Source: Candidatus Saccharimonadota bacterium (lineage in GTDB: Bacteria > Patescibacteriota > Saccharimonadia > Saccharimonadales > Saccharimonadaceae). Taken from it: 64,000 nucleotides of DNA. The position numbers and the translations under genes were made by a program. Of the stretch, positions 1-64,000 are shown in pieces; the first letter of the stretch is position 1; every line of letters begins with the position of its first letter. The DNA lies in assembly GCA_017405265.1 (NCBI GenBank), contig JAFRAS010000008.1, positions 1 to 64,000 on the forward strand. The letters are read 5' to 3'. Under the pieces are notes generated by a model, which saw only the letters and a list, made by a program, of their open reading frames with translations, had not been told where the DNA came from and did not search any database.

Positions 1-862
1 GACGGGCTATTAACCCTCGCTTTCACTTCGGCTCCGTCATTTGACTTAGCCTCGCCGATAAAATTAACTCGCTGGATCGTTCTACAAAAAGCACGCCGTC
101 ACACGGCGAACAAAGCTCACGACCCTCTCCGTTACTAAGTTGCGCGACCTTCGGTCGCGACTTAGCGCGTGGTCATGGGTTTTGTTCGCCGTGCTCCGAC
201 ACCTTGTAGGCACTAAGTTTCAGGCTCTATTTCACTCCCCTCCCGGGGTTCTTTTCACCTTTCCATCACTGTACTAGTTCGCTATCGATCAATCAATATA
301 TTTAGCCTTGGCAAGTGGTCTTGCCGGATTCGAACAGGGTTTCTCGTGCCCCGTTTTACTTGAAAAAAGATATCAAAGTTCAAAAGACCATTTCGCTTAC
401 TGGGCTATCACCATCTTTGGCGTGTCTTTCCAGACACTTCGGCTATGATCTACGATTCTCCTTGCCATTCAGTTAACGCTGATGGTTTTTATGCTAAAAA
501 GTCTTTTTGGACCTCTTAGCATAAAAAATATCTAATTTCGCAACCCCTTTAATAACTCAGGACGTTAATCCGTTAGGTTATCTTAAGGTTTAGGCTCTCC
601 CAATTTCGCTCGCCACTACTTTCGGGATCATTGGTTATTTTCTTTTCCTCGACCTACTAAGATGATTCAGTTCGGCCGGTACCCGCAACTTACCCTATGT
701 GTTCAGATAAGAGCAATGCGACATAACTCGCATTAGGTTACCCCATTTGGAAATCCCCGGATCAATTCTTTTTCTCAGATCCCCGAGGCTTATCGCAGAG
801 TAATACGTCCTTCTTCGGTATTGATTGTCAAGGCATCCACTATTAGTGCCCTTTATAACCTT
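1..862 (-). rRNA. rrl: 23S ribosomal RNA, 5' part (gene runs off the window)
   Basis: The complement reads as the 5' domain of bacterial 23S rRNA. It has the segment GTGGATGCCTTGACA near the 5' end, GAGGAAAAGAAA about 210 nt in, AGTAGTGGCGAGCGAA after it, and GGTGAAAAGAACCCCGGGAG near 560-580. The exact 5' end (about 862) is estimated by comparison with the E. coli start. Two helices are longer than in E. coli. One AT-rich hairpin lies near 485-530. The other, at helix 25 (91-197), carries a nested hairpin ending in CGCGACC-GAAG-GGTCGCG. The 3' part of the gene lies before base 1. No 16S rRNA or tRNA lies upstream; a protein gene follows directly beyond the leader. Confidence 0.97.
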
Positions 863-1062
863 TTTATGCATTGACTTAATTAGCAATCCAGGTTCGAATA
901 AACCAGTATCGCTAATGTCGTCTATTAAAATCTTTCATCGTTGTCGAATTGTTAAAAGGAAGATTTTTGAGGCGTTTTATAATTGGCATTGCTGCCGATT
1001 TTTTCCTCGCTTCCAGACTTTTACAGAGGTCGTTCAAAAACGACAATGTTAACTTAGTGATA

Positions 1063-1090
1063 AGTATACTCCGATTTTTTAAAAAATCAA
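1063..1090 (-). promoter_or_regulatory. Promoter of the 23S rRNA gene
   Basis: On the minus strand TTGATT (1085-1090), a 16-nt spacer and TATACT (1063-1068) form a good sigma-70-type promoter right after the aminopeptidase stop codon at 1100. Transcription would start near 1056 and give a leader of about 195 nt before mature 23S rRNA. The site is direct support for independent transcription of 23S. Confidence 0.7.
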
Positions 1091-1099
1091 GGGTTTTTT

Positions 1100-3454
1100 T
1101 CAAAGATTTTCGGACAATTTTTGGACTTTTTTCACGACGGCGGCGCGGTCCTCGGCGATCAGGGCGAGGCGAGAGGCGATTTCGGACTTCGCAACAGAGA
1201 TGGCGCGGGAAAGAAGGGGTGAATTTTCGTATTTTTCGAAGAAAGTGCGGAATTTTTCGGCTTCTTCCTCGGTTTTTATGGTGCTGGCGGTGTAGCGCGG
1301 GTAATCTTCGAGAGTTTTTTCGCCGGCGATTTTGGCGACACTTTCCCAGTTCTCGGTCAGCCAATCGAGGGATTTTTCGCGAGTTTTATAGTTTCTGCGG
1401 AGGAAAACAAAGAGTGAGAGGTGGTCTTGGGGCTTCACAATTTCGTGATTATCAAGTAATTCCATAAGTTTCTCGACGTTTTTAGGCGAGCGCGCAAGCG
1501 AAATAACAGAGAGAAGGTCGTCTTTTAGCTCCGGATCGGAGGAGGTTTGGTATTGTTTCAGGAAAGAATCAAAGAGAGATTCATCAGCCTTTAGCTGTGC
1601 GGCATAAACGAAGAAACGGTTCTCCGGAGTAACGGGGAGATTTGCGATTTTCTCGAGTAGTTCCCTGTTCTCGGAGTAGAGGGCGAGAGAGAGGAGAGTG
1701 TTTCGGAGATTAATTTCGTTCTCGGTGTCGGTGGGTTTTATCTCGAGGCCGAGCTTTTCGAGCTTGTCGGAGATTATATTATATATAAAGGACTTGAAAG
1801 TGGCCTCTTCGGGGGTGTTTTCGGTGAAAAAGAGCTTCAGGTCGGCGACGATGAGCGAGAGGAGGTCCCAGATGGCGGCGGAGGAGTCGGAGCGGAATTT
1901 TAAGAGAGGCAAGAGAAGTGAAGAGGAGGACACGAGCGGGGTTTTCGCGAGAAGTTCGCGGTCCAAGAGGAGGCGAAGTTTTTGTTCCATGGAGAGGTTT
2001 TCGAAATTGTCGAGAGCGTCGGCGAATTCGGGACCAGAGAGATTAATAATATAGTGGCCAGAGAGGTCGTCGGTGACGCGCGGGAGGGGCCAGACGGAGT
2101 GGTCCTCGGCGGGGCTCAGGAGAAAACGAGCCTCTGTCCCGTCGGTTAAAACGGGGTAGCCGGGCTGGGAAATCCAGGCGTCCATGAATTTTTTGACGCT
2201 GAATTTCGCGTGGGGTTGCAAAAAAGACCAGAGATCGTCGTGGGTGGCGTTTTTGTAGGCGCGGGATTTTAAGTATTCGGAGATGCCAGAAAAGAAATTT
2301 TTCTCGCCCATGAGACGCATAAGCATTAAGACGAGGCGGGCGCCTTTCGCGTAAACAATAGAGGCGTCGAAGAGGACGGCGATTTCGGCGGGGTCCTCGA
2401 CGGGTTGAAAAACGGCCTGGACGCCGGGGAGGGCGTCGCGACGGAGGGCGGCGACACAGTCGCGAGTGAAAAAGTCTTCAAAAACGTGCCAAGAGGGGTA
2501 GAGATGGTCAATAGAGTAATATTCCATTACGGTGGCGAAAGATTCGTTCAGCCAGAGGTCGTCCCACCAGTCCATGGTGACGAGGTTGCCAAACCATTGA
2601 TGGGAGATTTCGTGGGAAATGGTGATGGCGGAGGCCTTTTTGGTCGAAAGGGCGGAGTTTTCAGAGGCGAGGAAGCAGGATTCGCGAAAAGTGATGAGCC
2701 CCCAGTTTTCCATGGCGCCGGCTTCGAAGTCGGGGATGGCGACGAGGTCGAGTTTTTTCAAGGGGTAAGGGAGGCCAAAGAGGTCGTCGTAAAATTCGAG
2801 AGAGTTCTTCGCGTATTCGTTCGGGAGTCTCAAGAGTTCCGCGTTTTGGTTCGGGGTGCAATAAGAGGTGATTTTTACGCCGTTTTTGGTGGTCGTTTCG
2901 AGCTTTTTCAAGGGGGCGACGACAAAGGCGAGGAGATAGGTGGACATTCTCGGGGTGGGCTCGAAAGTGGTGACGAGGTTTGTCCCCTGTTTTTCTTGGG
3001 ATTTTATCTCCGTGTTGCTCAAAACCGTGTCGCCGTCGTCGGGAGTTTCAAGAGTGAGCTCGAAGACGGCTTTCGCGGCTGGCTCGTCGATACAGGGGAA
3101 ACATTGGCGGGCGTAGTGGGACTCGAATTGGGTAGTGACTAAAACGCCCTCGGTATTTTCGCCCTTAAAGGACGAGAGATAGGCTCCCTCGAGCGAAAAA
3201 TCGAGGGTGCGGTGGTAGTCGAGGGCGATTTTTGTCGGGCCTTCCGGCGCATTCTGGAAGGTTATAAGGCCATTTTGGCATGTGAAAGTCAAGTTTGAAT
3301 TATCTATAATATTCCCGACAGAGTGGAGTTTTATTGTGTCGGAGTGGGAGATGCCCTCGATTTCGACGTGACCGACGAGGGTTTTTAAGTTTTTGTCGAT
3401 TTTGAGATGAAGGCGGTATTTTTCAGGGGTAAAATATTGCAGAAGTCGTTCCAT
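1100..3454 (-). CDS. M1 family zinc aminopeptidase (PepN/tricorn-interacting type)
   Basis: Removes N-terminal residues from peptides, probably in the cytosol, as there is no signal peptide. In the 784-residue protein the exopeptidase motif GAMEN is at residues 246-250 and the zinc site HEISH at 281-285. The third ligand is Glu304, in NES exactly 18 residues after HEISH, which fits family M1. The start at 3454 (MERLLQYFTP) is chosen over longer in-frame extensions because TATAAT (3461-3466) ends 6 nt before this ATG, implying a leaderless mRNA, and because upstream residues are low-complexity. A peptide scavenger would suit an organism with few amino-acid pathways (inference). Confidence 0.93.
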   Translation of the reverse strand: MERLLQYFTPEKYRLHLKIDKNLKTLVGHVEIEGISHSDTIKLHSVGNIIDNSNLTFTCQNGLITFQNAPEGPTKIALDYHRTLDFSLEGAYLSSFKGENTEGVLVTTQFESHYARQCFPCIDEPAAKAVFELTLETPDDGDTVLSNTEIKSQEKQGTNLVTTFEPTPRMSTYLLAFVVAPLKKLETTTKNGVKITSYCTPNQNAELLRLPNEYAKNSLEFYDDLFGLPYPLKKLDLVAIPDFEAGAMENWGLITFRESCFLASENSALSTKKASAITISHEISHQWFGNLVTMDWWDDLWLNESFATVMEYYSIDHLYPSWHVFEDFFTRDCVAALRRDALPGVQAVFQPVEDPAEIAVLFDASIVYAKGARLVLMLMRLMGEKNFFSGISEYLKSRAYKNATHDDLWSFLQPHAKFSVKKFMDAWISQPGYPVLTDGTEARFLLSPAEDHSVWPLPRVTDDLSGHYIINLSGPEFADALDNFENLSMEQKLRLLLDRELLAKTPLVSSSSLLLPLLKFRSDSSAAIWDLLSLIVADLKLFFTENTPEEATFKSFIYNIISDKLEKLGLEIKPTDTENEINLRNTLLSLALYSENRELLEKIANLPVTPENRFFVYAAQLKADESLFDSFLKQYQTSSDPELKDDLLSVISLARSPKNVEKLMELLDNHEIVKPQDHLSLFVFLRRNYKTREKSLDWLTENWESVAKIAGEKTLEDYPRYTASTIKTEEEAEKFRTFFEKYENSPLLSRAISVAKSEIASRLALIAEDRAAVVKKVQKLSENL

Positions 3455-3457
3455 TAC

Positions 3458-3486
3458 TTGATTATAGCACGGAATTGGGGTAAAAT
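3458..3486 (+). promoter_or_regulatory. Promoter of the HNH nuclease gene, overlapping the divergent aminopeptidase promoter
   Basis: TTGATT (3458-3463), a 17-nt spacer and TAAAAT (3481-3486) end 7 nt before the nuclease ATG. On the other strand the -10 box of the aminopeptidase occupies 3461-3466, inside this -35 box. The whole divergent control region is only 39 bp, and both transcripts would be leaderless. Confidence 0.6.
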
Positions 3487-3493
3487 CGGGGAG

Positions 3494-4216
3494 ATGAAAC
3501 TGGGATTTCGAGTGCGGAGGGTGGCTGTCGCAGGGCTGGCGGTGGCCGTGGTGGCGGTGGCAGTGATTTTGAATCCGGAATCTTATAATAAAAATTTTGT
3601 AGAGGTGGAGGCGACAGCGGATTTTTCGGAAACAGAGGGGGCGAATGCGCTCGAGGTGCTCTCGCGTCTCGAGGTGAAGGGGCGAGCGCCGAAAACGGGG
3701 TATAAGCGCACGGAATTTTATGAGGACTGGCCGATTATTGAGGGGTGCTCGCTCAGACAGAGGATTATAAAGCGGGAATTTGGGGTGAGCGCGAAGTTTC
3801 TCCCGGGGGACGATTGCACGGTGGTCGCGGGGGAGTTCGACGAGCCTTATACGGGGGAGCATAAGGTGTTTTCGGAGAAAACGGAGATTTCGGACGGGGT
3901 GCAGATTGATCACGTGGTGGCGCTCTCGGACGCGTGGCAAAAGGGGGCACAAAATTTGAGCGCCGAGGAGAGATATACGCTCGCGACGGACCCACTTAAT
4001 CTACTCGCGGTGGATGCCAGCGCGAACCAGAAAAAGTCGGACGGTGACGCGGCGACGTGGCTACCGTCGAACAAAAAGTTTCGTTGCCAATACGTCGCGC
4101 GCCAGATTGCGGTGAAATATAAATACCACCTCTGGGTGACGAGCGCGGAAAAAGAGATGATGGAGCGGATTTTGTCATATTGCCCGAACCAGATAGCGCC
4201 AGGGGTGGAGATGTAA
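3494..4216 (+). CDS. Secreted or membrane-anchored HNH nuclease (DUF1524/GmrSD C-terminal type)
   Basis: About 240 residues. After a short basic start (MKLGFRVRR) comes a hydrophobic stretch rich in Val and Ala (about residues 10-25), a signal peptide or anchor. The C-terminal half has the HNH-type pattern IDHVVALSDAW, then DPLNLLAVDASANQKKSDGD and ATWLP, typical of DUF1524-like secreted nucleases. Such nucleases could degrade environmental or host DNA for nucleotide uptake; that role is inference. The start at 3494 is preferred over an upstream in-frame ATG because TAAAAT ends 7 nt before it and because it puts the signal sequence at the N terminus. Two Cys in the mature part (CSLR, DDCTV) and two near the end may form disulfides. 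Confidence 0.85.
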   Translation: MKLGFRVRRVAVAGLAVAVVAVAVILNPESYNKNFVEVEATADFSETEGANALEVLSRLEVKGRAPKTGYKRTEFYEDWPIIEGCSLRQRIIKREFGVSAKFLPGDDCTVVAGEFDEPYTGEHKVFSEKTEISDGVQIDHVVALSDAWQKGAQNLSAEERYTLATDPLNLLAVDASANQKKSDGDAATWLPSNKKFRCQYVARQIAVKYKYHLWVTSAEKEMMERILSYCPNQIAPGVEM

Positions 4217-4235
4217 AAGGCCCCCTTTCGGGGGC
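4214..4235 (-). terminator. Terminator of the radical SAM gene
   Basis: On the minus strand GCCCCC-GAAA-GGGGGC is followed by CTTTTAC. It lies between the converging HNH nuclease and radical SAM genes. The U-tract favours minus-strand use. Confidence 0.65.
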
Positions 4236-4248
4236 GGAGTAAAAGTAG

Positions 4249-5052
4249 TTAAATAGATATGGCAACATTTTGGCAGGAAAGAGGTGATTTTTCGGTCGGC
4301 TCGAAGATGGTGACGTCGTAGCCGAGATTCGCGAGGGTTTCGGCGGAGTCCCAGAAGGAGCGGTAATTCGCGATGTTGTCCGGTTTTTGGTCCTCAATGA
4401 GGTTGACGGCGAAATTTTCGGGGTCGAAATTGCGACTGATGACTTTTTCCCGCAGTTCACTATTGTTACTCAAGTGAAAATTCAGGGCGTATTTTTCCCC
4501 GACTGGGCGGGGCAGGCGGGACAAAATTTTCGCGATGTCAACGATTTCCAGGGTGAGGCCCTTAAGAATGTGGCTTCTTTGACTTTCGGAAGTGGAATAG
4601 AGCGAGAATTGGAGGCCGGCCGCGCCGGAATAGGCGCGATTTTTGAGGTAGCACCAATCTTCGAGGAAGTCTTCTAAAAAGGGGTTCATTTTCGGGAGCA
4701 TAGTGGCGACGACGGGACAGATGCGACCGACATGGGTGTAGCTTTTTGCTATACCTTTCAAGCGGAATTCGGTGAGGTCCAAGACGGAGTCGTTCATGGT
4801 CGGCTCGCCGAGTTTCGTGAAATAGACTTCGAGGCGGTCGATGTGGCGGGGCGTCGGAGCGACTGCGAGTTCGGCTCTTAGTTCGGTTTCGAGGTCGGTG
4901 GTCGAGGTATTGCCGCGGTATTTGTGATACTCGTGACCGCAAAAGCGGCAGACGGCGCGGCAACCTTTTTGGGCGGAGAGGAAAACGATTTTTCGCCGAG
5001 TAGGGTCGAGGGGGAGTCCGGGGGAATAGGTGCTTGTGATTTTAATGTCCAT
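4249..5052 (-). CDS. RlmN/Cfr-like radical SAM protein, shortened and lacking one catalytic cysteine
   Basis: 267 residues. The cluster motif CRAVCRFC (Cys31, Cys35, Cys38) follows SAQKG, as in RlmN (SSQVGC). Later segments also follow RlmN: TKLGEPTMN (RlmN MGMGEP), QFSLYSTSESQRS (SLHAPNDELRS), NFHLSNNSE and VNLIED. Cys260 near the C terminus could match the methyl-carrying cysteine of RlmN. However, the position seven residues before the cluster, Cys118 in E. coli RlmN, is Phe24, and the N-terminal domain of about 100 residues is missing. It therefore probably does not perform the standard 23S A2503 methylation; its substrate is unknown. A strong AGGAGG site precedes ATG. Confidence 0.75.
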   Translation of the reverse strand: MDIKITSTYSPGLPLDPTRRKIVFLSAQKGCRAVCRFCGHEYHKYRGNTSTTDLETELRAELAVAPTPRHIDRLEVYFTKLGEPTMNDSVLDLTEFRLKGIAKSYTHVGRICPVVATMLPKMNPFLEDFLEDWCYLKNRAYSGAAGLQFSLYSTSESQRSHILKGLTLEIVDIAKILSRLPRPVGEKYALNFHLSNNSELREKVISRNFDPENFAVNLIEDQKPDNIANYRSFWDSAETLANLGYDVTIFEPTEKSPLSCQNVAISI

Positions 5053-5088
5053 AAAATCACCTCCTTTGCTAATTTTTAACTACAGACG

Positions 5089-5106
5089 AAGCCCTTCGCA
5101 GGGCTT
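5089..5106 (-). promoter_or_regulatory. 5'-terminal stem-loop in the radical SAM mRNA leader
   Basis: On the minus strand AAGCCCT-GCGA-AGGGCTT forms a 7-bp stem with a GNRA tetraloop. It would begin within 2-3 nt of the predicted transcription start, about 35 nt before the AGGAGG site. It could stabilise the mRNA 5' end. Confidence 0.5.
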
Positions 5107-5114
5107 ATGATGCT

Positions 5115-5143
5115 ATTATAAAGTATTTTGGCGAAAATGTCAA
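5115..5143 (-). promoter_or_regulatory. Consensus promoter of the radical SAM gene
   Basis: Minus strand TTGACA (5138-5143), 17-nt spacer, TATAAT (5115-5120): a perfect match to both sigma-70 hexamers. It is divergent from the membrane-protein gene starting at 5164, and the two promoters overlap. Confidence 0.75.
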
Positions 5144-5163
5144 TTTGGGGTATAATTATGGTT

Positions 5164-5631
5164 ATGAAAAATGAATCGCCCTGGAATGATGCGGACGCGG
5201 AGGATGCGTATAAAAACGGCACGGTGTATTCCGAGGAGTATTTTCGGAAAAAGGAGGCGCACGAGAAATTGGTCAAAGAGCGGGCGGAGACGGACGGAAA
5301 GATAAAGTTTTGGGGAGATATTGCGAGGATTTTGGGACTAATCGCGCTGCTCGGGTATGCGATTGATATTTCTCTACAAGGGCTGGTAGTAGGTGTTGGT
5401 AGTTTTGGTGCGAAAACGGTTGTGTCTGCGTTATATACAGGGCATAATATGTTTTGGCCGATTATTGCGTGGATTTTGTTGATCTTTGCGGTGGCGGCGC
5501 CGATTCGGGTGGCGATATTGAGTTCCCAGAGAAAAAAGCACGTTTTCAAAGAGTATTTGGCGGCGTGTTCTGGGGTGATATTGATACTTTTACCGAAGAT
5601 TTTGATGTGGATTTTATCGCTGATTGTGTGA
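5164..5631 (+). CDS. Small membrane protein of unknown function
   Basis: 155 residues, not recognised as a known family. The N-terminal third is charged and cytoplasmic-looking (DADAEDAYKNGTVYSEEYFRKK). It is followed by hydrophobic segments at roughly 55-75, 95-115 and 130-155. The start at 5164 (MKNESPWND) is chosen because TATAAT (5151-5156) ends 7 nt before it, giving a leaderless message. Divergently transcribed from the radical SAM gene. Confidence 0.65.
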   Translation: MKNESPWNDADAEDAYKNGTVYSEEYFRKKEAHEKLVKERAETDGKIKFWGDIARILGLIALLGYAIDISLQGLVVGVGSFGAKTVVSALYTGHNMFWPIIAWILLIFAVAAPIRVAILSSQRKKHVFKEYLAACSGVILILLPKILMWILSLIV

Positions 5632-5687
5632 TTTTAAACTAACCTGATTTTTGTATCTCATTTGTCGTCAAAGCCCCGATAGACCTC

Positions 5688-5716
5688 TTGAAATTATATG
5701 AAATTTATGATATAAT
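5688..5716 (+). promoter_or_regulatory. Promoter of the charged hypothetical protein gene
   Basis: TTGAAA (5688-5693), 17-nt spacer, TATAAT (5711-5716). The predicted leader of about 72 nt ends in AATAGGAGG, a clear ribosome site 9 nt before ATG at 5795. Confidence 0.65.
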
Positions 5717-5794
5717 ACAAATATAATGTACTACGAGCAGTATTTGCTACGTGGAATAGTTCCTTAATGGTCAAACGAATAGGAGGTAGAGACG

Positions 5795-6511
5795 ATGAAG
5801 GCGCTAAAAGAATGGTTTTGGGATCGTCTGACTCAATGGTGCGAGCATAGAGAAAATCCTGAAGCGCCAGAGGAAAAACGACGGCGCAAAGAACAACGGA
5901 GACAATGGGAGCAATGGGAGGAAAATCGGAGGCGCGAGAAGGAAGAAAGAGAACAATACATCCAGAACCGAAGAGATGAACGCAGAAATAAGCAAGCCAT
6001 ACCGCTCACGTCCGATTCTCAAACTAACAACGTACGAAAGGCTAAATTGGAAATTTGGCTCAAACCAGAAACCGTAGATTTTCTAGGGGAGCATATTGGC
6101 ACTAAATCAAGATTTTCCCTAATCTTTCTTCATTCTCTTTATCCTAAAAAAGCTTCTGATTACGGACAAATTATTGTCCCGTACGACATTGCACTAGATA
6201 TCGCTGAAGGAGCTGAAGATATGGACATTGAGGACGAAAAAGAGCCGCGGTGTTATACTGCACTGAGAGAGCGATGCGGCATCGTGCTTTGCCACGACGA
6301 CTCGTCTGATAAAAATTATCTACTCCTCTCTTCGGAAGATGATAGTGAGCCCAAAATCGTAGTCGTCAATACTATATTAGAAACCGATCGAGCGGTTAGT
6401 TCGTCATCATTTTGCTGTCCAGGCATGAAATATCTATCGTGCTCTGAGCACTATAAAGGCATAGTACTGTTCGCGGACGCAAAAATTGTCGAACAGTCAT
6501 ACATATTCTAA
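5795..6511 (+). CDS. Hypothetical protein with highly charged N-terminal helix
   Basis: 238 residues, no recognised family. Residues about 22-70 are almost all Arg, Glu, Gln and Lys with regular Trp, probably a long charged helix or coiled coil. The rest is a globular-looking domain with many Asp/Glu and several Cys (CGIVLCHDD, SFCCPGMKYLSCSEHY). The gene is more AT-rich than its neighbours and has a different codon habit, suggesting recent acquisition (inference). A good AGGAGG site precedes the ATG and a terminator follows the stop. Confidence 0.6.
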   Translation: MKALKEWFWDRLTQWCEHRENPEAPEEKRRRKEQRRQWEQWEENRRREKEEREQYIQNRRDERRNKQAIPLTSDSQTNNVRKAKLEIWLKPETVDFLGEHIGTKSRFSLIFLHSLYPKKASDYGQIIVPYDIALDIAEGAEDMDIEDEKEPRCYTALRERCGIVLCHDDSSDKNYLLLSSEDDSEPKIVVVNTILETDRAVSSSSFCCPGMKYLSCSEHYKGIVLFADAKIVEQSYIF

Positions 6512-6523
6512 GACCATAAACCA

Positions 6524-6549
6524 AAACCCGCAGGAAACCGCGGGTTTTT
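6524..6549 (+). terminator. Intrinsic terminator after the charged hypothetical gene
   Basis: AAACCCGC, an 8-nt loop and GCGGGTTT, followed by TTATTCTTTTT. It separates this gene from the MazF-like gene, whose -10 box starts 14 nt later. Confidence 0.8.
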
Positions 6550-6575
6550 ATTCTTTTTATGATATAATTACAGAT

Positions 6576-6965
6576 ATGGAAGAAAAACATTTCCGGGAGT
6601 GGATTGGTTTAAAAGAAAAAATTCATTTCAGTAATTCTGCCCCAAAAATCAACGAGGGCGATATTTGGTGGTGCGGTTTTGGAGAAAATGTTGGTATAGA
6701 AATAAATGGTAAAAGTGCCAGATTCTCTCGTCCGGTTTTAGTAATGAAAAAATTAAGCCGGCAAGGTTTCATGGGGATTCCGCTAACTTCTCAAGAAAAA
6801 ACTGGCTCATGGTATGCAAAATTCGTGTTTTTAGGTAAAGATGAGTACGCGGCGGTTTGTCAAGCTAGAGTCATGAGTACCTCTAGGCTATACGCAAAAA
6901 TAGGACAAATTCCAAAAACCGATTTAGATATTGTAAAGAAAGCTTTTTGCGAATTGTATAAGTAA
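6576..6965 (+). CDS. PemK/MazF-family toxin, apparently without adjacent antitoxin
   Basis: 129 residues. The core follows the MazF pattern: GDIWWCGFGENVGIEINGK, then SRPVLVMKK, GIPLTS, and a C-terminal ARVMSTSRLYAKIGQI that matches the usual Q-x-R-x-x-S-x-R-L segment of these endoribonucleases. About 30 extra N-terminal residues (FREWIGLKEKIHF) precede the core. The start at 6576 is chosen because TATAAT (6563-6568) ends 7 nt upstream. Neighbours are separated by a terminator on one side and a separate promoter on the other, so no antitoxin partner is visible. It could be a solitary regulator RNase or the remains of a toxin-antitoxin pair. Confidence 0.8.
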   Translation: MEEKHFREWIGLKEKIHFSNSAPKINEGDIWWCGFGENVGIEINGKSARFSRPVLVMKKLSRQGFMGIPLTSQEKTGSWYAKFVFLGKDEYAAVCQARVMSTSRLYAKIGQIPKTDLDIVKKAFCELYK

Positions 6966-7132
6966 AAAATGTGCCCCTCCGAAGAGGGGGACGCGGGTAT
7001 TCCCGAATATGGTTTTAGTATATCAAATATCGGGAGTTTTGTCAATAGAAATTTTTTTGTCTTAATAATTTTTGATTGTTGTTTTGGTTAAACGACTCCT
7101 GCTTTCGGATATTTTTATGTTATAATAATGAT

Positions 7133-8122
7133 ATGAATTTGAAGATTGGAATTGTGGGGTTGCCGAATGTGGGGAAGAGCACGCTTTTTAATGCGTTGAC
7201 GAATGCGGGGGCGCTCGCGGCGAATTATCCTTTCGCGACGATTGAGCCGAATGTGGGGATTGTGGCGGTGCCGGATGAGCGCCTCGAGGTCCTCGGGAAA
7301 ATGTATGAAACAGAGAAAATTGTGCCGGCGACGGTGGAATTTGTGGACATTGCGGGGCTGGTCGCGGGGGCGAGCAAGGGGGAGGGGCTCGGGAATAAGT
7401 TTCTCGCGCACATTCGCGAATGCCAGGCGATTTGTCATGTCGTTCGAGCGTTTTCGGACGGGGATATTGTGCGGGCGGACGCGAAAATTGAGGACAATAT
7501 TGTCGAACAGGCGAAGGACGACATTGGGATTATTAATCTTGAGCTCGAGCTCGCCGACGAGGAGACGCGGGCGAAAATTGAGGCGAAGCGGAAAAAAGAT
7601 CCGAGCGACGAGAATGTTCCCTATCTTACGGACAAGCCGGTGATTTATATGTTTAATGTGGACGAAGAGGGACTAACTGAAAAAGAATTGCAGGAAGCGC
7701 TGCGTAATCTTATTATACCACAGAATGCGATTTTTGTCAATGCGAAAATCGAGGAAGAGATGGCGGGGATGGAAAAAGATGAGAAAAAGGAGTTTCTTAA
7801 GAGCTACGGGGTGGAAAACGATGCGCTCGGAGAGCTCGTTCGGGCGGCGTATGATACGCTGGGACTGCAGAGTTTTCTCACAGCTGGGAAGAAAGAGGTG
7901 AGAGCCTGGACAATTCGGAAGGGTGCGACGGCGCCAGAGGCGGCAGGGACGATTCACTCGGATTTTCAGAGAGGGTTTATTGCGGCGGAGGTGTGTAAGT
8001 ATGAGGATTTGGTCAGGCTCGGGAGCGAAAAAGCGGTGAAAGAGGCGGGGTTGATGCGAACTGAGGGGAAAGATTATGTGATGCAAGAGGGAGATGTGGT
8101 GGAGTTTCGGTCCAATGTTTAG
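7133..8122 (+). CDS. ychF: YchF/OLA1-type translation-associated ATPase
   Basis: 329 residues, somewhat shorter than the usual 363. The P-loop GLPNVGKST is at residues 8-16, followed by AGLVAGASKGEGLG (switch II with the family's hydrophobic replacement of the catalytic Gln). NVDE replaces the NKxD specificity motif, as expected for an ATP-preferring YchF. The C-terminal TGS-like domain ends in EGDVVEFRSNV. It binds ribosomes and acts in stress responses in other bacteria. TATAAT (7121-7126) ends 6 nt before ATG, so the mRNA should be leaderless. The 163 bp before it, from 6966, hold only a small CCCCTC-CGAA-GAGGGG hairpin. Overlaps the next gene by 8 nt. Confidence 0.95.
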   Translation: MNLKIGIVGLPNVGKSTLFNALTNAGALAANYPFATIEPNVGIVAVPDERLEVLGKMYETEKIVPATVEFVDIAGLVAGASKGEGLGNKFLAHIRECQAICHVVRAFSDGDIVRADAKIEDNIVEQAKDDIGIINLELELADEETRAKIEAKRKKDPSDENVPYLTDKPVIYMFNVDEEGLTEKELQEALRNLIIPQNAIFVNAKIEEEMAGMEKDEKKEFLKSYGVENDALGELVRAAYDTLGLQSFLTAGKKEVRAWTIRKGATAPEAAGTIHSDFQRGFIAAEVCKYEDLVRLGSEKAVKEAGLMRTEGKDYVMQEGDVVEFRSNV

Positions 8123-8585
8123 CCAATATTTATTAGTGTTCTTTGTCGCAATGCTGCCACTCATCGAGCTACGCGGGGCGGTGCCGATTGCGGTGTCTCT
8201 CGGGCTCGATACGACAGTGGCGTTTATGTTGATTCTTGTCGCGAATATGATTCCGGTGCCACTCATCTATCTTTTTTCTCGGAAGGTGCTCGAGTGGGGG
8301 TTGAACTGGCGGTGGCGGTGGTTTCGGCGGTTTTGCAACTTTTGCCTAGTGAAGGGCGAAAAGGCGGGGGAGAAGTTGCTCAAAAAGGGGAAAGCGGGGG
8401 TGTATGTCGCGCTAATGCTGTTTGTTGGGATTCCGCTCCCCGGGACGGGGGCGTGGACGGGGACGCTGGCCGCGTCGATTTTGAAACTGGATTTTCGAAA
8501 AACGGTGATGGCGGTGCTCGCCGGAGTGTTGATGGCGGGAGTGATTATGGCGGTGGGATCGTTCGGGGTTAAAGGGCTGTTTTAA
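8115..8585 (+). CDS. Small multidrug export-type membrane protein (COG2426 family)
   Basis: 156 residues with four to five hydrophobic segments. The pattern LLVFFVAMLPLIELRGAVP near the N terminus and FVGIPLPGTGAWTGTLAA in the second half are the two conserved membrane re-entry-like motifs of the small multidrug export family. The physiological substrate is unknown. Begins inside the end of ychF, so it is translationally coupled. Its stop codon shares the bases TTAA with the stop of the convergent rnhB gene. Confidence 0.8.
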   Translation: MFSQYLLVFFVAMLPLIELRGAVPIAVSLGLDTTVAFMLILVANMIPVPLIYLFSRKVLEWGLNWRWRWFRRFCNFCLVKGEKAGEKLLKKGKAGVYVALMLFVGIPLPGTGAWTGTLAASILKLDFRKTVMAVLAGVLMAGVIMAVGSFGVKGLF

Positions 8586-9514
8586 TCTTCGAGGGGAAAC
8601 CAGGCGTCGAGGGTGAAGCCTTCGCCGGAGACGGCGGCGACGGCGAGGAGGGGCGAGAAATTTTCGGCGAGGTCGGGGCGGAATTTTAGGAAAGCTTCGG
8701 CGGCGAAGGTCATTTGTTCGCGTTTTTTTGGAGTGATGGCGTCGAGGCCGGAGCCGTGAAACGCAGATTTTCGGTATTTTACTTCGGTGAAATAGATTTT
8801 GTCGTCTTTCGTCGAGATAATGTCAATTTCATAAAACTTAGTTTTGTGATTTCTCGCGATAATTTCGTGGCCGCTTGATTCGAGAAAACTGGCGACGATG
8901 GATTCGGCTCTGCCCCCCGTTTTTGTGGTGTTTTTCAGCTCTTTGATTGGGGAGAAAGAGGTGCGGTGTTCGGGGCAGGGGCCGAGTTTTTCAAGAGCGG
9001 CGCGGTGCAGAGCGGTGCCGTAGCCCATGTGTTTTTCGAAACCGTAGCCGGGGTATTTTTCGGCGAGTTCGACCATGTAGCGGTCGCGGGCGACTTTGGC
9101 GATGATGCTGGCGGCGGAGATGGCCTTGATTTTTTGGTCGCCCTTGATGAGAGTCGAGGTGTAAGGCTCGAGCGAGGTGCCGGAGAGGAAATTGATGTTG
9201 CCGTCGATGATGATTTCGGAGAAGGGGGTGTGGGTGTTTTTAATCTCGGTTACGGCGCGGCGGGTGGCGAGACGAAGAGCGGCAGTCATGCCGATTTTGT
9301 CGAGCTCGGCGCTCGAAACCCAGCCGAGAGTAGCCGCGTCGGCGTTTTTTAAGATAATTTCGGAGAGTTTTTCGCGTTTTTTCGGGGTGAGTTTTTTCGA
9401 ATCGTTGAGTTCCGTGCACCAGTCGGCGGTAGGGTCAGACAAAATAACGGCGCCGATGACGAGGGGTCCGGCCAGAGGGCCACGACCGACTTCATCGACG
9501 CCTAAGATTGCCAT
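8582..9514 (-). CDS. rnhB: Fusion of ribonuclease HII with a YraN (UPF0102) nuclease-like domain
   Basis: 310 residues. Residues 1 to about 195 are RNase HII, which cuts RNA in RNA/DNA hybrids and at single ribonucleotides. They include GVDEVGRGPLAGP (Asp6, Glu7), then IIIDGN and SIIAKVARDRYM, and H-MGYGT. Residues about 205-310 match UPF0102/YraN: GRAESIVASFLESSGHEIIARN, then YEIDIIS and FTEVKYRK, a PD-(D/E)XK-like D...ExK core. Separate rnhB and yraN genes are often neighbours, so a fusion is credible. The start overlaps the rplS stop (TAATG), coupling the two. Confidence 0.92.
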   Translation of the reverse strand: MAILGVDEVGRGPLAGPLVIGAVILSDPTADWCTELNDSKKLTPKKREKLSEIILKNADAATLGWVSSAELDKIGMTAALRLATRRAVTEIKNTHTPFSEIIIDGNINFLSGTSLEPYTSTLIKGDQKIKAISAASIIAKVARDRYMVELAEKYPGYGFEKHMGYGTALHRAALEKLGPCPEHRTSFSPIKELKNTTKTGGRAESIVASFLESSGHEIIARNHKTKFYEIDIISTKDDKIYFTEVKYRKSAFHGSGLDAITPKKREQMTFAAEAFLKFRPDLAENFSPLLAVAAVSGEGFTLDAWFPLED

Positions 9515-9969
9515 TATTTAGCTTCGGCAAGGGTTTCTTCAGTTTTTTCTTCGACTTTTTCTTCGGTCTTTTCGGGGGCTTCTTCGGCGACTTCGAGAGC
9601 GTTAGCGGCCGAGCGGTCGAAAGATTTCGAAGCGAGACGAGCGGATTTCCCGGAGCGTTCGCGGAGGTAGGACAAGTTGTTGCGGCGGACCTTGGAGCGT
9701 TTCACGATTTCGACTTTCTCGACAAGGGGAGAGTGGAGAAGGTAGGACTTCTCGACGCCGACGCCGGAGGAGACTTTTCTCACGACGAAACGAGCAGTGT
9801 GGGAACCTTTTCTTTCGACGCGGATGACTACGCCTTCGAAAATCTGGGAGCGGAATTTGTCGCCTTCTTTGATTTTTTGGGAAACTTTAACGGTATCGCC
9901 CGGACGAACATCGACAACGGCCGGTTTTTTCTGGGCGTCGCCAATTGCTTTCAAGATTGAAAAACTCAT
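9514..9969 (-). CDS. rplS: Large ribosomal subunit protein bL19
   Basis: 151 residues. The core matches bL19: PGDTVKVSQKIKEGDKFRSQIFEGVVI, then RKGSHTARFVVRKVSSGVGVEK and LHSPLVEKVEI, RSKVRRNNLSYLRER. About 35 extra C-terminal residues are Glu/Lys/Ala rich and probably disordered. A -10 box TATAAT lies at the right end of the spacer, giving a leader of about 30 nt with AAAGG upstream of ATG. First gene of the rplS-rnhB pair. Confidence 0.96.
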   Translation of the reverse strand: MSFSILKAIGDAQKKPAVVDVRPGDTVKVSQKIKEGDKFRSQIFEGVVIRVERKGSHTARFVVRKVSSGVGVEKSYLLHSPLVEKVEIVKRSKVRRNNLSYLRERSGKSARLASKSFDRSAANALEVAEEAPEKTEEKVEEKTEETLAEAK

Positions 9970-10032
9970 GATAATAACCTTTGGATTAAATTTTCCTCAT
10001 TATAGCACATATTTTGAAAAAAGAAAAGGGGG

Positions 10033-10602
10033 TTATCTTTGTTTTAGGGCCTGTTTCACGCGTTCTTCGACGGGGAGGGACGGGTCGAGACCGGAAAGAG
10101 CGGCGGAGGCCTCTTTTAAGGGGAAGCCGAGAGAGATGAGGGCATCGAGCGCCGGGTCGGAGGCGGAGAGAGGGGCGCTCGAGGTGGTAGCGGAGTGGGA
10201 GGGGAGACCGACCTTATCTTTCAGATCGACGATAATACGCTCGGCGGACTTTTTGCCGACGCCGGAGGCTTTTGAGACGAAGGCAGAGTCGGAGTTTGCG
10301 ATGGCGTTTCGGACTTCTTCGGCGGAATTGAGGGACATAATGGCGATGCCGGCCTTCGGGCCGACGCCGTTGACGGAAATTAGGAGTTCGAAGAGTTTTT
10401 TCGCGGTCAGAGTGGAGAAACCGTAGAGTTTTTCGGAGTTTTCGGCTGTCGCGTGATAAGTATAGAGTTTCACCTCGTCTTTTAGGTTCAATTTTTCGAA
10501 ATCGGGGGTCGGGACGGTGACTTCGTAGCCGACGCCAGAGACGTCGATAATGACGGAATTCATGAATTTTTCGGCGACAGTGCCAATTAAATGCGCAATC
10601 AT
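10033..10602 (-). CDS. ruvA: Holliday junction DNA helicase subunit RuvA
   Basis: 189 residues: OB-fold start MIAHLIGTVAEKFMNSVIIDVSGVGYEV, two helix-hairpin-helix units (FELLISVNGVGPKAGIAIMS and FVSKASGVGKKSAERIIVDLKDK) and a C-terminal domain (ALDALISLGFPLKEASAAL) that binds RuvB. It targets RuvB to four-way junctions. TATAAT (10609-10614) ends 6 nt before ATG, so it has its own leaderless promoter between ruvC and itself. No ruvB is seen in this window. Confidence 0.96.
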   Translation of the reverse strand: MIAHLIGTVAEKFMNSVIIDVSGVGYEVTVPTPDFEKLNLKDEVKLYTYHATAENSEKLYGFSTLTAKKLFELLISVNGVGPKAGIAIMSLNSAEEVRNAIANSDSAFVSKASGVGKKSAERIIVDLKDKVGLPSHSATTSSAPLSASDPALDALISLGFPLKEASAALSGLDPSLPVEERVKQALKQR

Positions 10603-10619
10603 GAGACTATTATAGCAGA

Positions 10620-11078
10620 TTATTTTGAAAGATAGAGGTGGGTCAGGGCGGCGGCGAGGGCATCGGCGGCGTCGTCGGGGCGAGGAACTTCGGTGAGCCC
10701 CAGTTCTAGTTTCACCATTTCTTGCATCTGCTTTTTGTCGGCCTTGCCGTAGCCGGCTATCGTTTTTTTGATTTCATTAGGAGTGTATTCGAAGATCGGG
10801 AGATTATGTTGACGACAGACGAGGATGACGACGCCGCGGGCTTCGGCGACAGAGATACCGGTGGTGATGTTTTTGGTGAAGAAAAGTTTTTCAATGGAGA
10901 CGACGTCGGGCTTCGATTCGTCAATAATAGTGTTTAGAGAATTGAAAATGTCGAGGAGGCGGTCGGGGAGCGGGGTGTTTTTCGGCGTGGAAATAACGCC
11001 AAAATCGAGAGCGTGCTTTTTCTCAATAACGCCGAAGCCGCAGATGCCAGTGCCGGGGTCGATGCCGAGAATTTTCAT
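10620..11078 (-). CDS. ruvC: Crossover junction endonuclease RuvC
   Basis: 152 residues. Resolves Holliday junctions. Catalytic acids are visible: Asp7 in GIDPGTGICGFG, Glu in SIEKLFF, and the C-terminal pair in DDAADALAAALTH. The ATG overlaps the radA stop by 4 nt (ATGA), so it is the last gene of galU-radA-ruvC, with ruvA following under its own promoter. Confidence 0.96.
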   Translation of the reverse strand: MKILGIDPGTGICGFGVIEKKHALDFGVISTPKNTPLPDRLLDIFNSLNTIIDESKPDVVSIEKLFFTKNITTGISVAEARGVVILVCRQHNLPIFEYTPNEIKKTIAGYGKADKKQMQEMVKLELGLTEVPRPDDAADALAAALTHLYLSK

Positions 11079-12433
11079 GTTTCGTTCATATAAGAAATTA
11101 GGGCGGAGCGGAGGTCTTTTACGGGGAGGACGAAGGAATCTTTCACGGTGGCAGGGGCGATAGCGTTCTTGAACCCCAGTTTTTTCGCTTCGGCGATGCG
11201 TTGATCCGGGCGGAAAGCGGAGCGGATTTCGCCGCCTAATCCCACTTCGCCGAAAACGACGTATTCTTCGGGGAGTTTGCGCTTTGCGACGGCGGAGGCA
11301 ATCGCCATGACGACGGCAAGATCGGCGGCGGAATCTTGGATTTTTAGGCCACCGACGACGTTGATGAAAATGTCTTTGTCGTTCAGTTTCAGTTTCGTGC
11401 GGCGTTCGAGGACGGCAATTAAGAGATTCAAGCGGTTCAGATCGAAACCGGAGGCGGTGCGTTTCGGGTAGCCGAAGTTAGTCGAAGTTGCGAGAGCTTG
11501 GACCTCGACGAGGAGCGGGCGAGTGCCCTCGAGGGTGGCTAAGATAATTGAGCCGTCGGTGTTTTGGCGTTCGGCGAGCAGGGCGGCGGAAGGATTTTTT
11601 ACCTCGACGAGGCCTTTTTCGCTCATTTCGAAAATGGCGGCTTCGGAAGTGGAACCGAAACGGTTTTTCACCGCGCGGATGGTCTTGAACCCGCCGTAGC
11701 GGTCGCCCTCGAAGTTAATAACGACGTCAACTAAGTGTTCCAGGACTTTCGGACCGGCCAAGGTTCCCTCTTTTGTCACGTGGCCGACGATGATGACGGC
11801 GGTGTTGGTGGCCTTTGCGGCGCGAATGATGAGATTGCCGCAATTCGTGACCTGGGATACGGTGCCGGGGGCTGAAGTGAGTTCGTCAAGAGAGAGAGTT
11901 TGGATTGAGTCAACAATAACGAGGTCAAAATCGGATTCGTTGATGGTTTTCGCGATGTCGGCGCCAGAGGTCGAGGAGGCGAAATTCAAGTTTTTCGCGT
12001 TGGCGCCGAGGCGCTTCGCGCGGAGTTTTACCTGGCTCGCGGATTCCTCGCCGGAGATATAGAGGACGTGATGGCTGGTGGCGATGTGATTACAGATTTG
12101 CATCAAAATAGTGGATTTTCCGATGCCGGGTTGACCGGCGAGAAGCGAGACGGAGCCCGCAAGGAAGCCGCCACCGAGTACGGTGTCGAGGTCTTTAAAG
12201 CCGGTTTTTAGACGCGATTTCTCGGCGAGTTCGGAGACGGAGCTCAAAGACTCGAATTTTAAGATTTTTCCGCTCGTCGCGGAGCGGTCGAGGGCGGATT
12301 TTTTCACGGTTTCGGGTTCGGTGACGGATTCGACAAAAGTGTTCCATTCACCACAATTTGGGCATTTCCCTGCCCATTTCGGAGAGTGAGCGCCGCAGTT
12401 TTGGCAGATGAATTCGGATTTAGTTTTCGCCAT
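11075..12433 (-). CDS. radA: DNA repair protein RadA (Sms)
   Basis: 452 residues. An N-terminal zinc finger (CQNCGAHSPKWAGKCPNC) is followed by a RecA-like ATPase with P-loop GQPGIGKST and the RadA-specific KNRFGS motif. The C-terminal Lon-protease-like domain (RTASGFDLNRLNLLIAVLERR, VGLGGEIR) is intact. RadA drives branch migration in recombination. Its ATG lies inside the last codons of galU (14-nt overlap). Confidence 0.96.
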   Translation of the reverse strand: MAKTKSEFICQNCGAHSPKWAGKCPNCGEWNTFVESVTEPETVKKSALDRSATSGKILKFESLSSVSELAEKSRLKTGFKDLDTVLGGGFLAGSVSLLAGQPGIGKSTILMQICNHIATSHHVLYISGEESASQVKLRAKRLGANAKNLNFASSTSGADIAKTINESDFDLVIVDSIQTLSLDELTSAPGTVSQVTNCGNLIIRAAKATNTAVIIVGHVTKEGTLAGPKVLEHLVDVVINFEGDRYGGFKTIRAVKNRFGSTSEAAIFEMSEKGLVEVKNPSAALLAERQNTDGSIILATLEGTRPLLVEVQALATSTNFGYPKRTASGFDLNRLNLLIAVLERRTKLKLNDKDIFINVVGGLKIQDSAADLAVVMAIASAVAKRKLPEEYVVFGEVGLGGEIRSAFRPDQRIAEAKKLGFKNAIAPATVKDSFVLPVKDLRSALISYMNET

Positions 12434-13256
12434 TTAAGACTACCTCGTTAGCGTGGAGCCAGCCTTCGACCGAGCCACCGTCGAGGTAAACACCGCGGGC
12501 GCGCGCGACGCGGATTTTTTTGCCAGTTTTAATAAATTCGGCGATGGGGTCGGTGACAAGATATTCTTGGTCCAGGGGGCCGAAATTGTTGGTTTTAACA
12601 TATTCTACCACTTTTGTCAATAGTGCGGGGGTCATAATGTATTTTGAGACGTTGATTAAGTTCGAGGGGGCGTTTTCCGGCTTCGGTTTTTCGACAATGT
12701 TCGTTAAAATCCCGTTTTCTTCGGAGAGAACGCCGTATTTTTCGAGCTTTTCGCGTTCGGTCTCGACGCCTAAGATGACGGAATCGCCGTTTTTCTCGAA
12801 ATTTTCGAGCATCGACTCGGCGGCGGAGGAGCCGTTCGGGTTCCAGATGAAATCGTCGCCCATAAAGACAAAGACGGGTTCGTTCAAATTAAATTTTTCG
12901 ACGGTCATAGCGATCGGGACGGCGGTGCCGTATTCTTTCGAGGGGTCTTGGGAGACGTAGTGGATGGTGACGTTCTCGGGGAGGGTGTGCGCGAGCTCCA
13001 GGCGGTCGTTTTTGTCGCGCTCTTTTAAGTATTCATTCAGGGCGAGGTTGTCTTTGTAAAATTCGCGGACTTGGCAAGGTTCGACATTGCTTATTACCAT
13101 ATAAATATCGGTGACGCCGGCTTCGGCGAGTTCGCGGACGGAATAGTCGACCAAGGGGCGGTTCCCAACGGGAAGCATGGATTTTTCGATTACTTTCGTA
13201 ATCGGCAGGCGACGGGTCCCCCAACCGGCGACAGGAATAATTGCCTTCGTTATCAT
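12420..13256 (-). CDS. galU: UTP-glucose-1-phosphate uridylyltransferase
   Basis: 278 residues. Makes UDP-glucose for cell-surface glycans. The nucleotide-binding start IIPVAGWGTRRLPITKVIEKSMLP, VFMGDDF with the metal-binding Asp, and LGVETEREKLEKYGVL with IVEKPKPE are typical of GalU. A TATTAT box ends 9 nt before ATG, so the leader is only a couple of bases. Divergent from ppa. Confidence 0.93.
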   Translation of the reverse strand: MITKAIIPVAGWGTRRLPITKVIEKSMLPVGNRPLVDYSVRELAEAGVTDIYMVISNVEPCQVREFYKDNLALNEYLKERDKNDRLELAHTLPENVTIHYVSQDPSKEYGTAVPIAMTVEKFNLNEPVFVFMGDDFIWNPNGSSAAESMLENFEKNGDSVILGVETEREKLEKYGVLSEENGILTNIVEKPKPENAPSNLINVSKYIMTPALLTKVVEYVKTNNFGPLDQEYLVTDPIAEFIKTGKKIRVARARGVYLDGGSVEGWLHANEVVLNGEN

Positions 13257-13322
13257 AATAATTTGATAATAGCACAGATTTTTTAAAATGGTGTATAATT
13301 AGAGCATAAAATAAGGAGTTTT

Positions 13323-13847
13323 ATGGCCGATTTTAATAAAATTTTAGACGCGGGGGACTACGAAAACGGCGAGATTAATGTCGTGATTGAAATCCCGACC
13401 GGGTCGAACCTCAAGATTGAATGGGATAGGAAGAAAGGCTGTTTTAATCTCGACCGGGTGGAGCCGAAAGTGTTTGCGAAGCCCTGCAATTATGGCTTTA
13501 TCCCGCAGACTTTGGATGAGGATGGGGATGAGCTCGATGTCTTAATGATCACAGACGAGCCCCTTACCACCGGGATTTACACGAAAGCGAGAGTGCTCGG
13601 CGTGATGAAATTTGTCGATTCGGACGAAGTGGACGACAAGATTATCTGCGTTCCGGCGGACGACCGCGAGAATGGCGACAAGTATCAGACTCTCGAAGAC
13701 TTGCCGAAGCAACTATTAAAACAGATTGAATTCCACTTTAGTCACTACAAGGACTTGAAGAAGCCGGGCTCGACCGAAGTGAAAGGATTCCTTGGTCCCG
13801 AAGAAGCGAAGAAAGTGATTGCGGACGCGATTAAGCGCTGGAAGTAA
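13323..13847 (+). CDS. ppa: Inorganic pyrophosphatase (family I)
   Basis: 174 residues. Hydrolyses PPi from biosynthetic reactions. The signature DEDGDELDVLMI (DxDxxDxxD type), EIPTGSNLKIEWD, NYGFIPQTL and HYKDLK are all present. TATAAT and an AAGGAG site lie upstream (leader about 25 nt). It is divergent from galU, whose reaction produces PPi. Confidence 0.96.
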   Translation: MADFNKILDAGDYENGEINVVIEIPTGSNLKIEWDRKKGCFNLDRVEPKVFAKPCNYGFIPQTLDEDGDELDVLMITDEPLTTGIYTKARVLGVMKFVDSDEVDDKIICVPADDRENGDKYQTLEDLPKQLLKQIEFHFSHYKDLKKPGSTEVKGFLGPEEAKKVIADAIKRWK

Positions 13848-13859
13848 TTCTTAAAAAGC

Positions 13860-13918
13860 GAAACTAGCCCTATCTCTTTTGAGCAGGCGTCCATACGGAC
13901 ACTTTTCGGGCTAGTTTC
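13860..13918 (+). terminator. Long stem-loop after ppa, likely terminator
   Basis: GAAACTAGCCC (13860-13870) pairs perfectly with GGGCTAGTTTC (13908-13918). The 37-nt loop holds a smaller GTCC-ATAC-GGAC hairpin. TTCTGTTTTTA follows. It lies between converging ppa and glyS and probably ends ppa transcription. The size of the loop is unusual. Confidence 0.6.
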
Positions 13919-13981
13919 TTCTGTTTTTATAATATTACGGATATTGAAAAAATACAACACCTTTTTGTCCAAACGACAAGT

Positions 13982-15286
13982 TTAGAGGTCGGAGATTTTG
14001 GTGCGGACTTGGGAGGCGTCGTCGCGGGAGCGGACAGTGACAGTGTTGTTCTCGAGGGTCTCAAAATCGATGACGACGCAATAGGGGGTGCCGATTTCGT
14101 CTTGTTTTTTGTAGCGTTTTCCGATGTTGCCGGAGTCGTCCCAGGTGACGTTGATGTATTTTTCGCGAAGTTTTTTATGGACTTCCTTGGCTTTCTCGAC
14201 GAGTTCGGGCTTGTTTTTCAAGAGAGGCGAAACGCAGAAGCGGTAAGGCGCGAGGCTCTCGGGGAGTCTCAGAACAGTGCGGTCTTTTTCTTCAGCGTAG
14301 GCGACGGAAAGAATGGCCATCAAAAGCCGCTCGACGCCGAAGCTCGGTTCAATGACGTGGGGGAGGAAAGTTTCGCCGGTGATTTTGTCGCGGTAATCGA
14401 GGTTTTTGCCGGAGTGGTCGGCGATGTTTTTGAGGTCGAAATCGGTGCGGTAGGCGATACCCATGAGCTCGTCGGTGCCAATCGGGAAGTCGAAATTCAC
14501 ATCGACGGTGCGTTTCGAGTAGTGGGCACGGTCTTCGGCGGGCACTTCTTCTTCGTGAATCATGCCCTCCGGGAGACCAATGACATTTTCGAGAAAATCG
14601 TGGCACATTTTGCGCAATTTTTCGAATTCTTCTTCCCAATTCTCGGGGCGGACGAAGTACTCGATTTCCATTTGTTCGCATTCGCGGTCGCGGAAGATGA
14701 AGTCGCGCGGAGAAATCTCGTTTCTAAAGGCCTTTCCTTGTTGTGCGAGGCCGAAGGGGAGGTCGGGGTAGAGAGTGTCAACGACGTTTTTGTAATTCGT
14801 GAAGATGCCTTGGGCAGTTTCGGGGCGGAGGTAGGCAACAGAAGAAGAGTCGGAAACGGGGCCGACGTGGGTTTCGAACATCATATTAAAAGGACGGACT
14901 TCGCTCCAGGCGATTTTTTTGCAGGTCGGGCAGGGGACGTCTTTCAAATCGTCGGCAGAAACATTCGCGGTGAAATCGGGGCGGAGTTTGTCGGCGCGGA
15001 AGCGACCGTGACATTCTTTACACTCGACGAGGGGGTCGGAGAAAGTTTTTGTATGGCCGGAGGCGACCCAGGTGGTCGGGTTCATTAAAATCGCAGCGTC
15101 AACGCCGAAAATGTCGTCGCGACTTTCGACAAAATAGTTCCACCAAGCTTCTTTCACTTTGCGTTTCAGGGCGACGCCCAAGGGGCCGTAGTCCCAGGTG
15201 CCGGCCATGCCGCCGTAGATATCGGAGCCGGGAAAAATAAAACCGCGGCGCTTACAGAGTGAAACTAAATTATCGAGACTTGTCAT
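13982..15286 (-). CDS. glyS: Glycyl-tRNA synthetase, single-chain (alpha2) type
   Basis: 434 residues. Class II synthetase charging tRNA-Gly. N-terminal FPGSDIYGGMAGTWDYGPLG, motif 2 around QGKAFRNEISPRDFIFRDREC, and motif 3 around EPSFGVERLLMAIL are clear. A zinc-ribbon insert (CKECHGRF ... CPTCKK) and the C-terminal anticodon-binding domain (APYRFCVSPLLKNKPELVEKA) are intact. Last gene of the kinase-receiver-recO-glyS operon, starting 9 nt after the recO stop. Confidence 0.96.
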   Translation of the reverse strand: MTSLDNLVSLCKRRGFIFPGSDIYGGMAGTWDYGPLGVALKRKVKEAWWNYFVESRDDIFGVDAAILMNPTTWVASGHTKTFSDPLVECKECHGRFRADKLRPDFTANVSADDLKDVPCPTCKKIAWSEVRPFNMMFETHVGPVSDSSSVAYLRPETAQGIFTNYKNVVDTLYPDLPFGLAQQGKAFRNEISPRDFIFRDRECEQMEIEYFVRPENWEEEFEKLRKMCHDFLENVIGLPEGMIHEEEVPAEDRAHYSKRTVDVNFDFPIGTDELMGIAYRTDFDLKNIADHSGKNLDYRDKITGETFLPHVIEPSFGVERLLMAILSVAYAEEKDRTVLRLPESLAPYRFCVSPLLKNKPELVEKAKEVHKKLREKYINVTWDDSGNIGKRYKKQDEIGTPYCVVIDFETLENNTVTVRSRDDASQVRTKISDL

Positions 15287-15295
15287 GGTATTATT

Positions 15296-15964
15296 TTACA
15301 ACTCGCTCGCGGATTTCGCAATAATAAGCAGTTTGTTGTAGTCGGAATATTTTAGGCGGGCGGAAGTTGTGAGGTCGGAGGAGAGGAGAAAACGGAGAAC
15401 TTTTATGTCGGTGGCGGTGAAATTGCCGGAAACGGACGGTTCGAAAGCGGAGGCGAGAGCGTTCCAGGTGTAAGTTTGGTCGATTTTTAATTTTTCGCCC
15501 GAGGTGTCGAAATATAAGTTCAGATTTTCGCCGGAGATTTTCAGGAGGTTGAGGCGGAAAAAAGTTTCGATTAAAGTCGGGTCGGTGTTGCTGTTTAGGT
15601 GCGCAAGAGAGGAATTTAAGAGGTCGAAAAAGTCGGGCGAGGAGACGTCGCGAGTTCTTTTGTCGGTCATTTTTAAGAAAAACGAGGCGAGGTTGATTTT
15701 GTCGAGGTCTTTCAAGAGATTCGAATAGAATTTTTCGGCGCGGGCGGAGGTCAAAATCGCGAGGCGAGATTCGTCTTTTTGGTGGATGACGACGTCGGAG
15801 AGAGTAAAAAGTTCGATGCCACCGGCCAATTTCGACTTTTCTTTTCTTACGCCTTTTGCCAGACACTCGATGCGGCCGAGCTTGGTGATCAGAGTCAAGA
15901 TGCGGTCGGCTTCGCCGAAATTGGTGCGGCGGAGGACGAGGGATTTAGTGCGAAAGTCCTGCAT
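15296..15964 (-). CDS. recO: DNA repair protein RecO
   Basis: 222 residues. The N-terminal OB-fold start FRTKSLVLRRTNFGEADRILTLITKLGRIECLAKGVRKEKSKL is diagnostic for RecO, which loads RecA onto SSB-coated DNA. The C-terminal region lacks the CxxC zinc site found in many RecO proteins (segment NLYFDTSGEKLKID). Start overlaps the end of the receiver gene by about 20 nt. Confidence 0.88.
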   Translation of the reverse strand: MQDFRTKSLVLRRTNFGEADRILTLITKLGRIECLAKGVRKEKSKLAGGIELFTLSDVVIHQKDESRLAILTSARAEKFYSNLLKDLDKINLASFFLKMTDKRTRDVSSPDFFDLLNSSLAHLNSNTDPTLIETFFRLNLLKISGENLNLYFDTSGEKLKIDQTYTWNALASAFEPSVSGNFTATDIKVLRFLLSSDLTTSARLKYSDYNKLLIIAKSASEL

Positions 15965-16319
15965 GTTTCACGAACGCGATTATGTCTTCGGGGCGAAGAC
16001 GAGATTTGTTAAAGATGGCACGCATGGGGTAATCTTCGAAGTCGGCAAGATTGAAAGAGAGGTTGCTAACTATTGCGAGGGGGATTTTATTAGTGTCGTC
16101 GTAGCTCATGAGTTCGTTCAAAAAACCGAAAGCGTCGGGGCCGTCTAAAAGCGGGTCGAAGAAAATGAGGCGCGGGATGGTCACCGAGAGGCCAGCGTTC
16201 ATTTCGAAGAGGTTTTTGAAGATTTTGGGCTCGCCACCGGCTTTTTTAATATAGCGCGCGAGACAGCCGGCGAATTTTTCGTCGCTGTCCAAGATGAAAA
16301 TGGGTGGTTTTTTGGTCAT
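15945..16319 (-). CDS. Stand-alone response-regulator receiver domain
   Basis: 124 residues and no output domain. The receiver fold is readable: acidic residue Asp11 (ILDSDE), phospho-acceptor Asp55 (IFFDPLLDGPDAF), Ser85 (AIVSNLS) and Lys105 (FNKSRLRP). These four are the usual phosphorylation and switch residues, although the second acid of the first pair is Ser12. The ATG overlaps the stop of the kinase-like gene by 4 nt, so the two are translated together. Confidence 0.75.
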   Translation of the reverse strand: MTKKPPIFILDSDEKFAGCLARYIKKAGGEPKIFKNLFEMNAGLSVTIPRLIFFDPLLDGPDAFGFLNELMSYDDTNKIPLAIVSNLSFNLADFEDYPMRAIFNKSRLRPEDIIAFVKHAGLSH

Positions 16320-16984
16320 AGGAGGGAGGCCTGTTTACTCGGGGCGAGGTCGAGAGTGAAAGAAGCGCCGTCTTGGTGCCGGATGAGGCCGGGACGGGCG
16401 CCAAGGAAGTTGGCGAATTTGGTGGCGAGGTAAAGATTGAGGCCGGAAGAGAGAGGGCGCATAGGGATGGAAGTCGGGGCGGAGAGATTTTTCAGACTGT
16501 CGGCAAAGGATTTCGGGACGGCGGGGCCGAAATCGCGAATTTCGATGCGGATTTGATTGTTTTTGGTTTTTACCTCAATTCTGCTCGGTGTTTCTTCGGT
16601 CGAAAAGTGAAGAGCGGAGAGGGAGAAGTTATAAACGGCGTTTTTTAAGAGGTGGTAATTCGAGGCGGCGAGGGGGGATTTCGAGTATTTGACGAGGAAA
16701 TGGCGGGAGTGGTCGGAATGTTCGAGTTCAGTTTTTACGTCGTCGCAGAGAGAGCGGACGCAAACGGGTTCGGAGACGAAGACGCCAGATTCGAGGCGCT
16801 CGATTTCGCTCAGGTTTTCGATAGTTTTCATAAGTTGGTCAGAGACCGCGACTATCTCGGACTTTAAGAGGGATTCGTCGCGGGGGGTCTCGGCGTAGTC
16901 GAGGGCCAGGGTGAGTTGGCGCAAGAGAGACAGAGGAGCGGACAGCTCGGACGCGGTAAAAGCAAGATAGTTCTGGACCTCCAT
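16316..16984 (-). CDS. Degenerate histidine kinase-like protein
   Basis: 222 residues with no sensor or membrane segment. A HisKA-like helix pair begins at FTASELSAPLSLLRQL. The SHELRTPL motif reads ASELSAPL, so the phospho-accepting His is Ser. The ATPase part is recognisable but weak: N-box around NAVYNFSLSALHFS, G1 DFGPAVP, and G2 SSGLNLYLATKFA. It probably no longer autophosphorylates in the standard way and may act on the receiver encoded next to it. TATAAT ends 9 nt before ATG (short or no leader). First gene of an operon with receiver, recO and glyS. Confidence 0.75.
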   Translation of the reverse strand: MEVQNYLAFTASELSAPLSLLRQLTLALDYAETPRDESLLKSEIVAVSDQLMKTIENLSEIERLESGVFVSEPVCVRSLCDDVKTELEHSDHSRHFLVKYSKSPLAASNYHLLKNAVYNFSLSALHFSTEETPSRIEVKTKNNQIRIEIRDFGPAVPKSFADSLKNLSAPTSIPMRPLSSGLNLYLATKFANFLGARPGLIRHQDGASFTLDLAPSKQASLL

Positions 16985-17020
16985 AGTGATATTATTATAT
17001 CACGAAATGGGGAGGGGTGG

Positions 17021-17767
17021 CTATGAATTGAAGGTGATGGTGTTCAAGATGGAGTTGTAATCGTCTACAAAGTCGAGAGAGTCGGTCTGCAAGATGGCGG
17101 TTTTGTCGCGGATTTTAATCAGGGTGACGTAGCCGGTGCGCTTGTCTTTTGTGGTGCTTTCTTTGAGCTCGCCTTTATAAATGCTCAAGTTGTGACCATT
17201 TACGGTGCGGTTTTCGACGGTCATAGTTCCCTTTTCGACGAATTTCGCGTATTCCTCGGCGGTTTTGTCGAAGGTGGTATTGGTGATTTTCAGACGGAGG
17301 AGGAAAATGTTGTCTTTATTCGTGACGCTCGGGACGTGGTCGGGGTTGATGTAGGCTTCGAAATCCTTACCGTCGCTGGCGTCGGCGGCGATGTAAACGG
17401 ACCAGATTTTCGGGTATTCGAAGGAGAGCGAGCCGTAGTCGGCGGGACCGACGAAGTAGGTTTTACTCTCTTTCAATTTTGCGTCGCAGTTTTTATCGTC
17501 GGCGGCGATTTGGGTCGAGATGGCGGAAGCGACGGCGGTGCTGATTTTTGCGTCGAGGTTAGTTTCGGCTTCGTTTTTCTCGATGTAAAGATAAGTGGAA
17601 AGACCAGCCAAAACCATCGTGCCGATGACGAAAACCACGAGCAAGATGATTAAAGTGAGGCGAGAGTGGTCTTTTTTCGGAGTGATGAGTTCGGGCTCGG
17701 GGTCTTTCGAAGCGACCATGGAGCCGGACATTGGTTGGGGCTGAGAGAAAAATCCATTGTTATTCAT
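17021..17767 (-). CDS. Membrane-anchored extracytoplasmic protein, unknown function
   Basis: 248 residues. A short cytoplasmic tail is followed by a strong membrane segment (about residues 38-62, LTLIILLVVFVIGTMVLAG), then a linker and an outer domain starting YFVGPADYGSLSFEYPKIWSVY. That opening resembles PsbP-like or lipoprotein-type folds in which a protein's FxYPxxW segment starts the domain. ATG at 17767 is chosen because TATAAT (17774-17779) ends 6 nt before it (leaderless); an in-frame TTG 6 nt earlier is rejected. No function can be assigned. Confidence 0.7.
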   Translation of the reverse strand: MNNNGFFSQPQPMSGSMVASKDPEPELITPKKDHSRLTLIILLVVFVIGTMVLAGLSTYLYIEKNEAETNLDAKISTAVASAISTQIAADDKNCDAKLKESKTYFVGPADYGSLSFEYPKIWSVYIAADASDGKDFEAYINPDHVPSVTNKDNIFLLRLKITNTTFDKTAEEYAKFVEKGTMTVENRTVNGHNLSIYKGELKESTTKDKRTGYVTLIKIRDKTAILQTDSLDFVDDYNSILNTITFNS

Positions 17768-17784
17768 AAGCAAATTATAGCGAG

Positions 17785-17985
17785 TTAGACGGCTTTTGTA
17801 AAGTCTTCGCTCAAGACTTCGATGTTATTTTTCAGAGTTTTTAGCTCCTTTTTGATATCTTCGGCTAAAGTGAGGGCTGATTTGTAGTGGGCGGTGGCTT
17901 CGTCGAGCGAAAATTCGTCACCATAGAACCATTCGATGGCGGTATCAAGTTTTTCGATTTTAGAAGAGAGGGTTTGGCTGGTCAT
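17785..17985 (-). CDS. xseB: Exodeoxyribonuclease VII small subunit
   Basis: 66 residues, a helical hairpin typical of XseB: SSKIEKLDTAIEWFYGDEFSLDEATAHYKSALTLAEDIKKEL. It partners XseA in single-strand DNA degradation. AAGGA 10 nt before ATG; the ATG sits 2 nt after the xseA stop. Confidence 0.9.
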   Translation of the reverse strand: MTSQTLSSKIEKLDTAIEWFYGDEFSLDEATAHYKSALTLAEDIKKELKTLKNNIEVLSEDFTKAV

Positions 17986-17986
17986 T

Positions 17987-19147
17987 TTAGGATTTCCTTT
18001 CGGTTAAACTGATAATTTTTGCCTGTATAAAATTTTTGTTCGTTGTAATTTTTACAACGCTTCCGGGGGAGATTTTCCCGCTCAAGATGGCGTAGCCTTG
18101 GCGGAGGACTTTCTCGGGGTTTAGAGCTTCCAAAATCTTGATTTTTGACTCGTTTTTATCGAGGAGTGTTGTAATTTTTACAACGATTTCGCGGGTGATT
18201 TTTTGGAGATTTTCGGTGGTTTTTCGCTCTTCTTCGGCGATTTTTTGGAAAATGAGGGATTTTAGGCCCGAAATGCGCGAAAAACTGGTGTTTTCGGTGG
18301 ATTTAACGGATGATAGGAGGTAATTTTTGAGGTCGAGGATTTTTCGGCGCAATTTTTCGGCTTCGGTTTTTCGGTCAGGGACGATTAGTTCGGCGACGTT
18401 TGAAGGGGTGGAGCCGACGAGATCGGCAGCGAGGTCGGAAAGAGAGGTGTCAACTTCGTGGCCGATGCCAGTGATGGTCGGGATGCGCGAGGCGGCGATA
18501 GTACGGACGAGTTTTTCGTCGTTGAAGGCCGAGAGGTCGTCTTTTGAACCGCCACCACGGATGATGACGATGAGATCGACGTCGCTTTTTTCGTTGAAAT
18601 AATTGAGGGCGCGGATGATTTGGTCGGGGGCGTCGAGGCCTTGGACTTGGGTTTTCGCGACTTTGACATCGAGGCCGCCCCAGCGAGCATTCAGAATTTT
18701 AATAAAGTCGGCGTAGCCGGCGGCTTCGGGAGAAGAGATGACGCCGATGGAGTTCAGGGGGCGAGGCAGGGGGCGTTTTTTCTCGGCGGCAAAGAGGCCT
18801 TCTTTTTCGAGTTTCGCTTTCAGAATATCGAAGGCCTTTTTAATATTCCCTTCGCCGACGGGCTTGTAGGCGCCGACGGTTAGAGAGAATTTTCCCCAGG
18901 CGGTGATTTTCGGGGTGGCTTTCACGATGATTTTCATGCCGTCTTCGATTGGGGTGCGGAGTTGCCAGATGGGCATGAAGCAGGAGACGGAGGAGTCGGC
19001 GTCTTTTAAGTCGAAGAAAATCCAGCGGTCGTGGGAAGTTTTGTAGCTTGCGACTTCGCCGACCAAATATTGGTCGCGGTAGTTTTCGACGAGGTCGTAG
19101 TTCACCGATTCAACGAATTCGCTAATGCCGAGGGGTTCAATTTCCAT
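17987..19147 (-). CDS. xseA: Exodeoxyribonuclease VII large subunit
   Basis: 386 residues. N-terminal OB domain (VGEVASYKTSHDRWIFFDLKDADSSVSCFMP), then the nuclease core with TSPEAAGYADFIKILNARWGG, IIRGGGSKDDLSAFNDE and GIGHEVDTSLSDLAAD. C-terminal coiled coil and the ending RQGYAILS are typical. The ATG lies inside the end of the aldolase gene (11-nt overlap). Oddity: two copies of an exact 17-nt palindrome (18042-18058 and 18168-18184) both encode VVKITT; a third copy is in prfA. Confidence 0.95.
   Translation of the reverse strand: MEIEPLGISEFVESVNYDLVENYRDQYLVGEVASYKTSHDRWIFFDLKDADSSVSCFMPIWQLRTPIEDGMKIIVKATPKITAWGKFSLTVGAYKPVGEGNIKKAFDILKAKLEKEGLFAAEKKRPLPRPLNSIGVISSPEAAGYADFIKILNARWGGLDVKVAKTQVQGLDAPDQIIRALNYFNEKSDVDLIVIIRGGGSKDDLSAFNDEKLVRTIAASRIPTITGIGHEVDTSLSDLAADLVGSTPSNVAELIVPDRKTEAEKLRRKILDLKNYLLSSVKSTENTSFSRISGLKSLIFQKIAEEERKTTENLQKITREIVVKITTLLDKNESKIKILEALNPEKVLRQGYAILSGKISPGSVVKITTNKNFIQAKIISLTERKS
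18042..18058. repeat. Palindromic repeat GTTGTAA-N3-TTACAAC, copy 1 (in xseA)
   Basis: GTTGTAATTTTTACAAC on the plus strand: perfect 7-bp inverted arms around a 3-nt spacer. Read in xseA it encodes VVKITT near the C terminus. Identical to the copies at 18168 and 48407. Confidence 0.9.
18168..18184. repeat. Palindromic repeat GTTGTAA-N3-TTACAAC, copy 2 (in xseA)
   Basis: Same 17 nt as copy 1, about 110 nt away, same reading frame, again encoding VVKITT, here in the coiled-coil region of XseA. Confidence 0.9.
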
Positions 19148-20144
19148 AATTCGTATTCAGGGCGTCAGTGTTTTTTATCAGGCGGTTTTTAAAGGTGAGG
19201 CGAGCGGCGTCGGCGTTCGCGTTGTCTCCGCGCCAGGCTTCGAGGGCGGGGGCTTGGAGGGCGCGAGCGAAGGAGAAGGTGAGGGGGAAGGCAGTGGATT
19301 TTTGTTTGATGATTTCTTTCAGGTTCTCGGTGGCTTCGTCGGGAGTTTGACCGCCAGAGAGGAAGACGACGCCGGCGAGATTTTTGGGGACGTGGGCTTT
19401 CAAGACTTCGTTAGTGAATTTGCCGACTTCTTCGGGGGTGGAATTCGGGTCGTGCTCGCTTCCCGCCAAAATCATGTTGACTTTCAGGAGTGTGCCCTCG
19501 AGTTTCACGCCCTTTTCTTTTAGCTTTTCGAAGAGGCAGTCGAGGATTTTTCCGGTAATTTCGGCGCAGGCTTCGACAGAATAGTCGCCGTCGTGGACGA
19601 GTTCGGGCTCGACGATGGGGACAATATGAGCATCCTGGCACTTTTTGGCGTAGTCGGACAAAATGTCGCAATTTTTTTCGATGACTTCGGCGCTCGGGGT
19701 GCCGTCACCGACGTAAAAAGCGGCGCGCCACTTCGCGAAACGGAGGCCCATGGCGAAGTATTCTCTCAAACGGTCGTCGAGGCCGTCGAGGCCTTTGGTG
19801 TAAACTTCTTTGGAGTTTTCAGAGAGGGGTTCTAACCCCATATCGACTTTTATTCCGGGAATAATGCCCTTTTTGGTCAGGAATTTGACGAAGTTGGTGC
19901 CGTCGTCGGCGAGTTGGCGGGCGGTTTCGTCGAAAAGAATGACGCCGTTTACGTATTTTTCGAGATCAGGGGTTGTGAAGAAAATATTGCGGTAGTCGCG
20001 GCGATTGTCGAAAGTGTCGTCAATTCCCATACCTTCGAATTTTTTGTGGATGGAGCCACCGGATTCGTCGGCGGCGAGGATACCTTTCCCTCTCGCGACG
20101 AGTAATTTCGCGGTGAGGGCGAGGTCGGGGGTTTCTTCTTGCAT
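19137..20144 (-). CDS. fbaB: Class I fructose-bisphosphate aldolase (probable separate product from an internal start)
   Basis: 335 residues, the normal length for this enzyme. It cleaves fructose-1,6-bisphosphate to two triose phosphates in glycolysis. Visible motifs: GILAADESGGSIHKKFEGMG, the Schiff-base region LLKVNMILAGSEHD (Lys221) and VVFLSGGQTPDEAT. TTTAAAGGAGAAAAATATG gives a strong ribosome site 6 nt before an in-frame ATG at 20144. This is unexpected within a gene and supports independent initiation. Followed by xseA and xseB with overlaps. Confidence 0.88.
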   Translation of the reverse strand: MQEETPDLALTAKLLVARGKGILAADESGGSIHKKFEGMGIDDTFDNRRDYRNIFFTTPDLEKYVNGVILFDETARQLADDGTNFVKFLTKKGIIPGIKVDMGLEPLSENSKEVYTKGLDGLDDRLREYFAMGLRFAKWRAAFYVGDGTPSAEVIEKNCDILSDYAKKCQDAHIVPIVEPELVHDGDYSVEACAEITGKILDCLFEKLKEKGVKLEGTLLKVNMILAGSEHDPNSTPEEVGKFTNEVLKAHVPKNLAGVVFLSGGQTPDEATENLKEIIKQKSTAFPLTFSFARALQAPALEAWRGDNANADAARLTFKNRLIKNTDALNTNYGN

Positions 20145-20912
20145 ATTTTTCTCCTTTAAAAATTTTACGCTGGGGACGGTGGTCAAGGTGGTCGATTCGA
20201 GACTGATTTTGACGAAATTCAGGGCGGTTTTCAGGTTTTTTTCGGTCAAAAGGGCGGCCAAAAAAGTCGCAGAGGCGATTTCGCGGACGGTGAGGTCGGT
20301 CATGAGGTCTTTTCGCTCGGTTTTCCAGGCGGTTTTTTCGTTTCCGACCGAGAGAGAATCGGGGCCGATTTTACAGATAATGGCGGACTTTTTTATCGTG
20401 AGGGATTTTAGGGGTTCGGTAGCGAAAATGAGGTCGGCGCGGGAAATCAGGGGAGCGAGGTTCCCCAGATTGCGGCGGTCGGGGAAAACGGCGAGGCGAA
20501 GTTTCGGGTGGAGCTTCAGGTAGGTTTCGATTTTTTTGATGTTTTCGTCTTTTAAGTTCGCGGAGGGGTCGAGAAAAAGCCAGTCGGGAGTGGCGCTCGG
20601 GTATTTCCAATCGGTATATTTGCGGGTGGTCGGGGTGATGTAGAGGATGCGGTTTTTTAGAGACAGAATGAAGCGGGAGTCGGGGGATTTTTCGTCGGGC
20701 TCGATGACTGTGACCCCGAAGTTTTTAAAGATTTCTTCGGCGACGGCGGAGCCGGATTTTACGCTGGTCTTTTTTTGGAAAAAGAGGGAGGTTTCGGAAA
20801 AGGCGAGGTCGAGGCAGGGGGCACCGTCGTCGTTCAGCTCGAAGTCGAGGCGGTTTTCATCTAGTTTGATGAAGTTGTCCTCGAGATAATTACCTACCAC
20901 GAAAATTCTCAT
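19137..20912 (-). CDS. PfkB-like pseudokinase domain fused in frame to class I fructose-bisphosphate aldolase
   Basis: 591 residues. Residues 1 to about 250 resemble a ribokinase/PfkB fold: MRIFVVGNYLEDNFIKLDE, then SGSAVAEEIFKNFGV, PDWLFLDPSANLKDENI and FATEPLKSL. The catalytic GAGD segment is not kept: the matching stretch reads DLTVREIASATFLAALL. This suggests no kinase activity. The C-terminal 335 residues are a complete class I aldolase. No stop separates the two parts. TATAAT (20919-20924) ends 6 nt before ATG, so the mRNA should be leaderless. An AAGGAG site inside the gene may also allow the aldolase to be made alone. Confidence 0.75.
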   Translation of the reverse strand: MRIFVVGNYLEDNFIKLDENRLDFELNDDGAPCLDLAFSETSLFFQKKTSVKSGSAVAEEIFKNFGVTVIEPDEKSPDSRFILSLKNRILYITPTTRKYTDWKYPSATPDWLFLDPSANLKDENIKKIETYLKLHPKLRLAVFPDRRNLGNLAPLISRADLIFATEPLKSLTIKKSAIICKIGPDSLSVGNEKTAWKTERKDLMTDLTVREIASATFLAALLTEKNLKTALNFVKISLESTTLTTVPSVKFLKEKNMQEETPDLALTAKLLVARGKGILAADESGGSIHKKFEGMGIDDTFDNRRDYRNIFFTTPDLEKYVNGVILFDETARQLADDGTNFVKFLTKKGIIPGIKVDMGLEPLSENSKEVYTKGLDGLDDRLREYFAMGLRFAKWRAAFYVGDGTPSAEVIEKNCDILSDYAKKCQDAHIVPIVEPELVHDGDYSVEACAEITGKILDCLFEKLKEKGVKLEGTLLKVNMILAGSEHDPNSTPEEVGKFTNEVLKAHVPKNLAGVVFLSGGQTPDEATENLKEIIKQKSTAFPLTFSFARALQAPALEAWRGDNANADAARLTFKNRLIKNTDALNTNYGN

Positions 20913-20928
20913 GGTTCTATTATAACAC

Positions 20929-21096
20929 AGAAGTTCTTAAAACTCTTTTTTCTTGCCTATAAAAAATAATCTCTTTAAAAAATTCCTTTCAAGGCAGGCC
21001 TGTGCCACGGACCATCGTGTGCTCGGCCTGTTTCAAGGAATTTTTTAAAATAGATTATTTTTTATAACTGCGAAAAAGCGAGTTTTAAAAACTTCT
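20929..21096. repeat. 168-bp near-perfect inverted repeat between rpmA and the aldolase gene
   Basis: The left arm starts AGAAGTTCTTAAAACT (20929) and the right arm ends with its near complement AGTTTTAAAAACTTCT (21096). Inside, TATAAAAAATAATCT, TTTAAAAAATTCCTT and CAGGCC are matched on the other side. The arms are about 75 nt with few mismatches. The apex is GC-rich and contains a CACGG/CCATCGTG hairpin. As RNA it would form one very long helix. It begins 8 nt past the rpmA stop and ends 4 nt before the aldolase -10 box. Options: an unusual terminator, an RNase III target, or a MITE-like insertion. Confidence 0.85.
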
Positions 21097-21104
21097 TTCG
21101 ACAA

Positions 21105-21377
21105 TTAGCGGACTTCGACGCGGGTTCTGGGGAGGGACTTGCCGGAGAAGTGGCGCTTTTTGGTTTTTACGAAGGTGACGACACCGGGTTTTGCGGCGTG
21201 GATGGTGAAGTTTTTGGACATGAAGGTGCCGGGGCCAGCGATTTTAGTGGCGCCGGTTTGGCGGACGAGGACTTCGCCTTCTTTGACGACTTGGCCGCCG
21301 AAGCGTTTGACGCCGAGCCGGTGGCCGGCGTTGTTGTGGACATTTTTGGCGGTTCCGCCAGCTTTGACATGAGACAT
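21105..21377 (-). CDS. rpmA: Large ribosomal subunit protein bL27
   Basis: 90 residues. MSHVKAGGTAKNVHNNAGHRLGVKRFGGQVVKEGEVLVRQTG and GKNFTIHA-like KNFTIHAAKPGVVTF match bL27, which reaches the peptidyl-transferase centre. It lacks the N-terminal Firmicutes-type cleaved extension. AAGGA precedes ATG; it follows the trm11-like gene after 1 nt. No bL21 (rplU), the usual partner, is adjacent. Confidence 0.95.
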   Translation of the reverse strand: MSHVKAGGTAKNVHNNAGHRLGVKRFGGQVVKEGEVLVRQTGATKIAGPGTFMSKNFTIHAAKPGVVTFVKTKKRHFSGKSLPRTRVEVR

Positions 21378-21378
21378 G

Positions 21379-22482
21379 TTAGACTTTCCTTAATAAAATT
21401 ATATCTCGAGCGACGATTTGGCCTTCGCGGTAATAAAGAAGGGGACGCTCACTCAATTTTCTCTCATTATACCCCAACTCTTTGATTTCGTCAAGAAGAA
21501 AGAGGCGAGAATAGCGGCCGTTTTCGCGGAGCCAAGCGGGGACGGCGAGGGTGAGGGGGGTGCCGGACGGGATTTGGGGCGCAAGATTTTTTAAGAAAGC
21601 CAAGATGAAGGATTTTTCGTCGGATTTTAGGCGCTCGAGTTTCTCGGCGGAAGGGATAGATGATAGGGGCGGCCCGAGATACAGCTCCGAGGCGACAGCG
21701 AGATTTTGAGTGTTTTTTAGGACGCTAAATTTGTCCGCCGTGGCGTCGGTGGGGTTTTCGGCGAGGGTGTAGTCCAAGTGGATTTCAGAGGCGAAGCGGG
21801 GGCTATTCTTTAAATATTCGAGGTTTTTCTTTGAGTATTCAAGCATTTTTGGGTTCTTGTCGGAGCCGGCGGCGGAGAGACCCATGAGGAGCGCCTCTTG
21901 GAGGACGGTGCCGGTGCCACAGAAGGGGTCGAAAATGGTGGTGTTATTTTCGAGAGGACCACAGAGGTTGATTAAAATCTGGGCGAGTTTCGGGGGGAGC
22001 ATGCCAACTTTGGCATCTCTGGCGGGGCGAAGCTGATCGCGAGATTTATAAGAGCTGATGTTTTGAGCGCCGAGGGAGCGGAAGGTGCCGACTGGGGTAA
22101 AAATGAGTTCAACGCGGTTTTCTTTTTCGCCGAGTTGGTTGTGGTGGGCGGAGGCGGTGGAGATGACGCCGTTTTCGCTCGGGAGGAGGCGGACGGAGCG
22201 TTTCAAGATACGCTTATAATTTAAGAGTTTGGACTTTTTCTCGCGGTAATCGGAGAGGCCGAGGGTGATTTTTCCTTCGGGGAGATTTTTCAAGTATTTT
22301 ACGGGGTCAGAGTCGATTTTTTCGGCAAATTTCAGAGAGCCGCCGAAATTTTTCAGGACGGGAGTGGAGTCGGACTCAAAAGTGGCGAGAACGGGAGAAA
22401 TCTGGCGAACGTGGTGGAATTTCGCCTTCAATTCGGCCAGAGAGAGGTCGGGTTCGCGCCCGAGGACTGAGAGAAACAACAT
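21379..22482 (-). CDS. Trm11-family (COG1041) tRNA guanine-N2 methyltransferase-like protein
   Basis: 367 residues. The THUMP-like N-terminal half is followed by SYKSRDQLRPARDAKVGMLPPKLAQILINL and the SAM site FDPFCGTGTVLQEALLMGLSAAGSDKN. Both are hallmarks of archaeal-like Trm11/TrmG10. The usual DPPY catalytic motif is not obvious; LYLGPPLSS is the nearest candidate, so exact activity is uncertain. TTTACA-17 nt-TATAAC sits just upstream, with only 8 nt between -10 box and ATG. Upstream of rpmA in one operon. Confidence 0.8.
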   Translation of the reverse strand: MLFLSVLGREPDLSLAELKAKFHHVRQISPVLATFESDSTPVLKNFGGSLKFAEKIDSDPVKYLKNLPEGKITLGLSDYREKKSKLLNYKRILKRSVRLLPSENGVISTASAHHNQLGEKENRVELIFTPVGTFRSLGAQNISSYKSRDQLRPARDAKVGMLPPKLAQILINLCGPLENNTTIFDPFCGTGTVLQEALLMGLSAAGSDKNPKMLEYSKKNLEYLKNSPRFASEIHLDYTLAENPTDATADKFSVLKNTQNLAVASELYLGPPLSSIPSAEKLERLKSDEKSFILAFLKNLAPQIPSGTPLTLAVPAWLRENGRYSRLFLLDEIKELGYNERKLSERPLLYYREGQIVARDIILLRKV

Positions 22483-22490
22483 ATACTCTA

Positions 22491-22519
22491 GTTATACCAC
22501 AAAAATCAAAATTTGTAAA
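22491..22519 (-). promoter_or_regulatory. Promoter of the trm11-rpmA operon
   Basis: Minus strand TTTACA (22514-22519), 17 nt, TATAAC (22491-22496). The spacer and flanks are nearly identical to the promoter at 27757-27785 (CTCTTTACAAATTT at the start, TTTTTGTGGTATAA at the end). Confidence 0.7.
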
Positions 22520-22619
22520 GAGGGAGGTTGATTTCTCGGGGCGATTATGATATAATTTCGAGATTAATCGGCACTTTCGGCCGATTTGTACTTTTTGGCT
22601 CAGAAAAGGAGGGGTAAAA

Positions 22620-22979
22620 ATGAGGACAGTGATAAGTGCGGTAGTTGCTGGGTTGGTGCTATATTTAGCGTCGGTGTTGTTTCCGGAGGTGGTGATAGTT
22701 GAGGGATTTGGGAATTTGTTACTCGCGACGATATTGGTTTGTGCGATTACGTTGGCTGTTATGCTGATTGGGGCGATTGTGTTGGCGTTTTTTATGCTGA
22801 TTTCACAAAGCATCACTATAACTATATTGGGGTTTTTGGCTCTGTTTTTATCTGGGATTGCCGGGGTGTGGCTCGCGGATGCGATTTTGCCCGGATTTAA
22901 TGTGGTGGGGGCATGGCCGAAGATACTTTTGGCGCTTTGTATGACGGCGCCGACAATTTCGTTTAAGACGGAAGATTGA
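22620..22979 (+). CDS. Small four-helix membrane protein (holin superfamily IV-like)
   Basis: 119 residues, nearly all hydrophobic. About four membrane segments are separated by short turns, with the ending GVWLADAILPGFNVVGAWPKILLAL typical of the mycobacterial-type 4-TMS holin-like family (PF04020). The function in non-phage genomes is unknown. TATAAT upstream and AGGAGG 9 nt before ATG. Transcribed alone between trm11 (divergent) and rplY. Confidence 0.65.
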   Translation: MRTVISAVVAGLVLYLASVLFPEVVIVEGFGNLLLATILVCAITLAVMLIGAIVLAFFMLISQSITITILGFLALFLSGIAGVWLADAILPGFNVVGAWPKILLALCMTAPTISFKTED

Positions 22980-22995
22980 AATTTCTGAGTTTTTG

Positions 22996-23017
22996 GCCCG
23001 CGAGAGCGGGCTTTTTT
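22996..23017 (+). terminator. Intrinsic terminator after the holin-like gene
   Basis: GCCCGC-GAGA-GCGGGC followed by TTTTTT, 17 nt after the stop codon. Textbook form. Confidence 0.92.
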
Positions 23018-23025
23018 AATTAGTC

Positions 23026-23054
23026 TTGTATTTTCGCGCTATCTGTTGTATAAT
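23026..23054 (+). promoter_or_regulatory. Promoter of rplY
   Basis: TTGTAT (23026-23031), 17-nt spacer, TATAAT (23049-23054). The leader is about 22 nt and has TAAGGA before ATG at 23083. Confidence 0.75.
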
Positions 23055-23082
23055 GATAGTAATTCAAAAGTAAGGAAATTTT

Positions 23083-23772
23083 ATGTCAAATTCAGAATAT
23101 AAGCTTGAACTTTCCCCGCGTACCCTCCAGGGTAAAAAACTCGCGAAATTGCGCGCTGAGGGGCTCATTCCCTCGACGGTTTATGGCGGTAAGAAAACCG
23201 TTTTGACGGCTTCGCCTTATAATCCGACCGAAAAGGTGTTGCGCGAGGCTGGTTATCACTCGCCGGTGGAACTTTCGATTGAGAATCACCCGCAGCTCGC
23301 GGTGGTGAAAACTGTGCAAGTTGACCCGGTTTCCCGGAGAATTATCTCTGTTGAATTCCAGGCGATTTCGGCTTCGGCCGCGGTCGAAGTGACGACCCCG
23401 ATTAAGATTGTCGGATTCGAAACCTCGGATGCTTCGAAAGCGCATCTTTCGATTCTCCAGGTGGTCGAAGAAATTGACGTCAAAGGCAAACCGGCTGACC
23501 TTCCGAAGGAAATTGAACTTGATGCTTCCACCCTTAAAGAGGCGGGCGACAAGTTGACGCTTAATGAGTTGAAATTGCCGAAAGGCGTCGAAGTCGCGGA
23601 TAAAGAGCTCGAGAGCGACCTCTTAATTGCGAACGTGTATGATCCGGCGGCGGAAGCGGCGGCGCGCGAAGCTGAGGACGAAGCGGCGAAAGCGGCGGAG
23701 CCGGTCTCGGCGGCGGATGTTCCAGCAGACAATGGCCAGAAGCCCGAAGCTGCGGCCGAAGAAGCTAAATAA
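23083..23772 (+). CDS. rplY: Large ribosomal subunit protein bL25 (CTC type)
   Basis: 229 residues. The 5S rRNA-binding N-terminal domain (LSPRTLQGKKLAKLRAEGLIPSTVYGG) is followed by the CTC/TL5 beta domain (VTTPIKIVGFETSD, VEEIDVKGKPADLPKEIELD). An Ala/Glu-rich tail of about 35 residues ends the protein. It binds 5S rRNA in the large subunit. Single-gene unit with its own promoter and terminator. Confidence 0.95.
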   Translation: MSNSEYKLELSPRTLQGKKLAKLRAEGLIPSTVYGGKKTVLTASPYNPTEKVLREAGYHSPVELSIENHPQLAVVKTVQVDPVSRRIISVEFQAISASAAVEVTTPIKIVGFETSDASKAHLSILQVVEEIDVKGKPADLPKEIELDASTLKEAGDKLTLNELKLPKGVEVADKELESDLLIANVYDPAAEAAAREAEDEAAKAAEPVSAADVPADNGQKPEAAAEEAK

Positions 23773-23780
23773 GACTTTAA

Positions 23781-23806
23781 AAATCTCCCGTTTCCCGGGG
23801 GATTTT
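23781..23806 (+). terminator. Terminator after rplY
   Basis: AAATCTCCC and GGGGGATTT pair around a short loop and TTTTT follows. Located between the converging rplY and uvrA genes. Confidence 0.75.
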
Positions 23807-23813
23807 TGGTGGG

Positions 23814-26690
23814 TTATTTTAAGATGGATTTTAGATAGAGACCGGTTTTACTTTTCTCGTTTTTCGCGACTTCCTCGGGAGTGCCAGAAGCCACAATTTC
23901 GCCACCGTTCACGCCGCCCTCGGGGCCCATATCGATAATCCAGTCGGCGGACTTGATGACGTGGAGATTGTGCTCGATGATAATCATCGAGTTGCCGCCG
24001 TCCACGAGGCGATTCAGGATGGCAAGGAGGCGTTTCACATCGTCGGTGTGGAGGCCGGTGGTGGGCTCGTCTAAAATATAGAGAGTTTTGCCGGTGGAAC
24101 GGCGCGCAAGTTCGGTGGCGAGTTTGATGCGCTGGGCTTCGCCGCCAGAGAAAGTGGTGGCGGGTTGGCCGAGTTTGATATAGCCGAGGCCGACGTCTTG
24201 GAGAGTTTTCAGCTTCGGGTGAATCGCGGGGTGATTTTCGAAGAATTGAACAGCCTCGTCGATGGTCATCTGGAGGACGTCCGAGATGGTTTTGCCGTTG
24301 TATTTTATCTCGAGGGCTTCGCGGTTGTAGCGTTTTCCGTGGCAGACGGGGCAGGTAACGTAAACGTCGGGGAGGAAATGCATTTCGATTTTGTTCACGC
24401 CGTCGCCTTGGCAGGCCTCGCAACGGCCGCCCTTGACGTTGAAAGAGAAGCGGCCGGCTTTGTAGCCGCGGGTTTTGGCGTCGGGTTGTTCGGCGAAGAG
24501 GGTGCGGATGGCGTTGAAAACGCCGGTGTAAGTCGCGGGGTTAGAGCGCGGGGTGCGACCGATGGGCGACTGGTCGATGACGATGCATTTGTCGAGATTC
24601 TTTATTCCCTCGATTTTATCATGGGCGCCGGGGACAGTTTCGGCGCGGTGGAGGCGAGCTAAGAGTTCGTTCGCCAAAATTTCGTTGACTAAAGTCGATT
24701 TTCCGGAGCCGGAGACGCCGGAGACGACGGTCATAACACCGAGCGGGAAGTGAACTTCGAGGTTTTTCAGATTATTTTCACGGGCGCCGTAAATCACGAG
24801 TTCTTTGTCTTTTTTTGGTTTGCGGCGGGACTTCGGGACGGGGATTTTAAGCTCGCCAGAGAGGTATTTCCCGGTCAGAGAATTCGGATTTTTCATTAGT
24901 TCCTCGGGGGTGCCAGCGGCGACCAGGCGGCCGCCGTTCACGCCGGCGCCGGGGCCGATGTCGATGATGTAATCGGAGGCGAGCATGGTGTCTTCGTCGT
25001 GTTCGACGACTAGAACAGTGTTTTTTAGGTCGCGCAGGTGTTTCAGAGTGCCGATTAATTTATCATTATCGCTTTGGTGGAGGCCGATGGAAGGTTCGTC
25101 GAGGACGTAAAGTACGCCCTGAAGGCCGGAGCCGATTTGAGTGGCGAGGCGGATGCGTTGAGCTTCGCCACCGGAGAGAGTCGAGGCGGGACGGGAAAGT
25201 TCGAGGTAGCCGAGCCCCACGTCTTGCATAAATTTCACGCGTGAGCGGATTTCTTTAATGATGGGGTCGGCAATGAGTTTTTCGGAATCGGTGAATTCGA
25301 GGTCGTCCTTCAGGGCGTCGATGGTCTGGTCAACGGTGAGATTACAGAGGTCAACAATATTCAAATCATGTACGGTGACGGCGAGGACGGCGGGGTTCAG
25401 GCGGGCGCCGTGGCAGGAGCCACATTCATGCATGCGCATGAAGCGTTCGATGTCGTGTTTCACGAAGTCGGAAGTGTCAGGGCTGTTGTAGCGGCGCTCG
25501 AGATTCGGAATCACGCCTTCGAAAGTGGTGTTATATGAAGTGCCGGTAGAAAGTTTTCCGTAGCCCGCGAGGCGGACTTCGTAGGTTTCGTCGCCGGTGC
25601 CGTAGAGAATAAGATTTTTCGCGGCGTCGCTGAGATCGCCGATTTTGGTGTAAATATTAAAACCGTGTTTTTGGCCGACGAGGGCGAGGCGTTTCAGCCA
25701 ATAAGAATCGCTCGAGACGCGGTTAAAGGGGCGGATGCCGCCTTCGGCGATGGTTAAGTTATTGTTGAAAACGAGGGCGGGGTCAACTTCCATGCGAAAA
25801 CCGAGGCCGGTGCAGGTCGGGCAGGCGCCTTGGGGGGCGTTGAAAGAGAAGAGGCGCGGTTCGAGTTCCGGAATCATCACGTCGGGGTGGTCGGGGCAGG
25901 CGTAGCGCTCGGAATAGGTCAAGAGTTCGTCACTCGCGATCGATTTATCGCTGATCGCGACGGAGTTGTCGTTGATTTTTAAGATTTTTATAATTCCCTG
26001 GCCCAAGTCTAGGGCTTGTTCGATGGAGTTATAAATTCGGGAATAGAGGTCGGGCGAGAGGATGAAGCGGTCCACGACGAGTTCGATGTCGTGGCGGAGT
26101 TGTTTGTCGAGGTCGGGGAATTCGTCGAGAGAATAGACGATGCCGTCAACGCGGATGCGACTGAAACCTTTGGTTAGAAATTGTTCAGAGAGGTGCTTGA
26201 ATTCGCCTTTCTTTTGTTCGGCGAGGGGCGAGAGAAGCATAAGTTTCGAGCCCAAGGGGAGTTTCATGACTTCGTTTACGATGTCTTCGGTGCTTCTTCT
26301 CTCGACTTTTTTGTGGCAGATGGGGCAGTGGGGGACGCCGACGCGGGCGAAAAGGAGGCGGAGATAATCATAAACTTCGGTGACGGTAGCGACGGTGCTA
26401 CGCGGGTTACGGCTCGTCGATTTTTGGTCGATAGAGATGGCGGGGGAGAGGCCGGTGATGGTGTCAACGTCGGGCTTATCCATTACCCCGAGGAACATGC
26501 GGGCGTAAGAGGAGAGAGATTCGACGTAGCGGCGCTGGCCCTCGGCGTAAATGGTGTCGAAGGCGAGGGAGGATTTTCCGGAGCCAGAGAGGCCGGTCAT
26601 GACGACGAGTTTGTCGCGCGGGATGTCGAGGTCGAGGTTTTTTAGGTTGTTTTCGCGGGCGCCGCGAATTCTCAAGAAATTGTCGTCCAT
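23814..26690 (-). CDS. uvrA: UvrABC excision nuclease subunit A
   Basis: 958 residues, full length. Two ABC ATPase modules: Walker [21 protein letters not shown] and [15 protein letters not shown], signatures [12 protein letters not shown] and [12 protein letters not shown]. Zinc modules [23 protein letters not shown] and CPVCHGKR are intact. UvrA finds bulky DNA lesions. The TAATAT box ends 9 nt before ATG (very short leader). No SOS-type operator was recognised. uvrB and uvrC are not in the window. Confidence 0.97.
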
Positions 26691-26751
26691 ATCTTCGCGA
26701 TATTAGCACATTTTGGCGAAAAAGTCAAGGGGTAAGAGGGGTTTCGGGCGA

Positions 26752-26779
26752 GAAAAAATCCCCTCGCTTTCGCGAGGGG
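26752..26779 (-). terminator. Terminator of the SH3-domain protein gene
   Basis: Minus strand CCCCTCGC-GAAA-GCGAGGGG followed by ATTTTTTC, 8 nt after the stop codon at 26787. Confidence 0.92.
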
Positions 26780-26786
26780 CAGGAGG

Positions 26787-27707
26787 TTAATAGTCGTCGA
26801 CGCGGACCCAGTCTGCGTCAAGCAGGGCATAGCTCACGCCTTCGGGGAGGACGTAGTCTCCGTAGTAAGTGTGGAGAGTGTGGTCCCAGAGGGTGATGTA
26901 GGGGTCGAAGTAGGGCTCGGTCGTGCCCCCAGATTCCTTTTTATAGAGGAATTCGCTCATCATGTAGCCAGTGCGACCGTTGTAGGAGACGATGCTCCAG
27001 GTCGCGTTGTACTGGCCGGTGACGGTGACGGTGTAGCCCAACGGGATTTTTTCGATCACGTTGTTCTTATCCGTAGTGTTCGGGGTGCTCCGGAAATTCA
27101 CCGTCTTACCGGTTTTTGCAACTACCTTCGCTTCGTAGGGGTAACTGCCGGGCTGAATGCCAGGGTCGTAGCCCCAGAGTTCGGTGGACTTCACCAGATA
27201 AAGGTTTCCAGAGAGTTCGACCAGGGTGAACTCGCTGACGGTGCCGAGCACGGTGACGCTCGAGGATACCGGGATCATGCCACAGGCCGCGACGTTGGTC
27301 GAAAGGTATGCGTAGATATCTTTCGATACGGTCATTTTGTTACTTTGGTAACTACTGAGGGTGATGCTGCTCTGGCTGCCGGACAGGTAGCGGCTCATGA
27401 CGAAGCCGAGTCGGTTGGGGTTGCCGTAGTAGTCCAGAGTGGCTACGAGAGACCACTGGTAGTCGCCGTAGTATTCGGCGATGCGCTTGACGTTTCCCTT
27501 AATGGTGGTCAGGACGGTGCCGGTGTTTTTGTTCGGGCGACTCCGAAGGTTAACGGAAGCGGTGACCGAACAATCGGTCGGAGCGACGGCGTCGGCGCTC
27601 GCGACGTTGTTGCTCATGATTACCATAAAGATAATCGTGGCCGTCAAGAGTGTCATGATGGCGTAGAACCCTACGCGGAAAAGATCGAGACTTTTGTCCT
27701 TCTTCAC
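26787..27707 (-). CDS. Exported protein with bacterial SH3 domains
   Basis: 306 residues from a GTG start, chosen for the GGAGG site 8 nt upstream. A membrane anchor or signal (about residues 12-35, FYAIMTLLTATIIFMVIM) is followed by at least two SH3b domains: VNLRSRPNKNTGTVLTTIKG ... RLGFVMSRYL, and VNFRSTPNTTDKNNVIEKIP ... RTGYMMSEFL. Such domains usually bind peptidoglycan or surface ligands. A role at the cell surface or in host contact is inference. The GTG start and C-rich codons differ from most neighbours. Confidence 0.8.
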   Translation of the reverse strand: MKKDKSLDLFRVGFYAIMTLLTATIIFMVIMSNNVASADAVAPTDCSVTASVNLRSRPNKNTGTVLTTIKGNVKRIAEYYGDYQWSLVATLDYYGNPNRLGFVMSRYLSGSQSSITLSSYQSNKMTVSKDIYAYLSTNVAACGMIPVSSSVTVLGTVSEFTLVELSGNLYLVKSTELWGYDPGIQPGSYPYEAKVVAKTGKTVNFRSTPNTTDKNNVIEKIPLGYTVTVTGQYNATWSIVSYNGRTGYMMSEFLYKKESGGTTEPYFDPYITLWDHTLHTYYGDYVLPEGVSYALLDADWVRVDDY

Positions 27708-27756
27708 GATAAGGACCTCCTTTTTTATTAATGTACCTCTCTCACGAGATAAGTCT

Positions 27757-27785
27757 ATTATACCACAAAAAGCGAAATTTGTAAA
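27757..27785 (-). promoter_or_regulatory. Promoter of the SH3-domain protein gene
   Basis: Minus strand TTTACA (27780-27785), 17 nt, TATAAT (27757-27762). It is nearly the same as the trm11 promoter at 22491-22519, but here it is followed by a leader of about 43 nt with AGGAGG. Confidence 0.75.
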
Positions 27786-27872
27786 GAGGGTTATGGTAAA
27801 AATAGCGAATTTTGGTTGTTTTTTAGGGATTTGTGGTATAATTTTGCTAAGTATAAGCTAAATGGAGATAAT

Positions 27873-28916
27873 ATGGATTCAGAGAAAGATGTGAAAGCTG
27901 GGGGCGAAATTCACGATTTTACGCCGAAATTGGACAAAAGTATGCCGAAAATTGAGGCGAAAAAGGCAGAAAAGGTTGAAAAGACAGAGGTGAAAGCGGA
28001 GGGTTCAGAGAAGAAAACGGGGAGGACGGTCGGGATTATCGTGGCGTGCTTGCTCGTTATTGGGGCGATTGGATTCGCGGTGTGGTATTTTGCGCTGGGT
28101 GGGAAAAACACGATTTCGGGGGAGCGGACGGATGTTTTGAAGATTATTGCCGGCGAAACAGAGGAGCAGGTGAAAAACGGTGAGCGGCCGGAGGAATATA
28201 AAGAGATGCTCGCGGCGGCGGATGATATGTATGGGGGGAGTTGTTGGAAACTTCGGTCGACTTTCTCTTTGACGGCGTATGTGGGGTCGGAGAGCGACCT
28301 TTTTGTCGAGAATCTGGATGAGTGCCGGGCGGACATTGCGAAGCTCAAAAGTGGGCTTTCGAAGTTGGAGACGAATAAATATCTCAATAGTTCGGAGGGA
28401 GAGGTGAAAGAGGCGTGGGGAGCGGCGAAAGCGAAACTCAAAGAGGTGTTGCCGAAATTTGAGAATATGACGGATGATTATGAGAGGTTGCATAATCTCG
28501 TTTTGGGGCTCGCGGGGGCGGATTATACGCAATATGAGTATAAGAAGGAGGATGTGCTTGAGATTGTCGCGGAGGCGAAGGGGGCGAGCGCGGAGGTCGT
28601 GCGGGAGTTCGGTGAGAAGATGGGGGAGCAACTTTGGACGCTTGCGGAGGCGTATAATAACAGAGTGAAGACGTTTAATGATTACGTTGCGACGGGGATG
28701 GAGGGGGACATTTCGGTGGTCGAGGAGGCGTATAATGAGGCGGACAAGAAATATTACGCCGAGACAAATGCGTATTTTGAGCTATACGACTCGTATATGC
28801 CGGTGAAATTTATGGACACGAATGCGGTGTATGGGACGGATTTCGGGGAGAGCGGGGCGGAAATTCGGCTTGTTGAGCTCGTGTATGCGATTGAGAAGGA
28901 AATTCTCGGGGAGTAG
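27873..28916 (+). CDS. Single-pass membrane protein with helical outer domain, unknown function
   Basis: 347 residues. A Lys/Glu-rich cytoplasmic tail of about 55 residues, one membrane segment (GIIVACLLVIGAIGFAVWYFAL) and a long, mostly helical outer region rich in Glu, Lys and Tyr. Two Cys (SCWKL and DECRA) could form a disulfide. No family was recognised. The start at 27873 (MDSEKDVKAGG) follows TGGAGATA; a longer in-frame form beginning 57 nt earlier is rejected since TATAAT (27837-27842) lies inside it. Confidence 0.65.
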   Translation: MDSEKDVKAGGEIHDFTPKLDKSMPKIEAKKAEKVEKTEVKAEGSEKKTGRTVGIIVACLLVIGAIGFAVWYFALGGKNTISGERTDVLKIIAGETEEQVKNGERPEEYKEMLAAADDMYGGSCWKLRSTFSLTAYVGSESDLFVENLDECRADIAKLKSGLSKLETNKYLNSSEGEVKEAWGAAKAKLKEVLPKFENMTDDYERLHNLVLGLAGADYTQYEYKKEDVLEIVAEAKGASAEVVREFGEKMGEQLWTLAEAYNNRVKTFNDYVATGMEGDISVVEEAYNEADKKYYAETNAYFELYDSYMPVKFMDTNAVYGTDFGESGAEIRLVELVYAIEKEILGE

Positions 28917-28924
28917 GGGGTTCG

Positions 28925-28955
28925 AAAAAAATCCGCCTTTGTCGGGCGGATTTTT
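28925..28955. terminator. Bidirectional terminator
   Basis: AAAAATCCGCC, a 6-nt loop and GGGCGGATTTTT. A and T tracts flank both sides, so it can end the membrane-protein gene (plus) and sbcB (minus). Confidence 0.88.
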
Positions 28956-28961
28956 GGTGGG

Positions 28962-30332
28962 CTATTGGGCGAGGGAGGAGAAGTAAAGAGAGAGTTCTTC
29001 GAGGAGAAAATCGTCTTTTCCTTCGGATTTCAGGCGGGTGAGGGAGTCGAGGAAGGGTTTACTCTGGGCGTTCAGGCGGGTGGCGCGGTAGGATTCCCAT
29101 TCGGCGAGCTCGGCGTCGGTCAGGGTGGATTTGAAATTTTTGGCCTTGTAGTGGAGAAAAAGAGGAGAAAGGCGAGGGTCGGCGAAAGTGGGGTGGAATT
29201 TTTTCATTAGGGCGGGCTCGTCGAGGTTGCGAACTTCTTCGCAGAGGCGGCGGTCGGAGTCGGGGAGAAAAGCGTCGTAGAGGGCGGATTCGGGGGTGGC
29301 GGCCGGCGGGAAAGGCGGGAGTTCGAGGGATTTCGCGAGGCTCAGGATTTCGGATTTATGCGCTTCTATGTCTTCAGCGTTTTTTAGGACGGTGGCACGA
29401 TTAAGGTCGAGTTTTTCCCAGCCGTTTTCGGCGTCTAAAATGGAGAGCGGGGCGAGGACGGGGCAACGGTTCAAGGCGACGGATTTAATGATTTTTTTGG
29501 GGTTGGGGCTCGCGGTGGGGTCGTCTTTTTTCTCGAGGAGGGATTTTAGCTCATTATAACTGTATCTTAAATCATAAACCAGGACGCTACTGTTCTTTCC
29601 CTCGGCGAGGGGGCGAATGACGGTGGTGAAATTGTGGGTGGCGCCGTAAGAGCCGGAGGTGTAGACGAGGTTTTGGGGATTTTTCGGGTCGAGGAGGGGT
29701 TTCAGAGTGTTTTTGTCGCGGTGGGTGAAGAAATAAGAGAAGAGTTTCGGCTGTTTTTCGCGGATGAGGCGGGCGACGGCGATGGTGGCGAAGACGTCGG
29801 AGCTGGCGTCGTGGGCGGATTCGTGTTCGAGGTTATTCATTTTTGTCAGGAGTTCGAGGCGGTTGGTGGGCTTCCCTTCGTCGGTGACGGGCCAAGAAAT
29901 GCCTTCGCCGCGGAGGGCGCGAGTAATGCGGACAATATCGAGGAGGTCCCAGCGGTTGCGGCCGTCTTTCCATTGCCACTCATAAGGGTCAATAAAGTTT
30001 CGCCAAAAGAGGTGGCGGATGAATTCGTCGTCGAAGCGGACGTTGTTGTAGCCGAGGGAGATGGTGTCGGGGGTGAAAATTTCGCTTACCAGAATTTCGC
30101 AGAGTTCTTTTTCGGTGATTCCCTCTTCCAGAGTTTTTTGAGGGGTGATTTTTGTAGTCAGGATGGCCTCAGGGGAGGGGAGAGTGTCGTCGTCGAGTTT
30201 AACGTAGAAATTGACGGGGGAGCCGAGGGGATTCAGGTCGAGGTCGGTGCGCTGGCCGGCGAATTGCATGATGCGGTCTTCGCGCGGGGAGAGGCCGGAG
30301 GTTTCGAGGTCGTAGAAAAAGAAAGTTTTCAT
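28962..30332 (-). CDS. sbcB: Exodeoxyribonuclease I-type 3'-5' exonuclease
   Basis: 456 residues. The DEDD exonuclease start FFFYDLETSGLSPREDRIMQFAGQRTD, then GYNNVRFDDEFIRHLFWRNF, WDLLDIVRITRALR and HDASSDVFATIAVARL follow ExoI (SbcB) closely. The SH3-like and C-terminal domains are less conserved. It degrades single-stranded DNA from the 3' end. The ATG overlaps the trxB stop (ATGA). Last gene of the pheS-led operon. Confidence 0.9.
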   Translation of the reverse strand: MKTFFFYDLETSGLSPREDRIMQFAGQRTDLDLNPLGSPVNFYVKLDDDTLPSPEAILTTKITPQKTLEEGITEKELCEILVSEIFTPDTISLGYNNVRFDDEFIRHLFWRNFIDPYEWQWKDGRNRWDLLDIVRITRALRGEGISWPVTDEGKPTNRLELLTKMNNLEHESAHDASSDVFATIAVARLIREKQPKLFSYFFTHRDKNTLKPLLDPKNPQNLVYTSGSYGATHNFTTVIRPLAEGKNSSVLVYDLRYSYNELKSLLEKKDDPTASPNPKKIIKSVALNRCPVLAPLSILDAENGWEKLDLNRATVLKNAEDIEAHKSEILSLAKSLELPPFPPAATPESALYDAFLPDSDRRLCEEVRNLDEPALMKKFHPTFADPRLSPLFLHYKAKNFKSTLTDAELAEWESYRATRLNAQSKPFLDSLTRLKSEGKDDFLLEELSLYFSSLAQ

Positions 30333-31120
30333 TGTTTTAGGAAGTTAATGATGTCGACTGCGGCGGCGGCGCCGTCGGCGGCGGAGGTGATGCATTGGTC
30401 GAGGACGCCGGAGCGGACGGAGCCGGCGGCGAAGATATTGTCTTTCACGCGGTGAGTTTCGTCGGTTTTGACGTAGCCTTTTTCGTCGAGGAGGGCGGGC
30501 TCAAGCATAGAGGAGGCGGGGGTGTGGCCGATAAAAACGAAGACGGCGGCGAAATCTTTGGTGTTTTCTTCGGTCGCGAGGACTTTTTCGATTTTTATGT
30601 TGGACTTTTTCTCGAGAGCAGAGAGGGTGGCAGGTTCGGCGCGAAGGTCGGAGTTGGCAAAAATAGTGACGGAGGAGGCGAGGTCGGAGAGATAAAGAGC
30701 TCCGGAGGCGGCGGAATTGCCAGAGCCGACGACGGCGACGGATTTATCTCTATAAAGCGGGGCGTCGCAGAGGGCGCAATAAGAGACGGGCGGGACGGGC
30801 GTGAAATCGAGTTTTTTCGGGACGGTGCCAGTGGCGAGGAGGATGGCGTCGGCGGGCGAGAGAGTCTTATCAGTGTCGGAATATGCGAATTTGACGCCGA
30901 GGGATTTTAGCTTTTTAATTTCGGAGTTCGCGAGGTCGCGACCGGGGCCACCCGGGAAGCCCGGGAAATTGTCGAGAGAGGGGATTTCGTTGAGTTTTCC
31001 GCCGAAGGCGCTCGTTTCGAAGACGGTAACGTCGAGACCGGAGCGGACGGCGTAAAGCGCGGCGGCGAGGCCGGCAGGGCCGGAGCCGTAGATGTTGAGG
31101 TTTTTTTTCGAAGTTTCCAA
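30329..31120 (-). CDS. trxB: Thioredoxin reductase-like flavoprotein
   Basis: 263 residues, shorter than the usual 310 or so. FAD-binding YGSGPAGLAAALYA, NADPH-binding VVGSGNSAASGALYLSD, and the redox motif CALC in VSYCALCDAPLY are present; the C-terminal FAD signature reads NIFAAGSVRSG rather than GVFAAGDV. The start appears to be TTG directly after the FKBP gene stop; no better ATG fits the Rossmann motif. Reduces thioredoxin with NADPH in the family. Confidence 0.88.
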   Translation of the reverse strand: METSKKNLNIYGSGPAGLAAALYAVRSGLDVTVFETSAFGGKLNEIPSLDNFPGFPGGPGRDLANSEIKKLKSLGVKFAYSDTDKTLSPADAILLATGTVPKKLDFTPVPPVSYCALCDAPLYRDKSVAVVGSGNSAASGALYLSDLASSVTIFANSDLRAEPATLSALEKKSNIKIEKVLATEENTKDFAAVFVFIGHTPASSMLEPALLDEKGYVKTDETHRVKDNIFAAGSVRSGVLDQCITSAADGAAAAVDIINFLKQ

Positions 31121-31121
31121 G

Positions 31122-31835
31122 TTATTCTACCGTTTCTACTGTTTGGGTTTGACTTTGGGCTTTGTAGTATTCGGCGTAGTAGGCGGTGAGGAGTTTGGTA
31201 TAGAGTTCGTCGAGCTCGGTGTAAAGCGGGGCAACATCATCTGGGATGGAGACGGGCATGACGATGAAGCGGAGCGGGGAGTTGTAAGAGCCGCAGATTT
31301 CGCGCGTGTCGCCGTAAGCCTGTTCGGAAGGGATGTCGATTTCGCGGACGCCGCCGATTTTCATGCCGAGGATGCCGTCGGCCCAGCCCTTGATCATGTC
31401 GGTGCTGTTTTCGACTTTAATCGGGGCGTTTAAGGCGCTTTTGTCGGCGTTGAAGGAGGATTCGAAGATGGACTCGTCGGGGCAGTAGCCGATGTAATAG
31501 GCGAAATAGGAGGCGTCATTGGTGATTTCAAAACCGTCGCCTTCTTTCAAATCTTTCGTTTCGAGCGGGGCGGCGTTGGCGGCTTCGGCGTTGTAGCCGG
31601 TGACGTTGGCGAGGTAAGGGTAGAAAGCGTCGTAATAGTAGGGAGAGAGTTTTTCGGCGATTTCGGCTTCTTTAGCCATGTATTTCGCTTCGAGGGCGGA
31701 GACGGAATTGTCTTCGGTTTTGTTGCCGAGGATGACGGCGATATAGACGCCGACGGAAGTGACGAGCAGGACAGCGATAACGGCGATCGAGATAAGGCGC
31801 TGTTTCAAACTGGTTTTGGTTAGGTTTTCTTGCAT
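31122..31835 (-). CDS. Membrane-anchored FKBP-type peptidyl-prolyl isomerase
   Basis: 237 residues. One N-terminal membrane segment (about residues 12-36, LISIAVIAVLLVTSVGVYIAV) followed by an outer helix-rich part and an FKBP domain (about 90-205): ETKDLKEGDGFEIT, then DMIKGWADGILGMKIGGVREIDIPSEQAYG and PLRFIVMPVSI. It probably helps fold secreted proteins. AGGAGG 6 nt before ATG, inside the pheT end. Confidence 0.85.
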   Translation of the reverse strand: MQENLTKTSLKQRLISIAVIAVLLVTSVGVYIAVILGNKTEDNSVSALEAKYMAKEAEIAEKLSPYYYDAFYPYLANVTGYNAEAANAAPLETKDLKEGDGFEITNDASYFAYYIGYCPDESIFESSFNADKSALNAPIKVENSTDMIKGWADGILGMKIGGVREIDIPSEQAYGDTREICGSYNSPLRFIVMPVSIPDDVAPLYTELDELYTKLLTAYYAEYYKAQSQTQTVETVE

Positions 31836-31843
31836 ATTCCTCC

Positions 31844-34225
31844 TTAGACGAGCTCCGCACCAAACGCGTCAATAACTTCTTTTACTATGGAATCTATTAT
31901 AGCAGAAATTTCGGCGGACTCCAGAGTTTTTTCGGGAGAGGAGAAGGTAAGGTGGAAGGAGAGGTTTTTCGTGTCTTCGGAGTTTTTGTAAATTGAGGCG
32001 GGGGCGAGAGTAAAGAGAAGGTTGTGACTCTTGAGAGATTTTTTCAGAGTTTCTTCGACGGAGGCGTAAGGGGTTTTTGAGCTAATTTTGAAGGTCAGGT
32101 CACGGGAGACAGACGGGAATTTCGAGAGAGTGACGGGTTGCGGTTTTTTAGTCGGCTCGTTCAAAAGTAAGTCGAGATTGAGCTCAAAAGCGGAGAGTTG
32201 ACCCGAAATTTTGAAATTTTTCAAGACGTTCGGGGAGATTTCGCCGAAGAGGCCGAGAGTTTCGCCGTTTGCAGATTTGATGAGGGCGGAGCGACCGGGG
32301 ATGAAGAGAGGGTTTTTCGTGTCGTTTTCGGCGATTTTGAGATTTTTGTGAAGTCGCGCAAAAAGGAAGGAAAGTTCGGATTTAACAGAGAAGAAATTGC
32401 CAAAAAGGGTGAGAGCCAGCGAGTTCTGGAGCGCGGGCGTAGTATCCGAAGAAAGACCCCAGGATTTTCGCGAAATTTGGTTCATTTCGAAGAGGGAGAA
32501 ATCGGCGTAGCCGGCGTGGAGATTCAAGGAGACCTTATCAAGAAGCGAGGGGAGGAGGGAGGGGCGGAAAAGTTGAAGCTCGGGGGAGATGGAGTTCACG
32601 ATTTCATAGCAATCTTCTACGAGGTCCGGCTGATTCGATTTTTTGAGGAGATTTTTCGAAATGAAAGAATAAGTCAAGATTTCGTGGGCTTTCAGGTCGG
32701 AAGTGAGGAGGTGGCGGATTTCGGATTTCAGGGTCAAAACGGGGGAAATTTCGGCGGGAGCGGCAGGGCGGAGAGGAAGGTTGAGCGGAATATTGTCATA
32801 GCCCAGGAGCCGGCCGACTTCTTCGATGATATCTTCTTCGATGTGGATGTCGGTGCGCCAGGCGGGAGGAGTGATTTTTAGAGATTTGTCATTTTCTACC
32901 TTGAAACCGACATTCTTCAGTGTTTTTTCGATGAGGTCGGCGGGGTAAGTGGTGCCGAGGATGGAGTTGATTTTTTCGACGGAGATGGAAATTTCGGCTT
33001 TTTCGGCGGGGGTGGGGTAAAAATCGGAGGCGGAGACGAGGGTGGCGGGGAGGAGAGAGGCGCAGAGCGAAAGCGCTGGGAGAGTGCCGGAAGCGGGCTG
33101 GCCCTTAGTGAAACGGGTGATGGCTTCGGTGAAGAGGCCGTGGCTCATCTGGGTTTTTCGGAGGTGATAGAGAGAGAAAGTGGCGGATTCTAAGAGAATA
33201 GTTTTCGTGTTTTCGTCGATGGCAGTGCTTTTTCCGCCCATGGCGCCGGCGAGAGCAACGGGGGTATCGTCGGCGCAGATGACGATGTCGGTTTCATTCA
33301 GCTCGATTTCTTTGTCGTCTAAGAGGACTAGTTTTTCACCGGGGCGGGCGAGGCGGACGACGATGTTTCCGCCGAGGGTCTTGAATTTGTCAAAATCGAA
33401 GGCGTGGAGAGGTTGGCCGGTTTTTAGCATGACGATGTTAGTGGCGTCAACGATGTCGGAGATGGAATGCATGCCGGCTTTCGCGAGAAAGATGTGATTT
33501 TTGGTCAAGTAAGGCGATTTTTGGGTGACGGAGTCGACTTTTAAGACGGCGTAAGAGTAGCGCGGACAGATGGACTGGTCGGAGATTTCGACTTTTATCT
33601 CGGGGGATTTTTCAAGGCTCAAAGTCGGACAGTCTGGTTCTTTGAATTCTTTGCCGAGGATACCGGCGATTTCGCGCGCGAAGCCCAAGATACCGAAGCA
33701 GTCGGGGCGGTGGGTGAGGGATTTATTTTCGATGTCTAAGATAATGTCGTTCAGACCGAAGGTTTTCGCGAAGTCGGCGCCGGGCTCGGCGATTTCGGGG
33801 TCGATTTCGACAATGCCGGCGTGGTCCTCGCCGAGGTCGAGTTCGTCGAGGGCGGCGAGCATGCCGTGAGACTCGTAGCCGCGAAGCTTGCGGACATCTA
33901 AAACGAAATTTTCTTTACCGAAGGTGACGGGGACGGTGCAACCGGGTTGGAGCCAGACGGCAAACGTACCGGCGCGGACATTCGGAGCACCACAGACAAC
34001 GTCGGTCAGGTCCTTTGTGCCGTCGTTTACTTTGCAGAAAGTGAGGTGGGTGCCTTCGATTTTTTCGGCGGATTCGACTTTGACGATTTTGATGTTTTTG
34101 TATTTTTCAGAAAGGTCGATAGTTCCCTCGATTTCGACGAGGCGAGAGCCGATGAGTTTCAAGAGTTCGGGGGTTTCGATGTCGATGTCAACGTAGTTTT
34201 TGATCTCGTTTAAAGAAATTAGCAT
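31844..34225 (-). CDS. pheT: Phenylalanyl-tRNA synthetase beta subunit
   Basis: 793 residues, full length. The N-terminal tRNA-binding OB domain, the B3/B4 editing region (RPDCFGILGFAREIAGIL, LRKTQMSHGLFTEAITRFTKG), the B5 domain (WRTDIHIEEDIIEEVGRLLGYDNIPL) and the C-terminal ferredoxin-like domain (LSKFPSVSRDLTFKI) appear in order. The ATG overlaps the end of pheS by 7 nt. Confidence 0.96.
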   Translation of the reverse strand: MLISLNEIKNYVDIDIETPELLKLIGSRLVEIEGTIDLSEKYKNIKIVKVESAEKIEGTHLTFCKVNDGTKDLTDVVCGAPNVRAGTFAVWLQPGCTVPVTFGKENFVLDVRKLRGYESHGMLAALDELDLGEDHAGIVEIDPEIAEPGADFAKTFGLNDIILDIENKSLTHRPDCFGILGFAREIAGILGKEFKEPDCPTLSLEKSPEIKVEISDQSICPRYSYAVLKVDSVTQKSPYLTKNHIFLAKAGMHSISDIVDATNIVMLKTGQPLHAFDFDKFKTLGGNIVVRLARPGEKLVLLDDKEIELNETDIVICADDTPVALAGAMGGKSTAIDENTKTILLESATFSLYHLRKTQMSHGLFTEAITRFTKGQPASGTLPALSLCASLLPATLVSASDFYPTPAEKAEISISVEKINSILGTTYPADLIEKTLKNVGFKVENDKSLKITPPAWRTDIHIEEDIIEEVGRLLGYDNIPLNLPLRPAAPAEISPVLTLKSEIRHLLTSDLKAHEILTYSFISKNLLKKSNQPDLVEDCYEIVNSISPELQLFRPSLLPSLLDKVSLNLHAGYADFSLFEMNQISRKSWGLSSDTTPALQNSLALTLFGNFFSVKSELSFLFARLHKNLKIAENDTKNPLFIPGRSALIKSANGETLGLFGEISPNVLKNFKISGQLSAFELNLDLLLNEPTKKPQPVTLSKFPSVSRDLTFKISSKTPYASVEETLKKSLKSHNLLFTLAPASIYKNSEDTKNLSFHLTFSSPEKTLESAEISAIIDSIVKEVIDAFGAELV

Positions 34226-35169
34226 GAGAAGTTCTCCAAAAATTCAAGTTTACCTGATTCGAAGAAACGGACGTCTGAGAGTGTGTGTTTTAACATCACG
34301 AGACGATCGATGCCGCCACCCCAGGCGAAGCCGCGGTAAATGGTCGGGTCGATGCCGGCGGTTTTTAAGATGTTCGGGTGAATCATGCCACAGCCGCCCA
34401 TTTCGAGCCAGCCGTCGCCTTTTCCGCCAAGGGATTTCGGTTTTTCGAGCAGGAATTCGAAGGAAGGTTCAGTGAAGGGGAAGAAGGAGGGCTGGGTTTT
34501 AATATTCAATTTTTCGCCGTAGTAGATTTCGAAAAATTGTTTCCAGATGGCGATTAAGTTCCCGACGGTGGCGGATTTACTCACGAAGACGCCTTCGCAT
34601 TGGTAGAAAGTGTGTTCGTGGGTCGGGTCAACGTCTTCGTTGCGAAAAACGCGGCCGGGGATGACCACGGCGATTTCGCCGCCGTTTTCCAGATTGTCTT
34701 TGTATTTTTTCAGGGCGCGGTATTGCATGGTCGAGGTGTGGGCGGGCGGAATGAAGCCTTCGCTAGTCCGGAAGGTGTCATAAGAGTCGCGAGCGGGGTG
34801 ATCTTTCGGAAAGTTGAGAGAGTCGAACATGTGAAATTCGTCGTCGAGTTGGACGGATTCCATTACATTAAAACCCATTTTTGCGTAAATGTCAACAATA
34901 TGTTCTAACTCCGACATGAGGGGGTGAATGGAGCCGGATTTAAGGGGAGAAGGAGTGGCATTGTCGGCGAAAGGAGCGGTGATATCAACGGGCGGGAGAG
35001 TGGACTCGGGGGAGTTTTCGAGAGCCTTGATTTTCGCGATGATGGACTGTTTTTTCTCGTTTAGCTCGATTCCCTTTTGCTTTCGTTCTTCTGCGGAAAG
35101 ATTTTTGAGCGACAAAAATTCCGCAGTGATAGATTTTAGTTCGGACTTCAAATCCGCAAGAGTATTCAT
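34219..35169 (-). CDS. pheS: Phenylalanyl-tRNA synthetase alpha subunit
   Basis: 316 residues. An N-terminal coiled coil and class II motifs: HPLMSELEHIVDIYAKMGF, GRVFRNEDVDPTHEHTFYQCEG, and the Phe-site GCGMIHPNILKTAGIDPTIYRGFAWGGGIDRL. TATAAT (35177-35182) ends 7 nt before ATG, so the mRNA of the five-gene pheS-pheT-FKBP-trxB-sbcB operon should be leaderless. No T-box or leader peptide is possible with such a leader, unlike pheST in many bacteria. Confidence 0.96.
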   Translation of the reverse strand: MNTLADLKSELKSITAEFLSLKNLSAEERKQKGIELNEKKQSIIAKIKALENSPESTLPPVDITAPFADNATPSPLKSGSIHPLMSELEHIVDIYAKMGFNVMESVQLDDEFHMFDSLNFPKDHPARDSYDTFRTSEGFIPPAHTSTMQYRALKKYKDNLENGGEIAVVIPGRVFRNEDVDPTHEHTFYQCEGVFVSKSATVGNLIAIWKQFFEIYYGEKLNIKTQPSFFPFTEPSFEFLLEKPKSLGGKGDGWLEMGGCGMIHPNILKTAGIDPTIYRGFAWGGGIDRLVMLKHTLSDVRFFESGKLEFLENFSC

Positions 35170-35185
35170 GCTCTCAATTATAGCA

Positions 35186-35767
35186 CTATTTGATGATTTT
35201 ATCTATAATGCCGTATTTCAGGGCTTCTTCGGCGGACATCCAGTTGTCGCGATCCATGTCTTTTTCGACTTGGTCGAGTTTTTTGCCGGTGTTTTTGGCA
35301 AAGATTTCGGCGAGGCGCTTTTTTAAGAAAACGCCTTCGCGCAACATAATTTCCTGGTCGGTGATTTTGCCTTCGGTGCCGGAGGAAGGTTGGTGAATCA
35401 TGATGCGGGAATTAGGCAGGCAAAAACGGTGGCCTTTCGCGCCGGAGGAAAGGAGCATAGCGCCCATCGAGGCTTGGAGGCCGATGCCGATGGTTTCGAC
35501 GACGGGCTTAATGTAGTTCATAGTGTCGATAATGGCAAGGCCGTCATAAACAGAACCGCCGGGGGAGTTGATGTAGAGTTTGATGGGTTTCGTCGGGTCT
35601 TCGTGGGCCAGGAAGAGGAGCTGGGCGACGACGAGATTCGCGGTGTGGGAGTTGACGTCTTCGCCGAGGAAGATGATGCGGTCGTTTAAGAGACGCGAGT
35701 AAATGTCGTAGGCGCGTTCGCCACGGTTGGTTTCCTCGACAACGGTCGGGACTAAATAATCTTTCAT
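35186..35767 (-). CDS. clpP: ATP-dependent Clp protease proteolytic subunit
   Basis: 193 residues. The catalytic triad is visible: Ser100 ([11 protein letters not shown]), His125 ([10 protein letters not shown]) and an Asp near residue 172-174 (DMDRDNW). [19 protein letters not shown] is typical. It forms the barrel that ClpC feeds. The ATG overlaps the stop of the metalloprotease-like gene (ATGA), and AGAAAGGA lies upstream. Confidence 0.96.
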
Positions 35768-36714
35768 GAGTTTCCTTTCTCTATTAATTCGTCGATGGCG
35801 CGACGGGATTTTAGGGTTTCGTTATAAGAGTCGACGAGGGTGTTGTATTCGACGACTTTTTCTTGTAATTCGGTATTGAGGGAGTCGAGTGCGGATTTTT
35901 CGGTGGAGAGTTCGAGGCGGCGGGCGCGGAAATCGGCAGCGGAGAAACAGTCGGCGGTGTTTGCGCAGTTGTTAAAATCGGAGATGGCGGAATTCAGGGC
36001 GGCGAGACGGGACTGGTACTCGGCGGTTTTTTCGGTGATTTCGGAATTCAAGCTGTCTATTTTTTGTTTCATTTCACCAAGTTCAGTTTCGAGTTTTTTG
36101 ATGGGGGCGGAATAGGAGGTGTAGTAGGAGACGATTTTGTCTTGGTCTTTGAAATAGTTTTTGAAATGTTCTTCGAGCGGGGCGGAAAGGTCGGCGATTT
36201 CGCTACCGACGCGGGCATAGAGTTCGCTTAGGCGGTTTTCGTCGGAGTAAACTGAGAGGATGGCGAAGTGGGAGGGGTCTTTTTCGTAGATTTTTTCGAG
36301 TTCGGGAGTGAGGGCGGATTTTTCGGCGCCGTCAAGGCGCTCCCAGACAGCATGGAGAAATTCGTGCGCGGAGGTGGACTCGACGAGGCCGGGGAAATCG
36401 AGGGAGCTTAAATTGTAAACATGGATGACGCCGTCGCTATAGCAACCGAGAGTGTAAGTCGAGGATTCGGTGGTGCCACAGGACCTCAAGAAATCGTCAT
36501 GAGATTCCAGACTCGGGCGAGAGGAGCGAAAAATGAAGGAAGCGCGGTCGGTGAGTCCGAGATTTTCGCGGACAGTGGCGACCTCGGCGGGCTCTTTATA
36601 GAACAGTTGGTTCAAAAAGTCGCGAGTAGTGCCGGGGTTTAAAATGACGTAAATTGAAGCGCCGAAAACTCCGAGGGCGAAGATTAGGAAGATGATTTTT
36701 GCGACTTTTTTCAT
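35764..36714 (-). CDS. Membrane-anchored putative zinc metallopeptidase with C-terminal coiled coil
   Basis: 316 residues. An N-terminal membrane segment ([22 protein letters not shown]) precedes an outer domain with HEFLH in [18 protein letters not shown], a likely zinc-binding HExxH; a downstream Glu in [14 protein letters not shown] could be the third ligand. The last 100 or so residues are a coiled coil ([21 protein letters not shown]). No named family recognised. TAAAAT (36721-36726) ends 6 nt before ATG (leaderless). Coupled to clpP by a 4-nt overlap. Confidence 0.7.
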
Positions 36715-36728
36715 ATAACTATTTTATC

Positions 36729-39212
36729 CTATTCGTGACCAATTTTTAAGTTAAGTTTTTTGCGAGAGTAGGTAATTTCGGCGATGTCGCCTTTTTTCAA
36801 GTCGCCCTTCAAAATGGCTTCGGAAAGGAGAGATTCGAGGTGGTCTTCGATGGCGCGACGGAGCGGGCGAGCGCCGTTTTTGGCGTCGAAGCCGATTTCG
36901 ATGAAGTAGTTTTTGGCGGCGTCGTCGAGAGATAACCCCAGGTTTTTCTGGGACAGGCGGGTTTTTAATTCGGAAATTAAGTTATCAAAAATCATTTCGA
37001 CGTTTTGGCGAGTTAAGGGGTGAAAAACGAGGATGGAGTCGAGACGGTTGATGAGTTCGGGGCGCATGGTTTTTTTCATGGCGCGCAGAGCGGCGGTTTT
37101 ATTTTCTTCGTAGGCGGCTTTTTTCGAGAGGCGGTCGCCAGTGTCGAAGCCGAAGGAGTTGTCATCGGCCATGTCGCGGGAGCCGAGGTTCGAGGTCAAG
37201 ATGATGATGGTATTATTGAACTTTACTTTCGTTCCCTGGCCGTCGGTTAAGGTACCGTCTTCCAAAATTTGGAGCAAGATATTGAAAACCTCGGGGTCGG
37301 CTTTTTCGATTTCGTCGAAGAGGACGACGGAGTAGGGGTGACGGCGGACGGCTTCGGTGAGTTTGCCGCCGTCGTCGTAGCCGATGTAGCCGGCGGGAGC
37401 GCCGACGAGACGGGAGACGTTGTGTTTTTCGGAAAATTCGGACATGTCGATTTTGATGAGTGAATTTTCGCCGCCGAAAACTTCGCGAGCGAGGACGCGG
37501 GCGAGTTCGGTTTTTCCGACACCGGTGGGGCCCATGAAGAGGAAAGAGCCGATCGGGCGGCGCGGGTTGGCGATGCCGGAGCGGCCGCGACGGATGGCTT
37601 TCGCGACGACGTCGATGGCTTCGTCTTGGCCGATGATGGATTTTTTGAGGTGTTTTTCGAGATTCAAAAGCAGTTTTTGTTCGGAATCGTGGACCTTTGA
37701 GACGGGGATGCCGGTTTTTAGGGAGATGGCGGTGGCGAGATTTTCTTCGGTTACGACCGGGTCCTTATTTTCGTCTTCATTGGACTTTTTGACGGTTTTT
37801 TCGAGCTTTTTTAGTTCGTTTTCGAGGTTCACAAGTTGAGTTTTTAAGAGGGCGGCGGATTCGAAATCTTCTTTTTCGGCGGCGGCGTCGATTTTCTCGA
37901 TCAAGGCTCCCCGTTCGATTTTCATTTTCTTTAGTTTTCCGCCGTCGCTTTTATCGGCGGCGACTTTGGCAATGGCGCTGGCTTCGTCGAGAACATCGAG
38001 AGCCTTGTCGGGCATGAAACGATCGTTGATGTAGCGGTTTGACATCGTGATGGCGGTTTCTAAAATACTATCAGGAATGGAAACGTGGTGGTGATTTTCG
38101 TAATATTTTTTTACGCCCTTCAAAATACGGAGAGTGACTTCGTTGGTCGGTTCGTTCACAATGACGGATTCGAAGCGGCGAGCGAGAGCCTTGTCTTTTT
38201 CGATATTTTTGCGATATTCGTCGAGAGTGGTGGCACCGATGAGGGAGATGGTGCCGCGAGCGAGGGCGGGTTTTAAGATGTTCGCGGCATCCATGGTTCC
38301 CTCGGAGGAACCGGCGCCGGAAAGGAGGTGGATTTCGTCGATGAAAAGAATGATATCGGGATTGTCAACGGCCTCGTCAATAATGCCCTTTAGGCGCTCT
38401 TCGAATTCGCCACGGAATTTTGTGCCGGCGACGACGGAGCTCAAATCGATTTCATAGATATGTTTGCCGACGAGGTTGCTCGGAACGTCGTTTTTGGCGA
38501 TGCGGGAGGCGAGGCCTTCGACGATGGCGGTTTTGCCGACGCCAGCTTCGCCGATTAAAACGGGGTTCGATTTTGTGCGGCGGCAAAGAATAGTGATGAC
38601 GCGTTCGATCTCTTGGTCGCGACCGATGACGGCGTCGAGGCGGCCATCTTTGGCTTCTTTAGTGAGGTTGGTACCGAAGCGGTTCAAAAAACGCAAGGAA
38701 GGTTGGCTGGATTTATAGCGACGTTTTTCGGCGCTGATTTTAGCTTCTTCGGACTGTTTTTCGACGAGTTCTTCGATGCTGTCAACTAAATGCTCGAAGT
38801 CGATTTTGAAATTCTTTTCGAGAAGGACGTGGGCGCGAGAGTTGTTTTGGGTGAGAAGGGCGTAGAGAATGTGTTCGGTGCCGATTTCTTTAATGCCGAA
38901 AGAGTTGGTGAAATTTTGGGCGATGCGTAAAGAAAGGACGGTGGCTTCGGAGAGAGACATCATGGCCATGTCGGAGCCGACGAGTTCTTCGGGGTTGCCG
39001 CCCAGGGCGGTTTCGGCGGCGTGTAAGGTCACGCCTTCTTCTAAGAGGAGACGGGCGCCGGTGGAGTTGTCTTGAGCAAGAATGCCGACTAAGAGGTGTT
39101 CGGTGCCCATGTAGCCTTTGTTGAATTTTTTGGCGTATTGATCGGCTTTTTGGAGGGCGAAACGGGCGTTTTCCGTTAGGCGGTTCATGATTTCGGAGAA
39201 GTCTTCTTGCAT
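36729..39212 (-). CDS. clpC: ATP-dependent Clp protease ATPase subunit ClpC
   Basis: 827 residues. Double Clp-N repeat ([30 protein letters not shown]), two AAA+ modules with Walker A GEAGVGKT and [13 protein letters not shown], and a UVR middle region ([24 protein letters not shown]). It unfolds proteins for ClpP. The start at 39212 (MQEDFSEIM) is chosen over an upstream in-frame ATG because the promoter leaves only about 3 nt before it. A CIRCE element overlaps the promoter, so HrcA should repress it and heat should induce it. Confidence 0.96.
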
Positions 39213-39221
39213 AATAATTTC

Positions 39222-39250
39222 ATTGTAGCAAATTAGCACTCGAATGTCAA
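39222..39250 (-). promoter_or_regulatory. Promoter of clpC
   Basis: Minus strand TTGACA (39245-39250), 17-nt spacer, TACAAT (39222-39227). The predicted start near 39215 leaves about 3 nt before ATG. Confidence 0.82.
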
Positions 39251-39259
39251 CAGTGCTAA
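39233..39259. promoter_or_regulatory. CIRCE element (HrcA operator) for clpC
   Basis: TTAGCACTC-9 nt-CAGTGCTAA, compared with consensus TTAGCACTC-N9-GAGTGCTAA: a single mismatch. It covers the -35 box and most of the spacer of the clpC promoter, the right place for repression by HrcA. Confidence 0.9.
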
Positions 39260-39264
39260 ATAAA

Positions 39265-39290
39265 AATATAACCCCTTTCGGGGTTATATT
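39265..39290 (-). terminator. Terminator of tuf
   Basis: AATATAACCCC-GAAA-GGGGTTATATT, an 11-bp stem followed by TTTA on the minus strand, 15 nt past the tuf stop. It lies just before the clpC control region. Confidence 0.9.
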
Positions 39291-39305
39291 TTTTGAAGAG
39301 AGAGA

Positions 39306-40487
39306 CTATTTCTCGATCTTCGTCACAACGCCGGAACCGACGGTTTTGCCACCTTCGCGGATAGCGAAGCGGTCTTGGTCGTTCATAGCGATTGGCGCCA
39401 AGAGTTTCACCTTGAAGGTGACGGTGTCGCCAGGCATGACGATTTCTTTGTCGGCCGGAAGTTCGACTTCGCCGGTGACGTCAGTCGTGCGGAAGTAGAA
39501 CTGAGGTTTGTAACCCTTGGCGAAAGGAGTGTGGCGTCCGCCTTCTTCTTTCTTCAAGATGTAAACCTGAGCCTCGAATTCGGTGTGCGGGGTGATTGTG
39601 CCGGGTTTGCAGATGACCTGACCACGTTCGATTTGGTCGCGTTCGATACCGCGGAGGAGAAGACCGGCGTTGTCGCCAGCTTGACCCTGGTCGAGAGTCT
39701 TGTGGAAGGCCTCGATACCGGTAACGACGGATTTTTGGGTGTCGCGGATACCGACGATTTCAACTTCGTCGTTCATGTTGATTACGCCCTGTTCGATACG
39801 ACCGGTGGCAACAGTGCCACGGCCTTTGATCGAGAAGACGTCTTCGATCGGCATGAGGAAGGGCTTGTCGAGATCGTGTTTCGGAACTTCGAAGTAGTCG
39901 TCCATAGCTTTGACGAGTTCCATGACGGCGTCTTCGGATTCTTTGTCGCCTTCGAGGGCTTTCGTAGCGGAGCCTTTGATGATCGGGCAGTCGCGGTCGA
40001 AGCCGTTTTGTTCGAGAAGGTCGCGAACTTCGTCTTCAACAAGCGGGACGAGGTCGGGGTCGGCGAGGTCCATTTTGTTGAGCCAGACGATGATTTTCGG
40101 AACGTTCACTTGGTGAGCCAAGAGGACGTGCTCGCGGGTCTGCGGAAGCGGGCCATCGTTCGCGGCGACGACGAGGATAGCGCCATCGATTTGGGCGGCA
40201 CCGGGAATCATGTTCTTGATGTAGTCGGCGTGGCCAGGCATATCGACGTGAGCGTAGTGGCGTTTTTCGGATTCGTATTCCTGGTGGGAAGTAGCGATCG
40301 TGATACCACGAGCTTTTTCTTCAGGAGCGTTGTCGATTTGGTCGTAGGCAACGGATTTGTTAATGTCAGATGGAAGTCTCTCAGAGAGCACCTTCGTGAT
40401 AGCTGCGGTGAGGGTGGTTTTACCATGATCAACGTGGCCCATCGTACCAACGTTAATGTGTGGCTTGGAACGGTCAAAATTTGCCAT
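39306..40487 (-). CDS. tuf: Elongation factor Tu
   Basis: 393 residues, highly conserved. P-loop [25 protein letters not shown], and domains 2-3 ([31 protein letters not shown]) are all present. Delivers aminoacyl-tRNA to the ribosome. It has its own promoter and terminator, an AAAAGGAG ribosome site, and is not next to fusA or rpsL as in many bacteria. Confidence 0.98.
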
Positions 40488-40552
40488 TCGTTCTCCTTTT
40501 AAATTATTGTTCTTAGAGCACTAATAAAAACCAGCTCCAGACTCTATATCAT

Positions 40553-40580
40553 ATTTTACACAAAATTTTGGATTTGTAAA
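40553..40580 (-). promoter_or_regulatory. Promoter of tuf
   Basis: Minus strand TTTACA (40575-40580), 16 nt, TAAAAT (40553-40558). It gives a leader of roughly 60 nt, the longest of the clear protein-gene leaders here apart from the gene at 5795. Confidence 0.6.
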
Positions 40581-40589
40581 GAGGAAAAA

Positions 40590-41300
40590 TTAAGCGATTC
40601 CGAGCGTGTAAACTAAGTAAAAAGCGACGGCGTTTTTGATGATGTGGAGGAGGATGCTGGCGTGGAGATGGCCGGTCAACTCGACCAAGAGGCAGGAAAT
40701 AATGGACATGGCAAAAACGTCAATGCCGATAGCGAAACTACCGTGAGCGAGAGCGAAAATCAGAGAAGTGAGGAGGATGGCGAGGGGGCGAGAAAACTTG
40801 TTTTTTATAGTGTTTTTGAGGTTTTTATAGAGGAAGCCGCGATAGATGAGTTCTTCGGCGATGGGGGCGATGATGACAAGAGAGAGAAAGGCGAGGATTT
40901 TGTCGGGAATAGTCACAAGCCCGCGGAAGATGAGAGATTGGGAATCGGTGGTGTAGAAAGGGAGATTGGTGAGGGCGAGGGTCAGGAGGTAGGAGAGGAC
41001 TATATATATTATATAGGCGATGGGGGAGAGGAGGAGGTCGGTCCAGGAGGGGAAAGTGAATTTTTTAAGGAAATATTTGAAGGGTTTTTTGTAGAGCAAA
41101 AAGATGATTAAGAGGGACGAGCCGTAAACTAAAACAGAATAGATAAAAACCCAGAGAGGAGTACTGGCGGCGGGGCCGGCAATCCAGGAGATGAGTTTCG
41201 AGAAAAGAAGTTCAATAAGAAGCACGAGGGCGAGGACAAAACTGCATAATAAAATAACTTTGACAATCTGTCTAATTCGTGATTTTGCTTCTTTTTTCAT
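40590..41300 (-). CDS. CPBP-family intramembrane metalloprotease (CAAX-protease-like)
   Basis: 236 residues with about seven membrane segments. The ABI/CPBP motifs are present: EELIYRGFLYKNL (EExxxR), FALAHGSF (FxxxH), and a final histidine in SILLHIIKNAV. Substrates of bacterial members are mostly unknown; some modify peptides or defence factors. The ATG overlaps the rseP stop by 4 nt. Confidence 0.85.
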   Translation of the reverse strand: MKKEAKSRIRQIVKVILLCSFVLALVLLIELLFSKLISWIAGPAASTPLWVFIYSVLVYGSSLLIIFLLYKKPFKYFLKKFTFPSWTDLLLSPIAYIIYIVLSYLLTLALTNLPFYTTDSQSLIFRGLVTIPDKILAFLSLVIIAPIAEELIYRGFLYKNLKNTIKNKFSRPLAILLTSLIFALAHGSFAIGIDVFAMSIISCLLVELTGHLHASILLHIIKNAVAFYLVYTLGIA

Positions 41301-42499
41301 TGGGCAATTTTAGTGATGTCTAAGATAGTAATAAGAACGGCGAGACCAAGGATGATATACATGGCGATACTGACGATTTTTTCTTCGAGTTTTTTCTCGA
41401 GCGGTTTTTTCAGGAGTCGGAAGATAGCGATGAGGAGCCAGCGGCCGCCGTCGAGAGCGGGGATGAAGGGGAGGACGTTCATGCAGGCGAGAGAGATGGA
41501 GATAAGGGCGACAAGGAAGAGGATGTTACTAATTCCAGAGTCGGCGAAAGCTGGGAAGAGGACGCCGAGGATGCCGACGGGACCAGAGACGGATTCGCCG
41601 ACAGATTCGAGGGCTTTTTCGCCAGATTCACGAGTGGACTGGTCGGAAGAGAGAAGACGACCGAGGCCGGAAAAGAGGTTGCCGACGAGTTCGCCGAGGC
41701 CACGGAAAGTTTCGCCAGTGAGCTCCATGGTGGTGCCGAGGCCGACGAGCGGGGCGGTCCAGGTGGAATAGGAATAAATTTCGGTTTGGCCCATGGAGAT
41801 GCCGAGGAGATAGTCGGAGCCCTCGGGGTTTTGGTGGACGAGGACGGAGGAGACGTCTTCGCCCTCGCGGGAAATTTCATAAATAACGTCTTTATCGGGG
41901 TTTTCTTTAATAATGCGATCCAAAGTGGCAACGTCTTTAATCTCGACGTCGTTGGCGCGGAGGATTTGGTCGTCTTTTTTCAGGCCGGCAGTCGAGGCGG
42001 GGGAATTTTCGGCGACGGAGAGGATATAGACGGCGCTGTCGCCACTATAAGTAGTGTCGCTGGCCGCGAATTGGTTGGGGAGGAATTGGGGCATGCCAAT
42101 CCAGGCGAGGATGGTGAAAATTATAACAGCAACGAGCCAGTTCATGGCGACGCCGGCGAAGAGGATTTTAGTTTTTTGCCAGAAAGTGGCGGCGCCGAAA
42201 GTGTGGGGGCGGGTGTCGGCGTCGGACTCGCCCTCCATGGCGCAAAAACCGCCGATGGGAAGCCAGTTTAGGGACAAAATGAGAGATTTTTGGGGCTTTT
42301 TCCAGTCGGTTTTTTTCAAGCGGTGCCATTTTCCGTCGTTTCCCTTGACCCAGGCGACAGCACGAGGCGGAAAACCGATGCCGAATTCGTTGACTTTAAC
42401 GCCGTTTCGGCGGGCGGCGATGAAATGGCCGAGCTCGTGGAGGATGACCAGGAGCATAAGAGAGAAAAGACCGATGATGATGCCGAGAAAAATATTCAT
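41297..42499 (-). CDS. rseP: RseP/S2P-type site-2 intramembrane protease
   Basis: 400 residues. Zinc site HELGHF near residue 21, a single PDZ domain (VAENSPASTAGLKKDDQILRAND) and the C-terminal membrane motif PALDGGRWLL (LDG type). It cleaves membrane substrates after a first cut, classically anti-sigma factors. TAAAAT (42506-42511) ends 6 nt before ATG: a leaderless promoter inside the htrA-rseP gap. Its neighbour htrA encodes a protease that could make the first cut (inference). Confidence 0.92.
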   Translation of the reverse strand: MNIFLGIIIGLFSLMLLVILHELGHFIAARRNGVKVNEFGIGFPPRAVAWVKGNDGKWHRLKKTDWKKPQKSLILSLNWLPIGGFCAMEGESDADTRPHTFGAATFWQKTKILFAGVAMNWLVAVIIFTILAWIGMPQFLPNQFAASDTTYSGDSAVYILSVAENSPASTAGLKKDDQILRANDVEIKDVATLDRIIKENPDKDVIYEISREGEDVSSVLVHQNPEGSDYLLGISMGQTEIYSYSTWTAPLVGLGTTMELTGETFRGLGELVGNLFSGLGRLLSSDQSTRESGEKALESVGESVSGPVGILGVLFPAFADSGISNILFLVALISISLACMNVLPFIPALDGGRWLLIAIFRLLKKPLEKKLEEKIVSIAMYIILGLAVLITILDITKIAQ

Positions 42500-42517
42500 A
42501 ATGTTATTTTATCACAA

Positions 42518-43675
42518 TTATTCATAAGCTTCGAGAATTGCGTTCAAGGTCAGTTCTTTGCCGTTTCGTAAAACTAAAATGGAAACGGTTTCTCCGACGG
42601 AGTGCTCGTCGATGAGGACAGAGAGGCTGCGGAGGCCGTCGATTTTGGTGCCGGCGAGAGCGAGGATAATATCACCATCTTCGAGGCCGGCTTTTTCGGC
42701 GGGGGAGTCGGAAATGATGGCGGAGTTCGAGGCGGAGCCGACGCCGCCGATGGCGGAGGAGGAAGAGGTGGGGCGAAGATAGGCGCCGGAGGTGACGGAG
42801 AGACCGTATTCTTCGGCGACGGATTTGTCGATGTTAATATAGCGGACGCCGAGATAGGGGCGTTTTAGTTCGCCGGTTTTTAGGAGATAGTTCAAAGTTC
42901 CCTTCACGGCGCCGATGGGGATGGCGAAGCCGATGTTTTCGCCGGAGGCGGAGACGGCGCTGTTGATGCCGATGACTTCGCCGGCGGCGTTGACCAGAGG
43001 ACCGCCAGAGTTGCCGGCGTTGATGGAGGCGTCGGTTTGGATGAGATCGGTTAAGGTTTCTTGGGACGAATAATCGGAACTACTCGCAGTGATAGTGCGC
43101 CCGAAGCCGGAGATGATGCCGGCGGTGACGGTGTTTTGGAAGACGCCGAGGGCGTTGCCGATGGCGATAACTTCTTCGCCGACGGAGATGGTGTCGGAGT
43201 TGCCGAGTTTTACGGCGGGGAGGTTCGAGGCGTCGGCGATTTTAAGATAGGCGATGTCATTCAGAGGGTCAGTGCCGATGAGTTCGACGTTTTCGTAAGT
43301 GGTGCCGTCGCTCAAGATGACGTCGATATTCGAGGCGCCGTCAACGACGTGTTTGTTGGTTAGAATGTAGCCGTTTTCGGAGACGATCATGCCGGTGCCG
43401 GCGGCGGAAGAAGTCTGGGCCTGGCCATACCAGGAAGTAGTGCGGATTTCGGTGACGATGGAGACGACAGAGGGGGAGACTTGGTCCGCGACGGCGGCGA
43501 TGGAGGTTTCGAGGAAGTTGGCGGAGTTGCCGTCGGCGCCGTTATTGTAATAATAAGTGTTCGATTTTGGGTTGAAATAAGTGTAGATATTAAAGCCGAG
43601 ACAGCCGAGGGCGAGGATGATGGCGATGATGGCGAGGATATTAACTTTGGATTTTTGAGGTGAAGTTTCGTTCAT
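42518..43675 (-). CDS. htrA: HtrA/DegP-type serine protease
   Basis: 385 residues. One N-terminal membrane anchor (about residues 11-33), trypsin-like domain with His109 (LTNKHVVDG), Asp140 (DPLNDIAYL) and Ser223 (NAGNSGGPL), and one C-terminal PDZ domain (ISDSPAEKAGLEDGDIILALAG). Acts outside the membrane on misfolded proteins. AGGAG before ATG; it follows the multi-pass membrane protein gene. Confidence 0.95.
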   Translation of the reverse strand: MNETSPQKSKVNILAIIAIILALGCLGFNIYTYFNPKSNTYYYNNGADGNSANFLETSIAAVADQVSPSVVSIVTEIRTTSWYGQAQTSSAAGTGMIVSENGYILTNKHVVDGASNIDVILSDGTTYENVELIGTDPLNDIAYLKIADASNLPAVKLGNSDTISVGEEVIAIGNALGVFQNTVTAGIISGFGRTITASSSDYSSQETLTDLIQTDASINAGNSGGPLVNAAGEVIGINSAVSASGENIGFAIPIGAVKGTLNYLLKTGELKRPYLGVRYINIDKSVAEEYGLSVTSGAYLRPTSSSSAIGGVGSASNSAIISDSPAEKAGLEDGDIILALAGTKIDGLRSLSVLIDEHSVGETVSILVLRNGKELTLNAILEAYE

Positions 43676-43683
43676 TTTACTCC

Positions 43684-44472
43684 TTATATATTAAAATATG
43701 GTTCTGAGAAAGCGAAGATGATGACGGCGAGAATGGCGAAAGTAAAGAGGGTGGGGATGGCGATGTCGCGAGCGCGGAGGCGACCGTCGTATTTTTGGAC
43801 TGACTCGAAGACAGAGTAAAATAGGGAGACGAGGAGGGCGATAATGACGGCGGATTGGGTGAGCATTAGACCAGTGCTTTGGTCGAAGGTGTAGATGATG
43901 CCCCAGATGCTACAGAGCCAGGTGATTTCGGCGCCGAGGACGGAGCCTGCGAGGGCGATGAGCTCGAAGTTCTCGGGGGCTTCGTTTTGGATGAGGATGT
44001 GGCGGAGGGCGCCGTAAATAATGATAATGGAGAAGAGGACGGCAACGATGTCGGCGGACATCATACCGCCGATGGTGGCGGCGGAAATGCCGAGGAGGAT
44101 GGCGGCGAGAGATTGGACGAGGGGCCAGATTTTTCCGCTACGTGGTTTAATGAGGAGAAGCCAGATGACATAAAAAGCGGCGAGGAAGTAGTGTGCGGGG
44201 GTGACAGTCGAGCCGATGAAATAGGCGAGCATGACGACGGAGAGGCCGACGGTGAGGTCAACGAGGTTGGATTTTAAGTTGACGAGGAAAAATCGAGGGC
44301 GGACGGCGAAAATGCGCCATTTTGAGAGGATGACGAGAATGAGGCCAATGAGAGGCGAGCCGGAAATGAGGGTGGCGACAACGGAGGCGATACCAAGTAA
44401 AATATTTAAGATGACTTGGATGATGGTCGAGGCGAGGTTGCGGCCTTTTCTAAGCGTGATAAATTCTGCCAT
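43684..44472 (-). CDS. Multi-pass membrane protein, unknown function
   Basis: 262 residues with seven or eight hydrophobic segments, no recognised motif. The start at 44472 (MAEFITLRKGRNL) fits better than an upstream ATG because a TATATT box ends 8 nt before it. It is coupled to htrA, whose ATG follows after 8 nt. A membrane-quality-control or transport role is possible but not shown. Confidence 0.65.
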   Translation of the reverse strand: MAEFITLRKGRNLASTIIQVILNILLGIASVVATLISGSPLIGLILVILSKWRIFAVRPRFFLVNLKSNLVDLTVGLSVVMLAYFIGSTVTPAHYFLAAFYVIWLLLIKPRSGKIWPLVQSLAAILLGISAATIGGMMSADIVAVLFSIIIIYGALRHILIQNEAPENFELIALAGSVLGAEITWLCSIWGIIYTFDQSTGLMLTQSAVIIALLVSLFYSVFESVQKYDGRLRARDIAIPTLFTFAILAVIIFAFSEPYFNI

Positions 44473-44539
44473 GTATATATAATATAACAAAAAAATGAAA
44501 TGTGGCTGAAAATGCGAAAAAATTTTGAATTATAGATGC

Positions 44540-44568
44540 TTTACAAGTTTTGAGATTTTTGGTATAAT
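44540..44568 (+). promoter_or_regulatory. Promoter of the rpmE-rpsB-tsf-frr operon
   Basis: TTTACA (44540-44545), 17 nt, TATAAT (44563-44568). 10 nt separate the -10 box from the rpmE ATG, so the leader is only about 4 nt. Confidence 0.8.
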
Positions 44569-44578
44569 GTGGGGAGTT

Positions 44579-44914
44579 ATGAGTAAAGAGAATCTACATC
44601 CGAAGGATTATCGTCTGGTGGTTTTTGAAGACGAAGCCGCACATTTTTCGTTCCTGACCCGCTCCACGGCGAAAAGTGAGGAGACTATTAAGTGGAAAGA
44701 CGGGAAAGAATATCCGCTCGTTAAGATGATTATTTCGTCTGCTTCGCATCCGTTTTATACTGGTGAAGAGAAGATTATTGATACTGAAGGCCGTGTGGAC
44801 CGGTTTAAGTCGCGCGCTGAGAAAGCTGCGAAACTCCGGGCTAGCCTTGGGAATAAGGTGAAAAAAGCTCAGAAAGAGACCGAGAAAAAGCAGTCGAAAA
44901 AGGAGAATAAATAA
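44579..44914 (+). CDS. rpmE2: Large ribosomal subunit protein bL31, type B, with C-terminal extension
   Basis: 111 residues. [52 protein letters not shown] matches the zinc-free B type of bL31, with no CxxC. A basic tail of about 25 residues ([17 protein letters not shown]) is extra. The start at 44579 is supported by promoter spacing. First gene before rpsB, an unusual place for bL31. Confidence 0.9.
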
Positions 44915-44916
44915 TA

Positions 44917-45690
44917 ATGATTAAAATTGATTTGAAAGAATTGATGGCGGCGGGCGCGCATTTTGGGCACAAGTCGAGCCGTTGGCACCCCAAGATGGCC
45001 GAGTTTATCTATGGCAAACGGGATGGTGCGCATATTATTGACCTCACAAAAACTGAAGTTGAGCTCGATAAGGCACTCAAGAAGCTGACCGAAACGGCGG
45101 CTTCCGGAAAGAAAATCCTCTTTGTCGGCACGAAAAAACAGCTCAAGGACATTACGCGCGAAGCGGCCGAAGCGGTCGAGATGCCGTATGTGACCGAGAG
45201 ATGGGTTGGTGGCGCTCTGACGAACTCCGAGACGGTTGCAAAACAGATTAAGAAAGTTAAGAATCTCGAAAAACGGATGGCTACTGGTGAGCTCGAAGCG
45301 AAATATTCGAAGCTCGAAGTGCAACGCTTCCAGGAAGAAATCGAAACTTTGAACACGCGCTATGGTGGCATTAAAGAGATGCGTGAAAAGCCGGCGATGT
45401 TGGTGGTTTCGGCGGCCGATGCGGACAAAAACGCGATTAAAGAAGCGAATAGCTTGAAAATCCCGGTAGTGGCTATTACGGACACGAATGTTGATCCGAC
45501 GGCGATTGACTTCCCGATTCCGGCGAACGACGATTCTCTTAAAGCCGTGAAACTCATTCTTTCTTATATCACCGAAGCAATTAAAGACGGGCTTTCGAAA
45601 GTTGAAAAGACCGAGCCAGTGGTGAAAATTTCCAAGGCTTCGGACATGGTAGCGCCGAAAAAGGCCGAAACCGATAAAAAAGACGCTTAA
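44917..45690 (+). CDS. rpsB: Small ribosomal subunit protein uS2
   Basis: 257 residues. LMAAGAHFGHKSSRWHPKMAEFIYG, ILFVGTKKQLKDI, TERWVGGALTN and VVAITDTNVDP are classic uS2 motifs. AAGGAG overlaps the rpmE end, 8 nt before ATG. Confidence 0.97.
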   Translation: MIKIDLKELMAAGAHFGHKSSRWHPKMAEFIYGKRDGAHIIDLTKTEVELDKALKKLTETAASGKKILFVGTKKQLKDITREAAEAVEMPYVTERWVGGALTNSETVAKQIKKVKNLEKRMATGELEAKYSKLEVQRFQEEIETLNTRYGGIKEMREKPAMLVVSAADADKNAIKEANSLKIPVVAITDTNVDPTAIDFPIPANDDSLKAVKLILSYITEAIKDGLSKVEKTEPVVKISKASDMVAPKKAETDKKDA

Positions 45691-45711
45691 ATTAAAATAA
45701 CAAGGAGGAAA

Positions 45712-46299
45712 ATGGCGATTTCGATTGAAGAAATCAAAAAATTGAAGGAGCTTTCGGGCGTTGGGTTGACTGACGCGAAAAAAGCGCTCGAAGAAGCAAA
45801 TGGCGACTTTGAAAAAGCGCTGGCCGCGATGCGTAAGAAAGGCTTGACGAAGGCCGAAAAACGGGGTGACCGCGAGACGCGCGAAGGCGTGGTGGACGCG
45901 TATGTGCACGACGGCCGGATTGCGGCGATTGTTGAGGTGAACTGTGAAACTTCTTTTGTGGCAAAGACGGATGTGTTCCGCGACCTCGCGCACAAGATTG
46001 CGATGCAAGTGGCGTCGATGAATCCGCTTTATGTCTCGGAAGAAGATATTCCTGAGAAAACGCGTGAAGCGAAAAAAGCGGAGCTCTCAGAGAACTTTAA
46101 GGGTCCGGAAAAAATGAAAGACCAGATTCTTGAAGGTCAGATGAAAAAGGCTTTTGAGGACAAAGTTCTACTCAATCAACCGTACATTCTTGATGATAAA
46201 TTGACCGTTGCTGACTATATCAAAGAGCAAATTGCGAAGACTGGCGAAAATATCGTCGTGAAACAATTTAAGCGCATTGAATTGGGCGTAACGGAGTAA
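45712..46299 (+). CDS. tsf: Elongation factor Ts
   Basis: 195 residues, a short form compared with 283 in E. coli. The UBA-like start IEEIKKLKELSGVGLTDAKKALEEANGDFEKA and the core VNCETSFVAKTDVF are intact. It recycles EF-Tu. AAGGAGG before ATG. Confidence 0.96.
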   Translation: MAISIEEIKKLKELSGVGLTDAKKALEEANGDFEKALAAMRKKGLTKAEKRGDRETREGVVDAYVHDGRIAAIVEVNCETSFVAKTDVFRDLAHKIAMQVASMNPLYVSEEDIPEKTREAKKAELSENFKGPEKMKDQILEGQMKKAFEDKVLLNQPYILDDKLTVADYIKEQIAKTGENIVVKQFKRIELGVTE

Positions 46300-46303
46300 A
46301 AAG

Positions 46304-46846
46304 ATGTTTGATTCGAAAGAATACCGCGTCCGAATGGAGAACGAGGCGACGCATTTTGATGCCGAAATGAAAAAGGTGCGGACGGGGCGCGCGCATCCTG
46401 ATATGCTCGGGGCGCTCAAAGTCGAGGTTTATGGGCAGTATGTGCCATTGAACCAGGCGGCGAATGTGGTGGCGGCGGATGCGACGATGCTCGTGGTGAC
46501 GCCGTTCGACCCTAATAATATCGCGAAAATTAGCGCGGCAATTCGGGCCGATTCGACGCTCGGACTCAACCCAGCGGACGACGGCAGAGTGATTCGGGTG
46601 CCGATTCCGCCGCTCACAGAGGAGAGACGCAAAGAAATTGTTAAATCGGCTTCGAGTGAAGTTGAGAAGGCGAAAGTAGTTTTCCGGAATGTGCGTGAGG
46701 ACGCCAGGAAGGAAATTAAGGGTGCCGAACTCCCGGAAGATGTGCGCAAAAAAGCCGAAAAAGAGATGGATGATATGACTAAGGAATTTTCGGAGCGAAT
46801 CGACAAAGCGTTTGAGGCGAAATCTGCCGAGATTATGAAACTTTAA
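46304..46846 (+). CDS. frr: Ribosome recycling factor
   Basis: 180 residues. VRTGRAHPDMLGALKVEVYGQYVPLNQAANV, PFDPNNIAKISAAIRADSTLGLNPADDG and LTEERRKEIVK match RRF. Directly follows tsf; pyrH, which usually sits between tsf and frr, is absent here. The end overlaps the end of convergent prmC by 14 nt. Confidence 0.97.
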   Translation: MFDSKEYRVRMENEATHFDAEMKKVRTGRAHPDMLGALKVEVYGQYVPLNQAANVVAADATMLVVTPFDPNNIAKISAAIRADSTLGLNPADDGRVIRVPIPPLTEERRKEIVKSASSEVEKAKVVFRNVREDARKEIKGAELPEDVRKKAEKEMDDMTKEFSERIDKAFEAKSAEIMKL

Positions 46847-47624
46847 GAATAAAGCCGGTCGTTTCGATTTTTCGAGACGGATCGGCTTTTTTGATGAGGT
46901 CGATGAGTTCGAGGTGAGTGGTGGGGTCGGACTCCAAAAGAATAGTGAAATTTTCGGCTAAAAGCGTTTGGCGGTTTTTTAGAATAACAGAGATAAATTG
47001 CGATTGGAGCGCGGTGCCTCTCTCCGAAAAAAGAGCGAGGGCGGGCTCGTGTTTTAGGGAGTTTAGGTCGAGCCAATCCCAATTTTTGTCGACGTAGGGG
47101 AGGTTCGCGACGATTAAGTCAAATTTTTGGCGATGTTTTAGGAAATAATCGAGGAGGTCGGAGTGGACGAATTTGACGTTCGCTTTCAGATTTTTGGCGT
47201 TTTTTCGCGCGACGTTCAGGGCGGAGTTCGAGAGGTCGGAGGCGGTGACGGTGGCGTCTTTTAGCTCGAGTTTCAGAGTAATTGCGAGACAGCCGGAGCC
47301 GGTGCCGAGATCCAGAATGTTTTTATAAGTTCCCTGTTTCGCGAGGTCGATGATGGTTTCGGATTCGGGGCGGGGGATGAGGACGCGGCGGTCAACGTAA
47401 AAATCGCGACCGTAGAAATTTTTAGACTTTAGAATATAGGCAAGGGGGAGACCGGAGAGGCGCTGTTTTTTGAAGAAATTTGCTGATTTCAGTGCGTGTG
47501 ACTCGATCTTTTCGAAATCGTGGGTGACGAGAAAAGGACGGTCCTTTTTCAGGGCGTGCGCCAAAATGAGTTCGGCGTCTTCGCGCGGGAGACCCGAGGA
47601 GATGAGCCACTCCCTAATCAGCAC
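46833..47624 (-). CDS. prmC: Release factor glutamine methyltransferase
   Basis: 263 residues. SAM-binding [14 protein letters not shown], catalytic VANLPYV (NPPY type, here NLPY), and [12 protein letters not shown]. It methylates the GGQ Gln of release factors; the neighbouring prfA supports this. Overlaps the prfA end by 11 nt. Confidence 0.94.
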
Positions 47625-48663
47625 GTTTTAATTCCCTTTCGTAATTCTCGAGTTCGTTCAAAATATCGTCGAGGTCGCCGTCCATGACGGCGGAAATGTT
47701 GGAGCGGGAGTAGTGGATGCGGTGGTCAGTGACGCGATCTTGGGGAAAGTTGTAGGTGCGGATTTTTTCGGAGCGGTCGCCAGTGCCGATGAGAGATTTG
47801 CGCGCATCACTGGCGTTTTTTCGTTCTTCTTCGCGTTTTAAGTCGAGGAGGCGGGAGCGTAAGATGTTCATGGCCTTGACGCGGTTTTGTTGTTGGGAGC
47901 GCTCGTCTTGCATGGCGACGACGAGGCCGGTCGGGAGGTGGGTGATGCGGACGGCGGAGTCGGTGGTGTTGACGCCTTGGCCACCGTGGCCACCGGAGCG
48001 GTAGATGTCGATACGCAAATCCTTTTCGTCGATTACGAGGTCTTCTTCTTCGGCTTCGGGGAGGACAGCAACGGTGGCGGTGCTGGTGTGGATGCGACCT
48101 TGGGACTCGGTGACGGGGACGCGCTGGACGCGGTGGACACCGCCTTCGAATTTCAGACGGCCGAAAGCATTGTCGCCGAGGACCTTAAAAATGACTTCTT
48201 TCATGCCGCCGGCTTCGTTTTCGTTCATGGACATTAATTCGACCTTCAAACCGTGATTTTCGGCGTATTTAAGATACATACGGTAGAGTTCGCCAGCGAA
48301 AAGCGAGGCTTCGTCGCCACCGGCGCCGGCGCGAATTTCGAAGATGGCGGGGCGTTCGTCGGTGGCATCTTTCGGAATCAGTTTATCTTCGAGCTGTTGT
48401 TTTAGTGTTGTAATTTTTACAACGGTCGATTCGTAATCTTCCCTTGCCATTTCGCCGAGTTCGGGGTCGGATTCGAGGGCCTTGCTCTCCTCGGCCGCTT
48501 TTTCGAGTTTTTCGATTTCGGTGTTTAAATTTAGAATTTCTTCGATTTCGGCGAGACGTTTCGAGTTTTTGGCGAAGTCGGGAGAGCGAAAAGCCTCGGG
48601 TTTACTCAAAAAATCGCGAATTTTGGCAGATTCTTCTAAAAAACTCTGGATTTTTTCGTTCAT
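47614..48663 (-). CDS. prfA: Peptide chain release factor 1
   Basis: 349 residues. GGQ loop in [26 protein letters not shown], plus [10 protein letters not shown] and [19 protein letters not shown]. Releases peptides at UAA and UAG. The start at 48663 (MNEKIQSF) is chosen because TATAAT (48671-48676) ends 7 nt before ATG (leaderless). Contains the third copy of the 17-nt palindrome (48407-48423), again encoding VVKITT. prfB is not in the window, but TGA stops are common, so RF2 should exist elsewhere. Confidence 0.96.
48407..48423. repeat. Palindromic repeat GTTGTAA-N3-TTACAAC, copy 3 (in prfA)
   Basis: Identical to the two copies in xseA, 30 kb away. It has the same orientation with respect to the coding strand and the same VVKITT translation, in an unrelated protein. 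Confidence 0.9.
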
Positions 48664-48682
48664 ATGTGATATTATAACATAA

Positions 48683-48864
48683 GAATGCGTTATTTCCCTC
48701 AAAATGCGCATTCGAGTTAGCGTTTATGGAGTTGACTGCGTCTGTCCCCCCAGAGGCTTTCAAATCCGCCCTCGGGCTACGCGCTAAAACACGCATAGTG
48801 TTGTGAGACTACGCGACCCCCCGCGGAAATCACGTCGCCAATTTGGTAACACTATGCGTTTTTT
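48683..48864 (+). ncRNA. Candidate structured RNA before tRNA-Val
   Basis: No coding frame was found here. Three nested or serial helices are visible: GAATGCG/CGCATTC (48683-48689 with 48707-48713), TTAGCG/CGCTAA (48717-48722 with 48782-48787), and the perfect 12-bp ACGCATAGTGTT/AACACTATGCGT (48791-48802 with 48848-48859), which runs into six T, like a terminator. Inner parts are more GC-rich and can fold further. A possible -10 box TATTAT (48670-48675) overlaps the prfA promoter on the other strand. It is not tRNA, 6S, SRP or RNase P RNA by any motif I know. Alternative: a large attenuator or terminator region. Confidence 0.45.
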
Positions 48865-48882
48865 GTGCTATAATAGAAGCAC

Positions 48883-48959
48883 GGTCTCTTAGCTCAGTTG
48901 GCTAGAGCGCACGATTCACATTCGTGAGGTCACTGGTTCGAGCCCAGTAGAGACCACCA
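48883..48959 (+). tRNA. tRNA-Val (anticodon CAC)
   Basis: 77 nt with encoded CCA. Acceptor GGTCTCT/AGAGACC; anticodon stem CACGA/TCGTG around loop TTCACAT, giving anticodon CAC for GUG codons; T loop TTCGAGC closed by ACTGG/CCAGT. A TATAAT box (48869-48874) ends 8 nt before G1. lepB starts 11 nt after the CCA end, so the tRNA is probably cut from a longer transcript. Confidence 0.96.
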
Positions 48960-48970
48960 GAATTATTATT

Positions 48971-49615
48971 ATGAACGAATTTAAAGCTAAATTTGAACAA
49001 AAACACCCGCTTTTAAAAGACATTTTGAGCCTCGTCTCTTTTGTGGCTTGCGTGGTGGTTGGGACGATGATTTTGAATGCGTTTGTGTTCCGGTCGTATA
49101 ACGTGGTTGGAGTGTCGATGGAAAATACGATGCTCGACGGGGATAGGGTGATTGTGAACCGGTTGGCGGTGAGCTGGGAACATTTTTTGGGGCGAGAATA
49201 TGTCCCGGAGCGGGGGCAGATTATCGTGTTCTTGAATGGGCCGGCGGACGGGGCGATGACTTGCGGGGCGATGAGCGGGGTAGTAGATCAGTATATTATT
49301 AAGCGCGTGATTGCGTTCCCGGGGGAGAGGGTGATGGTGAAAGATGGAGTGTTGAAAGTTTATAATGACGAGTGGCCGGAGGGGTATGAGGTGGATGCGG
49401 AGTGGCGCTCGGAGGACGGGATGGGACCGAAATATGACGTTTCGGGCGAAGTGGATATGATTGTGCCGGAAAATGAGCTGTTTGTCGCGGGGGATAACCG
49501 TGAGGGGCAACATTCGTTCGATTCGCGCTCGGGGCTCGGGACGATTCCCTTTTGTCGGGTGATTGGGCCGGTAGCGGTGAGAATTTTTCCGTTTAATCGC
49601 GTGCAGGGATTTTAG
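48971..49615 (+). CDS. lepB: Signal peptidase I
   Basis: 214 residues. One N-terminal membrane helix (about 18-40), catalytic Ser49 (VGVSMENTM) and Lys111 (YIIKRVIAFPGE), and the GDNREGQHSFDSR box. Removes signal peptides from exported proteins such as those above. No strong ribosome site; it follows the tRNA by 11 nt and may depend on tRNA processing for its mRNA 5' end. The stop adjoins the dus ATG. Confidence 0.95.
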   Translation: MNEFKAKFEQKHPLLKDILSLVSFVACVVVGTMILNAFVFRSYNVVGVSMENTMLDGDRVIVNRLAVSWEHFLGREYVPERGQIIVFLNGPADGAMTCGAMSGVVDQYIIKRVIAFPGERVMVKDGVLKVYNDEWPEGYEVDAEWRSEDGMGPKYDVSGEVDMIVPENELFVAGDNREGQHSFDSRSGLGTIPFCRVIGPVAVRIFPFNRVQGF

Positions 49616-50542
49616 ATGATTTTGATTTTGGCGCCGATGGAGGGGGTGACGGACGCGGTTTTTCGGCAGGTGGTGGCGCGAGCTCAGCGTCCGGATTTGT
49701 TTTTTACGGAATTTACGAATGTTAACTCTTTTGCTTCCCTCAAGGGGCGCAAAAATGCGCTCGAGAGGTTCAAAATAACAGAGACAGATCCGCCGATTAT
49801 CGCACAAATTTGGGGAAGAGTGCCGGAATATTTCTCGGAGACAGCGAGGGCGCTCCAGAAAATGGGATTTTTTGGCGTAGATATTAATATGGGGTGCCCA
49901 GACAGGCACGTGGTGGCGAACGGTGGAGGGGCGGGGATGATAAAAACGCCGGAGCTCGCGGTCGAATGCATCCGGGCGACGAAGGAAGCAACGGAGTTGC
50001 CGGTGTCGGCAAAAACGAGGCTTTCGTATAGTAATACGGAGGGCATTCAATATAATGAGTGGTTACCGCTGCTTCTTAAAGAGCAACTTTCGATGCTCAC
50101 CGTGCATCTAAGAACGAAAACAGAGATGAGTAAGGTGCCGGCACATTATGAGTTGATTCCGGAGATTTTGAAAATGCGGGACGAGATTGCGCCGGAGACG
50201 AAAATTATTGTGAATGGGGACGTGAAAAATCGGAAAGAGGCGGAGGTGCTCGCGGAGAAATATCCGGGGATTGACGGGGTAATGATTGGGCGCGGAGCTA
50301 TTTCTAATCCGTTTTGTTTCCGGGAGACGGAGCCTACGCAGAAAGAGCTGTATGAATTATTATTGTATCATCTTGAGGTGTTCGAGCGAGATAGTCGGCG
50401 GCCGTTTGAGACGATGAGGCATTTTTTCAAGTCGTATGTCAAGGATTTTCCGGGGGCGGGGGAGATTCGGAATCGGATGATGGTGGCGGAAAACGCCGAA
50501 GAAGTGCGAAGAATCGTAAAAGATGCTATAATGGGGTTATGA
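49616..50542 (+). CDS. dus: tRNA-dihydrouridine synthase
   Basis: 308 residues. ILAPMEGVTDAVFRQV, then the catalytic Cys in DINMGCPDRHVV, HLRTKTEMSKVPAH, VNGDVKNRKEA and GRGAISNPF fit the Dus family (FMN barrel). Which uridine it reduces cannot be told. Its last codons contain the -10 box of rnhA. Confidence 0.92.
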   Translation: MILILAPMEGVTDAVFRQVVARAQRPDLFFTEFTNVNSFASLKGRKNALERFKITETDPPIIAQIWGRVPEYFSETARALQKMGFFGVDINMGCPDRHVVANGGGAGMIKTPELAVECIRATKEATELPVSAKTRLSYSNTEGIQYNEWLPLLLKEQLSMLTVHLRTKTEMSKVPAHYELIPEILKMRDEIAPETKIIVNGDVKNRKEAEVLAEKYPGIDGVMIGRGAISNPFCFRETEPTQKELYELLLYHLEVFERDSRRPFETMRHFFKSYVKDFPGAGEIRNRMMVAENAEEVRRIVKDAIMGL

Positions 50543-50952
50543 TTGAATTTTGGACGGATGGCTCTGCGAATCCGAACCCGGGACCGGGAGGGTTTGCGGT
50601 GCTGGACGGTGAGGGAAATCCGGTAGCGCTCGGGGGGTCGAAAAACACGACGAATATTCGGATGGAAGGAATGGCGCTTTTGATGGCAATGAGGCGGAGC
50701 CCCGAGTCGAAAATTAACACTGATTCGGATTTTTGGATTAAGACTCTGACGCAATACGCGCCGAAATGGGAGAAAAATAATTGGGTGAAGAAGGGTGGCG
50801 AAATTAAAAATTTAGATTTGGTGAAATTGGTTTATAATGAATATAAGAATCGTAAAATTAAGCTTAACTTTGTTTATGGGCACAAAGGCACGGAGCTAAA
50901 CGAGCTGGCGGACTCTTGGGCAAAGCGAGCGAGAAAAGGAGAAAGGTTATGA
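50539..50952 (+). CDS. rnhA: Ribonuclease HI
   Basis: 137 residues. Catalytic Asp (FWTDGSANPNPGPGG), Glu (IRMEGMAL), Asp (NTDSDFWI) and C-terminal Asp (ELADSWAKRA) are in place. It degrades RNA in hybrids and complements the RNase HII encoded above. TATAAT (50527-50532), located in the end of dus, is 6 nt before ATG (leaderless), while the 4-nt ATGA overlap also allows coupling to dus. Confidence 0.93.
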   Translation: MIEFWTDGSANPNPGPGGFAVLDGEGNPVALGGSKNTTNIRMEGMALLMAMRRSPESKINTDSDFWIKTLTQYAPKWEKNNWVKKGGEIKNLDLVKLVYNEYKNRKIKLNFVYGHKGTELNELADSWAKRARKGERL

Positions 50953-51488
50953 AATTATTAGCGTATAAAGTTAAGGTCGAAGATGAGGAGAAGCTGATTT
51001 CGAGACTTTCGGAGCTCGATTTGGCGTTTGGAACAGTGAGTTTGTTGCACGACAGGGTGTTTATTCCGCGGAATTATAAGCCGAAGAGCAACTTTCCGAG
51101 GCTAATTCTTCGGACGGAGAAAACGGCGGAAGATAGGCCGGTGAGATATTATTTAATTCTCCGGCGACATATCGAAGAAAGTACGGTGGACATTTTTGAC
51201 CAGACGGTCGTGAAGGATTATGCCGAAACGGCAAAAATTATTCAACAACTTTCGTTCACGATGCAGGCGGAAGTGAGCCGGAAACGGCAAGAACTTACGC
51301 TTTCGCCGGGTGTGAAATTGTATCTTGATAAGTTGGACGGCGAGGGGACTTATGCGAAAATTGAAACGGAAGTGCTGCCGGATGATAATATTGCGATAGT
51401 AAAAAAAGATTTGATGACGACGCTTCGGGCGCTCGGGGCGGGCGAAATTTCGAAGGACACGAATGGTGAACTCTTTGAAACAAAATAA
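50949..51488 (+). CDS. CYTH-domain (triphosphate tunnel) protein, CyaB-like
   Basis: 179 residues. Alternating charged beta strands suggest a CYTH fold: KVKVEDEEKL at the N terminus, RLILRTEK, RYYLILRRHIEES, KIETEVLPDD near the C terminus. The expected N-terminal ExExK is imperfect (VEDEEK), so the assignment is tentative. CYTH enzymes hydrolyse inorganic triphosphate or make cAMP or thiamine triphosphate. The start at 50949 overlaps the rnhA stop (ATGA). It is followed by an overlapping RSH gene, hinting at a shared nucleotide-signalling context. Confidence 0.6.
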   Translation: MKLLAYKVKVEDEEKLISRLSELDLAFGTVSLLHDRVFIPRNYKPKSNFPRLILRTEKTAEDRPVRYYLILRRHIEESTVDIFDQTVVKDYAETAKIIQQLSFTMQAEVSRKRQELTLSPGVKLYLDKLDGEGTYAKIETEVLPDDNIAIVKKDLMTTLRALGAGEISKDTNGELFETK

Positions 51489-52917
51489 AGATTCAAAGCG
51501 GAAAAAAGAGGCGATAGAGTTTGCGCGCGCGGCGCACAAAGGCCAGAAACGGATGTCGGGGGAGGATTTTATTGTGCATCCGATTGCGGTGATGAAAATT
51601 CTCGAGGAGTGGGGGATGGACGAGGATACGGTGATTGCGGGGGTGTTACACGACACGGTTGAGGATACCAGTGTCACGATAAGCGAAATTCGGGAGAAAT
51701 TCGGAGAAAATGTGGCGTTTTTGGTGGACGGAGTGACGAAAATGACGAAAGTTCGGGCGGGGATGCGAGACCTCGATACTTATCTTCCGGAGACGAGGGA
51801 CAATTTTTTGAGACTATTAATCGCAACGGGCGCGGACATTCGAGTGCTCATTATTAAACTTGCGGATAGACTTAATAATATGCGGACATTGGCGGCGTTG
51901 CCGCCGTCAACGCAGAAGAAAATTGCGACCGAGACGCTCGAGGTGTTTGCGCCGCTCGCGGAGCGATTGAATATGGGGAGGCTCAGGATGGAGCTCGCGG
52001 ATCTTGCCTTTTCTTATACTAATCCGAAGAGATATAAAGAGTTGAGAGAGCTGATTGACGAGCGGGTGAAAAAGTCCAAAAAGAAGATTGATAAAATTGA
52101 AAAAGAAATTGGCGATTTGTTTAAAAAAGAAAAAATAAAATACGAAATTTCGGGCAGGATCAAGTCGGTTTATTCTTTGCATAAGAAACTCGCGAAGCAT
52201 AACCAAAATATCAATGAGATTTATGATCTCGTGGCGATGCGAATTATTGTTGAGGATGTCACGAGTTGTTATCTCGTGCTCGGGATTTTGCACTCGATTT
52301 ATACGCCGATGAATGGGCGGATTAAGGATTACATTGCGAAGCCGAAGCAGAATGGATACCAGTCTTTGCACACGACCGTGATTACGCCGGACAAGGACGT
52401 GGTGGAGTTTCAGATTCGGACGCGCGAGATGCACGAATATGCGGAGCGGGGGCTCGCCGCGTCGTTTTATTATAACGAGCAGAAACTGACGGAATCGTAT
52501 CTTACGGGAAAGATACAACATTTGCCGACGAACCTTCTTTGGATTACGGAGTTACAAGAGGCGGCGGCGAAGCTCAAAGAGGGCAAAAAGGTAGACATCA
52601 GGAAACTCAAAATTAATCTATTCTCGGACAAAATTTTTGTTTATACGCCGAAGGGGGATATTATTGATTTGCCAGTCGGAGCGATGCCGCTCGATTTTGC
52701 GTATAGACTGCACTCGGAAATTGGCGGAAGAGCGGTGGGGGTGAAGATAAACGGGGCGATGAAAAGTTTAAACACACCTTTGAAACACGGAGATATTGTG
52801 GAGATTTTGACTTCGAAAAACCAGACGCCGAAAGAATCGTGGCTGGCGCGACTGATTACGCCGCACGCGAAACAAAAACTCAGGCAACAACTACACCAGA
52901 TTGAGAAAAAGGATTAA
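51463..52917 (+). CDS. relA: RelA/SpoT homologue (bifunctional (p)ppGpp synthetase/hydrolase), lacking the ACT region
   Basis: 484 residues, against 700 or more for long RSH proteins. HD hydrolase domain with HPIAV, His63-Asp64 in VLHDTVEDT and KLADRLNNMRTL; synthetase domain with GRIKSVYSLHKKL, IYDLVAMRIIV and KDYIAKPKQNGYQSLHT; TGS domain from about 390. The protein then stops, so the zinc-finger and ACT regulatory domains are missing. Both active sites look intact. The ATG lies inside the CYTH gene end. Shares its stop TTAA with the convergent gene. Confidence 0.94.
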   Translation: MVNSLKQNKDSKRKKEAIEFARAAHKGQKRMSGEDFIVHPIAVMKILEEWGMDEDTVIAGVLHDTVEDTSVTISEIREKFGENVAFLVDGVTKMTKVRAGMRDLDTYLPETRDNFLRLLIATGADIRVLIIKLADRLNNMRTLAALPPSTQKKIATETLEVFAPLAERLNMGRLRMELADLAFSYTNPKRYKELRELIDERVKKSKKKIDKIEKEIGDLFKKEKIKYEISGRIKSVYSLHKKLAKHNQNINEIYDLVAMRIIVEDVTSCYLVLGILHSIYTPMNGRIKDYIAKPKQNGYQSLHTTVITPDKDVVEFQIRTREMHEYAERGLAASFYYNEQKLTESYLTGKIQHLPTNLLWITELQEAAAKLKEGKKVDIRKLKINLFSDKIFVYTPKGDIIDLPVGAMPLDFAYRLHSEIGGRAVGVKINGAMKSLNTPLKHGDIVEILTSKNQTPKESWLARLITPHAKQKLRQQLHQIEKKD

Positions 52918-53897
52918 CCGCGCGGAGGTTCGCCGTCGGGGGCGGAGAGAAGTTTTTTGGACTTTATTTCGTAGCGGAGACCGGAGACAGGGGAGACGTA
53001 GTAATCTTCGTTTAGGAGATTCACAAACATGGAGAGATCTTTGTCGTCCATGATGATGATGGCGCCGTCGTCGTCAGTCATGAGCTCGACTTGGACTTCG
53101 TCGGCGTAAGAAACGAGCTGGTCGCCGGTCATGGAAGTTTCGAGGTCGATGCCTTGGACCTTTTTTAAGAGCGGTTTTTTCGATTGCAGGAGCGAGTTCA
53201 GAGTCAGACCTTCGGCGAAAGAGAGTTTGTATTTTTGTTCTATCTCTTTGGCTTTTTCGTCGGCTAGGACCTGGGACTTATAATCATACTCAAAGAGAGC
53301 TTCGAATTTGGTTTGGTTGAAGATGACGACAGTGCCGTCCACGATGACGACTTGGTTGTCTTCGGGCATTTTCAGGGCAAGTTCGGCGGCGAAAGGTTCG
53401 AAAGATTCGCCGTTTAATTCCCAAGAGGTGGCGCCTTTCAGCGCGGCGGAGGCGGAGAGGCCTTTGGCGACGTAGAAAGTTTTGGTGCCGTTACCACCGG
53501 GGTAGGTGAATTTCGCGATAATTCCCTTAATCTTTTTGAATTCGTAGGCGTCGTCGGAGAAATAATCGATGTCGGAATATTCGTGCTCGATCAAGTTGAG
53601 CAAAGTTTCGGCGCGGGCGACGTTTTTTAGGTCGGTTTTGTAAATTACTTTGTCTTCGCCGTCGGATTTTTCGTATTCGCGACATTCGAGGCCTTTGTCG
53701 GCTTCTTTGATGACGTAACTCACGGCCTCTTGCATAAACATAGCTTTCACGGAAGCGGTTAATTTGTCGGAATAGCGGACTTTGAAGGGGGTGTAGCTTT
53801 TCGTGAAGAGAAAAAGTTCGACACTGACGTTGTTTTTGATTTCGTCGACTTCGTTGGCCCAGAGAAAGACGTCGAAGGCGGATGGTTCTGATTCCAT
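52914..53897 (-). CDS. DUF4868-like protein (possible KwaB relative)
   Basis: 327 residues, no membrane segment. The middle and end resemble DUF4868: VVIFNQTKFEALFEYDYKSQVLADEKAKEI, then a helical segment, then DDKDLSMFVNLLNEDYYVSPVSGLRYEIKSKK. DUF4868 is the family of KwaB, the cytoplasmic partner of the Kiwa anti-phage system; the membrane partner KwaA is not adjacent. The match is from memory of family patterns, so it is tentative. TATAAT and AAGGAG lie upstream, between pcrA and ATG. Last gene of the metG-pcrA group. Confidence 0.5.
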   Translation of the reverse strand: MESEPSAFDVFLWANEVDEIKNNVSVELFLFTKSYTPFKVRYSDKLTASVKAMFMQEAVSYVIKEADKGLECREYEKSDGEDKVIYKTDLKNVARAETLLNLIEHEYSDIDYFSDDAYEFKKIKGIIAKFTYPGGNGTKTFYVAKGLSASAALKGATSWELNGESFEPFAAELALKMPEDNQVVIVDGTVVIFNQTKFEALFEYDYKSQVLADEKAKEIEQKYKLSFAEGLTLNSLLQSKKPLLKKVQGIDLETSMTGDQLVSYADEVQVELMTDDDGAIIIMDDKDLSMFVNLLNEDYYVSPVSGLRYEIKSKKLLSAPDGEPPRG

Positions 53898-53925
53898 GTT
53901 TACTCCTTTTTTTGATTATATCACA

Positions 53926-55899
53926 TCAAAAATCGTCGGGCGGAAATTCGTCAAAGGAATCGGGATATTCGGTGTCTGTGGCGTCGTCGTAAGAGTTGGA
54001 GCCGTAGGGGTTGTAGCCGATTTCTTTCAAAAAGCGGGAGGGCTCGGCGTAAGTGCGGCCGCCGAAGCGGAAGCGAGAGACGGCGTAGGTTAAGATGAGT
54101 TTTTCGCGAGCGCGGGTCATGCCGACGTAAGCTAAGCGTCGTTCTTCTTCGAGTTCGGCGGGGTCTTCGGCGGAGGACGGAAAAAGCCCTTCTTCGAGGC
54201 CGACGATGAAGACAACTGGGAATTCGAGGCCTTTAGCGGCGTGGAGGGTCATCAGAGTAACGGCGGAGTCGGCGGATTCGTCGGCGGAGGACATGAGGGC
54301 GGCGTCGGCCAAAAAGTCGTTCAAGGTTTCATAAGGTTCGGCGTTGCCGACGAGGACGCCGAGGTTTTCGATGCGAGCTTTGCCTTCGTCGCTACCGTCG
54401 TCGAGGAGGGTTTTAAAATCGAAAAATTCAATGGTGGAGCTGATGAGTTCGGCGGGTTTTTCGATCTCGGAGGCTCTCCTCAGGTATTTTTTTAGAGAAG
54501 CGAGGCCGGAGCGAGCCTTGGCGCTCAGGGCAAAGTCCAGAGCTTCGTCTTCGAGGTTGCCGCCGCTTTTTAAGTAGAGGAGGATTTTTTGGAGACTGAC
54601 TTCGCCGATGCCGTTTAAAATATTTTTGGTGACGCGCTCAAGAGACACGAGGTCGCGCCGATTTTCGACGAGGTGGAGGAGAGCTAAGACGTCTTTGACC
54701 TCTTTTCGGTCGTAGAAACGGACGCCGCCGACGATTTTATAGGGGATTTTGTTTGCGATAAAGGCTTTTTCAAATTCGTAGGACTGGGCGTTAGTGCGAT
54801 AAAGGACGGCAAAATCGGAAAAATCTCTCGGAGACTCGCGACGCGCTCCAATAGTTTTTAACAGAGAGATACGGCTGGCGACGTAGGACGCTTCGGCCTT
54901 TTCGTCGCGCAGAGATTCGACTTCGACTGGGTCGCCAGCGGGGGCGGAAGTGAAGAGAGTTTTTTCGCTTCTTTCCAAGTTGTTTTTAATGACTTTTTGG
55001 GAAGCGTCAAGGATGTTTTTAGTTGAGCGGTAGTTTTCTTCGAGCTTAATGACTTTCGCCTCGGGGAAGTCGCGGGTGAAATTCAAGATGTTATGGAAGT
55101 CGGCGCCACGCCAGGAATAAATCGATTGCCAGTCGTCGCCGACGACGCAGAGGTTGTGGTCGTCGTTTACCAGAGCTTTCACCAGGCGGTATTGGATTTG
55201 GTTGGTGTCTTGGTACTCGTCGATTAAGATATGCGAAAACTGGGCGCGCCACTTGTCGCGGGTGGGTTTATCGGCGCGCATGAGACGAAGAGTGGCGAGG
55301 AGCAAGTCGTCAAAATCAAGCGCAGACATCTCGCGTTTTTCGTTTTCGTAGGCTTCGTAGATTTTGGCGATTTTTTTCTGGTCGGGGTAGTAAATTTGGG
55401 CGGCGTATTCGGAGGGGTTGTAGCCGTCGTTTTTGGCGCGGCTGATGGCGTCTTTGACGTTTTTGGGTTTCAGAGTTTTAGTGTCGAAATTATAAGTTTT
55501 CATGAGGCGCTTAATCAAGGTGAGCTGGTCCTCGACGTCGTAAATGACGAAATCTCGCGGGAGTTTCAGGGCGGCGCCAGAAGTGCGGAGGATTTTTACG
55601 CAGATACCGTGGAAAGTGCCCATGAAAGGCATGAAAGAGTGGGGTGCGGCGGTGTTTTGGTCGAGCTCGGGGTGGAGGAGAAACCAGAGGCGAGAACGCA
55701 TTTCATTGGCGGCTTTATTGGTGAAAGTGACGGCTAAGATTTGTTCCGGGAGGACGCCGTGGTTCAAGAGATTCGCGATGCGGTGGGTCAGGGTTTTTGT
55801 TTTTCCGGAACCGGCGCCGGCTAAAATTAGGATGGGACCAGAAAGACATTCCACGGCAGATTTTTGGGCAGGATTTAGGCCTTTTAGAATATTGTCCAT
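53926..55899 (-). CDS. pcrA: UvrD/PcrA-type superfamily 1 DNA helicase
   Basis: 657 residues. Walker A LAGAGSGKTKTLT, motif II ILIDEYQDTN, motif III VGDDWQSIYSWRGAD, motif IV EENYRST, motif V VTLMTLHAAKGLEFP and motif VI VGMTRAREKLILTYA, all in order. 3'-5' helicase for repair and removal of replication blocks. The start at 55899 (MDNILKGLN) is 1 nt after the metG stop; in-frame codons further upstream belong to metG in another frame. Confidence 0.95.
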   Translation of the reverse strand: MDNILKGLNPAQKSAVECLSGPILILAGAGSGKTKTLTHRIANLLNHGVLPEQILAVTFTNKAANEMRSRLWFLLHPELDQNTAAPHSFMPFMGTFHGICVKILRTSGAALKLPRDFVIYDVEDQLTLIKRLMKTYNFDTKTLKPKNVKDAISRAKNDGYNPSEYAAQIYYPDQKKIAKIYEAYENEKREMSALDFDDLLLATLRLMRADKPTRDKWRAQFSHILIDEYQDTNQIQYRLVKALVNDDHNLCVVGDDWQSIYSWRGADFHNILNFTRDFPEAKVIKLEENYRSTKNILDASQKVIKNNLERSEKTLFTSAPAGDPVEVESLRDEKAEASYVASRISLLKTIGARRESPRDFSDFAVLYRTNAQSYEFEKAFIANKIPYKIVGGVRFYDRKEVKDVLALLHLVENRRDLVSLERVTKNILNGIGEVSLQKILLYLKSGGNLEDEALDFALSAKARSGLASLKKYLRRASEIEKPAELISSTIEFFDFKTLLDDGSDEGKARIENLGVLVGNAEPYETLNDFLADAALMSSADESADSAVTLMTLHAAKGLEFPVVFIVGLEEGLFPSSAEDPAELEEERRLAYVGMTRAREKLILTYAVSRFRFGGRTYAEPSRFLKEIGYNPYGSNSYDDATDTEYPDSFDEFPPDDF

Positions 55900-55900
55900 T

Positions 55901-57313
55901 TTAGTTTTTCGGGAAGAGCGGAGAATCCGGAGCTTTAATTGGAGTGTTTGTAAAGATTTTCGTGATTTTTTCAGAAGTGTCGGGGAGGAAGGGAGAGAGC
56001 AAGATATTCGTGGCCAAGAGTTCTTTAGCAAGAGAGGACAAGATGTCGGATTGTTTTTCGGGATCATCTTTCAAAGCCCAGGGCTTTTCGGAGTCGATGC
56101 GTTTGTTGAGGTTTTGGACCTTTTCCCAGGCAAAATCGAAGGCTTTTTTGTATTCAAAATTGTCCATGAGAGAGGAATAATCAGCGGGAAGTTCGGTTCG
56201 GGGTTCGTAGATTAATTCGAGATTATTTTTATTACAGAGAGTGGCGAGGCGCTGGACGAGGTTGCCGAGGTCGTTCGCAAGCTCGGAAGAGTAGGCGGTT
56301 TCGAATTGCTCAAGGGAGAAATCGGAGTCCAAAAAAGTGTCGATGTGGCGCAGGAAGAAGTAGCGGAAGGCTTCGGGGCCGTGGAGGTTCAGAATTTCGA
56401 CGGGGTCAATGACGTTGCCGAGAGATTTGGACATTTTTTCGGAGTTTACGAGGATGTAGCCGTGAGAGAGGAGGACTTTCGGGAGCTCGAGGTTCAATCC
56501 CAAGAGCATCGCGGGCCAGATAATGGCGTGGAAGCGCAAAATGTCCTTGCCGACGATTTGGAGGGCGGGCGGCCAATAATCGGAGATGTCGGCGTCGGGG
56601 TAGCCCAGGACGGTTAAGTAATTCGAAAGGGCGTCGAGCCAGACGTACATGACCTGAGAGTCGTCACCGGGGACGGGGATGCCCCAGGTGAGAGATTTTT
56701 TGGGGCGAGAAATGGAGACGTCGGGGGCGTTGTCGAGGAGGTTTAAGACTTCTTTTTTGCGAAATTCGGGGAGAATTTTCATCTCGTCCGACTCGATTTT
56801 TGCTCTAATTTCGGATTTGAAGTCGGAGAGGCGGAAATAATAATTTTCTTCGGAGATTTTTTGATAGGGTTTTCCGTGGTCGGGGCAGACGCCGCGGTTG
56901 TCGTCGAATTCTTTTTTGGTCACGAAAGCTTCGCAACCTTCGCAATAAAAGCCGTCATAAGTTGCGGAATAGATGTGTGGAGAAAGTTTTTGCCAGATTT
57001 TTTGACAAAGTTCGATGTGTTTTTTGTCGGTGGTGCGAATGAAATCGGTCGGATGGACATTCAGGGCTTCAATAAAATCGCGAAAAGCAGCGGAATTTTC
57101 GTCGGCGTATTCTTTCGGAGTTTTGCCGGCTTCGGCGGCTTTTTTGGCGACTTTGTTGCCGTGCTCGTCGGTGCCGGATTGGAAACGGACTACGTTGCCC
57201 TGTTGATTTTTGTAGCGAGAAAATACGTCGGCGAGGAGATAGTCGAGGGCGTGGCCAATGTGGGGCTTTCCATTGACATAAGGGATGGCGGTAGTGACGT
57301 ATAATTGTTTCAT
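55901..57313 (-). CDS. metG: Methionyl-tRNA synthetase
   Basis: 470 residues. The signature AIPYVNGKPHIGHAL (HIGH), FQSGTDEHGNKV, zinc knuckle CEGCEAFVTKKEF ... CPDH, and KMSKSLGNV (KMSKS) are intact. No C-terminal EMAP-like dimer domain. TAAAAT (57320-57325) ends 6 nt before ATG: leaderless, with its own promoter after rsmA. Confidence 0.97.
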   Translation of the reverse strand: MKQLYVTTAIPYVNGKPHIGHALDYLLADVFSRYKNQQGNVVRFQSGTDEHGNKVAKKAAEAGKTPKEYADENSAAFRDFIEALNVHPTDFIRTTDKKHIELCQKIWQKLSPHIYSATYDGFYCEGCEAFVTKKEFDDNRGVCPDHGKPYQKISEENYYFRLSDFKSEIRAKIESDEMKILPEFRKKEVLNLLDNAPDVSISRPKKSLTWGIPVPGDDSQVMYVWLDALSNYLTVLGYPDADISDYWPPALQIVGKDILRFHAIIWPAMLLGLNLELPKVLLSHGYILVNSEKMSKSLGNVIDPVEILNLHGPEAFRYFFLRHIDTFLDSDFSLEQFETAYSSELANDLGNLVQRLATLCNKNNLELIYEPRTELPADYSSLMDNFEYKKAFDFAWEKVQNLNKRIDSEKPWALKDDPEKQSDILSSLAKELLATNILLSPFLPDTSEKITKIFTNTPIKAPDSPLFPKN

Positions 57314-57317
57314 GGAG

Positions 57318-58058
57318 TTATTTTAGCAGATTTTGGAGATTTTGCCAATCTGTTAGGTCGAGTTCGCTGGGGCGGGCAGTAGGAGGGAGATTGAGCTTTT
57401 CGAGCAGTTTGGAGATGTCGCCGTGGGATTTTAAGTTATTGGTGAGTTTTTTGCGCGGGTTTTTCATTCCCTCTTTTATAAGGACAAAAGTTTCGAGGGG
57501 GATTTGGGGCTTTTCTCGCGGAGCTAAAATGACGACGGCGGAGTCCACTTTCGGGACGGGGTCGAAAAATTCGGCGGGAACGGTGATGTCTCTGACGATT
57601 TCGGCACGATTTTGGGCGGACAAAGAGAGGAGAGTATGCTTCCCTTTTTCGGCGACGAGACGATCGGCGACTTCTTTTTGGATTAGGAGGACGATTTTTT
57701 CGGGATGGGGGTTCAAAGACAGGAGTTTTTCGATAATAGGAGAGGTGATGTAATAAGGAATGTTCCCGGCGACGACAAAGGGAGAGGGGACGGTTTTAAA
57801 ATCGAAAGATAGAATGTCTTCGTTTTTTACGATGAGATTTTTTCCGGGGAAGGATTTCGGGAGATTTTCGGCAAGTTTCTGGTCAAATTCGACGGCGATG
57901 ACTTGATCAAAGTTTTTCAGGAGTGAGGAGGTGAGGTGGCCGAGCCCGGGACCGATTTCGAGACAGGTTTCGACGCCGTCGGCGTGAGCGAGGCTCGCGA
58001 GATGATCCAAGACTTCGCGATTTTTTAGCCAGTGTTGACCGAGAGATTTATTGGCCAT
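57318..58058 (-). CDS. rsmA: 16S rRNA dimethyladenosine transferase (KsgA/RsmA)
   Basis: 246 residues. SLGQHWLKNREVLDHLA, SAM motif LEIGPGLGHLTSSLL, catalytic NIPYYITSPIIEKLL and FDPVPKVDSAVV. Methylates two adenines near the 3' end of 16S rRNA. The ATG overlaps the end of the Rpf/YabE-like gene by 11 nt. The same gene pair occurs in Actinobacteria and Firmicutes. Confidence 0.95.
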   Translation of the reverse strand: MANKSLGQHWLKNREVLDHLASLAHADGVETCLEIGPGLGHLTSSLLKNFDQVIAVEFDQKLAENLPKSFPGKNLIVKNEDILSFDFKTVPSPFVVAGNIPYYITSPIIEKLLSLNPHPEKIVLLIQKEVADRLVAEKGKHTLLSLSAQNRAEIVRDITVPAEFFDPVPKVDSAVVILAPREKPQIPLETFVLIKEGMKNPRKKLTNNLKSHGDISKLLEKLNLPPTARPSELDLTDWQNLQNLLK

Positions 58059-59121
58059 TGTGGTTCGTCCAATCTGTTGCGATGTCGAATTGTTCGGGGT
58101 TGGTGCGGGCGAAACCGCCGGTGTCGTAAACTTTGCCGAGGCCGAGAGAGGTTTCGACGACAGAGCAGCGTGGGTAGCGGTCGAGGTTAGCGGCGACTAA
58201 GATATAGCCGTCTTGGTCCACTTTCACGCCGTCGCTGCGGACGGAATAAGAAGTGGCGCCGCAGAAGCGGAGAGTGCCGGACATATTGAGGTCGTAGTAA
58301 GTTTCTTGGCGCTCGACGATGGTGCCGTCGGATTTTTGGTAACTATAGCGGTTGCGGCCCATGGCGGCGGTCAAGGGCTTTACGTTCAAAGAAACACCGA
58401 CGGTGACGACGCGGTTTTTGGGGGCTTTAGTGATTTCCTCTTTGACGAGGGTGCGGGAGGCTTCGACGCCGTCAACATAAAGTACTTCGTAGGTCAGAGT
58501 TTTTTCGCCCATGACGCCGAGTTCGGTGACTTCGGAGGAGCCGGAGGGGAGGCTGGCGCTTCTTATCGTTTCGGTTTCGAAGGGGATTTCTTCGGTAACA
58601 GTGATGAGGCGACCGCCGTTGCGTTTTAGTTCGTAAGCATAAGAAATGCCAGATTCGAGAGCGAGGGAGTTTTTCGCCTCGGAGATTTCGTCGCCGTCAT
58701 AAACGGTGATACCGGCGGAAGTGAAGATATATTTGGGGTCGAAAGAGGCGGTTTCGAAGTATTTAGTTTCGTCGCCAACGATAAGGAGGGCGGGGTGGGC
58801 GCGATAGATATTAATATAGAAGTGGTCGGCGTCGATCTTAGTGTCGAGAGACGGCTCGATGAGGTCGGAAGGACCGCGGACGATGTCGAGGCGGTCCAAG
58901 ACTTCTTCAACGGTTTCGGCGGTAGTGCGAATAATGAGGCGCTCGCCGTCGGCAAAGACGGTGACGAAGTGGGATTCGCCAATCACGGCGGAGTTCTTAG
59001 CTTCGCTGTCTTCGGCAGAGGCGACAGGAATAAGTCGGAAAAACCACGAAAAAACCAGACCAAACAAAAGAATGGCAAGCGGAAGGAGAGGCGATAGATA
59101 TTTTCTTTTAGGAAGCCTCAT
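58048..59121 (-). CDS. YabE/RpfB-like exported wall protein (DUF348-G5-3D)
   Basis: 357 residues. An N-terminal membrane anchor (about 10-32), DUF348-like repeats (HFVTVFADGERLIIRTTAETVEEVLDRLDI; another around TSAGITVYDG), a G5 domain (EEIPFETETIRSASLPSG ... VKEEITKAPKNRVVTVG) and a C-terminal 3D domain ending KVYDTGGFA ... FDIATDW. In relatives the catalytic part resembles lytic transglycosylases or stationary-phase wall hydrolases. Such an enzyme could remodel its own wall or that of a host; this is inference. TATAAT (59128-59133) ends 6 nt before ATG (leaderless). Upstream of rsmA, a conserved arrangement. Confidence 0.85.
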   Translation of the reverse strand: MRLPKRKYLSPLLPLAILLFGLVFSWFFRLIPVASAEDSEAKNSAVIGESHFVTVFADGERLIIRTTAETVEEVLDRLDIVRGPSDLIEPSLDTKIDADHFYINIYRAHPALLIVGDETKYFETASFDPKYIFTSAGITVYDGDEISEAKNSLALESGISYAYELKRNGGRLITVTEEIPFETETIRSASLPSGSSEVTELGVMGEKTLTYEVLYVDGVEASRTLVKEEITKAPKNRVVTVGVSLNVKPLTAAMGRNRYSYQKSDGTIVERQETYYDLNMSGTLRFCGATSYSVRSDGVKVDQDGYILVAANLDRYPRCSVVETSLGLGKVYDTGGFARTNPEQFDIATDWTNHNGQ

Positions 59122-59128
59122 GTATATA

Positions 59129-59407
59129 TTATAACACAGAAGCGGGAGTTGGGGTAGTCATCTGGGGGAGGGGAGGGGAGGAAGAGAAGACAATAGCGAT
59201 GATAGCGGCGGCGGCGAGAAGAAGGAGCAAAAGCCAGAGCCAGGCAAAGTGATGGGTCTTTTCGGTGGTCATTTTTAGCTCTTCTTTGTCGGTAAAATCG
59301 ATTTCGGCCTCGCGCTTCCCGGCTTCTTCCATTTTTTCGCGCAGGTCGGCGGCGATACGGCGGTCAAGCTCGGAGTTTTGATCGGTTTTATTGACGATGA
59401 CGCCCAT
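59129..59407 (-). CDS. Small tail-anchored-like membrane protein, unknown function
   Basis: 92 residues. A charged helix (DRRIAADLREKMEEAGKREAEID) is followed by one membrane segment (FAWLWLLLLLLAAAAIIAIVF) and a short Pro/Thr-rich tail. AAGGAA 5 nt before ATG. A TAAAAT box (59442-59447) lies upstream. No family recognised. Confidence 0.6.
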   Translation of the reverse strand: MGVIVNKTDQNSELDRRIAADLREKMEEAGKREAEIDFTDKEELKMTTEKTHHFAWLWLLLLLLAAAAIIAIVFSSSPPLPQMTTPTPASVL

Positions 59408-59490
59408 AATTTTCCTTTTTTAAGATAATTTATTCTTCCATTTTAGCATAGATGTGCTACAATGAAAACATATCAGTTTAAGGAGGCTTT

Positions 59491-60711
59491 ATGGCTAAAT
59501 CCAAGAAGAGGAACCGCAATTCCTCGCGAACGGCAGAGCAGTCTAGAGAGACAGCCCGCAAAAATAAAGTGGTGGAAGAAGAAAAAGAAATCGAAGAGGC
59601 GGAGGTTGTGGCCGAAGACGATGAGGCGACCGAGACGGAAGAAGTCGAGGAGACTGAGGAAGTTGAGGCGACGGAAGAAGCCGACAATGAGACCGAAGAA
59701 GATTCTGAAGATACCGAAGAATCTGACGACTCCGAAGATTCTGAGGACTCTGAAGAAGAAGTTGAGGACTCTGATAATGATTCCGAGGAAGATGATGATG
59801 AAGATTATGACGAGGACGACGAGGATGAAGACGATGAAGATGACGAGGACGATGAGTCGGAGAAAAAAGCCTACGAAAAAGAGTTGAAAAAAGCCGAAAA
59901 GCGCAAAGCGAGAGCTGAAAGAGCTGAGAAAATTAGTGCGAATAGCATCTTTGCACGAAAATATGACGCAAATGAGAATATTTTGACTATTTTCAAAGAT
60001 AAGAAAGTTTACGCTGCGCTGATTGGCGAATTTATCGGCACCTTGATGATTACGATTCTTATGATGACTTTCGGTGCGAATTATATTCTCTATATCATGC
60101 TTGCGATGATTGCGATTTATATGGCAATTTACACGCTTTCGGGCGCGCATCTTAACCCGATTGTGACGGCCGGGATGATGGCGACGCGGCGTATTTCGGC
60201 GATTCGTGGCGTTTTGTATATCTTGGCGCAGGTGCTTGGTGCGGGGGCGGCCTTTGGAATCCTTTCGGCTTTCAGAGTTGCAGGAAACGAAATTGGCACC
60301 TTGCCGACGATGGCGGCGACTACGGATGCGACGTATTGGATTACGACTTTGGTTGAAATCTGCGGCGCTTTGATTATCGGTTTTGCTTTTGCGCGCGCTT
60401 TGCAATATCGTCGCTCGGTGTTGACCTTTGCGATTGTGGTGGCTGGCGGCGTCGTGACGGCGTTGGTGCTCGGCCTCTTCATTTCGGGCAACTTCCTCGG
60501 TCTTTCCAACAACTACATCATGAACCCGGCGGTAGCTTTGATGTATCAAATCTTCCCGTCTGAGGGCGATAATGTGGGGCAGATTTTGGCCGGAATTGGC
60601 AAAGCACTCGTGACCTACGCAGTATTCCCGATGATTGGCGGAATTATCGGCTTCTATCTTTCGGACTTCGCTTCAAAACTCAAGGGTGAGAAGCTCGTGA
60701 CGGAAGAATAA
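59491..60711 (+). CDS. MIP/aquaporin-family channel with long acidic N-terminal tail
   Basis: 406 residues. Residues about 29-125 are nearly all Glu and Asp with Ser and Thr. A basic linker (EKRKARAERAEK) leads into a six-helix MIP domain from about 175. The two pore motifs are NPI (222-224, GAHLNPIVTAG) and NPA (345-347, NNYIMNPAVALMYQ), so one NPA is altered. Water or glycerol transport is expected. The tail is not known in standard aquaporins. AAGGAGG before ATG. The codons of the tail vary (GAA, GAG, GAT, GAC), so it is not a simple DNA repeat. Confidence 0.9.
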   Translation: MAKSKKRNRNSSRTAEQSRETARKNKVVEEEKEIEEAEVVAEDDEATETEEVEETEEVEATEEADNETEEDSEDTEESDDSEDSEDSEEEVEDSDNDSEEDDDEDYDEDDEDEDDEDDEDDESEKKAYEKELKKAEKRKARAERAEKISANSIFARKYDANENILTIFKDKKVYAALIGEFIGTLMITILMMTFGANYILYIMLAMIAIYMAIYTLSGAHLNPIVTAGMMATRRISAIRGVLYILAQVLGAGAAFGILSAFRVAGNEIGTLPTMAATTDATYWITTLVEICGALIIGFAFARALQYRRSVLTFAIVVAGGVVTALVLGLFISGNFLGLSNNYIMNPAVALMYQIFPSEGDNVGQILAGIGKALVTYAVFPMIGGIIGFYLSDFASKLKGEKLVTEE

Positions 60712-61325
60712 TGAGGGGCGCCAAAAAAGTTATCTTTAATCTCCTCGCGATTTTCTTAATCGCGGGGGGATTGGCGTTTTTGGCGGTTTTTCGTTATTAT
60801 TGTCACAACGGGGCGGACACGATTAGGATAATTGCCGAGAATCCGAGGGGTTTCTTAGGTCTTTTTGCGTTATTCTCGTTTTTTGTGATGTTTTTTTATG
60901 GGGTGACGCGGAGGTTGTTTATTGGAGCGGGGGCGCTTTCGGTGATTTTGTTGTGGTTTACACAAATTCATGTAGATAAGATGCTGGCGGGGGCGGGAGC
61001 TTTGAAACTTTCCGATTTTGCGGATTTTAATAATATTATAAATATTGTGCGGGGCGGAGGAGTGGTGGAGCTCGTGTGGATTCTCGCGGTCGTTGTGATT
61101 GTATTTGGGATTTTTTGGTCGCTCGATCGGGCAGGAGGGGAGAGGTGGCGGATTAGTGGAGAGACGAGCGCGGTGGAGATTATTATTGACGGAAAAGCGC
61201 GGCCAGGAAAGTTTCGCCAATGGTTGCGCAGAAGAGCGATTTCGCAGAGATTGACACTGATGATTTTGTCGGGCGGCGGAGCGGTGCTATTTTTACTCTA
61301 TTTTAAAGATTTTCTGGGATTTTTG

Positions 61326-61331
<6 letters not shown>
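60711..61331 (+). CDS. Multi-pass membrane protein, unknown function
   Basis: 206 residues, about five membrane segments, with a soluble stretch around RWRISGETSAVEIIIDGKARPGKF. The N-terminal membrane part (IRIIAENPRGFLGLFALFSFFVMFFYGVTRR) is vaguely like the membrane half of LtaS-type sulfatases, but no catalytic domain follows. The ATG overlaps the aquaporin stop (TAATG). Confidence 0.55.

Positions 61332-64000
<2,669 letters not shown>

Follow-up and report, generated by a model that had tools for sequence, protein, structure and literature searches.

REP-like bacterial elements are short, self-complementary sequences that lie between genes. Small intergenic RNAs whose hairpin loops are runs of C are represented in Actinobacteria by 6C, named after its two stem-loops with six C (PMC4046766), and by B11 of Mycobacterium abscessus, either C-rich loop of which suffices to repress a target with a six-G tract in its leader (PMC10470900). 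For Saccharibacteria and other candidate-phyla bacteria, our literature search found no study of small RNAs. The insert described here, located between prfA and tRNA-Val, resembles REP elements in being short, self-complementary and intergenic, and relatives carry such dispersed elements in the same gap; unlike REP elements, however, it is single-copy, and it is unrelated to either of the dispersed families (A and B, below) found in those relatives. As a candidate small intergenic RNA with C runs for hairpin loops it resembles 6C and B11, but it spans 182 nt as opposed to ~100 nt for 6C, its C6 loops are both enclosed by three-way junctions (that of domain 3 by the terminator stem as well), and it showed no covariance-model match, relatives or target signal. 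By covariance model, the insert is not a 6C member. We favor, tentatively and at somewhat less than even confidence, the hypothesis that it is a structured insert specific to this lineage and gives rise to an orphan, terminated RNA.

The window, meaning the whole 64-kb stretch of DNA analysed, covers 12% of a small, Saccharibacteria-like source genome (G000) of 519 kb that is 85.6% complete. A first-pass annotation had placed a possible structured RNA between divergent prfA and tRNA-Val genes, and this setting was borne out by Pfam domains for the former and by ARAGORN and the Rfam tRNA model for the latter. Upstream of the insert lies prfA on the minus strand, and downstream lie tRNA-Val(CAC) and a signal peptidase gene. 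The features of the locus, in window coordinates, are as follows:

47614..48663, minus strand: prfA, peptide chain release factor 1 (Pfam PCRF and RF-1 domains)
48667..48677, both strands: putative promoter, overlapping divergent extended -10 boxes (read from the sequence)
48683..48713, plus strand: domain 1, a 12-bp hairpin with loop CCCTCA (fold and pair probabilities)
48717..48787, plus strand: domain 2, a three-way junction (fold and pair probabilities)
48791..48864, plus strand: domain 3, a 12-bp stem around two hairpins (loops ACCCCC and ATT), then TTTTTT (fold and inverted repeat I1)
48866..48874, plus strand: putative second promoter, extended -10 TGC-TATAAT (promoter scan, 10/12 matches with TG)
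48883..48959, plus strand: tRNA-Val, anticodon CAC (ARAGORN; Rfam tRNA, 67.2 bits)

The insert, about 180 bp long, separates an old divergent promoter from a second promoter directly before tRNA-Val. The sequence TGTGATATTATAACA, adjoining the prfA start, contains both overlapping -10 boxes, one per direction (TGA-TATTAT at 48667-48675 on the plus strand and TGT-TATAAT at 48679-48671 on the minus strand), and positions 48667-48677 are the equivalent of the prfA/tRNA-Val promoter common to relatives, whose gaps have TATAATTATA there. Gaps in relatives mostly measure 14-60 bp. In about four fifths of the ~125 relatives' loci with a divergent prfA/tRNA-Val pair (some genomes being counted more than once), the gap is only 14-70 bp and holds this one palindromic promoter. 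The divergent pairing is old in the genus and, since most of these gaps are short with a single promoter, the insert of the source genome is derived; judging from the relatives that are without it, it does not represent an ancestral leader of tRNA-Val. On the prfA side, the minus-strand -10 box lies 7 nt from the start codon, so prfA is probably leaderless. The same spacing, with the prfA -10 box ending ~7 nt before the start codon, was seen both in the window (48661-48677) and in relatives, and prfA appears to be leaderless in the genus, its palindromic -10 box being shared with the divergent tRNA-Val promoter.

The plus-strand -10 box TATTAT has its end 7 nt ahead of 48683. Hairpin 1 begins with this base, which the position of the box predicts as the transcription start. 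As arranged, the insert reads as a self-contained plus-strand transcription unit: the half of the old promoter that faces the tRNA would start the RNA at ~48683, the RNA (~182 nt) would fold into one hairpin and two three-way junctions, transcription would end at the stem and T-run (48859-48864), and tRNA-Val would be transcribed from its own, new promoter. The latter, TGC-TATAAT, is located 8 nt before tRNA-Val and immediately past the T-run. The combined stretch TTTTTTGTGCTATAATAG at this second promoter was found again elsewhere in the genus, with at least one clear case preceding a coding region (L034), and hence looks like a common promoter form. If the insert is transcribed, a newly arisen RNA gene would have taken half of a conserved divergent promoter, and the tRNA would have gained a new one.

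The helix pairs of 7, 6 and 12 bp reported in the first-pass annotation all proved exact: GAATGCG/CGCATTC (48683-48689 with 48707-48713), TTAGCG/CGCTAA (48717-48722 with 48782-48787) and ACGCATAGTGTT/AACACTATGCGT (48791-48802 with 48848-48859), the last followed, as also reported, by TTTTTT at 48859-48864. Most pairs of the fold have a probability >0.9. Domain 2 is composed of an outer stem (TTAGCGT/GCGCTAA), a long hairpin with loop TCCCCC and a short hairpin (GCC-CTCG-GGC), and domain 3 forms a second three-way junction (48791-48859), whose outer 12-bp stem is followed by T6. The plus strand of 48683-48864 folds at -69 kcal/mol (ViennaRNA) vs. -45.1 +/- 3.9 in 200 dinucleotide shuffles, none of which was as good; the corresponding z of -6.1 is partly due to the chosen boundaries, since these were set knowing the helices and the registers of our whole-window scan were not matched to the insert. 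That scan comprised 456 windows of 182 nt, of which the best at the insert, in registers that overlapped it in part, reached z -3.7; only two scored lower than z -4, namely a simple terminator and a stretch of coding sequence with a hairpin over overlapping genes. An RNA on the minus strand was considered and rejected, the fold being weaker there (z -4.25) and prfA having its own promoter adjoining its start. A tRNA or tRNA remnant was likewise rejected: as the first-pass annotation had said of the segment TTCAAAT (at 48759), no tRNA is found around it, and the segment pairs instead with GGAGTTGA. An integron attC site was dismissed by eye, the order of GTTAGCG...CGCTAAAAC being inside out.

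Domain 3 together with T6 is a probable intrinsic terminator, with a stable 12-bp stem directly before the T-run; its loop of ~45 nt is unusual, and this length is why a simple scan missed it. At a minimum, the insert would stop transcription from the prfA promoter ahead of tRNA-Val. This minimum could be the entire role, that is, the insert might be an insulator in which a terminator with accessory hairpins leaves tRNA-Val to its own promoter and the RNA itself is inactive. Such a function would fit the terminator-like end with a promoter immediately after it, and in one relative (G109, locus L151) the same gap holds an ordinary terminator hairpin and T6 and then TATAAT ahead of the tRNA, which is the layout of the source genome in simple form and also fits the transcription unit that we favor. 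However, a terminator requires 40 bp, as opposed to the 180 bp present here, and domains 1 and 2 would be left unexplained; we consider the insulator alone to be quite improbable. The order of promoter, structured RNA and terminator ahead of a tRNA on the same strand could also describe a leader that regulates tRNA-Val by attenuation (read-through vs. termination). We give this possibility hardly any credence, given that a good promoter stands between the terminator and the tRNA, that most relatives express tRNA-Val without such a leader, and that no riboswitch or T-box match was obtained at E up to 10.

For an orphan, terminated RNA, the most likely mode of action would be, by analogy to 6C and B11, that of a trans-acting sRNA that shows its C-rich loops to G-rich mRNA stretches. 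CCC occurs in three of the five hairpin loops (CCCTCA, TCCCCC and ACCCCC), which only 3 of 1000 shuffles reached in a test that was chosen after the loops had been seen. CCCCCC is present twice, at 48746 and at 48817, each time in a hairpin loop, so that the insert shows the 6C feature of two stem-loops each with about six loop C, and two of the three plus-strand C6 runs in the window fall within the insert. The two C6 domains were also considered as tandem duplicates, a reading rejected because 128 of 1000 shuffles equalled the alignment score. Among 57 start regions of the window, based on crude gene starts and representing 12% of the genome, there was no enrichment of G-runs, and with these same crude starts, pairing to the two C6 loops was poorer in the regions than within coding sequence. 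Hence, with no G-run enrichment in these start regions, the C-loop mode is without support from targets and should be taken as an analogy, not as a finding.

Searches for homologues placed the insert in the source genome alone. BLAST of the stretch returned promoter matches only, and no homologues were found in plasmids, phages or viral contigs. A covariance model (R1) built on 48715-48866, which rests on one sequence and may thus miss distant homologues, matched only the source genome among 174 genomes of the genus and a 392-genome sample of the order, gave no second copy in that 85.6%-complete genome at E up to 10, and did not match the relatives' inserts in the prfA/tRNA-Val gap. With homologues absent from these 174 and 392 genomes, there is no covariation for the insert; and with even the closest members of the genus only ~76% identical in prfA protein, there is no close strain for comparison. 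The locus of the closest lepB match in GTDB genomes was inspected and discarded as not syntenic. The search against RNA family models that had been proposed in the first-pass annotation gave nothing for the insert in Rfam; a permissively filtered cmscan (E up to 10) returned only the tRNA and one chance match over the tRNA. Taken as a whole, the strand-biased fold, the promoter at hairpin 1, the terminator-like end and the separate tRNA promoter make a structured RNA plausible, as had been suggested, whereas no conservation accompanies it in the relatives (174 genus and 392 order genomes), which is largely the outcome named beforehand as speaking against the suggestion.

Some genus members carry other compact, self-complementary inserts at exactly the same gap. 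These include a single-copy hairpin of ~107 nt in G147 (L051), copies of family A in G110, G200 and, in shortened form, G003, and a copy of family B in G048 (L105). In four further loci (L024, L069, L097 and L129), mutually similar gaps of ~550 bp resemble a small gene encoded on the same strand as prfA. In view of the varied structured inserts of the relatives, structured elements have landed in this one gap repeatedly. The insert of the source genome may likewise stem from such a landing, though it matches neither family A nor B. This is the basis of the main rival to our favored hypothesis, namely that one or more dispersed REP-like elements of the genus landed in the gap and that the fold comes from the element, with no separate RNA function. 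Besides the unrelated inserts at the same position, the wide dispersal of families A and B (below) is consistent with this origin, as is the architecture of domain 3, a stem with two inner hairpins like those of family B and of the DUF3800-IX RNA in the window. Yet such an origin also has to account for an insert that belongs to neither family and has no second copy in its own genome or in relatives, with BLAST giving promoter matches only. On balance, we regard a dispersed element as a real possibility but a doubtful one.

More striking, as an outcome of the search, are the two families of dispersed structured elements in relatives. The consensus of family A reads GGGTGAC, a variable stem, GGAGGGGG, an ACCCCC hairpin, GGGGGAGGA, a stem, and GGCAGGACCC. 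By pattern, it was found in 73 of the 174 genus genomes (the reversed control pattern gave zero in every genome listed), and a covariance model (R2) detected up to 25 copies per genome as well as a few copies in other genera. Family B has a nearly constant core of ~75 nt (GGGGCATCCGCAG...GACGGGCGCGA...) within long outer stems that differ copy by copy, and BLAST matches to it occur in 123 of the 174 genus genomes. Copies are located as follows:

L110, 92-167 (G110), reverse complement: family A
L159:105-174: family A
L187:1502-1585 (contig C3 18158-18243): family A copy in the source genome
~35 more loci: family A
L210 to L215, match near 1501-1609: family B
L105 (G048): family B

At the insert itself, model R2 run on the window gave no match to the family A core (GGGTGAC...GGCAGGACCC), and BLAST showed nothing notable for the family B core; with a family B copy as query, BLAST found none in the source genome. 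Across 39 distinct copies of family A, 94.8% of cells are paired, and in 13 of the 19 pairs both partners change. Covariation was scored at 0.556 vs. 0.05-0.11 with slid partners, a control that allows in part for the use of an alignment fitted to the model. Beyond the core, the flanks complement each other better than permuted flanks do (-10.7 vs. -6.8 kcal/mol), and the copies tend to lie within longer unique palindromes. Neither family has an Rfam match; both can be studied at once, and for family A the compensatory evidence is strong.

The window also carries one copy of the DUF3800-IX RNA (RF02968; 13856-13918, minus strand, 56.8 bits), also detected in 5 of 40 relatives. Together with the T-rich stretch behind it, the outer stem looks like an upstream-gene terminator whose loop holds the element. 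Domains 2 and 3 of the insert resemble this RNA in having an outer stem around two hairpins, but the insert is without its conserved junction (CCCGAA, CCGUAUGG and UAGGG), and it was not matched by the DUF3800 covariance models at E up to 10. A further hypothesis, which we rate as unlikely, is that the insert is part of a wider class of expressed structured elements in the genus, with conserved or semi-conserved cores set in copy-specific stems; families A and B would then be members not described before, and the insert a lineage-specific one.

Finally, at 60707-60800 of the window, a very stable long hairpin (fold z about -5.4 to -6.3) lies over the overlapping stop and start of two genes (ATG at 60711) and possibly serves translational coupling.
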